Source of the DNA: a virus
Length of the DNA stretch: 37,538 bases
Strand: one strand, 5' to 3'
IMG/VR virus record: IMGVR_UViG_3300034418_008292
Coordinates: 1 to 37,538 of that record
Every line of letters starts with the position of its first letter. The first letter of the stretch is position 1. The translations under genes and the position numbers were made by a program. This document shows positions 1 through 37,538 of this stretch, piece by piece. The notes beneath the pieces are model-generated. The model saw only the letters and a list, made by a program, of their open reading frames with translations, was not told the DNA's origin and did not search any database.

Positions 1-78
1 CACTCCAAGCAAGTAAAACTTGGAGAGGATGAGATTTTACCGTTAGAACTGTCAAAAAACACTGAAGGCTCGTATTGA
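1..78 (+). CDS. 3' end of an upstream gene (partial, 25 codons)
   Basis: Only frame 1 is open from the first base; the other two forward frames stop within the first 40 bases. It encodes 25 residues rich in Glu, Leu and Lys and ends with TGA at 76-78. The stop lies inside the -35 element of the following promoter. The product cannot be identified from so short a tail, and that this frame is coding is inferred from openness and position. Confidence 0.45.
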   Translation, partial: HSKQVKLGEDEILPLELSKNTEGSY

Positions 79-104
79 CAAAGAGCCTATATACAGGGTA
101 TGAT
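75..104 (+). promoter_or_regulatory. sigma70-type promoter upstream of the glycosyltransferase-like gene
   Basis: A perfect TTGACA at 75-80 and TATGAT at 99-104 are separated by 18 bp. Transcription would start near 111 and the first ATG is at 130. This is the host vegetative sigma consensus, which T4-like cyanophages use for early genes. It differs from the TATAAATA late boxes found further right, so the small genes at 130-2341 may be expressed earlier than the baseplate genes. Confidence 0.6.
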
Positions 105-129
105 TTCATTAAACCACTGAGAATTTTTC

Positions 130-882
130 ATGGCAAAAGGATTTAAAGTACAGGCAGCGACTCCAACTGCGCCTGTTGACGATTTTGATATTGAAGCATG
201 TAAAGAACATATTCGTGGTAAGAAGATTGTCTTTTGTCTTCCAGGACGCGGATGTTCTTATACATTCTTGAAGAGTTTTGTACAACTGTGTTTTGATTTG
301 GTGCAGTGTGGTGCAGCGATTCAGATCTCACAGGATTATAGTTCCATGGTGAACTTTGCACGTTGTAAGGTTCTTGGAGCCAACGTGTTGCGTGGTAAAC
401 ATCAGATTCCTTGGGATGGGAAACTCGAATACGATTATCAGTTGTGGATTGACAATGACATCGTTTTCAACACTGAAAGTTTCTTCAGACTCTATCAGTT
501 GGGGATGGAGAAAGAGATCGCAGCGGGTTGGTACGCCACTGAAGATGGTCACACGACTTCCGTTGCACACTGGCTTGACGAAGAATCCTTCAAAGCCAAC
601 CGTGGTGTGATGAACCACGAAACCGTTGAGACCATCTCGAAGAAACGCAAACCATTCACTGTGGACTACACAGGTTTTGGTTGGGTACTGATTCAAAAAG
701 GTGTCTTTGAGAATCTTGAGTATCCTTGGTTTGCACCTCAAATGCAAGTCTTCGAGTCTGGTGAGGTTCAGGACATGTGTGGTGAGGATGTCAGTTTCTG
801 TCTCGATGCAAAGAAAGCAGGCTTAGAGATCTGGTGTGATCCTCGTATCCGTGTGGGGCATGAAAAAACTCGCGTCATCTGA
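130..882 (+). CDS. Glycosyltransferase-like protein (GT-A fold, family 2-like)
   Basis: This 250-aa protein resembles GT-A nucleotide-sugar transferases carried by cyanophages and other large phages. The opening strand KKIVFCLPGR is at about residues 31-40. WIDNDIVF (106-113) supplies a DxD-type metal/nucleotide-sugar site at D108-x-D110. TGFGWVLIQKGVF (181-193) and GEDVSFCLDAKKAG (218-231) followed by RVGHE (241-245) match the acceptor-side and C-terminal signature of GT2-like enzymes. No signal peptide or membrane segment is visible, so action in the infected cytoplasm is likely. The donor sugar and acceptor (phage protein, DNA or host envelope) cannot be told. It is the first gene after a sigma70-type promoter, and its 3' end overlaps the next ORF by 23 nt. 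Confidence 0.72.
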   Translation: MAKGFKVQAATPTAPVDDFDIEACKEHIRGKKIVFCLPGRGCSYTFLKSFVQLCFDLVQCGAAIQISQDYSSMVNFARCKVLGANVLRGKHQIPWDGKLEYDYQLWIDNDIVFNTESFFRLYQLGMEKEIAAGWYATEDGHTTSVAHWLDEESFKANRGVMNHETVETISKKRKPFTVDYTGFGWVLIQKGVFENLEYPWFAPQMQVFESGEVQDMCGEDVSFCLDAKKAGLEIWCDPRIRVGHEKTRVI

Positions 883-1039
883 GGGAGTTTTTAGAGTTTG
901 TGTCGAAGGGCGCGTAGTCTTCTCGGGTAATGAAGATGAAGCCCTTGACATGATCCAAGACCTCTCTGTACAATACTTTGAAACGGGTTCACCTGATCCG
1001 TCCACCATCACTTTAGAAAAAATTCCTGAGAATGGCTAA
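860..1039 (+). CDS. Small conserved-looking protein, unknown function (59 aa)
   Basis: The start is taken at ATG 860, preceded by a purine-rich GGGG, rather than at the in-frame GTG at 836, which would lengthen the overlap with the gene before it. The product begins MKKLASSEGVFRV and looks like a compact alpha/beta miniprotein, with alternating hydrophobic strands (VFRVCVEGRVVFSG) followed by an acidic helix (NEDEALDMIQDLSVQYF). It overlaps the upstream gene by 23 nt and the next microprotein by 8 nt, so it belongs to one transcription unit. I do not recognise a characterised family. Confidence 0.6.
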   Translation: MKKLASSEGVFRVCVEGRVVFSGNEDEALDMIQDLSVQYFETGSPDPSTITLEKIPENG

Positions 1040-1178
1040 ACTAAAAGCATCCCTAACAGGGAAAACGATTATTGAGTCAAAACCAAAGAATACTCGACAG
1101 GGTTGCGGTCAACACACTAAATATGCCGCAACTTCACGAAACAAAGCACGTAAGCGTTACCGAGGTCAAGGAAAATGA
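1032..1178 (+). CDS. 48-aa basic microprotein, conserved in T4-like cyanophages
   Basis: ATG at 1032 opens a 48-codon frame ending TGA at 1176-1178. The product is strongly basic: it starts [20 protein letters not shown] and ends with [12 protein letters not shown]. The middle holds [15 protein letters not shown], with a single Cys. It overlaps the preceding ORF by 8 nt and the ferredoxin ATG by 4 nt (ATGA), which supports real translation. I recall similar small basic proteins in marine T4-like phages, all of unknown function. Nucleic-acid binding would fit the charge but is a guess. Confidence 0.65.
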
Positions 1179-1462
1179 GTTATAACATCGAACTTCGCAC
1201 TCCAGAAGGAACCGTAAACATCACCTGTGATGAAGACACCTATATCCTCGATGCAGCAGACGAACAAGGAGTTGATCTTCCATATAGTTGCCGTGCTGGT
1301 GCATGTTCTTCTTGCGCCGGTAAGGTTCTTGAAGGAACTTTGGATAATGAGGATCAAACCTTCCTTGATGACGAACAAATGGAAGCCGGTTACGCACTCC
1401 TTTGCGTGGCTTATCCAACTAGTGATCTTGTCATTCAAACGGATGTTGAAGAGGAACTCTAA
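1175..1462 (+). CDS. petF: Ferredoxin, plant-type [2Fe-2S]
   Basis: This 95-aa protein is a full-length soluble plant-type ferredoxin. The cluster ligands C39, C44, C47 and C77 follow the C-x4-C-x2-C-x29-C pattern ([10 protein letters not shown], then LLCVAY). C18 is an additional cysteine. The surface is acidic, as in cyanobacterial photosynthetic ferredoxins that carry electrons from photosystem I to FNR, bilin reductases and assimilatory reductases. Phage petF genes are known from marine cyanophages, where they are thought to keep or redirect photosynthetic electron flow during infection. The start overlaps the stop of the 48-aa gene (ATGA), and the stop overlaps the next ATG (TAATG), so expression is probably translationally coupled. 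Confidence 0.95.
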
Positions 1463-2118
1463 TGCAACTAGTCGTCAATCTCCCTCCTCAGAAAGTCTGG
1501 GTTCGTAAAGAATACCTCAGAGACCTTCAGGATGGTCATGGCGAGTTTGTAGAAGGCGTCTGGGTGTCGGCTAAGTCGATACCTGGGCGCGCATTTTATT
1601 TTGAGACATACTTGCCTGAATATGCAGCAATGTATGATAAACTCCCTATCAGTGCATTTGTGTCCCGTCCAGAGACGCCTGACCCCGATCTAGACCTTCC
1701 TAACCTACAGTTCTGGAACTGTATGGACTATGGTGTCAGATGTATTGAGAAACAGTTCATTGGATCCATGGACTTTGAGTTGAGAACTCGCAACTATGGA
1801 TCAATGAAAGGTGAATATTTGTTTACATTGGATAATTTTCATCCTGATGTGGACATAACTAACTGTAACGTGAGTGAAATTCCAGACGAACACAAGTCTC
1901 ATAACTGTATTGAGCTTGAAAATGGTCAATTTGCACTCTATCCAAACAACAGGATGCGTATTTTTGACCTCTCAATCACTCCAGAGGAACCAAAAATCCC
2001 CGATTTCAAGGTTTCTACCAAATATTACCAGGTTGAGAACGGTGTAAGATGGGGTAGATTGGGTGATACGGACGAATATTTCTGGAAAACACCTGAAGAA
2101 GGGATAGAAACCCCTTAA
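1462..2118 (+). CDS. Conserved-looking cyanophage protein, unknown function (218 aa)
   Basis: This is a 218-aa soluble protein without signal peptide or membrane segment. It is rich in aromatic residues and acidic overall. Its middle (WNCMDYGVRCIEKQF, about residues 85-99) is followed by a strand-rich region (MDFELRTRNYGSMKGEYLFTL). The C-terminal part carries YYQVENGVRWGRLG before a short acidic tail. It starts within the ferredoxin stop codon (TAATG) and so is coupled to petF. It is not gp53, whose sequence as I remember it does not match. No function is assigned; a neighbour of both petF and gp25 could belong either to early metabolism or to tail assembly. Confidence 0.75.
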   Translation: MQLVVNLPPQKVWVRKEYLRDLQDGHGEFVEGVWVSAKSIPGRAFYFETYLPEYAAMYDKLPISAFVSRPETPDPDLDLPNLQFWNCMDYGVRCIEKQFIGSMDFELRTRNYGSMKGEYLFTLDNFHPDVDITNCNVSEIPDEHKSHNCIELENGQFALYPNNRMRIFDLSITPEEPKIPDFKVSTKYYQVENGVRWGRLGDTDEYFWKTPEEGIETP

Positions 2119-2149
2119 AAAGTTCTGTTCTTCCTTACAAAGACAGAAA

Positions 2150-2341
2150 ATGGCACAAAATCCAGTGGACTTAGGTCAAGATTTTATCAAAAGTGGGATG
2201 AGATTGATCACTCATCCTTCTTCTGATGTACTTTTAGACAAAGCTAAAAAGAAAAAGTATGGAGTCCCTGAAGATAGGATGTCAAGACCATGCGGAGGCC
2301 CTGGTGGTTTTGATGACTTCGTTGAACGTTGGCATGAATAG
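2150..2341 (+). CDS. Small protein, unknown function (63 aa)
   Basis: The 63-aa product begins MAQNPVDLGQDFIKSGMRL, has a Lys-rich centre (LLDKAKKKKYGVPEDRMS) and ends with a glycine/aromatic segment (GGPGGFDDFVERWHE). It lies 31 nt after the 218-aa gene, and its stop abuts the late promoter of gp25. The purine-rich AGACAGAAA before the ATG is a weak ribosome site. The family is not recognised. Its coding status rests on spacing, codon regularity and its clean fit between neighbours. Confidence 0.6.
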   Translation: MAQNPVDLGQDFIKSGMRLITHPSSDVLLDKAKKKKYGVPEDRMSRPCGGPGGFDDFVERWHE

Positions 2342-2349
2342 TATAAATA
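2342..2349 (+). promoter_or_regulatory. T4-type late promoter for the gp25-gp6-gp7 block
   Basis: This is an exact TATAAATA octamer, the late -10 consensus recognised by gp55-type sigma factors in T4-like phages. It ends 23 nt before the gp25 ATG. The same spacing (23-25 nt) is seen for the boxes at 16304 and 25687, which supports function. Confidence 0.8.
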
Positions 2350-2372
2350 TAGCAGAAAAATTGTATCGTTAG

Positions 2373-2777
2373 ATGCCTGTCGTTCGCACATCACGTCGAT
2401 TTAAAGACATTTCGTTGTCTTTTAGAAGGCATCCTGTAACTAATGATGTGGTTGCGATCACCAACGAGGATGCAATTAAGAGATCTGTCCGAAATCTTGT
2501 CGAAACGATCAATACTGAGAGACCATTTAACTCATTAATTGGTTCCGAAGTTCGAAATAGTATTTTCGAACCCGCTGATCGTGATATTTTGACAAGATTA
2601 GAGGTTGAAATTGAGACTTCTATCAAAAATTTTGAGCCAAGAGTGAGTTTAAGATCGGTTTTGGCGTCTCATCCACCCGATACTAATGAAATTACGGTAG
2701 AAATCACTTACGATATTATTGGATTACCATTGCCGACACAAGAAGTCACATTCATTCTTCAACCAACTAGAGAATAA
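2373..2777 (+). CDS. gp25: Baseplate wedge subunit gp25 (lysozyme-like fold)
   Basis: The 134-aa product matches the T4 gp25 family in length and pattern. It opens with a short N-terminal strand (VVRTSRRFKDISLSF), and DVVAITNEDAIKRSVRNLV resembles the conserved helix that packs on the sheath-initiating end. RPFNSLIGSEVRNSIFEP contains the family's signature 'P F ... G S x V R x x L F E P' pattern. The C-terminal half holds the predicted beta strands (ITVEITYDIIGLP). In T4, gp25 sits in the inner baseplate with gp6 and gp53 and helps nucleate sheath assembly. It follows a perfect late promoter by 23 nt, and its stop overlaps the gp6 start. Confidence 0.92.
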   Translation: MPVVRTSRRFKDISLSFRRHPVTNDVVAITNEDAIKRSVRNLVETINTERPFNSLIGSEVRNSIFEPADRDILTRLEVEIETSIKNFEPRVSLRSVLASHPPDTNEITVEITYDIIGLPLPTQEVTFILQPTRE

Positions 2778-4660
2778 TGGCGTTCACCCAATATACAAAC
2801 CTCGATTTTGAACAAATTAAAGCGTCGTTGCGCGAATATTTGAGGTCAAACTCAAATTTTACTGATTTTGACTTTGAGGGATCAAACTTATCTATTCTTA
2901 TCGACACCTTAGCGTATAATTCGTACATTACGAACTATAATGCTAATATGGTTGCAAATGAAGCGTTTATTGATAGCGCTACTTTGCGTGAAAATGTAAC
3001 TGCATTAGCTAGAAATATTGGTTATGTGCCTTCTTCAAGAAGAGCTTCAACCGCAAATGTGAGTTTTTTCGTTAATTTGGGTACTGGCACTAGTAAGTCT
3101 AGTATAACCCTCAAGGCGGGTCTTGTGGCCATCGGAGACTTTGCAAATACGAACTATACCTTTGCAATTTCTGAAGATGTAACTTCTCCCGTTGTTGATG
3201 GAATCGCATCTTTCACTGTTGATATCAAACAGGGTACATACCTGACAAAAGAATTCATCGTAGACGCCTCACAGTCTAATCAAAGGTTTATTCTTCCAAA
3301 CCCATTTGTTGATACTTCAACCCTTGTAGTAAAGGTAAAAGACACGGCATCTTCTTCCACCGAAAAAGTCTATTCTCAAGTTGATAATATTGTTGGTATC
3401 AAAACTACATCCGAAGTATTCCTGATTCAGGAAGTTCAGGATGAAAAATATGAATTGTTGTTCGGTGATGGTGTAATTGGTAAGAAGTTATCTTCCAGTA
3501 ATGTTGTTAAATCTTCTTATATTGTTTGTGATGGTCCAAATGGTAATGGTGTAGCTAACTTTGCTTTTGCTGGTAAGTTAGTTGACAATGATGGCGCATT
3601 GATTACTACTGGAATTTCGGAAATCACCACAAATCAACCATCAAGAAATGGCGCGGAGATTGAAAACATTAGTACGATCAAGAATTTAGCGCCTAGAGTT
3701 TATGCGTCTCAGTATCGTGCAGTTACCGCAAATGATTATGAGGCTATTATTCCTACAATTTACTCAAATGCAGAAAGTGTAACTGCATATGGCGGTGAAG
3801 AATCAACACCACCTCAGTTTGGTAAGGTATTTGTCTCTATTAAACCCAAAATGGGTCAGTTTGTCTCTGATTTTGATAAAAGACAAATTTTACAGAAACT
3901 AAAGGGTTATTCTGTAGCTGGAATTAGACCAGAACTGATTGATCTTAAGTACTTGTTTGTTGAACTTGACAGTACGGTCTATTATAATTCAAATATGACC
4001 GCCAGTACATCTGACTTAAAAACAAAACTTACGAATTCTCTAAACACTTATTCAAATTCCTCAGATTTGAACAAATTTGGTGGTAGGTTCAAGTATAGTA
4101 AGGCTCAAAAAATTATTGATGATACAGATACTGCAATCACATCAAATATTACGAAAGTAATCATTCGTAGAAATCTTGAAGCAGACACTGCAAACTTTGC
4201 TCAGTATGAATTGTGTTATGGTAACAGGTTCCACAATCGTAGAGAAGGTTATAATATTAAATCTACTGGATTTACGGTAGATGGAATTAGAGGAACCTTG
4301 TACATTGCTGATGCATATATTAGTGAGACAAGAGGTCGTATCTTCCTATTCAGAATGAGTTCAACTGGTGGTGTTGAAGTTGTAAGAAACAATATTGGAA
4401 CTGTTAGATATGACACTGGTGAAATCCTTATAGATACAATAAGGATTTTGTCAACAGTTAAAGATAACAATGTGATTGAAGTTCAAGCCATTCCTGAATC
4501 TAACGATATCATCGGTTTGAGAGATCTCTATGTTCAACTTTCTGTTGCCAATAGTACCATTAGTACAGTTGAAGACTTAATTTCTACAGGTGCTGATACC
4601 TCAGGTACTAGGTTCATCTCCACTTCTAGCTTCTCCAACGGAAAATATATTAGACAATAA
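2777..4660 (+). CDS. gp6: Baseplate wedge subunit gp6 (baseplate J-like)
   Basis: This 627-aa protein is close to the 660 aa of T4 gp6. Its N-terminus (FTQYTNLDFEQIKASLREYL, then FEGSNLSILIDTLAYNSYI) is the characteristic helical wedge region. The segment NEAFIDSATLRENVTALAR (about 63-81) is the best conserved part of the family. The centre has the baseplate J-like core (YRAVTANDYEAI, about 314-325). In T4, gp6 dimers form the ring that joins the six wedges. TAATG overlaps join it to gp25 and gp7. No inserted repeat modules of the kind seen in gp7 are evident, so gp6 appears to have kept its ancestral size. Confidence 0.93.
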   Translation: MAFTQYTNLDFEQIKASLREYLRSNSNFTDFDFEGSNLSILIDTLAYNSYITNYNANMVANEAFIDSATLRENVTALARNIGYVPSSRRASTANVSFFVNLGTGTSKSSITLKAGLVAIGDFANTNYTFAISEDVTSPVVDGIASFTVDIKQGTYLTKEFIVDASQSNQRFILPNPFVDTSTLVVKVKDTASSSTEKVYSQVDNIVGIKTTSEVFLIQEVQDEKYELLFGDGVIGKKLSSSNVVKSSYIVCDGPNGNGVANFAFAGKLVDNDGALITTGISEITTNQPSRNGAEIENISTIKNLAPRVYASQYRAVTANDYEAIIPTIYSNAESVTAYGGEESTPPQFGKVFVSIKPKMGQFVSDFDKRQILQKLKGYSVAGIRPELIDLKYLFVELDSTVYYNSNMTASTSDLKTKLTNSLNTYSNSSDLNKFGGRFKYSKAQKIIDDTDTAITSNITKVIIRRNLEADTANFAQYELCYGNRFHNRREGYNIKSTGFTVDGIRGTLYIADAYISETRGRIFLFRMSSTGGVEVVRNNIGTVRYDTGEILIDTIRILSTVKDNNVIEVQAIPESNDIIGLRDLYVQLSVANSTISTVEDLISTGADTSGTRFISTSSFSNGKYIRQ

Positions 4661-7600
4661 TGATCGACACCGCTTCCAAGAAAGTCCAGATCAATCAGAT
4701 CGTTAGAAGTCAATTACCTTCTTTTGTACAAGAAGAAAGTCCACTATTCATTGATTTCTTAAAACAATACTACCTTGCACAAGAATATCAAGGTGGTCCA
4801 ATTGATATCATTACAAATTTAAATGAGTATCAAAAAGTAGAGACTTTTAGTGGTAACGACAATCTTGTCGGGTTTACTACATGTACTAGTGCGGTAAGTT
4901 CTTATACCGACACCATTAATGTAGTATCTACGACTGGATGGCCAGAAAAATATGGTCTCCTGAAAATTGGTAATGAGATTATCACATATACAGGGAAAAC
5001 TGCGACCTCATTTACTGGATGTGTTCGTGGATTTAGTGGTGTAGAGAGTTTACATAAATCAAATCAACCAGAAAGTCTGGTATTCACAAGTTCTGACGCA
5101 TCTGATCACATTACGTCAGCTAGGGTTCAAAATCTCAGCAATCTTTTTCTGCAAGAGTTTTGGAAGAAGACAAAAGAACAGTTTCTGCCTGGATTTGAGG
5201 ATAGAACCCTCGATAATGCAGTAGACAAAGCTAATTTCTTACGTCAGGCTAAAGATTTTTACGCTTCGAAGGGAACGGATGAAGCCGTAAAAATTCTTTT
5301 CAACGTTCTCTACAATGAGAGATCGGAAGTTATTAAACCAATTGAATATTTGATTGCACCATCTGATGCAGACTATCTAGTAACTGATGATTTAATTGTA
5401 GAAGCCATCAGTGGTGATCCAACAAAGGTTATTGGACAGACCTTGTATCAAACTGATAACGAAGGAGTAACTGGGTCGATATTTAATATTCAGAGACAAC
5501 AGAGAAATAATAAAGAGTATTATCTCATTAGTTTAAGTAAGGGATCTGAAGTTGGTGAGTTTGTTGTAACTGGTTCTTCTACTTTATTGAAAAATGTAGC
5601 CATTGGCGCAACGGTGGTGACCGTAGATTCAACCCTTGGTTTTGGAAACACGGGATCACTGTACGTTGGTGCTGGTCAAACGGTAGGGATTGCTACCTAT
5701 ACAAGTAAATCTTCAAATCAGTTCTTTGGTGTAACAGGTATCACATCTTCTTACTCTGATGGGGAATTTGTAAGAGGATTGAGAACCGTATATGCATTTG
5801 AAGATGGTGATTCCACAAAACCAGTCTACTTTAGACTAACGTCGGTTGTTTCTGGTGTTGATCTGGACGACGTTGGTTATCTGCGTTCAAATGATGTTAT
5901 TGTACCAAAAAAACTAGGTAATGTATCATCATCTAATAACTATAGACTGAATTCTTGGTTACACAACTTAAAAACCAAAACTAAAGTTGCAAAAAGAGTT
6001 GATACTAACAAATCGGTTATTAACACAGTAACTAACAACGTTACTACTGTTAGCCCACACCTTCTTCAGTTGGAGGATTCGGTAACTCTTATTGATGAGA
6101 GTTCTGCAATTCCATCAAATGTTGAGGGAACAGTAAGTCAAGTTATTAGTTCACTTGAATTTAAAATTAATATAACCTCTGGTTCTATTAATACATCTAA
6201 AACATATAGTGTAAGAAGAAATCTAAATTTTGCTTCTAGTAATTCATCATCAAATAGTGTATCTGCATTTTTATCAAATGTTCAAAACACGTACTCCCAT
6301 GTTGATGGACAAAAGTTCTATGTAACTTCTGGCTCTTTGCCATCGTATAGAATTTATGCAACTAATAGAAGAAAAACCTTCCAATCAAGTGATGTAAGTG
6401 GAACTACTATTGGTATTGTTAATCATGGATTCTACAATGGAGATTTGATTAAGTATTCTTCCGAAACTAGTGCGATTGGTGGACTGATATCAGGAACCAC
6501 TTATGTTGTAACTAGAATTGATACAGATACGATTTCTCTTTCGAATAGTTCTTCTGATGCATCTTTCAAGAGATTTATCAGTCTTACTGCAGCTGGCACA
6601 ACCCATTACATCCTTCCACTAGAACTTTCTAATACAAAACTACAATATCAAAATTTCTTAAGAGAGTTCCCTGTAACACCAGAACTTAAAGAATTTGATA
6701 AACCCCTTAAAAATGAAAATATTGGAATGTTCAACAATGGTGTTGAAATTCTTTCAAATAGATCTGGAGATTCGATCTATTACGGATCAGTGGAGAATAT
6801 CGATGTTGAAAATGGTGGATCTGGATATGATGTAAACAATCCACCAAACATTCACATTAGTGATACGGTTGGTTCTGGAGCAACTGCATATGCAGTTGTT
6901 GAAAATGGAACTTTCAAGTCTATTGAGTTGCTTTATGGTGGATATGATATTAAAAGAGTTCCCTCTGTAAAAATTACTGGTGGTAATGGTTCTGGTGCAA
7001 CAGCCTCTGCAAGACTTAGACCACAGAGAAACACAAAAACATTTAATGCAGATATTGATGTTAATACCTCTGGTAATCAAATTATATTCCGATCAAATCA
7101 CCTCTTCTTTAATGGTGAATCTGTAGTTTATAGTAAGGCAGACAACTATGCTTCCGTTGGTGGTCTTGTTAATGGATCACTTTATTATGTTCATAAGGTA
7201 AGTGATACAATTGTTCAATTAATGAACAGATATGATGATGCTTTGGCTGGATCAAATCCAATCAACCTGACAAGTAAGTCTGCTGGTACTAATACACTTA
7301 GAGCCACAACTGAAAGAAATGTAATCGATAAAATTGTAATTGAAAATTCTGGATCTGGATATTCAAACAGAAAAACAACTGTAAATTCTGTAATCTATCC
7401 ACCATCTTCAATTTCTGACGATATTAGAAGCGGTATTAACACATCTGATGACTATGTGTATTTTAGAAACCATGGATTTAAATCTGGAGATCTTGTTGAG
7501 TATTCTTCAAGTGGAAGTGTAATCGAAGGTCTTTCTGCATCGACGAATTATTATGTCCTTAAAGTAGATACAAACAGATTTAGAGTTGCTGACGCTGGTA

Positions 7601-10600
7601 TTGGTACAACATCCACAGTTCAAAACTTTGACAAGAATAGTTTTGTTAACCTTAGATCGGTTGGAGCTGGTACACATACATTCAAGTATCCAGACATCAA
7701 TGTAAGTATTGATGTAGTTTCTGGTGTTGCAAATACTTCTATTTCAAATCCCAGAGTTAAACCTGTTTGTACTGGATCGATAAGTGATGTTCAAATTACA
7801 AACGTTGGAAGTGGATATGGAGTAACTGATACGTTTAACGTACATAGAAGACCCAATGTAACCGTTTCTAATGGTAGTGGAGCTGAGATTGATGTCGTAG
7901 TTCTAAATGGCGAAATTAATCAAGCTCTAATTAAGTCTGGTGGTGGTGGATATGTAACTCCTCCAACATTAACTATCAATGGAAGTGGAAAGTATGCCAA
8001 ACTTCTGCCTACTGTCACTAATGGTGTCATCACATCCATAACCATCGTAGATAAGGGAGTAGGTTACTTACAAAGAGACACAACTGTTACAGTAACTCCC
8101 GTCGGCAGTGGTGCTAAATTTAGAGCTGATGTCAAGGAATGGAATGTCGATCTTGTACAAAAGTACAAAAAGACTATTAATGAAAATGATGATGGCATCG
8201 TTGTTCCAAGCCAAAATACAGATTATGGTAGTAAGTATACTCATGCATACTTATCAAGAAAACTGAGATTGATTCTTGGTGATAATATCGAAAATAATTT
8301 TACAGAAAAGTCAACAGTTTCTCACTCACCTATTGTTGGTTGGGCTTATGATGGATCTCCCATCTATGGTCCATATGGATATTCGTCAGCAACTGGTGGA
8401 ACTGTTCGTAGATTGATCCCAAGTTATACTTTAGATACTAAGTCAAACAGACCACCAACATCAATATATCCTCTTGGATTCTTTGTAGATGATTGGAATT
8501 ATACAGCTGATGGCGACTTAGATGAATATAATGGTAGATTCTGTAAGACTCCTGAATATCCCAATGGGATATATGCATATTTCTGCACAATTAATGCATC
8601 AAATAGTTCTGAAATTCCGTTTGTAAGTAACAGGGAACCTCTATTCCCATATGTATTAAATGGATTTAAGTTTAAGAAAAATTCATTTAATGATCAACCA
8701 TCTTCTATTCAATCTCTTCCTATTTTGAATAGTGGTAATCTTGTAAGAAATACATATCCATATAAATTTGGATTTGTAGGATCTGAATATGATTATCTTG
8801 TCACTGACAATTTACAATCCACAGAACTTTCAGTAAGATCTATCAAACCTATCGGTATTAGTACAGTTACCGTAATTGATGGTGGTGAAGGATATAAAGT
8901 TGGAGAAAGACTGGTCTTTAACAATCAAGGATCTGGTGGCAACTCCGCTTCAGCAAAAATTAAAACGGTTGTTGGAAAAGGAATTAATCAAATTTCCTAT
9001 GCAGAAACTACGGTTTCTAACATCGCATTTAACTATAATAATCAAGTTGTAACTGGTATTGCAACAACTTCTCATAATTTGTCAAACAATGATATTGTAA
9101 TTGTAAGTGGTATTGGAACTGGTGAACTCAGTTTTATTGAAGGTGTACGAACAATTGCAGTTTCTTCTGTAACAGCTAGACTTGATGTTGGTATTGGTAC
9201 AAGTGGTGTAACAGGAATTACCACAACCCTCAACCTGGAACTTTCTGGATCATCTGATGCAATTTCTGTAGACGATGTATTAATCGTAGGATCGACCCCA
9301 GAAAGACTTCGCGTTCTGTCTATTGATCGTGGAAATAATAACTATAGAGTTCGTCGTCAAGCAGGACTTGTAACTTCCCATGCGGCTGGTGAACTGTTGA
9401 CGGTAGATGAACGGAAGTTTACCTTTATCGTTGGCGTTAAAACCGATCTGTCTATTGATCCAAATAAGAAGATTGTATTTAATCCACAAAATTCTATCGG
9501 TATCGGGACAACAGTAGTTGTTCAGTCTGTTGCTGGGGTTGGAACAACTACTGTAATACGGGTAAAATCAAACGATGGAACAATCCTTGCAAATCATGAA
9601 TTACCTCCCTCTGGCTCTACTGCGGACAATAGTATTACGATTACAAATCATGGTTTTAGAACTGGAGAAAAACTGGTCTATGGTAGAGGACTTGTTGGAG
9701 TAGCTTTAACTGTATCGAATACTTTAAACCTAGCAAATCCATTTGATCTTGTTGATGGTCAAACTGTATATGCAGTTAATAAAGGTCAAAATCTCCTTGG
9801 TATCACAACAACTCAAGCTGGAATTGGAACAACTTCAACATCTCTATACTTCTTACCAGTTCAAAATGATACTGGCGTAGAACATTCATTTACAACACAG
9901 AATAAAGAATATGTTGGTTCTGTAAAGAGATATGATGTCACCGTTGGTACTAGTACTAGCCACAATTTGAGAACAAATGATAAAGTAACGGTAAATGTTC
10001 TACCAAGTTCTACATTATCCAAATCTATTGAATATGATACTGTTGCTAGAAGAACAATTGTAGATCCAAAGTATTTTACAACTTCTGCTGTAGGAGTCGG
10101 TACTTCATCTTCTATTATTACAATCAATAACCATGAGTTTGAGAGTGGTGACAAAGTACTTTATATTTCATCAAATCCAGCATCACCTCTTATCAACAAA
10201 GGCGAATATTATATTAAAAAGGTCGATGATAATAGATTCAGACTGTCAACAAATTACACTGATGCTGTAAGATTTAACGACAATTATATTGGTATTACAA
10301 CTTTTGGATCTGGTACTCACAAGATTGCAAAGATTAATCCTTTGATAACTGCCACTAGAGGCAGAACTATTGGATTTGCTGTTTCTGATGGTAGTTTGTC
10401 AGATCTTAGACTTGAGTTCTTTGAGGATCAAAACTTCATCAACAGATATGATGGTTTTGGTATTAGTACCGAAGTAACTAGAAGTGGAACATCTGGTTCG
10501 GCCGGATCTTTAGTAAATCTCAAACTTTCCGAAAATGTTCCTTCTGTTCTATACTATAGATTAATCCCAACCAATCTTGATACCATTGATGTATCAAAGA

Positions 10601-13600
10601 GAGATAGTGTTCCTGATAAAGATGTCGTCAATGGTTCCAAAATCGTAGTTACCAATAGTGTATATTCTGGAACTTTTGGAATTACAACAACTTCTATTAC
10701 TCAATACAAGTATCAAGTTGAGGAAAAACCAGAATCTTCTTCATATACATCATCTGGAATTACTACTTTCAAATATGTAACTAACTCACCTACAGCTGTT
10801 GGTCCAATCAATGAAGTTAACGTTACTTTCTCTGGTGTTGGTTATGAGAAGTCTCCTGGAATCAGCACCGTAAGAACAACCTCAGGTTTCAATGCTGTTC
10901 TTCGTGTTTATGATGAAAACATTGGTAAATCAAGATTTGATGAAGTTGTAAAGATTGGTTTTGATTATCCATCAGACAAATCGGTAAAACCAACGATTGA
11001 TATTCCAGATTTTGTTACTTTAACGAAGAACTATAAGATTACTGAGGTTGGAGTTGTAACGACTGGAAGAAATTATCTGACACCCCCAGATATCGTTGTA
11101 GTTGGTAGACCAGATATTCAACTTCGTGCAAATCTTGAAGGAACATCGGTTGATTCTGTTGATATTCTTAGTAGTGCTCGTGGATTTAATGATGTTTCTA
11201 ATCCTGCAAGAATATTTGCGGTTAGAAACAGTAATGGTATCGGTATTGTAACCGCGTCTTCAAATGGATCAACTAATTTCTTAACAATCTCTCAACCTAC
11301 AGGTGGTTGGGCTGCAGATGGATCTAACTTCCCATTTGCGGTTGGGGACAAGATCTTTGTAGAAGGTGTTGGAGTTACAACATCTCCTCTAACAACTGGT
11401 GGATATAATTCTGATGATTATGACTATGTGTTCTTTACTGTTGCTACTAGAAATCCAACCACGGCACAAATTACTTATTCAATTACTGGACTTGGAACAA
11501 CTGGTGGAACCTTTGATCCAAATAATAGTGCTGGTAGAGTCATTAGACGAAGAGATCTGCCAACTTTTGAGGTAAAGGTAGAAGCTGATGAGTTCTTGAG
11601 TGGTGAAAACGTCACCTATGGATCAAATGGGTCTGGTGTTGTATTTGAGAATGATGGATATAGTTCTATCACAAATACTTTACGAATTGAAAATACGAAT
11701 TCTAAAATTGGAAATGGTCATGTTATCAAGGGATCTGTTTCTGGTGCAGAAGGAACAGTCGTTGATGTAAGATCATATGAGAAGTTCTTCAACACTGGAT
11801 ATAAAGCCGAAAGACCAAAGGGTTGGCAAAAAGACACTGGTAAATTAAATAATGACTTCCAAAAACTGGAAGATAATGATTACTACCAAGGTTTCTCATA
11901 TTCTATTAAGAGTGAGGTTCAGGAAAAAACTTGGAAGGATCCCGTTGAAAGTATTATTCACCCAACAGGATATAAGAAGTTCTCCGATCTTGTAATTTCT
12001 TCTAATTCTACTGCTGGTTTTGCTAGAAGTAGAGACTTAAGAGTTACTGCTGGTGCAGCTAATACTTCCCTGTTCATTAACATTGATACCTTGAAATCAT
12101 TCTATACTAGAGATGATTTTGACATTGCCTCAGAGGAAACAATTTCCAACGGTCTTTCTAAGTTTATTACATTCCAAAACAAAAAGATCACCACATTTAT
12201 CAATATTGTTTCTAACAAAGTTGATAATATTGATGATATCTCTGGAAGTTTCACAGGAATTGGAACAACTACAAGTGCTTTACTGGTTGGTCTAACATCA
12301 TTTAGACTTACTACAAATAACGGAAGTGAAATTCCATTCACCAAGGCGTTTGATGGATCCGACTCCTCTGTAATTTCTGTAGGATCTTCTATTATTAGAA
12401 TTAATAATCATAATTTCCAAACTGGTGAGAAAATTAAATATGATCCTGGTAATGAAGTATATGGAAACAATAGAGTTGGTATTGAAACCACAAACAAAGT
12501 TATCGGTGGAGTTTCCACAAGTTTCTTACCAAGTCAACTCTTTGTCATCAAGATTGACAACAATAACTTCTCTTTGGCGGGATTAAACACTGCTGTCACT
12601 AACAACGAACCACTTACATTCCGTTCAGTTGGAACTGGATCTTTACATTCATTCGATGTAATTAACCCAGATAATAGAGTTATCATTGATCTTGATGGAA
12701 TTATTCAGTCGCCTCTTTATAAGAGGAACGTTGGTGTCGCTCTTACTGAAGCCGTAGGTGTTGGATCAACTACGATTAAAGTTGTTGGAGTTACATCTAT
12801 TACTGTTAACGATCTTCTTGAAATTGACAGTGAAATCTTGCAGATTACTACTGTTGGATTTGGATCAACAAATGTTCTTGTTGTAAATCGCGGTGTTCTT
12901 GGTAGTTCAGCTGCTGCACACACAGTCGGTGCGGCTGTTACCATGAAAGCCGGTGATTTCCACATCGTTAAAGATGTAATTCACTTCATTGATCCTCCAT
13001 ATGGACCTGTAGGTGTCAACACTCTACAACCTGGTATTTCTACACAATCCAGTTTTGCTGGACGTATCTTTAACCGACAAGATCCAACAACAAACTTCGT
13101 ATTTGATGATATCTCGGATGGATTTACTGGTATTGGAAAGACGTTTACACTACAACAAAATGATCAAGATGTTACAGGAATTGTAACCACCAAATCTGGT
13201 GATGGAGGATCTGGAGAAGTTATTAATAATGGTGTTGTTCTAATCAACAACATCTTCCAGAGACCGATTGTTGATTATACAATGGATCAAAAACAAGATC
13301 CTGGTATTGGTGCATCTATCTTCTTTAGTGGAGATGATAGAGAAAGTCTCCCTAGAGGCGGAATTGTAAATCGTGTTACTGTAGGATTTGGATCTGGATA
13401 TCAGAACCTTGTTGCGGCTGCAGCAACTGCAATTATTAATGGCGCTGGTTCTATTGAATCTGTTACCGTAACTGGTGGTGGATCTGGTTATAGATCTTCC
13501 GATTCTGTTAGTATTCAAGTCTTGAATCCTCTTGGAATTGGATCCACCGCTGTTCTTTCTGCAACCGTTGGTTCAGCTGGAACTGTTACTGGAATTACTA

Positions 13601-16308
13601 CTATAAGTGGTGGCACTGGATATGCATCTACAACTCCGCCAATTATTATTGTTGGTATTCCAACAGCATATTCAAATGTTTCGTTTACTGGCGGTCAAGG
13701 CAGCGGTCTTAAAGCGACAATTGTAGTTGGTACTGGTGGTAGTGTAATTGACTTTGATATCACTAATCGTGGAATTGGATATGCCAATGGCGATGTTCTT
13801 ACAGTTGCCGGTATTCCAACAGATTCAAATGTTGGTGCAGGATTCAGTGCATTTACATTTACTGTAGATGAGACATATAATGACAAATTCTCTGGATTTA
13901 GTTTTGGTCAACTTTTACCACTGTATGATTTCTCCAATGAATTTAATGGGTCTAGAAAAGTATTCACACTTAGAACCCGTCTCTTGCAAGAAATCATAAA
14001 CATTGGTTCAAATGATACTTCTATTGCACCGGCTAATAATTTGCTTGTTGTTTTGAATGATGTTCTTCAAAGACCTGGAGAGAATTACATTTTCAATGGT
14101 GGTACTCAAATTGAATTTACTGAAGCACCAAAAGCTGGCAGTAAACTTCAAGTCATATTTTTCAGAGGATCTAATACTGATGTGGATGATGGTGGTACTC
14201 CAATTCAAACTATTAAAACTGGAGACAAACTTCAACTTCAGAGAGAGAAAAACTTTGTACAACAATTAAGAAGAACTGTAACTGACATTACTGGAGTGAG
14301 TAAGGTTCAAACCAACTTGTATGGTGGTGCTGGCATTAACACCGATCCAACTTTCACAAGAATGGTTTCTTGGGAAAAACAAACCAGTGATTTGATCATT
14401 GATGGTCAGGAATTACCTAAGTCAAGAACTCCTCTAATTGCAAAACTACAACCAACTACTAGAATTATTCAAAATGTTGGTGTTTCTTCCAATGTTCTTT
14501 TTGTTGAAAATGCATTCCCAATCTTTAGTGCATATGATAATAGAACAAACAGAAACAGAGTTCCTGGTCTTGGTATCAAGATAATTAGAGATAACAATGT
14601 GGATCAGGCAGATGCTTCGGTTACAGTTTCGGCTGGTGGAACCATCTCTTCAATTTCTGTGACAGATCCTGGTCTTGGATATGAAACTGTTCCAACAGTT
14701 TCTTTCGCAACCACTTATCAACAAATTAAGGAAATTGGTAAGACCTGGACACAATCAACTTCAAACACTGATGTCGAATACAATGATGTAACTTACTACT
14801 CTGGTGTATTTGTTGCTGCAGGAACAACATCTGGAATTAATACCTCTTCCGATGCCGTATCTTGGAATGATACTGGAACTACTGGATTTGGAACATTCTT
14901 TGGAGTTGATAGAGTATCAAGCACGATTATTGCTGTTGGTCTCGGTGGAACGGTTGCAATCAGTACTGATTTCTCTACCTTCAATAAATCAACGATATAC
15001 AGTAGAACTCTAAACGGGTTCTTATACAGTTATTCTGATACTGCACTCACTCAAGATCTTAACGCTTTCTCTGGTGGATCTACAAAAGGTGTTGCTGTTG
15101 GAGCTGCTGGAACTATCGTCTTTACAGAACAAGGATCTTCCGGCTTTGGAACCGCCTTTGTAATTACAAGCAAGTATTCTTCACAAAATCTCCGTGGAGT
15201 TGACAGTCGTGGTGATCTATTTGTTGCTGTTGGTGATAATGGATCCATTCTTAGATCTACAAATGGTGAAATCTGGACTGGTGTAACAACCACTTCAATC
15301 ACAACAAGACTTAATGATGTTCACTATGCAGATGATAAGTGGATCGCCGTTGGTGCAGCTGGATCCGTTGTAAGATCAACTGACAACGGATTGACATGGA
15401 GTGTTGTTTCTTCTGGGTCAACATTCAACTTAAATTCAGTCTACTACAATGACAACGTTTGGGTTGCAATTGGGCAGAGTGGAATGGTTCTTAATTCCGT
15501 AGATACAAACACTTGGTATAAGAAGTTTGTTGGTGTTGGAACCGATTACAATGGATTAACTTTTGGTGGTGGAAAACTGGTAACAGTTGGCTTGTCATCG
15601 AATATTGCATACAGTGTTCCTGAAACTGTTTCTGCAGCTGCAACTGCAACAGTATCGGCCGCTGGAACAATATCCAACATCACCGTAAATGATGGAGGAT
15701 TTGGGTATGATTCAACTAAGTCCGTAGAGGTTCTAATCTCTGTAGAACCAGTTACGATTGAAACCATTACTAGTGTTGAATGTGACGGTGATTATGGACT
15801 TGTCGTTGGAGTTGGAACTAGTGCAACTGGAGTTGGAACTATCAGTCCAATGGTTCAATTTGAACTTGATTCAAGTTCTTTCCTTGAACAAGCTGGATTT
15901 GGTGGTATCACAAAGAGTGGAATTCAAACTGGTTACTACTATGTTGTCACAAACTCTGTAGTTGGTAATGGATTAACGTCTATTAACGTTGATAATAGTG
16001 CCATTGGTGTTGGAACAACATTCATTGACAATGTTTATCGTGCAGATCAAGTGGTAACTTCAAATTCTGGTATTGTTACGGTTTACTCCAATGTTCGGTC
16101 TTTGGCTGGACTTGGTACAACTAGTATTTCTCCAAAAATCGCCAACTACAGTTGGGGAAGATTCCACAGTTTCACCAGAGATGTCTTAAATCCACAGTCG
16201 TTCACTATTGACAATCAAAATGGATATACTGGACTAACAACTGCTCCTGTGGTAGTTAGAATTGAAAAACTCAGTGAAAACTATAGTGACTTTGATCAGA
16301 CATCATAA
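4660..16308 (+). CDS. gp7: Giant baseplate wedge protein gp7 with repeat insertions, YHYH domain and beta-propeller
   Basis: The 3882-aa protein is several times longer than T4 gp7 (about 1032 aa). Residues 1-300 resemble the C-terminal third of T4 gp7, for example DFYASKGTDEAVKILFNVLY (199-218). A second gp7-like stretch, KTWKDPVESIIHPTGYKKF, lies near 2421-2439, so the core appears split by about 2100 residues. Between and after lie three repeat types: GSGYxxxP modules (about 15, from 715 to 3680), NHGFxxGDxV modules (near 588, 813, 937, 1663, 1824 and 2583, plus degenerate ones near 1472 and 1767) and NEIxxYxG..RG modules (near 100, 1537 and 2717). A YHYH-type domain (GWAYDGSPIYGPYGY) sits near 1200-1335. 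Residues 3360-3655 form a BNR/Ycf48-like propeller (VAVGDNGSILRSTNGEIW). It is coupled to gp6 by TAATG and is probably a virion protein of the wedge. Confidence 0.85.
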   Translation: MIDTASKKVQINQIVRSQLPSFVQEESPLFIDFLKQYYLAQEYQGGPIDIITNLNEYQKVETFSGNDNLVGFTTCTSAVSSYTDTINVVSTTGWPEKYGLLKIGNEIITYTGKTATSFTGCVRGFSGVESLHKSNQPESLVFTSSDASDHITSARVQNLSNLFLQEFWKKTKEQFLPGFEDRTLDNAVDKANFLRQAKDFYASKGTDEAVKILFNVLYNERSEVIKPIEYLIAPSDADYLVTDDLIVEAISGDPTKVIGQTLYQTDNEGVTGSIFNIQRQQRNNKEYYLISLSKGSEVGEFVVTGSSTLLKNVAIGATVVTVDSTLGFGNTGSLYVGAGQTVGIATYTSKSSNQFFGVTGITSSYSDGEFVRGLRTVYAFEDGDSTKPVYFRLTSVVSGVDLDDVGYLRSNDVIVPKKLGNVSSSNNYRLNSWLHNLKTKTKVAKRVDTNKSVINTVTNNVTTVSPHLLQLEDSVTLIDESSAIPSNVEGTVSQVISSLEFKINITSGSINTSKTYSVRRNLNFASSNSSSNSVSAFLSNVQNTYSHVDGQKFYVTSGSLPSYRIYATNRRKTFQSSDVSGTTIGIVNHGFYNGDLIKYSSETSAIGGLISGTTYVVTRIDTDTISLSNSSSDASFKRFISLTAAGTTHYILPLELSNTKLQYQNFLREFPVTPELKEFDKPLKNENIGMFNNGVEILSNRSGDSIYYGSVENIDVENGGSGYDVNNPPNIHISDTVGSGATAYAVVENGTFKSIELLYGGYDIKRVPSVKITGGNGSGATASARLRPQRNTKTFNADIDVNTSGNQIIFRSNHLFFNGESVVYSKADNYASVGGLVNGSLYYVHKVSDTIVQLMNRYDDALAGSNPINLTSKSAGTNTLRATTERNVIDKIVIENSGSGYSNRKTTVNSVIYPPSSISDDIRSGINTSDDYVYFRNHGFKSGDLVEYSSSGSVIEGLSASTNYYVLKVDTNRFRVADAGIGTTSTVQNFDKNSFVNLRSVGAGTHTFKYPDINVSIDVVSGVANTSISNPRVKPVCTGSISDVQITNVGSGYGVTDTFNVHRRPNVTVSNGSGAEIDVVVLNGEINQALIKSGGGGYVTPPTLTINGSGKYAKLLPTVTNGVITSITIVDKGVGYLQRDTTVTVTPVGSGAKFRADVKEWNVDLVQKYKKTINENDDGIVVPSQNTDYGSKYTHAYLSRKLRLILGDNIENNFTEKSTVSHSPIVGWAYDGSPIYGPYGYSSATGGTVRRLIPSYTLDTKSNRPPTSIYPLGFFVDDWNYTADGDLDEYNGRFCKTPEYPNGIYAYFCTINASNSSEIPFVSNREPLFPYVLNGFKFKKNSFNDQPSSIQSLPILNSGNLVRNTYPYKFGFVGSEYDYLVTDNLQSTELSVRSIKPIGISTVTVIDGGEGYKVGERLVFNNQGSGGNSASAKIKTVVGKGINQISYAETTVSNIAFNYNNQVVTGIATTSHNLSNNDIVIVSGIGTGELSFIEGVRTIAVSSVTARLDVGIGTSGVTGITTTLNLELSGSSDAISVDDVLIVGSTPERLRVLSIDRGNNNYRVRRQAGLVTSHAAGELLTVDERKFTFIVGVKTDLSIDPNKKIVFNPQNSIGIGTTVVVQSVAGVGTTTVIRVKSNDGTILANHELPPSGSTADNSITITNHGFRTGEKLVYGRGLVGVALTVSNTLNLANPFDLVDGQTVYAVNKGQNLLGITTTQAGIGTTSTSLYFLPVQNDTGVEHSFTTQNKEYVGSVKRYDVTVGTSTSHNLRTNDKVTVNVLPSSTLSKSIEYDTVARRTIVDPKYFTTSAVGVGTSSSIITINNHEFESGDKVLYISSNPASPLINKGEYYIKKVDDNRFRLSTNYTDAVRFNDNYIGITTFGSGTHKIAKINPLITATRGRTIGFAVSDGSLSDLRLEFFEDQNFINRYDGFGISTEVTRSGTSGSAGSLVNLKLSENVPSVLYYRLIPTNLDTIDVSKRDSVPDKDVVNGSKIVVTNSVYSGTFGITTTSITQYKYQVEEKPESSSYTSSGITTFKYVTNSPTAVGPINEVNVTFSGVGYEKSPGISTVRTTSGFNAVLRVYDENIGKSRFDEVVKIGFDYPSDKSVKPTIDIPDFVTLTKNYKITEVGVVTTGRNYLTPPDIVVVGRPDIQLRANLEGTSVDSVDILSSARGFNDVSNPARIFAVRNSNGIGIVTASSNGSTNFLTISQPTGGWAADGSNFPFAVGDKIFVEGVGVTTSPLTTGGYNSDDYDYVFFTVATRNPTTAQITYSITGLGTTGGTFDPNNSAGRVIRRRDLPTFEVKVEADEFLSGENVTYGSNGSGVVFENDGYSSITNTLRIENTNSKIGNGHVIKGSVSGAEGTVVDVRSYEKFFNTGYKAERPKGWQKDTGKLNNDFQKLEDNDYYQGFSYSIKSEVQEKTWKDPVESIIHPTGYKKFSDLVISSNSTAGFARSRDLRVTAGAANTSLFINIDTLKSFYTRDDFDIASEETISNGLSKFITFQNKKITTFINIVSNKVDNIDDISGSFTGIGTTTSALLVGLTSFRLTTNNGSEIPFTKAFDGSDSSVISVGSSIIRINNHNFQTGEKIKYDPGNEVYGNNRVGIETTNKVIGGVSTSFLPSQLFVIKIDNNNFSLAGLNTAVTNNEPLTFRSVGTGSLHSFDVINPDNRVIIDLDGIIQSPLYKRNVGVALTEAVGVGSTTIKVVGVTSITVNDLLEIDSEILQITTVGFGSTNVLVVNRGVLGSSAAAHTVGAAVTMKAGDFHIVKDVIHFIDPPYGPVGVNTLQPGISTQSSFAGRIFNRQDPTTNFVFDDISDGFTGIGKTFTLQQNDQDVTGIVTTKSGDGGSGEVINNGVVLINNIFQRPIVDYTMDQKQDPGIGASIFFSGDDRESLPRGGIVNRVTVGFGSGYQNLVAAAATAIINGAGSIESVTVTGGGSGYRSSDSVSIQVLNPLGIGSTAVLSATVGSAGTVTGITTISGGTGYASTTPPIIIVGIPTAYSNVSFTGGQGSGLKATIVVGTGGSVIDFDITNRGIGYANGDVLTVAGIPTDSNVGAGFSAFTFTVDETYNDKFSGFSFGQLLPLYDFSNEFNGSRKVFTLRTRLLQEIINIGSNDTSIAPANNLLVVLNDVLQRPGENYIFNGGTQIEFTEAPKAGSKLQVIFFRGSNTDVDDGGTPIQTIKTGDKLQLQREKNFVQQLRRTVTDITGVSKVQTNLYGGAGINTDPTFTRMVSWEKQTSDLIIDGQELPKSRTPLIAKLQPTTRIIQNVGVSSNVLFVENAFPIFSAYDNRTNRNRVPGLGIKIIRDNNVDQADASVTVSAGGTISSISVTDPGLGYETVPTVSFATTYQQIKEIGKTWTQSTSNTDVEYNDVTYYSGVFVAAGTTSGINTSSDAVSWNDTGTTGFGTFFGVDRVSSTIIAVGLGGTVAISTDFSTFNKSTIYSRTLNGFLYSYSDTALTQDLNAFSGGSTKGVAVGAAGTIVFTEQGSSGFGTAFVITSKYSSQNLRGVDSRGDLFVAVGDNGSILRSTNGEIWTGVTTTSITTRLNDVHYADDKWIAVGAAGSVVRSTDNGLTWSVVSSGSTFNLNSVYYNDNVWVAIGQSGMVLNSVDTNTWYKKFVGVGTDYNGLTFGGGKLVTVGLSSNIAYSVPETVSAAATATVSAAGTISNITVNDGGFGYDSTKSVEVLISVEPVTIETITSVECDGDYGLVVGVGTSATGVGTISPMVQFELDSSSFLEQAGFGGITKSGIQTGYYYVVTNSVVGNGLTSINVDNSAIGVGTTFIDNVYRADQVVTSNSGIVTVYSNVRSLAGLGTTSISPKIANYSWGRFHSFTRDVLNPQSFTIDNQNGYTGLTTAPVVVRIEKLSENYSDFDQTS

Positions 16309-16311
16309 ATA
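16304..16311 (+). promoter_or_regulatory. T4-type late promoter for gp8
   Basis: CATAAATA matches the NATAAATA form of the cyanophage late box. It overlaps the gp7 stop codon and ends 23 nt before the gp8 ATG, the same distance as at gp25. Confidence 0.65.
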
Positions 16312-16334
16312 AAACAAAAAGTCTGTCTAATAAA

Positions 16335-17939
16335 ATGCCCGCGATTATTTCAGATCAATTTAGAATATTAAATGCTGCGAATTTCGTCGCTGGTGTAGCG
16401 GACACTTCGCAGTCCTATTACACTTTTATTGGATTGCCAAACTCTCAGGACGTAGGTGCTGGGTATGGTACTACTGATTGGAATACCAATACACCAGCTC
16501 CTAAAGATGGGTTTAGAGAGTATAATGACGATTATGATACCATGATCGCTCTCAAAAAACTCACTACGAGTGATGTAAAGAGATTAGTTAAAAAGTACAC
16601 ATGGACATCTGGAACTGTCTATGAAATGTACAAAAACAACTATACCAGGACAAATTTGAGTCCTCAAACATCATCGACTAACCTCTATGATGCAAAGTAT
16701 TATGTGGTGAATAGTCAGTACAGAGTATATCTTTGTATTAACAACGGTCAAACTCCAGAGAATCCACTTGGAGCTCGATCTCTTGATGAACCAACATTTA
16801 CTAGTCTTGAACCAAGATCGGCAGGAACTAGTGGTGATGGATATGTTTGGAAATATCTGTACACGATTAATCCATCAGATATTATCAAATTTGACTCAAT
16901 TGATTTCATTCCAGTCCCAGGAGATTGGGGAACTGGAGATACGGCCGACGTAAAAAATAATGCAGTTGATGGAAAAATTGAGACAGCATTGATTGTTAAT
17001 GCTGGTGGAGGTTATCAACCAATCTCTACTACTTTCTCCAATATTCCAATTCTAGGAGATGGAACTGGTGGTAAGGCTAGTGTTACTGTAAATTCTCAGG
17101 GTAAAGTGTCCAACGTTGCGATTACTAACGGTGGCACTGGATACACCAGAGGAACAATTCAATTTTATCCTGGTGCTCCTGGTGCTGAGACTGGTGGTGC
17201 AATTGCAGGTCTCTCCGCAGTTGGTGTTGGTACAACATCTGTAGCCCAATTTGAAGTTATTACTCCTCCCCCAGGTGGACATGGATATGATATTTACAAA
17301 GAATTGGGTGCTTTTAGAGTTCTTCTCTATTCCCGTTATGAAAATGACGCTTCAAACCCAGATTTTATCACTGGAAATGACTTTGCAAGAGTAGGTGTCA
17401 TCAATAATCCACTTACTCCAGCTGGTAGTTTACTCACTCAATCAAGAGCAAGTGCTTTAACAGCATTAAAACTGAGAAACTTAACTGGTGGTGATATTGC
17501 AAACACTACATATACCGTAGATACTCCAGTTTATCAAACGATTGGTGTTGGATCTACGGCAGTTGGTTATGTGGCTAACTGGGATTCATCAACTGGTGTT
17601 TTGAAATTGTATACACCAGTTGGCCTTGGGTCAACTGCGTATGGGTTTAGAAGTATAGATTTCACTTCGCAAATTGGTGCTGGTGGAACATATGTGGTCA
17701 GTGGGCAAACGGGTGGAGATGCTCTTGGTATCGAAACTAGTTTTGGTACTTCCGCAAATCCTGGAACTGCAACGACTGTTGGATCTGCATCAGTTCAACT
17801 TGGACAAAGTTTTGTTCAAGGTGTTGCTTTACCAGAAGTTCAAAAATATTCTGGTGAGATCTTATACATAGATAACAGGGCAGCGATTCAACGCAGTGCC
17901 ACTCAGAAAGAAGACATCAAAATCGTATTAGAGTTCTAA
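16335..17939 (+). CDS. gp8: Baseplate wedge subunit gp8
   Basis: The 534-aa product begins MPAIISDQFRILNAANFVAG and continues with YYTFIGLPNSQD, the usual opening of cyanophage gp8 proteins. RRSAGTSGDGYVWKYLY-type sequence (about 161-176) and FDSIDFIPVPGDW are typical of the N-terminal core. T4 gp8 has 334 aa. The surplus is partly explained by two GSGY-type beta modules near residues 215-320 (VNAGGGYQPIST and ITNGGTGYTRGT). The ending DIKIVLEF also fits the family. In T4, gp8 dimers join gp7 and gp10 in the wedge. It has its own late box, and only 4 nt separate its stop from the next ATG. Confidence 0.9.
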   Translation: MPAIISDQFRILNAANFVAGVADTSQSYYTFIGLPNSQDVGAGYGTTDWNTNTPAPKDGFREYNDDYDTMIALKKLTTSDVKRLVKKYTWTSGTVYEMYKNNYTRTNLSPQTSSTNLYDAKYYVVNSQYRVYLCINNGQTPENPLGARSLDEPTFTSLEPRSAGTSGDGYVWKYLYTINPSDIIKFDSIDFIPVPGDWGTGDTADVKNNAVDGKIETALIVNAGGGYQPISTTFSNIPILGDGTGGKASVTVNSQGKVSNVAITNGGTGYTRGTIQFYPGAPGAETGGAIAGLSAVGVGTTSVAQFEVITPPPGGHGYDIYKELGAFRVLLYSRYENDASNPDFITGNDFARVGVINNPLTPAGSLLTQSRASALTALKLRNLTGGDIANTTYTVDTPVYQTIGVGSTAVGYVANWDSSTGVLKLYTPVGLGSTAYGFRSIDFTSQIGAGGTYVVSGQTGGDALGIETSFGTSANPGTATTVGSASVQLGQSFVQGVALPEVQKYSGEILYIDNRAAIQRSATQKEDIKIVLEF

Positions 17940-17943
17940 GAAA

Positions 17944-20900
17944 ATGCCCCAAGAGACTAACCTCAATGTTTCTCCGTATTATGATGACTTTAATGAAGAC
18001 AAGAACTTTAATCGGGTACTTTTTAAACCCGCTAGTCCAGTACAGGCAAGAGAATTAACTCAGCTACAGACAATTCTCCAAAATCAAATTGAGAGATTTG
18101 GTCAACACTTCTTCAAAGAAGGTTCCGTAGTTATTCCTGGTCAAATTGCATATGACCCACTGTATTACGCAGTGGAGTTAAATGATACTTTCCTTGGTAT
18201 TCCACTATCAGAGTATCTTGAACAACTTGTCGGTAAGAAAATTAGAGGTTCTCAGTCTGGGGTAGAAGCCACTGTAGTAAATTACCTTTTAGATAAGGAT
18301 TCTGAAAGAGGCAATAATACACTTTATGTAAAATATTCTAAGTCGGGTAGTGATTTCTCCACTGAAACTTTTTCTGATGGAGAAAACCTAATCACTGATA
18401 CGAATATTGAGTACGGTCTTTCCCGCATCACATCTAATAATCCATTTGCTACTTGTATTGCATCAAATGCAACTTCCACTGGTTGCGCAGCTGCAATTCA
18501 AGAAGGTGTATACTTTATTCGTGGATTTTTCGTAAAAGTATTATCCCAAACGGTTATTCTCGATCAATATGATGCAACTCCAAACTATAGAGTTGGTCTC
18601 TTCATCGATGAAAATATTGTAACTGCTTATGATGACCCAAGTCTATTTGATAACGCAGCTGGTTTCTCTAATGCAACAGCTCCTGGTGCAGACAGATTCC
18701 AAATTACAACAACACTGATCAAGAAAGGTCTTGATGAGTTTAATGATGAGAATTTTATTGAACTGATTAGATTAGAAAATGGAAGAACACAGAAGTTTGT
18801 TAAGAAAACTGATTATAATCTCATCCGCGATGAGTTAGCTAGAAGAACTTTTGATGAAAGTGGTGATTACTATGTGAAACCATTCCAAGTGTCTGTTAAA
18901 GAGTCTTTGAATAACAGACAGGGTAATGGTGGTGTTTATTTACCAACTCAAAAAACGGCTCAAGGTGGCACACCAAGTAATGATTTGATGTTGTATCAGG
19001 TTTCTCCTGGTAAGGCATATGTTAGGGGATATGATATCGAAAAACTCAATACATCATATATTGATGTAGAAAAACCAAGAGATGCAAAGACCATTGATAC
19101 TGCATCATTTGTCTTTAATGGTGTAAGTTATCTCAAGATTAACAACGCATTTGGATCACCTGTCGTTGGTTTCGGCACTACTGCTGTTGTAAGTCTTAGA
19201 GATCAAAGAGTTGGGACTGTAGGTGGAACGGCTTCTGGTGCAGAAATTGGAAATGCCAAAGTTTATGATTATAAACTGGAGTCATCTACATATTCTAATG
19301 ATGCATCTAAGTATGATGTATATTTGTATGATGTTCAAACATTCACAGAAGTAACGGTAAGTTCTAATCTTACTCAAACCACACCTGCACTGATTGAAGG
19401 TGCAAGAAGTGGTGCCAAAGGATTTTTGAAGAATAATGTAAGTTCTTCTCAATCACTTACACTCACATCCACAAACGGACAATTCATTAATGATGAACCA
19501 ATCATCATTAATGGTATTCAAGATAGTAGAGTCATTACTTCCGTTAGAGAGTATTCTTTTGATGATGTAAAGTCTATCTATCAAACTGTTGGCATCAATA
19601 CTTTTAATGCTGATACCGTTCTTTCTAATAGATTTTCTTTTGCTCCAGTTGGAACCAACTTTACTATTGGAGTAGCTGGTATTGTAACCGCTCCAGGAAA
19701 TAGATTCTCTGTTGGAATTAAAACTGGCGATATTGTAACTTACAACAGAAGTGGTTTCTCTGATCCAACATTCAATAGAGTTGGATCTCTTTCATCTGAT
19801 GGATCAACCATTACTCTTGTTTCACTTGGAGCTAGTGTAAGTGGAGTTTGTGATGGAGGTCTCACCACAACAGAAATCCAGACAAGCGACTTCACACTTC
19901 TCAGACCAAATCTGATCAATTCGAAAAATTCCAGTCTCACAACGAGGCTGCCAGAATCTTACATTTCAAATGTAGACCTGAGTAATTCTGAACTGCAAAT
20001 TAGAAGACAGTTCTCTCTTAATGTTTCCAGTAACAGAGGGTCTGTAACTGTATCAGAAACAAATCAGTTCTTCCAACCATTTGATGAAGAAAGATATAAC
20101 CTCGTATATTCTGATGGAACTGTTGAATCTCTAAATTCACAGAAAGTCACATTTAATTCTACTTTCAAGACAGTAACTCTTGTTGGTTTGAGTAAGGTTT
20201 CAGATACAAATGCAATTCTTGTTAGCACTCTCAAGAAAATAGACACAAAACCACAGAAAAAGAGTATTTCTAGATGTGGCAAACTGGTTGTTTCTAGATC
20301 AAAGTATGACTATTCTGGATCAACTAATACCAGTTTCAATGATGGGTTAACATACAATGCAATTTACGGAACCAGAGTTCAGGATAATGAAATTTGTCTA
20401 AATGTTCCTGACGGTCTTCGTGTACATGCGGTATTTGAATCAAGCACTACATCCAACCCAATTCTTCCAAACATCGCATTAGTAAATAGATCTTCGGACC
20501 TTACTAATACACTTCAAGGTGAATTGGTAGTTGGATCCACTAGTGGTGCAGTTGCTAGAGTTGTTACATCAGCCGCAGGTAACGTTGATATCGTTTACAA
20601 AAATGAACTAAGATTCGTTGTGGGTGAGAGTGTAATTTTCCAATCTTCTGGAATTACTGGAGAAGTATCTTCTGTAATCATCGGTGACAAAAACATTGTC
20701 ACCAACTTCACATTCGACAATGGACAAAGACCAGAGTTTTATGATTATGCTAGAATCATCAGAAATTCTGATTCTCCAGAACCAAAGAAGAGATTGGCCA
20801 TCGTTTTCGATCATTACACTGTAGATTCTGGTAACACTGGAGATCTTGGTGTTGTTAATAGTTATTCTCCAGATACATATCAAGATGATTTGACATCCTT

Positions 20901-23900
20901 TAGAGGTCAACCCGTTACGGATTATATTGATATTAGACCAAGAGTTAAGAACTACAACACTTCCTCCGATACGGATAGTCCTTTTGAATATGACTTTAGA
21001 GATTTTAGCTCTTCTGGATCATATGTGCCAAATATTCTTGTTGGAGAAGAAACACTAACCGTTGGTTATTCATTCTATCTCCCTAGAATTGATAAGATTT
21101 TCCTCTCCAAAGATGGATTCTTTGAGATCAAAAAAGGATCACCATCTGAAGCTCCTGTCGCTCCAGAAAGTCCTGCAGGATCATTCACCGTAGCTACAAT
21201 TTACAACAGACCATATCTGCATAATGCGTCTAAAGAAACTACGGTTGTTCTTGCAAAACACAAGAGATATACAATGTTTGATATCTCTAGACTTGAAACA
21301 AGGATTAAGAATATTGAATTCTATACACAACTTTCACTCCTTGAAACAGACACTGCCAATTTAAACATTAGAGACTCTGTAACAGGCCTTGATAGATTTA
21401 AGTCTGGTTTCTTTGTTGATAATTTTAGAGGTCACTCATCTCACAATATTCGACATCCAAACTTTAGATCATCCATTGACAAGGCTCAAGGTCAACTTAG
21501 ACCCATGCACTATACTCATGGAATTGATCTTCTTCTTGGTTCCGAACAAGTAATTGGTATTGGAACAACTGCAAATCCAAACGTTGATCTCACACAAGTA
21601 ACCGATCTTCAATCAAATGCGCTTAGAAGAACTGGAGATGTAGTAACTCTTAACTATTCAGAATCTGAGTTTATTAAACAAAGATTTGCCACCAGAACTG
21701 AGAATGTAAACCCATTTGCAGTTATTAACTGGGTTGGTGTTGCTCAATTGAATCCAGCGAGTGATGTCTGGGTAGAGGAAAAACGCCTTGATGTTAATAA
21801 CATCATTCTTGAGGGTGGATATCAATCATTCATGGACACCTTCTCTGTAGATCCCAATACTGGATTGGCTCCAATTGATTGGGGTTCATGGCAAGAAGAG
21901 TGGAGCTCTGTTGATACAAGCACCACAGAACTCTCAAGAGAAATTCAGTCATCAGAAGTTTTAAGTGCAACTGGTTGGAGAGGTGGATTTACTGAAGGTG
22001 GAGAACAGTTAGCAACAGAAAGTCAAGGTCTTGTTTCTAGAACAAGAGAAGTCACTATGCAGGATAGTTTCCTGGTTAATAGTGAACTCAATATCAGTGT
22101 TGATCGCGGACTTACTAGATCTGGTATTCAACTGCAAGCCAGTGAGAGAATTGATACTCGATCAATTGGGACAAGACTCATCAGTAGAGAACTTATTCCA
22201 TACTTAAGATCTAGAAACATCGAGTTTGTATCAAACAGAATCAAACCAAGAACACGTTTCTATGTCTTCTTTGAAGATCAAGATGTAACTCAGTATGTAA
22301 CACCAAAACTTCTTGAAATCTCAATGACTCAGGGAGTATTCCAAGTCGGCGAAACTGTTAAAGGAACTATGCCACTTGGTACAGTTGACGGAACAAATGC
22401 AGAGATTACATTCAGGGTTGCACAAACAAATCACAAGTATGGTGCATACAATTCACCATCAATCATCTATGATGTAAATCCATATTCTGATACTGTTGGG
22501 CTCAGTTCAACTTACTCAGCAACCAGTACAGTCCTTAATGTTGACACCGCTTCTCTACAACAAGAAGTTCTTGGAACATTTACTGGTTATGTTGCAACAA
22601 ATATGAGACTTGTTGGACAAACAAGTGGTGCTGAAGCAACTGTAACGGATCTAAGGTTGATTAGTGACGAAAAAGGTGCCTTGATTGGAACTCTGTTCAT
22701 TCCTAATTCAACATTACCAACGACTCCACAATTTACAACGGGCACTAAGACCTTCAGAATTACAAGTAGTCCAGTTAACTCACTCAGCCCAAGTGATAAT
22801 CCTTCAACTGCAGAAACTTCTTTCCGCGCAGAAGGTGCTCTTGATACTACTCAGGAAGATGTGGTTGGTATTAGAAATGTTGACATTCAGAGAGAAACGG
22901 TCTCCGATAGCACAGTAACCAATCAAACTGTTACTAGAACGGTTCAAACTCAATCATTTGAAGAGAGAACCGTTGCACAGAACCAGTGGTACGATCCTCT
23001 TGCAGAATCATTTGAAGTTGTCGATGATAACGGTGTATTTGTTTCTTCTTGTGATATCTTCTTCCAATCAAAAGATGCAAATATTCCTGTAACTCTGCAG
23101 ATCAGAACAATGCAAACTGGTCTGCCTACAAATACGATTGTTCCTTTTGGTGAAGTTGTTTATGAACCATCCCAGATCAGTGTTTCTGAGGATGGGACGG
23201 TAGCCACAAGATTTACTTTCCCATCTCCTGTTTATCTTGCTGGTAAGAAAGAATACGCACTTGTTCTTCTTTCCGCATCTAATAACTATAGGGTTTATAT
23301 CTCCAGAATGGGTGAAGAGGACCTGTCTACAGTCAGTCTTCCTGAAAGTGAGAGAACTATTGTTTCTCAACAACCTTATATGGGTTCATTGTTTAAATCA
23401 CAAAATGGTTCAACTTGGGATCCAAGTCAACTTGAAGATCTTAAGTTCACTCTTAACAAGTGTTCTTTCGTCCCTGGCCCTGGAACTCTCAAACTCTATA
23501 ACCCAGAACTTGGCGTTGGTAAGTTTGAAACTGCCAGATTAAGACCACAACCTCTTGAGTTCTATTCTCATGAAATCAACGTTGGGTTTGGTAGCACCGT
23601 TGTTACCAGAGACTTTAGTGTTGGATCTAAGTTTACTCAGGTTGGCAATAGAACGGCCGAAGGAAATCTTGTTAAGTCTCTTGGTGCAATCAAGATCAAT
23701 ACAAGTGCAACGGAAGCTGGTGGAATTACAACCAACAGAGTTGGAACTGGTCTAACACCTTCCGCATCCAACTTCACATATACTGGTATTGCTTTGACGA
23801 GTATCACTGGTAATGGATCTGGTGCAATTGCAAATATTCAAGTTGCTAGTGGTTCTATTGGTGTTGTAACTGTAACTAGTGGTGGATCTGGATACGCTGT

Positions 23901-25482
23901 TGGTGATGTTCTGGGATGCACTCTTGGTGAGACTGGAACTGGAACTAGATTCAATGTAGGTATTATTTCGGCAACAAATAGCGTCATTCTTGATAAGGTT
24001 CAGGGTGAATTCACTACATCCTCAGAACTGATGACAGTGAATGCAGTTGGCATCGCATCAACATTGCCTGGTTCGCAACCTTCGGCCATCAATAACACAG
24101 AAACTTATAAGGATGGTCTGCATGTTAAGGTTAATCATAGAAACCATGGTATGCACGCCAGAAATAACAGAGTTACAATCTCTGGTGTAACTGGAGTAAC
24201 AACCACGACTACTGTTTCTGCACAATACTCCAATACATCAACCGCAGATTTGAGTGTTGGATCCGTATCAGTATTCTCTAGTTTTGAGAATATCGGAGTT
24301 TCATCTACAAACCCAGGTTATGTGAAGATCAATAATGAAATTCTCTCATACACTGGAGTAAATGGAGCTACTACACCTCAGTTACTCACAGGTGTTTCTA
24401 GAGGAATTGATAATACTGTTGCGGAGACCCACAGAGTTGGTGACATCGTTCAAAAGTATGAAACTTCTGGTGTTTCTCTAAGAAGAATTAACAAGACGCA
24501 TTCGTTTGCTGATGTTAATAATTCTAATGAAATCACTCTCGATAGTTACTTCATTAAGGTTGATACATCTTCTAGTGGTGTCGGAACAGTTAGAGATGGA
24601 ACAAATAGTTTCCGCAAGTTAAAAATTGCCGAAACCGAAATCACAGGTGGCTCTAGAGCTAAGGCAACTCAAAACATTCAATTTGAAGCTGTAACTCCTC
24701 TCGTGGAGTTCTTAACACCAAGAGACACTTCTCTGAGTGGAAGAGTTAGAACAGTTTCTGGAACAAGTGTTGATGGAAGTGAAACTTCATTCCAAGATCA
24801 AGGATTTGAGAATGTAAGTCTCAATGGGGTAAACTACTTCACTTCACCTAGAATTGTTGCTTCTAAGATTAACGAACAGAATCAACTGACATCACTTCCT
24901 GGTAGTAAGTCCTTTACTATGGAACTGGTCTTCAATACCGAAGATCAAAATGTTTCTCCTGTAATTGATATTGACAGACTTTCTGTTATTACAACAACAA
25001 ACAGACTGGACCAAAGGATTACAAATTACCCAGACGATGACAGAGTAAATCAAAGATTTGGTGATCCAAATGCGGCGGTTTACATCACTAAGAGAGTAAA
25101 TCTTGAAAATCCAGCCACACTCTTGCAAGTCAAATTTGCGGGTTATCGTCATCCTTCAAGTGATTTTAGAGTTCTCTATCGATTGTTTAGAGTAGATACA
25201 CTCGCACAGGAAGCTCAGTTTGAGTTGTTCCCTGGATATGACAATATGACCGACACGACGGGTGATGGATTTGGTGACCAGGTTATTGATCCAAAACTCA
25301 ATAATGGTAGACCAGACAGACTTGTACCTGCTTCGAACAATCCAGATGATTTCCGTGAGTATCAGTTTACTGCAAGTAATCTGCCAGAATTTGTTGGATT
25401 TGAAATCAAGGTAATTATGACTGGTACAAACCAAGCATATGCACCAAAACTTAGAGACTTTAGAGCAATCGCGTTTGCATAA
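17944..25482 (+). CDS. Giant virion structural protein, DUF4815-type, in the gp9/gp10 position
   Basis: The 2512-aa protein opens with NVSPYYDDFNEDKNFNRVLF and PVQARELTQLQTILQNQIE, features I associate with the DUF4815 family of marine phage structural proteins. A conserved-looking core follows at about 985-1200 (DYIDIRPRVKNY, then YTMFDISRLETRIKNIEFY). Another lies at about 1370-1490, ending in RTRFYVFFEDQDVTQYVTP, and a jelly-roll-like segment starts with QWYDPLAESFEV near 1681. The C-terminal 120 residues (LRDFRAIAFA end) form a further beta domain. Shared repeat modules appear near 1977 (VTSGGSGYAVGD) and 2125-2175 (KINNEILSYTG, VSRGIDNTVAETH). It is probably a peripheral baseplate or fibre-attachment protein. 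Homology to T4 gp9 or gp10 cannot be shown by eye. Confidence 0.8.
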   Translation: MPQETNLNVSPYYDDFNEDKNFNRVLFKPASPVQARELTQLQTILQNQIERFGQHFFKEGSVVIPGQIAYDPLYYAVELNDTFLGIPLSEYLEQLVGKKIRGSQSGVEATVVNYLLDKDSERGNNTLYVKYSKSGSDFSTETFSDGENLITDTNIEYGLSRITSNNPFATCIASNATSTGCAAAIQEGVYFIRGFFVKVLSQTVILDQYDATPNYRVGLFIDENIVTAYDDPSLFDNAAGFSNATAPGADRFQITTTLIKKGLDEFNDENFIELIRLENGRTQKFVKKTDYNLIRDELARRTFDESGDYYVKPFQVSVKESLNNRQGNGGVYLPTQKTAQGGTPSNDLMLYQVSPGKAYVRGYDIEKLNTSYIDVEKPRDAKTIDTASFVFNGVSYLKINNAFGSPVVGFGTTAVVSLRDQRVGTVGGTASGAEIGNAKVYDYKLESSTYSNDASKYDVYLYDVQTFTEVTVSSNLTQTTPALIEGARSGAKGFLKNNVSSSQSLTLTSTNGQFINDEPIIINGIQDSRVITSVREYSFDDVKSIYQTVGINTFNADTVLSNRFSFAPVGTNFTIGVAGIVTAPGNRFSVGIKTGDIVTYNRSGFSDPTFNRVGSLSSDGSTITLVSLGASVSGVCDGGLTTTEIQTSDFTLLRPNLINSKNSSLTTRLPESYISNVDLSNSELQIRRQFSLNVSSNRGSVTVSETNQFFQPFDEERYNLVYSDGTVESLNSQKVTFNSTFKTVTLVGLSKVSDTNAILVSTLKKIDTKPQKKSISRCGKLVVSRSKYDYSGSTNTSFNDGLTYNAIYGTRVQDNEICLNVPDGLRVHAVFESSTTSNPILPNIALVNRSSDLTNTLQGELVVGSTSGAVARVVTSAAGNVDIVYKNELRFVVGESVIFQSSGITGEVSSVIIGDKNIVTNFTFDNGQRPEFYDYARIIRNSDSPEPKKRLAIVFDHYTVDSGNTGDLGVVNSYSPDTYQDDLTSFRGQPVTDYIDIRPRVKNYNTSSDTDSPFEYDFRDFSSSGSYVPNILVGEETLTVGYSFYLPRIDKIFLSKDGFFEIKKGSPSEAPVAPESPAGSFTVATIYNRPYLHNASKETTVVLAKHKRYTMFDISRLETRIKNIEFYTQLSLLETDTANLNIRDSVTGLDRFKSGFFVDNFRGHSSHNIRHPNFRSSIDKAQGQLRPMHYTHGIDLLLGSEQVIGIGTTANPNVDLTQVTDLQSNALRRTGDVVTLNYSESEFIKQRFATRTENVNPFAVINWVGVAQLNPASDVWVEEKRLDVNNIILEGGYQSFMDTFSVDPNTGLAPIDWGSWQEEWSSVDTSTTELSREIQSSEVLSATGWRGGFTEGGEQLATESQGLVSRTREVTMQDSFLVNSELNISVDRGLTRSGIQLQASERIDTRSIGTRLISRELIPYLRSRNIEFVSNRIKPRTRFYVFFEDQDVTQYVTPKLLEISMTQGVFQVGETVKGTMPLGTVDGTNAEITFRVAQTNHKYGAYNSPSIIYDVNPYSDTVGLSSTYSATSTVLNVDTASLQQEVLGTFTGYVATNMRLVGQTSGAEATVTDLRLISDEKGALIGTLFIPNSTLPTTPQFTTGTKTFRITSSPVNSLSPSDNPSTAETSFRAEGALDTTQEDVVGIRNVDIQRETVSDSTVTNQTVTRTVQTQSFEERTVAQNQWYDPLAESFEVVDDNGVFVSSCDIFFQSKDANIPVTLQIRTMQTGLPTNTIVPFGEVVYEPSQISVSEDGTVATRFTFPSPVYLAGKKEYALVLLSASNNYRVYISRMGEEDLSTVSLPESERTIVSQQPYMGSLFKSQNGSTWDPSQLEDLKFTLNKCSFVPGPGTLKLYNPELGVGKFETARLRPQPLEFYSHEINVGFGSTVVTRDFSVGSKFTQVGNRTAEGNLVKSLGAIKINTSATEAGGITTNRVGTGLTPSASNFTYTGIALTSITGNGSGAIANIQVASGSIGVVTVTSGGSGYAVGDVLGCTLGETGTGTRFNVGIISATNSVILDKVQGEFTTSSELMTVNAVGIASTLPGSQPSAINNTETYKDGLHVKVNHRNHGMHARNNRVTISGVTGVTTTTTVSAQYSNTSTADLSVGSVSVFSSFENIGVSSTNPGYVKINNEILSYTGVNGATTPQLLTGVSRGIDNTVAETHRVGDIVQKYETSGVSLRRINKTHSFADVNNSNEITLDSYFIKVDTSSSGVGTVRDGTNSFRKLKIAETEITGGSRAKATQNIQFEAVTPLVEFLTPRDTSLSGRVRTVSGTSVDGSETSFQDQGFENVSLNGVNYFTSPRIVASKINEQNQLTSLPGSKSFTMELVFNTEDQNVSPVIDIDRLSVITTTNRLDQRITNYPDDDRVNQRFGDPNAAVYITKRVNLENPATLLQVKFAGYRHPSSDFRVLYRLFRVDTLAQEAQFELFPGYDNMTDTTGDGFGDQVIDPKLNNGRPDRLVPASNNPDDFREYQFTASNLPEFVGFEIKVIMTGTNQAYAPKLRDFRAIAFA

Positions 25483-25685
25483 TGGAGTATAAAAAAGTTG
25501 AAGGTCATTCAGATCTCATTAGAGATCTGGAGACCAACGCGGTGATTAATACCAACAAAACCGCATATCAAGATTATCTCAAAATGAGAGAGGAGAAACT
25601 GAACGAAAAACAGAGACTTGACAATATGGAAAATGAAATTGGTGAGATCAAATCTCTACTACATAAGTTACTTGATAAACTCTAA
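25482..25685 (+). CDS. Small coiled-coil protein, unknown function (67 aa)
   Basis: The product begins MEYKKVEGHSDLIRDLETNA, is highly charged, and ends with a heptad-like helix (RLDNMENEIGEIKSLLHKLL). It has no membrane segment. The ATG overlaps the stop of the 2512-aa gene (TAATG), which implies coupled translation and a job near that protein. Similar short coiled-coil ORFs occur at this position in cyanophages as far as I recall, without assigned function. An assembly chaperone or a minor virion clamp is possible. Confidence 0.75.
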   Translation: MEYKKVEGHSDLIRDLETNAVINTNKTAYQDYLKMREEKLNEKQRLDNMENEIGEIKSLLHKLLDKL

Positions 25686-25686
25686 T

Positions 25687-25694
25687 TATAAATA
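25687..25694 (+). promoter_or_regulatory. T4-type late promoter for the fibre block
   Basis: An exact TATAAATA lies just after the stop of the 67-aa gene and ends 25 nt before the ATG at 25720. It matches the gp25 and gp8 boxes in sequence and spacing. Confidence 0.78.
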
Positions 25695-25719
25695 CATCTA
25701 GAAGAACTAACTCTAAAGA

Positions 25720-26061
25720 ATGGCTGTATATGTTGTAAATTTGGTGGTCGATCAAGGTGTCGATTTTTCTCAAACATTCAATTTAGAAAATAGCACTACA
25801 AATAGTGTTTCTAATTTGACAGGGTATACGGGTTCGGCACAACTTCGTAAACATTCTTCTAGCAGTAAATCTTATAGTTTTACTGTATCTTTCCCAGATA
25901 GAACGAATGGTGCTCTCAAATTAACTTTGAGCGACACCACAACCAAAAGAATAAAACCAGGTCGTTATCTTTACGATGTAATTTTAACCGATTCCGATGG
26001 GAATAAGGAAAGGGTTGTTGAAGGATCTGTTTTAGTACGAGAAGGTGTGACAAGGGAGTAA
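25720..26061 (+). CDS. Small beta-sandwich baseplate/fibre-associated protein (BppU-N-like pattern)
   Basis: The 113-aa protein follows the widespread phage pattern 'DQGxxFxxTFxLxxxxxxxxxLTGYTxxAQLR': VVDQGVDFSQTFNLENS (about 9-25), NLTGYTGSAQLRKH (32-45), then LKLTLSDTTTKRIKPGRYLYDV and a closing strand VVEGSVLVREGVT. In other phages this immunoglobulin-like fold forms adaptor parts of baseplates or fibres. It is the first gene after a late promoter and lies directly before two fibre-type genes, which supports an adaptor role. The family assignment rests on pattern, not on a search. Confidence 0.68.
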   Translation: MAVYVVNLVVDQGVDFSQTFNLENSTTNSVSNLTGYTGSAQLRKHSSSSKSYSFTVSFPDRTNGALKLTLSDTTTKRIKPGRYLYDVILTDSDGNKERVVEGSVLVREGVTRE

Positions 26062-26065
26062 CCAA

Positions 26066-26293
26066 GTGTCTGAAATTAAAGTTCGCATTGGTCAACAATC
26101 TGCAATTAAAGTTGCATCTACATCAGCTGGAGCAGCTGGTGGAACACTAAGTGGCTTGAGTGATACTGACGTTAGTGCAGTTACGAATGGTTCTGTTTTA
26201 GTCTATGACGCAAACACATCACAATGGGTAGCTAGTAATACGCTAACCACTGGAAACTCAAAAAACTTAGACATTAACGGAGGCTCATTCTAA
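26066..26293 (+). CDS. Small fibre-like protein (75 aa, GTG start)
   Basis: The start is GTG at 26066, placed 7 nt after a strong ribosome site AAGGGAG (26052-26058), which settles the choice. The 75-aa product contains LSGLSDTDVSAVTNGSVLVY followed by DANTSQWVASNTL. This is the 'LSDVDxSxxxxGxVLVxDxxxxxWV' motif found in many phage tail fibres. It looks like a fibre segment that stands as a separate gene. Its stop overlaps the ATG of the large fibre gene (TAATG), so the two are probably made in fixed proportion. Confidence 0.72.
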   Translation: MSEIKVRIGQQSAIKVASTSAGAAGGTLSGLSDTDVSAVTNGSVLVYDANTSQWVASNTLTTGNSKNLDINGGSF

Positions 26294-28062
26294 TGGCCAG
26301 TACTATTAAGATCTTTAGATCTACTGGTGCAACTGCTCCTAGTTCTCTTGAATATGGGGAACTTGCAGTAACGGTTGAACAAGGCACAGCAGGAACTTCG
26401 GCAAATAAAGCGGGCCGCCTTTTTGTTGGTAATGCCTCTGGTAATCCAGTAGAGATTGGTGGAGAATATACTTACAAACTCATGGATCATGTCCATGGGG
26501 AACTTATTAATTCGTCTGTTGCAATTGTTGACAACAGTGGTGCGATTAACGGATGGAGTGTTGCAGGTATTTTGACTGCAACTAGAACATCATTTACTGA
26601 CACAGTAACTTCAAACCTTAATGTTACTGGTGTTGCAACCTTCTCTCAAGGTCTCTTTCTTAATGGTAATGTTACCATTGGCGATGACCATACTGATACG
26701 TTAACGATAAATTCAAGAACTGGATTTAATACAGACGTAACTCTCAACAGAAAACTTTTAGTCACTGGAATCTCAACTTTTACTGGCGCTATTGATGCGA
26801 ATGGTGGCGCTGATGTTTCTGGTGGTGCCGGTCTTGTTGTCAGTTCAAACGGTGTAAACGTTACTGGCGTCTCCACATTCAACAACAATGTTGTCTTTGG
26901 TGGAACCATCGATGTTGATGGTCAGGCAATTTTTGATGATATAACGGTATCTGCCGCATCAACATTCAGTGGTCTTTTAAGTGCAACCAGAGCTTCTATT
27001 ACAAATCTTGTAGGCACTGCAGCCACCTTTACAAGTGCTCTAACCATGGGCTCTGGTGCGTCCGCGTACACCTTCCCTTCGACTGATGGAAGTGCCAGTC
27101 AAGTTTTAACAACTGATGGTAATGGAGTAATTAGTTTCCAATCATCTTCATCATCTCTTGATATTGCTGGTGATACTGGTACAGATACTGTAGAGCTTCT
27201 TACCGACACATTAACATTCTCAGGTACGACTGATGAGATTGTAACTGCGGTTACGGATAATACCGTCACAATAAGCCTTCCAGACGATGTTATCGTTGGT
27301 GGAGGTCTCACGGTTACCAATAACCTTCTTGTTCTTGGTAATTTAACCGTTGAAGGAACAGAAACAATCATCAACGTCGAAAGACTTGATGTCCAAGACA
27401 AGACTATCGGTGTTGCGTCAACATCAACTGCATCAAATACAACCGCTAATGGTGGTGGTTTCTTTGTTCATGCAGGTAGTGATGGTGACAAAACTATCTT
27501 CTGGAGTCTTGGTCAAAGTGGTTTCGAAGTAAACCAAGACTGGTTACCAAATGCCGATGGAACTTTTGATCTGGGTAATGCATCTAGAGAATGGCAAAAT
27601 CTGTTTGTTGATGGTCTTGCAGAACTTGATGATGTCAATGTATCTGCAGCGGCAACAATAAATACACTGAATGTAACAGGTACAGGTACAATCGCAACCG
27701 CCGATATTAACGGTGGTAATATTGATGGAACTGTAATTGGTGCTGCATCTTCTGCGGCTGCCACATTTACCACACTTAACTTCAATGAATTAACTGGTGG
27801 TGGCACCACAATTAATAACGGTCGCATTGATGCTGGTGATGTTACCTTCACAAACCTGAGAGTAACTGGTGTCTCTACTGTTGCAACTCTGTTCCTCTCT
27901 GCAGGGACAAACACGAACGGCGCTGCATACTTTGATGCAAGTGGCCAGTTGCAATCAACCGCAACACCTTCGGCCGGAATTCAAACTTCCAACTTTATTT
28001 TGACAACGAACGCTTCTGGCGTTCCTTCATGGACGGATACTATTGACTGTGGAACATTCTAA
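26293..28062 (+). CDS. Tail-fibre-like virion protein (589 aa)
   Basis: The N-terminus (TIKIFRSTGATAPSSLEYGE, then RLFVGNASGNPVEIG) is a typical cyanophage fibre or short-tail-fibre head. It is followed by a long series of beta repeats with 'VTGVSTF' and 'ATINTLNVTGTGTIATADI' motifs. The stretch NVERLDVQDKTIGVASTSTA and then WLPNADGTFDLGNASREWQN is the recurring fibre motif 'LGxxxxxWxxLFVDG'. The protein ends SGVPSWTDTIDCGTF. There is no C-terminal chaperone or recognisable adhesin domain, so receptor binding may lie in another gene. GGAGG sits 9 nt before the ATG. It occupies the gp10-gp12/wac interval of T4, between gp8 and gp13. Confidence 0.82.
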   Translation: MASTIKIFRSTGATAPSSLEYGELAVTVEQGTAGTSANKAGRLFVGNASGNPVEIGGEYTYKLMDHVHGELINSSVAIVDNSGAINGWSVAGILTATRTSFTDTVTSNLNVTGVATFSQGLFLNGNVTIGDDHTDTLTINSRTGFNTDVTLNRKLLVTGISTFTGAIDANGGADVSGGAGLVVSSNGVNVTGVSTFNNNVVFGGTIDVDGQAIFDDITVSAASTFSGLLSATRASITNLVGTAATFTSALTMGSGASAYTFPSTDGSASQVLTTDGNGVISFQSSSSSLDIAGDTGTDTVELLTDTLTFSGTTDEIVTAVTDNTVTISLPDDVIVGGGLTVTNNLLVLGNLTVEGTETIINVERLDVQDKTIGVASTSTASNTTANGGGFFVHAGSDGDKTIFWSLGQSGFEVNQDWLPNADGTFDLGNASREWQNLFVDGLAELDDVNVSAAATINTLNVTGTGTIATADINGGNIDGTVIGAASSAAATFTTLNFNELTGGGTTINNGRIDAGDVTFTNLRVTGVSTVATLFLSAGTNTNGAAYFDASGQLQSTATPSAGIQTSNFILTTNASGVPSWTDTIDCGTF

Positions 28063-28258
28063 TATTGATGCGAATATCGTTATCGAACTCGCACTGAATA
28101 AAGTAATTGAATTACAAAAACAAGTAATCTTGACGGAGGCCAAATACATAAGTCTTCGTCAAGATTATGTCAAACTACAAAATGAACATGAAAAATTAAA
28201 AGAAGAATCTAATGAGTGGGGTTCTTCAACTACCACTAGAAAATCGACCACTAAATAG
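28049..28258 (+). CDS. Small coiled-coil protein, unknown function (69 aa, GTG start)
   Basis: No ATG is available near the start of this frame. GTG at 28049 is preferred, with TTG at 28043 as the alternative; either overlaps the end of the fibre gene (14 or 20 nt). The product is mostly one amphipathic helix (IVIELALNKVIELQKQVILT, then LRQDYVKLQNEHEKLKEES) with a Ser/Thr/Lys tail. Its place between the fibre and gp13 would suit a fibre-assembly factor or a wac-like whisker fragment, but nothing in the sequence shows this. The overlap and heptad pattern support coding. Confidence 0.6.
   Translation: MEHSNIDANIVIELALNKVIELQKQVILTEAKYISLRQDYVKLQNEHEKLKEESNEWGSSTTTRKSTTK
28250..28257 (+). promoter_or_regulatory. 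Possible variant late promoter for gp13
   Basis: ACTAAATA differs from the late consensus by C in place of A at the second position. It ends 22 nt before the gp13 ATG, the distance seen for the good late boxes. It overlaps the stop codon of the preceding gene (AAA TAG), so chance is not excluded. Confidence 0.35.
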
Positions 28259-28279
28259 TAGGAAGCTAGTTGTATATTC

Positions 28280-29407
28280 ATGGCAAAGCCTAGCAGTAGA
28301 CAAGAACTCATTGATTATTGCCTAAGACAGCTGGGCGAGCCTGTTTTGGAAATTAATGTCGATGAAGATCAAATTGAAGATCTTGTCGATGATGCCATTC
28401 AGTATTTTCATGAAAGACATTTTGACGGTGTTGAGAGAATGTATCTCAAACACCAGATCAGTCAAGATGACATTGATGAAGCAAGAAGTAATACAGTATC
28501 AACAGTAGGATTTTCCTCTCAGGTTTTTAATGGGGAAAGATCTTCGGTCGTAAGTATTAGTGCAGATAATATCACCATTGCAAATCATGGTTTGATCACT
28601 GGATCTCCAGTGTATTATAGTTTTGCAGGAACTGGACACACATCAATTGGTATTGTAACCACATCTGTTGCTGGTGTTGGAACTACATCGTTCCTTGGTA
28701 TATCAACCAGCAGTGTTCAATACTATGCGATTGCAGATAATACAAATCAAATTAGACTGGCAACATCAAAATCAAATGCATCAAGTGGTATAGCTGTAAC
28801 ATTTACGGCTGTTGGTGTTGGATCTACTCACTACATTACAACAAAGACGGAGTTTACTGAAGCAAGAAACTATATTGAAATTCCCGATCATATTATCGGT
28901 ATTAATGGTATTTTCCGTTTTGATGACAATACCATTACCCAAAACATGTTCAGTATTTCTTACCAGATCTTCCTGAATGATGTTTATAACTTTAGTTCCA
29001 TTGAGATGTTGACATATTCAATGACTAAAGAATATCTGGAAACAATTCAATTCCTGATAAGCCCAGACAAAAAGATTAGATACAATAAGAGAGGAAATAG
29101 ATTGTATCTCGATCTAGATTGGAAGGGTGTTTCATCTAATGAGTATGTTGTAATTGATTGTTTCCGTGTATTGGATCCATCTGAAAATGAAATGGTCTAT
29201 AACGACAGTTTCTTAAAGAGGTATCTCACTGCCTTGATTAAAAAACAGTGGGGTCAAAATATGAGTAAGTACACAGGTGTTAAACTTCCTGGGGGTATTG
29301 AACTAAACGGTCGTCAAATCTACGAAGATGCCCTTAGAGAGTTGGCAGAAATTCGACAGAGGATGACTTTTGATTATGAAGTTCCCCCACTGGATATGAT
29401 CGGCTAA
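28280..29407 (+). CDS. gp13: Neck protein gp13 with an inserted repeat module
   Basis: The N-terminus SSRQELIDYCLRQLGEPVLE and EIDLVDDAIQYFHERHFDG-type sequence (about 32-50) are the hallmark of gp13 in T4-like phages. The core resumes with ARNYIEIPDHIIGINGIFRF (195-214) and YQIFLNDVYNF, and ends with RQRMTFDYEVPPLD. Between about residues 75 and 190 lies a module of the kind repeated in gp7 (ITIANHGLITG near 98-108; FTAVGVGSTHYIT near 175-187). gp13 and gp14 hexamers close the head-tail junction after packaging. The gene has a possible variant late box 22 nt upstream, and its stop overlaps the gp14 ATG. Confidence 0.92.
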   Translation: MAKPSSRQELIDYCLRQLGEPVLEINVDEDQIEDLVDDAIQYFHERHFDGVERMYLKHQISQDDIDEARSNTVSTVGFSSQVFNGERSSVVSISADNITIANHGLITGSPVYYSFAGTGHTSIGIVTTSVAGVGTTSFLGISTSSVQYYAIADNTNQIRLATSKSNASSGIAVTFTAVGVGSTHYITTKTEFTEARNYIEIPDHIIGINGIFRFDDNTITQNMFSISYQIFLNDVYNFSSIEMLTYSMTKEYLETIQFLISPDKKIRYNKRGNRLYLDLDWKGVSSNEYVVIDCFRVLDPSENEMVYNDSFLKRYLTALIKKQWGQNMSKYTGVKLPGGIELNGRQIYEDALRELAEIRQRMTFDYEVPPLDMIG

Positions 29408-30843
29408 TGGCTTTAAATCCATTTTTCCTACAAGGTTCTCCTGGAGAACAAAGATTAGTTCAAGACCTCATCAACGAACAGTTGAGGATGTATGGGGTTG
29501 ATGTTTATTATATGCCCAGAAAATTCTTGGGCACCAAGACAATAATGAAAGAAAATGTCTTGGCAAGATTTGATGATAACTATGTAATCGAAGCTTATAT
29601 TCAAAACTATGAGGGTTTCCAAGGATCTGGAGACCTGATGACTAAGTTCGGTATTAGAACCACCGATGAACTTACTTTAGTCATTTCTAAAGAGAGATAT
29701 GAGGATTTTCTAACTCCTTTTTACGACGCAAACCCAACACAAGAATTGTTAGTAAAAAGACCAAAAGAGGGAGATCTAATCTACTTCCCACTGTCAGATA
29801 GTCTTTTTGAAATCAAGTTTGTAGAACACGAAAACCCATTCTATCAACTTGGCAAACTTTACATGTATCAACTTACATGTGAGTTATTTGAATATGAGGA
29901 TGAAGTCATTGACACAAGTATTGAAGAGATTGATAATAATGTAGAGGATATTGGATATATTGCAACTCTTACTCTCGCGGGTGTTGGTGTTACTGCCACG
30001 GCCCGTGCAGGCATTTTCACAGGCGCAGTTAATCAAATTACATTGATTAATGATGGATATGGATATACTAGTGCTCCAGTAGTTTCGATCTCAACTTCAC
30101 CGAATGGTAATGGTTCATCTCATGCAACTGCTGTAGCTATTACTACAAGTAACACGGGATCAGGATCTACAACATTCTCCATAAAACAGGTCTTAATTAC
30201 AAATCCTGGTTTTGGCTATACACAACCACCAACAGTTACTTTCAGTGGTGCTGGAGGGTCAGGGGCGTCTGCTAGAACAGGTATTGGAACCACGGGTGTG
30301 GTCTTCATTGATGCCATTACGGAAGGTGGATCTCAATATTCAACCGTACCAGTTGTATCCATCTCCACATCTCCATCAGGTCTTTCTACTGCAAATGCAA
30401 CGGCTGTTGCCCTTTTAAGTGCCTCTGGTACTGTATCTGCAATTAGATTTACCAACGCTGGATTTGGTTATACCGAGGCACCAACTGTTACGATTGCAGA
30501 CCCAACTTCTGGTGGTTCTGGAGTTGGAACTGGAAACTTTGTTATCAACGAAGTTATTACTGGAGAAAGTTCTCTGTCCACTGCCCGTGTTAAGTCTTGG
30601 GATAAGGATACTAGAATTCTCAAGATTTCTAATCTTTCAGGAAACTTCACAACTGGCGAAATTATTGTTGGAAGTGCAACAACGATTAGCAATCCTGGTA
30701 TTGGAACTACAGGAAGATACGCAGTTAAGTCGGTTCAATACGATGATGAATATGATGATTATGCAGAGAATATTATTATTGAAAATGAGGCCGATGATGG
30801 ACTTCTCGACTTCACAGAGACCAATCCATTTGGTACTTTCTAA
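29407..30843 (+). CDS. gp14: Neck protein gp14 with GSGY-type insertions
   Basis: The N-terminal 190 residues are a standard gp14: NPFFLQGSPGEQRLVQDLIN, then GVDVYYMPRKFLGTKTIMKE and FGIRTTDELTLVISKERYED. LYMYQLTCELFEYEDEVIDT is the well-conserved strand before the insertion. From about 190 to 375 four GSGY-type modules follow (INDGYGYTSAPVVSIS, ITNPGFGYTQPPTVTF, ITEGGSQYSTVPVVSI, FTNAGFGYTEAPTVTI). The native C-terminus then resumes and ends DDGLLDFTETNPFGTF. T4 gp14 has about 256 aa, so this copy is nearly doubled. It is translationally coupled to gp13 through TAATG. Confidence 0.92.
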   Translation: MALNPFFLQGSPGEQRLVQDLINEQLRMYGVDVYYMPRKFLGTKTIMKENVLARFDDNYVIEAYIQNYEGFQGSGDLMTKFGIRTTDELTLVISKERYEDFLTPFYDANPTQELLVKRPKEGDLIYFPLSDSLFEIKFVEHENPFYQLGKLYMYQLTCELFEYEDEVIDTSIEEIDNNVEDIGYIATLTLAGVGVTATARAGIFTGAVNQITLINDGYGYTSAPVVSISTSPNGNGSSHATAVAITTSNTGSGSTTFSIKQVLITNPGFGYTQPPTVTFSGAGGSGASARTGIGTTGVVFIDAITEGGSQYSTVPVVSISTSPSGLSTANATAVALLSASGTVSAIRFTNAGFGYTEAPTVTIADPTSGGSGVGTGNFVINEVITGESSLSTARVKSWDKDTRILKISNLSGNFTTGEIIVGSATTISNPGIGTTGRYAVKSVQYDDEYDDYAENIIIENEADDGLLDFTETNPFGTF

Positions 30844-30860
30844 ATAGTTAAAAAAATACC

Positions 30861-31940
30861 ATGATTGGGCAATACTTTTATCACGAGATCCTGAGAAAAA
30901 CCGTCATTGGTTTCGGCACTCTCTTTAACCAAATTGAAATTCGTCACTCTGACAACAATGACAATGTTCAGAGTAAGATGAAAGTGCCATTGGCTTATGG
31001 TCCAATGCAAAAGTTTTTGGCCAAGATTGAACAACAACCAAACCTTCAAGGTAGACCTGCGATTACATTGCCTCGCATGTCGTTTGAGATGACTGGTATC
31101 TCATATGATTCAACAAGAAAAGCCTCAATTACACAGACATTCAAAACTTGCAATACTGGTGAGTTAGGGAACATTAAAAAGGTTTACATGCCTGTTCCAT
31201 ATAACATCAATTTTCAATTGAGCATTGCAACAAAATTGAATGATGACATGTTGCAAATCTTGGAACAAATTCTTCCATATTTTCAACCTGGATTGAATAT
31301 TACTATTAATCTCATTTCATCTATTGGTGAAAAGAGAGATATTCCAATTGTTCTTGAGAACATCAACATGACTGATGATTACGAAGGAAGTTTCGATAAT
31401 CGTCGTGCAATGATTTCAACTCTGTCATTCACCGCTAAAACATATCTGTTTGGTAAGATTGCAGATAACTCTGATGGTCTTATCAAAAGAGTTCAAGTTG
31501 ACATGTTTGATGATACAAACAAAGTTACCGCAAAGAGAGTTCAAAGATACGCTGCAACTCCTAGAGCACTTAAAGACTACAATGATGACGCAACAACGGT
31601 TATCAATAAAGTCTTTACGGTAAATCAAACAAAGATGACAGTCAATGATGCATCAGGACTTAGCGTTGATGATTACATTGTTATTGATAATGAGAATATG
31701 CAAATCCGTTCCATCAGCGGAAACGATGTCACCGTTTACAGAGGAGTTGATGAGACAACCGTATCTGAACACACTTCTGGATCTGTTGTAAATCTCATCA
31801 GTGGCTCGAGAGATGCATCTCTCCCTCTTTCTGGTGACGATGCTCTTATTGTTGCAGGTGATGACTTTGGTTTTAGTGAAATGACTTCATTCTATGAAGA
31901 CTATAAGACCTATTCGCCTTCACAAGGAACTGATGTTTAA
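30861..31940 (+). CDS. gp15: Tail terminator / proximal sheath stabiliser gp15
   Basis: The 359-aa product matches gp15: MIGQYFYHEILRKTVIGFGT, then KMKVPLAYGPMQKFLAKIEQ, LPRMSFEMTGISYDSTRK and DDMLQILEQILPYFQPGLNI, all in the T4 order. RRAMISTLSFTAKTYLFG closes the core. In T4 (272 aa), gp15 caps the finished tube and sheath and binds the neck. Here about residues 250-315 carry an additional module with VIDNENMQIRSISGNDVTVY and RGVDETTVSEHTSGSVV, a type also present in gp7 and the 2512-aa protein. A TCTAAATA sequence 14 nt upstream resembles a late box but is closer than usual. Confidence 0.93.
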   Translation: MIGQYFYHEILRKTVIGFGTLFNQIEIRHSDNNDNVQSKMKVPLAYGPMQKFLAKIEQQPNLQGRPAITLPRMSFEMTGISYDSTRKASITQTFKTCNTGELGNIKKVYMPVPYNINFQLSIATKLNDDMLQILEQILPYFQPGLNITINLISSIGEKRDIPIVLENINMTDDYEGSFDNRRAMISTLSFTAKTYLFGKIADNSDGLIKRVQVDMFDDTNKVTAKRVQRYAATPRALKDYNDDATTVINKVFTVNQTKMTVNDASGLSVDDYIVIDNENMQIRSISGNDVTVYRGVDETTVSEHTSGSVVNLISGSRDASLPLSGDDALIVAGDDFGFSEMTSFYEDYKTYSPSQGTDV

Positions 31941-31955
31941 TTCTGAGGAACAACA

Positions 31956-32375
31956 ATGGCGTTTGATGATATCGGGAAAGCACTTGAAATTCTTAAAGAT
32001 GACGGAGGCAGTGAGATTGCCCCTGTTAGCGGCGATGTACAAGTCCCAAGACAGCGAGAAGAAAAACCAGACCTAAAAAGAGACTACGAATATACAAGAG
32101 GTCAGTTGTATTCGTTGATCGAAAAAGGTCAGGAAGCCATTGATGGAATCATGGAGATCTCGCAAGAACAGGGTTCCGCGAGAGCTTATGAAGTTACTGG
32201 GCAACTAATTAAGAGTGTGGCTGATGCCACAGATAAATTATTAGACCTACAGAAAAAAATGAGAGACATCGAGGATCCTAAAGAAAAAGGACCTAGTAAT
32301 GTCACCAACGCACTTTTTGTAGGATCAACTGCCGAACTTCAAAAGTTACTCAAAAAAGGAAAGTTAGATGACTGA
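31956..32375 (+). CDS. gp16: Small terminase subunit gp16
   Basis: The 139-aa helical protein resembles T4 gp16 in length (about 164 aa) and in pattern: an acidic, flexible N-terminus, then DLKRDYEYTRGQLYSLIEKG and EAIDGIMEISQEQGSARAYE. VTGQLIKSVADATDKLLDLQ and KKMRDIEDP complete the central oligomerising helices. The tail is short and basic (LQKLLKKGKLDD). gp16 recognises DNA and stimulates the gp17 packaging motor. GAGGAACAAC precedes the ATG. The next gene overlaps its 3' end by 8 nt. The large terminase does not follow directly. Confidence 0.87.
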   Translation: MAFDDIGKALEILKDDGGSEIAPVSGDVQVPRQREEKPDLKRDYEYTRGQLYSLIEKGQEAIDGIMEISQEQGSARAYEVTGQLIKSVADATDKLLDLQKKMRDIEDPKEKGPSNVTNALFVGSTAELQKLLKKGKLDD

Positions 32376-32838
32376 AGAAAGGAAAGAAGTTCTGGAAGAA
32401 AAACCAGAAAACAAGAAGAAAGGTTTATTTGGTAAAATAAAATCAGCTGCCGACGACCATGAAGGTCAGTTGGAAGCAATCAGCACTATGGTCAGACTTG
32501 GTATCCTTGTCTGGTCTGGTGGTATTTTGACTCTTGCTTACATTAAACTTCCTGCTGCACTTGGTATTCCTGAGCAGAAACTTGATCCTACTTTCATTGC
32601 ATCTGTTTTCACTGGGGTTCTAGCAACATTTGGTGTTCAGACTGCGAAGAAGTCTGGTGATGGTACAATGAAGATGGGTGGTGCTGGTGGAGTTTCCAAA
32701 GCAGACTTAGAGAAACTGATTGCTGCTGCAGCACAGACAGCACCTGCTCAAACCATTCGTATTGAGCAAGCACCTCTTCAGATTGCAACTGCTGCCCCTA
32801 AGAAGGACGGCGAACCACCTGTAATGCCTACGGTCTAA
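32368..32838 (+). CDS. Two-helix membrane protein, holin candidate (156 aa)
   Basis: Residues 1-40 are charged and cytoplasmic-like. Two hydrophobic segments follow at about 42-62 (VRLGILVWSGGILTLAYI) and 75-92 (TFIASVFTGVLATFGVQT), with a short loop holding LGIPEQKLDP. The C-terminal 60 residues are Ala/Gly-rich (KADLEKLIAAAAQTAPAQT) and end acidic/proline-rich. I recall related proteins near gp16 in cyanophages, without a proven role. Size and topology would fit a class II-like holin or an inner-membrane anchor. No lysis enzyme lies beside it. It overlaps gp16 by 8 nt. Confidence 0.75.
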   Translation: MTEERKEVLEEKPENKKKGLFGKIKSAADDHEGQLEAISTMVRLGILVWSGGILTLAYIKLPAALGIPEQKLDPTFIASVFTGVLATFGVQTAKKSGDGTMKMGGAGGVSKADLEKLIAAAAQTAPAQTIRIEQAPLQIATAAPKKDGEPPVMPTV

Positions 32839-32842
32839 TACC

Positions 32843-33007
32843 ATGATGTTTTTAACGATGTTTATTATTGGTCATGTGGAAATCGGCAATGGATACTGCC
32901 GCACAGATATTATGCTTCATAATGAACCAATCGCAATGGAGTATCCTTGTGAATATTATTCTGAGCTGCATGACCTAGATAATAAGATCAAACTACTTGG
33001 TCAATAA
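32843..33007 (+). CDS. 54-aa small protein with hydrophobic start
   Basis: ATG at 32843 lies 4 nt after the stop of the preceding gene and opens 54 codons ending TAA at 33005-33007. The product starts MMFLTMFIIGHVEIGNGYCR and continues with TDIMLHNEPIAMEYPCEYYS, then a charged helix LHDLDNKIKLLGQ. The first ten residues are hydrophobic, but the segment is short for a membrane span. C19 and C36 could pair if exported. Tight spacing to the genes on both sides (1 nt to the next ATG) supports translation. The family is not recognised. Confidence 0.62.
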   Translation: MMFLTMFIIGHVEIGNGYCRTDIMLHNEPIAMEYPCEYYSELHDLDNKIKLLGQ

Positions 33008-33008
33008 C

Positions 33009-33254
33009 ATGCAAAAACTAATTAATCTTATCGCTTTGTTGTCAGGATTGACATCTGCATCCATTATTGGTGGTGCTGCATATTTGTATTTCCAAAAAGA
33101 TGTATTAATTGAAGAAGCAAGAGAAAAAGCCGTAGAAGTAGTTACTGAAAATGTAACTAAAGCACTACCTGGATTGATTAAATCTGCAATGCCAGAAATG
33201 CCTAAAGTAACTGGTCCTGCAATTCCAACTAAAACAGGACTTCCTATCCCCTAA
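33009..33254 (+). CDS. Single-span membrane protein, unknown function (81 aa)
   Basis: The start is taken at ATG 33009, one base after the previous stop; an in-frame TTG at 32997 would add four residues and overlap that gene. The product has an N-terminal hydrophobic helix (LINLIALLSGLTSASIIGGA, about 4-23, extending to about 28), then an amphipathic charged helix (FQKDVLIEEAREKAVEVVTE) and a Pro-rich tail (PKVTGPAIPTKTGLPIP). This is a membrane anchor with a short soluble arm. It lies in a run of small membrane genes and is separated by 5 nt from the next. Function unknown. Confidence 0.72.
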   Translation: MQKLINLIALLSGLTSASIIGGAAYLYFQKDVLIEEAREKAVEVVTENVTKALPGLIKSAMPEMPKVTGPAIPTKTGLPIP

Positions 33255-33259
33255 GGAAA

Positions 33260-33871
33260 ATGGCATGGAATTTAAAAGTTCAAAATGAACAATCCGCCAA
33301 ACAAGTGAATAATAGTGAACAACGCAAACCAATGTTCAAGTGGGCAGCCCTTAGTGTTGCCACCGTATTTGGTGTTGCACATCTCGGCATTCTTGGACAT
33401 CTACTGAATAGACAACAACTTCCCATCTTCAATTTACCAGTTGGTAATTATACATCATATCAAGTGGATGCTAGAAAAGATGGATATCGTATTCAATATC
33501 GTTCTAATGATCCCTTAGTAATGGGAACTTCTAAAGTTATCGATAAAAAGAACGGGTTCTTTGGTATTGGTGGAAAGACCAATATCATTCAACAACAAGA
33601 ATACACTATGGATGGAGCAAAACATCTCCAAGGAGGTGAGCTGGGAAAGTTGACTGCCAAAAAGATAGAGTGTATCAAGGCGGAAGGTGGTGGCGAAAAT
33701 GCAGGGAGAATGGTGGGCGCTAGTGTAGGTGCCGCAGCCGCTCCTTGGTTCACTGGTATTCCTTATGTTGGTTGGCTTGCTGCTGGGTGGGTAGCAATGT
33801 TCGCACAAGATAAGGGGGCCGATGTCGGTGGCGATATCGCCACAATGGTTAAAGATTGCGAGGACACTTAA
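33260..33871 (+). CDS. Membrane-anchored protein, unknown function (203 aa)
   Basis: The start follows AAGGAAA at a good distance. Residues 1-26 are polar. A membrane helix lies at about 27-48 (FKWAALSVATVFGVAHLGIL). A predicted extracytoplasmic beta domain follows at 60-140 (VGNYTSYQVDARKDGYRIQY, then KKNGFFGIGGKTNIIQQQ). A second Ala/Gly-rich hydrophobic stretch at about 151-182 (MVGASVGAAAAPWFTG, VGWLAAGWVAMFA) could be a glycine-zipper-like membrane segment. C138 and C200 are the only cysteines. It overlaps the next gene by one base (TAATG). I do not recognise a characterised family. A pore or envelope role is conceivable from the glycine-zipper pattern but unproven. Confidence 0.75.
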   Translation: MAWNLKVQNEQSAKQVNNSEQRKPMFKWAALSVATVFGVAHLGILGHLLNRQQLPIFNLPVGNYTSYQVDARKDGYRIQYRSNDPLVMGTSKVIDKKNGFFGIGGKTNIIQQQEYTMDGAKHLQGGELGKLTAKKIECIKAEGGGENAGRMVGASVGAAAAPWFTGIPYVGWLAAGWVAMFAQDKGADVGGDIATMVKDCEDT

Positions 33872-34533
33872 TGCCCGAAGTTCCTGATATTGGGGTTCGT
33901 GATATCAACATCCGTGAAATCAAACCGAATCCCATTTTTAATCTAGATACACCTAGAGTTCTGGTTCCTACTCCACCAATTACCACATATCTCCAGAAAC
34001 CCATTGTCTCTTATCCTGGATGTGTGGAAAATGTTGATGCGGTTGAAGATGACCAGAAGATAATCCAGTGTGATGGTCGAATTCCAAGTTATGAACCTTT
34101 GAATTTTGAACCACAACAATTCACACCTACCCGTCCAGCAGGTCTGCCAAAAAACAAAGAAGAAAAACAAAAAGAGGTAATCCAACAACTACCGCAGGCG
34201 CTCCCACCATCCACAGCATCTGTGACCAAAGAGGAGGCTCCCCCGACCGTAGAACCTGAGATACCCTGGACACAAAAGTATCTCCCAGAACCTGCTGCGG
34301 TGACAACAACTGCATCAATTGCACTGATTGCGACAACATCTGCACTTCTTGCAAAACCCTTAGCTGATTTATTATTGAAGTTAGTTAAACCTACCGTGAA
34401 GAAGGTTGTGAAGAAGGTGTCGAAGATGCGGGGGAAGCCGGAAGTCGTACTGTCCCTCCAAGAGCGGAGGCGCGAGCAGAGTGAGACGAACCATGCGAAG
34501 GCGATGATGAGGAAACTGTTGAAGGGGAAATAG
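33871..34533 (+). CDS. Proline-rich, probably membrane-anchored protein, unknown function (220 aa)
   Basis: The start is ATG 33871 inside the preceding stop (TAATG); an upstream TTG at 33856 is rejected. Residues 1-140 are proline-rich and extended (IFNLDTPRVLVPTPPITTYL, then PQALPPSTASV), with C51 and C67 able to form a small disulphide loop. A hydrophobic segment at about 143-170 (TTTASIALIATTSALLAKPL) is followed by a very basic tail (KPTVKKVVKKVSKMRGKP, ending MMRKLLKGK). The last 143 nt overlap a minus-strand gene in the convergent direction and are visibly more G+C-rich than the surroundings. Architecture resembles a periplasm-spanning, TonB-like arm turned around, but no homology is claimed. 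Confidence 0.72.
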   Translation: MPEVPDIGVRDINIREIKPNPIFNLDTPRVLVPTPPITTYLQKPIVSYPGCVENVDAVEDDQKIIQCDGRIPSYEPLNFEPQQFTPTRPAGLPKNKEEKQKEVIQQLPQALPPSTASVTKEEAPPTVEPEIPWTQKYLPEPAAVTTTASIALIATTSALLAKPLADLLLKLVKPTVKKVVKKVSKMRGKPEVVLSLQERRREQSETNHAKAMMRKLLKGK

Positions 34534-35158
34534 TATGTCTGTGTGAAGGAACGGTATCCACATTTTGCACTACAACATCAGCACAAACAGCATAATACGG
34601 ACTTTTGGGATGGAAACTTATACCAGATTTTTTCATTTCGCCACATTTTGAAAGTCTGGTAAGTTCAAACTCAAGTCTGCGATTGGCCAGAATTTGTTCC
34701 CTTAGTGCGTTGTGATTTTCAGCTGCCTTCTTACATAAGTCTTGTTGTTTCTTGTCTAGTGGTTTACTCCATGTGGCACTGACACCGACTGAGAGGTTGT
34801 AGTTATCCTTTTGACCCGTTCTGGTGGGTACATGGTAAAGAATGTTGCCAGGATTATCCAAAGACCCATCATCATTGAGGTCACGCATATCATATACAGG
34901 ATCCATGTAATACGGTTCATATGGTTTTTGATATGATCCACTACCTGTTACAAAGGGGGTTACGTTAAGAGTCGGGCCCTGACAACTGATTCCGTCCCCG
35001 TACTGGTTTGTTATGTACGGACCTTGAAGAACTTGAATTGCTTGGTTTGTGACTGAGCCTGTACTGTTCGCAATCGGTGATGCTGTCGCTGATACTCCCC
35101 CTACCGTCTCTGCAAGAGCAGATGCAGGGGTCACGAAGACACCGAGAGCAAGGCTCAA
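34391..35158 (-). CDS. Secreted four-cysteine protein, unknown function (255 aa, TTG start)
   Basis: The reading frame is open far upstream, but that part overlaps the previous gene antiphase and is poor in structure. The first usable start next to the hydrophobic signal is TTG at 35158, 2 nt after the upstream stop; ATA at 35164 is the other choice. The signal-like start SLALGVFVTPASALA (cleavage after A16) leads to ETVGGVSATASP. Then come a Tyr/Gly region (QGPYITNQYGDGISCQG), an aspartate-rich loop (DPVYDMRDLNDDGSLDNPG), a helix (QQDLCKKAAENHNALREQIL) and HPKSPYYAVC. C59, C142, C172 and C192 could form two disulphides after export. The last 47 residues are Ser/Pro-rich and are overprinted on the plus-strand gene. 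Function not recognised. Confidence 0.65.
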   Translation of the reverse strand: MSLALGVFVTPASALAETVGGVSATASPIANSTGSVTNQAIQVLQGPYITNQYGDGISCQGPTLNVTPFVTGSGSYQKPYEPYYMDPVYDMRDLNDDGSLDNPGNILYHVPTRTGQKDNYNLSVGVSATWSKPLDKKQQDLCKKAAENHNALREQILANRRLEFELTRLSKCGEMKKSGISFHPKSPYYAVCADVVVQNVDTVPSHRHTISPSTVSSSSPSHGSSHSARASALGGTVRLPASPASSTPSSQPSSR

Positions 35159-35160
35159 AG

Positions 35161-35634
35161 TTATTCTGTGAAGACACTTGTTGTATCTGTGACCGAACGA
35201 ATTTCTGTCGTTCGTTGGATTATCGTTTGATTCGTCATGCCAGGTCCTTGATAAGACTCTGTGAACTGAAAGGATGCTCCTGGCGTTGAAATTGTGTAAT
35301 TCCCCTTTGTTCCTAGATTTAGAGAACTTGTTGACGAAATAACCGATCCACTTACTCCTCCTAGCGGATTCGTGGTTACTGTATTTGTGTTGGCTGATGG
35401 ACTCAGTGTCGATCCACTGTAGTTTACGTTGGTGCCCGTTACTGTGTATTGCCATCCTGTTGAATAATCTATTGAGTTAATCGTTTCAGTCACTGTAGAG
35501 GTCGTCTCCGTGTGACTCGTCATAGAACCCTGCGTGAAGTTGGGTACTAATGGGACTGCTGATGCGGATTGAACAGTCCCATGTACAACTCCAAGGATTA
35601 CACCAAGACAAATCGCCTCATGCAATCTAGACAT
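35161..35634 (-). CDS. Secreted Ser/Thr-rich beta protein, unknown function (157 aa)
   Basis: The N-terminus RLHEAICLGVILGVVHGTVQ followed by SASA is a signal peptide (cleavage after about A26). The mature part is rich in Ser, Thr, Asn and Gly and strand-like (TETTSTVTETINSIDYSTGW, then QYTVTGTNVNYSGSTLS). GASFQFTESYQGPGM (about 120-134) resembles AYTFSESFIEG in the neighbouring upstream protein, which suggests duplication and divergence. There are no cysteines in the mature protein. It begins 2 nt after the stop of that neighbour and ends 2 nt before the next, so the three genes form one minus-strand operon. Function is unknown; a surface or virion-associated beta protein is likely. Confidence 0.78.
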   Translation of the reverse strand: MSRLHEAICLGVILGVVHGTVQSASAVPLVPNFTQGSMTSHTETTSTVTETINSIDYSTGWQYTVTGTNVNYSGSTLSPSANTNTVTTNPLGGVSGSVISSTSSLNLGTKGNYTISTPGASFQFTESYQGPGMTNQTIIQRTTEIRSVTDTTSVFTE

Positions 35635-35636
35635 CT

Positions 35637-36125
35637 CTATTTAACCGTAATCTCACTAACAAATTGTCCTGTGGCTGAAGTACCAGCACCACCAGCAGTC
35701 AACGACATCGTGCCAGCAGAATTGACAGTACCAGCGAGAGACCCAGCCACGCCGCCGGCAGTCGTGGTGACAGTTCCAAATGAAGGAAGGGACCCAATGA
35801 CACCACTTGACACGGTTGTACCCGAAGGCACTGCGTCTCCTTCAATGAATGATTCACTGAATGTATAGGCACTACCGTCTGTTGTGAGACCATATGCAGT
35901 TGGTGTGTATCCAACCGCAGTTCCTGATGTGAGGGATCCAAGCCCTCCTACAGTTGATGGGGTAATGTTGTTTCCAGAAACCGAATATGTGCTGCCAATA
36001 CGGGTTGCTTGAGAGGCTGCAGCATCAACGGTCAGTTGAACACTGGTTGACAACTTGTGAGAAATATCGGCATGTGCGGGTGCCGCCACCAAAATCATTC
36101 CAAGGGCAAACAATGCTCTTTTCAT
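35637..36125 (-). CDS. Secreted Gly/Ser/Thr-rich beta protein, unknown function (162 aa)
   Basis: A classical signal peptide, MKRALFALGMILVAAPAHA, ends at residue 19. The mature protein (DISHKLSTSVQLTVDAAASQ, then IGSTYSVSGNNITPSTVGGL) is low-complexity and strand-rich, with SAYTFSESFIEGDAVPSG in the middle. The glycine/alanine-rich C-terminus (TAGGVAGSLAGTVNSAGTMS) resembles self-associating or fibre-type sequence. It is the first gene of the minus-strand operon, directly behind the divergent promoter region. It shares its central motif order with the next gene. I do not recognise a named family. Export to the periplasm or outside of the host seems firm; the role is not. Confidence 0.8.
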   Translation of the reverse strand: MKRALFALGMILVAAPAHADISHKLSTSVQLTVDAAASQATRIGSTYSVSGNNITPSTVGGLGSLTSGTAVGYTPTAYGLTTDGSAYTFSESFIEGDAVPSGTTVSSGVIGSLPSFGTVTTTAGGVAGSLAGTVNSAGTMSLTAGGAGTSATGQFVSEITVK

Positions 36126-36138
36126 CTAAGAAGACCAC

Positions 36139-36167
36139 ATTAGACTGCAAGTATTTAGTTTTCTCAA
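36139..36167 (-). promoter_or_regulatory. sigma70-like promoter for the secreted-protein operon
   Basis: Reading the minus strand, TTGAGA (36167-36162) and TCTAAT (36144-36139) are separated by 17 bp, each one mismatch from consensus. The -10 lies 13 nt before the ATG at 36125. A late-like ACTAAATA (36159-36152) sits in the spacer and ends 26 nt before the same ATG, so early, late or dual control is possible. Confidence 0.45.
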
Positions 36168-36177
36168 CTTCTAAATA
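36152..36177. repeat. Inverted repeat of two late-like boxes in the divergent region
   Basis: TATTTAG (36152-36158) and CTAAATA (36171-36177) are perfect inverted copies separated by 12 bp. Read outward, each is a CTAAATA variant of the T4-type late box, one facing the minus-strand operon and one facing the gene at 36200 (ending 22 nt before its ATG). The 74-bp gap between the two genes holds no other evident element. Confidence 0.5.
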
Positions 36178-36199
36178 ATAAAAAGAGTTCTTGTCTGTA

Positions 36200-37538
36200 A
36201 TGGGTTGGTCGGCAAAATACAAAAAGTCAATCAACTGTGATAGCCCAAAAGGGTTTTCTCAAAGAGCTCATTGTCAAGGCCGCAAGAAAAAAATGAAAGA
36301 GGCGAAAGACCACGAAGTCGCCATGGCTCAGTCCCAATTGAAAAATATTGAGGACAACGTGAGAAAACTGAAGAAGAAACTTGGATCCAAGGAAAAGGAT
36401 ATTCCTGCTTGGATGCAAGATAAAATCAGTAAGACCCATCACAATATGTCTGCGGTCGGTGAATATCATGCCGAAGAAGGTCTCCGCGATTGGTTTGGTA
36501 AGTCCAAATCAAAGGACGGTAAGAAAGGTTGGGTCAACGTGGTGACTGGTGATTCTTGTGCCAGTGACAAACCAGGTGAAGGTATTCCAAAGTGTGTCTC
36601 TTCTGCAAAGAGAGCCAGTATGTCTAAAAAAGAAAGACTTGCTGCGGCTGCCGCAAAGAGACGTGAAGATCCTGGTCAACAGAAGAAGTCTGGTGCAGCC
36701 GCACCAACCATGGTGAAGACTGACAGAAAGACGAAGAAAGAAGAGATCGAACTCCTTGATGCCTACGGCAACACTTTTGCGACTATTCAAGACATTATCA
36801 AACCAGAACCCATGCAAGCAACCAACTGCCCCAGATGCGGACAAAACCCTTGTGTCTGTTCTCCTGAGTATGACATTGAGGCGATGACTGAAGCAAAGGA
36901 CAAGAAAGGTAAAGGAAGTGGTGAAAAAGACGCTTGTTACCATAAGGTTAAGTCTCGTTATTCTGTATGGCCTTCTGCTTATGCCTCAGGTGCTCTGGTT
37001 AAGTGTCGTAAGAAAGGTGCTGCCAACTGGGGAAACAAGAAAGAAGGATATGAGTTTGAGTTCGACAACGATTACCATAAGAGCCTAGTTGAGAAGTGTT
37101 GGGTTGGTTATACCCAGAAGGGTATGAAGAAGAAGGGAGACAAGATGGTTCCCAACTGTGTTCCCGTAAAAGAACAGGTTGATGCATCTAAGTATGGAAA
37201 GACACCAGAACAGTTGTTACAAGGAATTGTAGATAGAAAGAAACTTGGTGGTCAGGTTGTTAAGAGTGGTCTCAAGAATGCCAAGGAAGAAGTTGAGATC
37301 CAAGAGAAGGTTCAAAGATATAACGAACTGGGTCAAACCGTTGCAGTTACCCTGAGATTTAGAGGTAAGATCTTCTATCTCCAACTATTCTTCCCAACCG
37401 TCAAGTTCCCCAACCGTAAGGAAGTTGAGGCTCAGGTTCAAAAGATCTATCCAGATGCAGTTGTCATGATGGCAGTTCCTGCAACTGTTGATCCAACCAA
37501 ACCAACCATTAGAGTTGCTGAGGGTGCTCAATACAAAG
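36200..37538 (+). CDS. Cys/Lys-rich modular phage protein, partial (runs off the window)
   Basis: ATG 36200 opens 446 codons to the end of the window with no stop. The protein is a chain of short basic modules: INCDSPKGFSQRAHCQGRKK (11-30), WVNVVTGDSCASDKPGEGIP (111-130) with KCVSS, a zinc-ribbon-like NCPRCGQNPCVCSPEY (209-224), DACYHKVKSRYSVWPSAYAS (244-263) with KCRKKGAANWG, and CWVGYTQKGMKKKGDKMVPN (300-319) with C320. Residues 365-446 form a more ordered alpha/beta part (VAVTLRFRGKIFYLQLFFPT). I recall such modules (DUF5872-like) in marine phage proteins of unknown role. Internal virion or head-associated DNA-binding protein is plausible from the charge. It faces away from the secreted-protein operon across a 74-bp divergent promoter region. 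Confidence 0.78.
   Translation, partial: MGWSAKYKKSINCDSPKGFSQRAHCQGRKKKMKEAKDHEVAMAQSQLKNIEDNVRKLKKKLGSKEKDIPAWMQDKISKTHHNMSAVGEYHAEEGLRDWFGKSKSKDGKKGWVNVVTGDSCASDKPGEGIPKCVSSAKRASMSKKERLAAAAAKRREDPGQQKKSGAAAPTMVKTDRKTKKEEIELLDAYGNTFATIQDIIKPEPMQATNCPRCGQNPCVCSPEYDIEAMTEAKDKKGKGSGEKDACYHKVKSRYSVWPSAYASGALVKCRKKGAANWGNKKEGYEFEFDNDYHKSLVEKCWVGYTQKGMKKKGDKMVPNCVPVKEQVDASKYGKTPEQLLQGIVDRKKLGGQVVKSGLKNAKEEVEIQEKVQRYNELGQTVAVTLRFRGKIFYLQLFFPTVKFPNRKEVEAQVQKIYPDAVVMMAVPATVDPTKPTIRVAEGAQYK

Follow-up and report, generated by a model that had tools for sequence, protein, structure and literature searches.

We analysed a 37,538-nucleotide stretch of viral DNA (IMG/VR record IMGVR_UViG_3300034418_008292; the window). 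Here gp16 is followed by five genes on the same strand and then by three genes on the opposite strand whose products have signal peptides. The first-pass annotation had described eight consecutive genes at 32368-36125. All eight ORFs were found at these positions in the window's ORF list, and each matched a conserved phage family in a PHROGs profile search (E 2.9e-115 to 8.4e-30), in the order phrog_2714, 17717, 568, 605, 570, 848, 650, 564. The phrog_727 gene to the right is transcribed divergently from the secreted operon and is cut by the window end.

Table 1. Genes and features of the cassette and its flanks in the window.
Feature	Position	Strand	Family match
gp16, small terminase; left flank, outside cassette	31956..32375	+	phrog_445 E 1.2e-49
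GC218, 156 aa, predicted two-helix inner-membrane protein, proposed holin-like	32368..32838	+	phrog_2714; PF20048 DUF6450 E 5e-34
54-aa accessory protein, two Cys, start weakly hydrophobic	32843..33007	+	phrog_17717 E 8.4e-30
GC414, so-called 'plasmid stability' protein, 81 aa	33009..33254	+	phrog_568 E 1.3e-35
GC219, 203 aa	33260..33871	+	phrog_605 E 5.8e-66
GC234, 220 aa	33871..34533	+	phrog_570 E 4.9e-48
GC235, 'gp165' family, 255 aa from TTG	34391..35158	-	phrog_848 E 2.9e-115
GC236, 157 aa	35161..35634	-	phrog_650; PF19847 DUF6322 E 2.1e-35
GC237, 'OMP1', 162 aa	35637..36125	-	phrog_564 E 6.5e-50
CTAAATA, late-promoter-like motif, 27-33 nt upstream of GC237	36152..36158	-	
phrog_727 protein, right flank, outside cassette	36200..37537	+	phrog_727 E 4.2e-72

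Predicted membrane and exported proteins

Hydropathy agreed with the earlier reading of one two-helix protein, three anchored proteins and three opposite-strand proteins with signal peptides. GC218 has hydrophobic segments at about 41-59 and 72-90, and the P-SSP7 GenBank record independently marks its orthologue '2 TM', the GC234 orthologue '1 TM' and the GC236 orthologue 'SignalP'. Considered as a class II-type holin, GC218 matched no known holin family; its only Pfam match was DUF6450, and its PHROGs matches were families of unknown function. GC414 has an N-terminal anchor (KD 1.73 at residues 4-22), after which the protein presumably forms a periplasmic tail, and Pfam revealed no plasmid-stability domain in it. 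GC219, which matched 365 phage records by tblastn, has a single anchor near its N-terminus (31-49) and a glycine-rich C-terminal half; the region beyond the anchor is presumably a periplasmic domain. GC234 combines a Pro-rich N-terminal region containing two Cys with a helix near the C-terminus (about 142-168) and a basic C-terminal tail. The remaining plus-strand product, the 54-aa protein, had been credited with a hydrophobic start. The ORF and its family match held up, but the hydrophobicity is weak (maximum KD 1.15), and the gene is rare, occurring in only 12 of 192 loci.

The N-termini of GC235, GC236 and GC237 are signal-peptide-like, with A-x-A-type sites, and a search of all three for the lipobox Cys of a spanin lipoprotein found none. 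The probable start codon of GC235, TTG (35158), lies at the 3' end of GC236 and makes the protein shorter than the 354-aa ORF. It has four invariant Cys in both alignments (A1/A2), and its Ser/Pro-rich tail is encoded in antisense overlap with GC234. Its AF2 model (pLDDT 70) shows a beta region followed by a 42-residue helix. GC236 is a Ser/Thr-rich beta protein, modelled with two strands of about 24 residues, and GC237 is its paralogue; a GC237 profile finds the GC236 ORF at 7e-10.

Structure prediction, proposed as a check for all eight proteins, was run on GC235 and GC236, and yielded no significant fold match to solved structures. Sequence searches of solved structures with the two profiles gave nothing below E 0.1. 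The models used for fold searches (pLDDT about 70; pTM 0.38 and 0.43) had no significant PDB match: flagellar L-ring protein and toxins of the beta-pore type were hit at E 0.2 or worse, and no Z from VIA-align reached 5. Against beta-pore formers, GC236 reached a best Foldseek E of 0.18; its Z of 3.9 with the lysenin pore, like those with others, fell below a meaningful level. Pfam and PHROGs scans of all cassette proteins matched no endolysin, spanin or holin family and detected no peptidoglycan-hydrolase domain.

Distribution and genome position

On sequence grounds, the cassette in the window is the conserved T4-GC 218/219/234/235/236/237 plus 'plasmid stability' set of T4-like cyanophages. 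Its gene order equals that of P-SSM4, S-SM1 and Syn9, whose genes bear T4-GC tags or belong to the same families. The cluster is thus already known, contrary to the novelty implied by the first-pass annotation: Sullivan et al. 2010 found it in 15 of 16 cyanophages and described hypothetical genes that are functionally clustered and possibly mobile (PMC3037559). The window holds a new copy in which the gene families, their order and the change of strand are the same; it differs from the 2010 cassette in adjoining gp16 and in having the extra 54-aa gene. The main text of that study draws no connection between the cassette and T7-like phages, lysis or the distribution of endolysins (PMC3037559). 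What we add is the joint occurrence of the genes, the T7-like copies, the late motif, the alternation with an endolysin and the reading of the cassette in terms of lysis.

Scattered occurrence across related phages had been named as evidence against a joint role; we observed the opposite. When counts were restricted to IMG/VR loci whose contig leaves room for the gene, GC234 adjoined GC235 in 71/71 loci, and GC236 and GC237 were present in 68/68 and 50/50. GC414 (57/61) and GC218 (51/53) were nearly as constant, GC219 was optional (31/58), and gene order within the block was largely kept.

The location of the block is variable. The cassette had been described as inserted after gp16. This is its position in the window, but gp16 also adjoins it in S-CAM9 and is its neighbour in only 7 of the 50 IMG/VR loci that extend far enough to show it; elsewhere the cassette lies between regA and hsp20, or near psbA. 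We therefore reject recent insertion after gp16 as a general description. We likewise reject a host origin, as every contig matched in a bacterial-genome scan, whether from a MAG, a SAG or a draft genome, was phage or phage-like. By that scan the families appear limited to cyanophages, and the cassette is widespread among several types of marine cyanophage.

The cassette core (GC218, GC236, GC235 and, weakly, GC234) is also found in T7-like cyanophages, including P-SSP7. T4-only HMMs detected GC235 in 83/83, GC236 in 75/83 and GC218 in 69/83 T7-like loci. The usual order there is GC234-GC218-GC236/GC235, as in P-SSP7 042-045, with all genes on one strand and, in contrast to the window, without GC414, GC219 and GC237. 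These cassettes sit between tail fibre and terminase: TerS or TerL was downstream in 40/40 loci and a tail fibre upstream in 36/44, and P-SSP7 042-045 lies between gp17 and gp19. In T7 this is the position of holin 17.5 and Rz 18.5. The T7 lysis slot (17.5 holin, 18.5/18.7 Rz/Rz1) likewise falls between tail fibre and large terminase and contains a small membrane protein; the cassette differs in that its sequences match no known holin or spanin family and in lacking a lipoprotein. We know of no T7 counterpart of its exported proteins. MED4-184 and S-SKS1, which are neither T4-like nor T7-like, carry the core too.

Late-promoter motif and alternation with an endolysin cassette

The published late promoter is NATAAATA (PMC2984593). 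A T4-type late motif was present within 90 nt upstream of the secreted operon in 53 of 63 T4-like loci, against a background of 3.2% of 90-nt blocks; it was not found before GC237 in Syn9, P-SSM4, S-SM1 and S-TIM4. In the window, the start of GC218 overlaps the end of gp16, a late gene. We infer that the cassette may be expressed late.

The phages tested mostly carry either GC235 or a free C39-peptidase/lysozyme endolysin, not both. Only DSL-LC02, among 22 GC235-bearing records searched, has a free C39 peptidase. Conversely, the peptidase is present and GC235 absent in S-PM2, S-SZBM1, S-CREM2, ACG-2014f and S-SRM01, the GC235 match in S-CAM7 is weak and contains two stops, and GC235 occurs in 0/15 IMG/VR C39 contigs of 65-175 kb. 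For the first sets, Fisher's test gave p = 0.006 with phage relatedness ignored, the phages compared being mutually related and a non-random sample. DSL-LC02 and DSL-LC03 carry both cassettes, and neither was seen in S-CRM01. The C39 peptidase matches an endolysin family, and a lysin or lysozyme gene lies beside it in S-PM2, S-CREM2, S-CAM7 and S-SRM01. The same phage family hosts two cassettes, of which the C39-peptidase/lysozyme cassette (S-PM2p153-154; phrog_10051, phrog_3617) tends to be present where the GC218-237 cassette is missing, and encodes recognisable peptidoglycan hydrolases whereas the latter does not. For the five families tested, a recognisable free endolysin is mostly lacking in cassette phages; free VanY, Amidase_2 and Peptidase_M15_3 endolysins were not found in 19 records, save M15_3 fragments inside 925-935-aa frames.

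Possible roles in the host envelope

Near-invariable co-occurrence, recurrence of the block in unrelated phage types and the signal peptides support the joint host-envelope role that had been suggested. Among the functions listed with that suggestion, lysis has the strongest support, which comes from position, predicted timing and near-exclusive distribution with the endolysin cassette. We put the chances at about even that the cassette is a late-expressed host-envelope module causing or assisting lysis of picocyanobacteria. Like a holin, the small two-helix protein GC218 would accumulate in the inner membrane, opening or depolarising it. GC234, GC414 and GC219 would be inner-membrane proteins with presumed periplasmic parts, and GC235, GC236 and GC237, after Sec export, would act in the periplasm or at the outer membrane, breaching or weakening the latter. 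Because a recognisable free endolysin is mostly absent, such a module would have to rely on virion lysozymes or on a muralytic enzyme as yet unseen. We speculate, tentatively, that unrelated marine cyanophage types share a lysis module lacking a standard endolysin and spanin, in which a holin-like protein and Sec-exported GC235-237 breach the envelope, and that it is interchangeable in evolution with the C39-peptidase/lysozyme cassette.

Three exported and four membrane proteins would fit superinfection exclusion or surface modification equally well, and families apparently limited to cyanophages are expected for any host-envelope target. Anchored via the inner-membrane proteins, the exported proteins might cover or change the outer surface or a receptor, and so prevent superinfection or keep progeny from adsorbing to debris. 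We retain this reading as a rival, though an unlikely one. Phage exclusion genes are usually early (T4 imm/sp), so exclusion fits the predicted late promoter and the T7 holin slot less well, and envelope modification leaves the near-exclusivity with the endolysin cassette unexplained. It is less probable again that the cassette stabilises the host envelope or a Sec/outer-membrane function over a long infection, for example by offsetting halted host protein synthesis. Its wide distribution in several cyanophage types and very high co-occurrence would suit such maintenance, but the promoter is late-type and, since the contigs matched in MAGs and SAGs were those of phages or apparently so, there is no similarity to host envelope proteins.

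A role for any of the products as a minor structural part of the virion is very improbable. The neighbouring neck and terminase genes in the window and the late-promoter motif are compatible with such a role, but the position is not conserved, and the signal peptides, which would take GC235-237 away from the cytoplasm, argue against virion assembly there. The published virion lists examined, of S-SZBM1 and S-CREM2, are uninformative because both phages lack GC235 and GC237. S-SM1 product names were rejected as a sign of virion detection, as GC969, which is detected in virions, is likewise named hypothetical. Least probable of all is a mobile cassette of no single function built around a plasmid-stability-like gene, the 2010 suggestion: differing genome positions and the mobility proposed for GC414 by Sullivan et al. 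2010 (PMC3037559) favour it, but GC414 is a small anchored protein without the Pfam domain, T7-like cassettes lack it and the genes of the block mostly retain their order.

Lysis is directly testable, since phage genetics works for S-TIP37 and other cyanophages (PMC8776855), and the genes to remove are named here. If the cassette is a lysis apparatus, a conserved block of uncharacterised genes found in both T4-like and T7-like cyanophages would be explained at once. S-PM2 and other C39 phages have recognisable lysins; for abundant marine cyanophages that carry the cassette, it would bear on how they burst Prochlorococcus and Synechococcus.

Gene content and genomic setting

The window, an IMG/VR contig of 37,538 bases, comes from a T4-like cyanophage; Synechococcus myoviruses, among them S-CAM9 and S-8S56, are its closest records. 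From gp16 (phrog_445), five plus-strand genes are followed by three minus-strand genes and a divergent gene truncated by the contig end; names are T4-GC numbers as in the P-SSM4 and S-SM1 records. All eight cassette genes match conserved phage families, which rules out spurious ORFs among them. GC236 is a paralogue of GC237, with a cross-match of 7e-10. The 3' ends of GC234 and GC235, on opposite strands, overlap by 143 bases, and overlaps of about 80–110 bases also occur in Syn9, S-CAM9 and SynMITS9220M01.

This cluster was already known, and S-PM2 was named in 2010 as a phage without it (Sullivan et al. 2010, PMC3037559). The first-pass annotation had it "inserted" after gp16. It lies directly after gp16 in S-CAM9, exactly as in the window, between regA and hsp20 in P-SSM4, S-SM1 and Syn9, and near psbA in S-SM2; gp16 adjoins it in 7 of 50 IMG/VR loci with room to judge. 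The gp16 position is therefore one of several, and we drop the term. In 80 IMG/VR loci picked by GC235 alone, with neighbours scored only where the contig leaves room, GC235 was accompanied by GC234 (71/71), GC236 (68/68), GC237 (50/50), GC414 (57/61), GC218 (51/53) and GC219 (31/58). The cassette genes belong together.

Features located in the window and in other phage sequences
Feature	Sequence	Position	Strand	Remark
Cassette	window	32368-36125	+ and -	GC218, 54-aa gene, GC414, GC219, GC234 (+); GC235, GC236, GC237 (-)
GC234/GC235 overlap	window	34391-34533	both
GC235 start, probable	window	35158	-	TTG, at 3' end of GC236
CTAAATA	window	36158-36152	-	27-33 nt upstream of GC237
CTAAATA	window	36171-36177	+	23-29 nt before phrog_727 gene
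phrog_727 gene	window	36200-37537	+
phrog_2738 protein	L087 (T7-like locus with CYIG_58)	6507-6665		CYIG_58
GC218-like gp131	L094 (S-CREM2 locus)	3460-3771		just before neck adaptor gene
Weak GC235 match	S-CAM7, NC_031927.1	31560-31802		two stop codons
GC235 in two pieces	S-H38, MW117965.1	165680-166309		TGA within first piece

A core in T4-like and T7-like cyanophages

T7-like phages contain GC235 homologues. HMMs trained solely on T4-like loci and run against 83 T7-like loci matched GC235 in 83 (best E 3.7e-23), GC236 in 75 (1.1e-10) and GC218 in 69 (8.4e-29), with zero matches to GC414, GC219 or GC237. GC234 gave 3 matches, and iterative search and position are therefore the main grounds for its T7-like assignment. 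Judged by these profiles, a core is common to T4-like and T7-like cyanophages. The usual T7-like order is GC234-GC218-GC236/GC235, and P-SSP7 042-045 is the T7-like version of the block. A tail fibre lies upstream in 36/44 loci and terminase downstream in 40/40; in T7, this same slot between tail fibre and terminase holds the holin and Rz genes. MED4-184 and the 208-kb S-SKS1, neither T4-like nor T7-like, carry the block too.

Matches in bacterial genomes resemble phage contigs. One, a 188-kb contig of the flavobacterium Nonlabens xiamenensis 1Q3 (L180), holds a cyanophage cassette and appears to be a cyanophage contaminant in the assembly. Between GC235 and TerS, T7-like cyanophages encode a partly hydrophobic 52-aa protein (phrog_2738; its profile matched 85 ORFs), which could be another membrane-acting part of their block.

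Topology, timing and a possible role in lysis

The membrane and signal-peptide topologies of the first-pass annotation held up. Simple hydropathy scans predict that GC218 has two helices, that GC414 and GC219 each have one near the N-terminus, and that GC234 has one towards its C-terminal side; for GC235, GC236 and GC237 they predict signal-peptide-like N-termini that end in A-x-A motifs and lack a lipobox. TMHMM and SignalP notes on orthologues in the P-SSP7 GenBank record are consistent with this. AlphaFold2 models, of moderate confidence, give GC235, which has four invariant cysteines, a beta region that leads into a 42-residue helix, and GC236 a small beta part flanked by two strands of about 24 residues. 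No solved structure was significantly similar to either model, and BFVD matches at E < 0.001 were all to cyanophages, uncultured phages or unnamed entries; we base no functional reading on the models.

The late promoter published for cyanophages is NATAAATA (PMC2984593). In 53/63 T4-like loci, a TAAATA-type motif occurs no more than 90 nt upstream of GC237, often near position -30, versus 3.2% of background blocks; the exact motif is absent there in Syn9, P-SSM4, S-SM1 and S-TIM4. Late expression of the cassette is a prediction, since it rests on this motif and on the overlap of GC218 with gp16 in the window, and four phages lack the exact motif. The window's two CTAAATA motifs, before GC237 and before the phrog_727 gene, stand back to back. 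The phrog_727 protein, divergent from the minus-strand operon, is strongly basic and Cys-rich. It is probably virion-associated and outside the cassette, because its S-CREM2 relatives ORF137 and ORF160 (gp137, gp160) were both detected in purified virions.

We compared GC235 with the C39 peptidase, which matches an endolysin PHROG, adjoins a "putative lysin" in S-PM2, has lysin or lysozyme genes next to it in S-CREM2, S-CAM7 and S-SRM01, and lies inside one annotated 405-aa protein in ACG-2014f. A free C39 peptidase occurs in 1/22 GC235-bearing records (DSL-LC02) versus 3/4 without GC235 (Fisher p = 0.006, only a guide because the phages are related and the sample not random). GC235 is absent from the C39 carriers ACG-2014f and S-SRM01, and from all 15 IMG/VR C39 contigs of 65–175 kb, where absence counts for less because most are fragments. 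S-CAM7, which carries C39/lysin genes, has only a weak GC235 match, possibly a decayed remnant. DSL-LC02 and DSL-LC03 have GC235 and C39 peptidase together. DUF6450 (GC218) was not found in S-PM2, S-CRM01 or S-SZBM1 and gave one sub-threshold match in S-CREM2, where a distant GC218-like protein, gp131, lies away from the lysozyme cluster. The split GC235 of S-H38 reflects a genuine lesion or an error in sequencing. The cassette phages tested have essentially no free Phage_lysozyme, VanY, Amidase_2 or M15_3 domains; except in DSL-LC02, their lysozyme domains lie in 925–935-aa frames, probably virion-associated.

A module for lysis, expressed late and acting on the host envelope, would explain most of these observations, and we give this reading of the cassette roughly an even chance. 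The main rival is a role in superinfection exclusion or surface change. Because tests placed the cassette proteins in no known holin, spanin or endolysin family, the lysis reading is that the cassette may work like a lysis module, and makes no claim that it belongs to those families. In this reading GC218 would act like a holin in the inner membrane, in which GC234, GC414 and GC219 would be anchored, and GC235, GC236 and GC237 would be exported and act in the periplasm or outer membrane.
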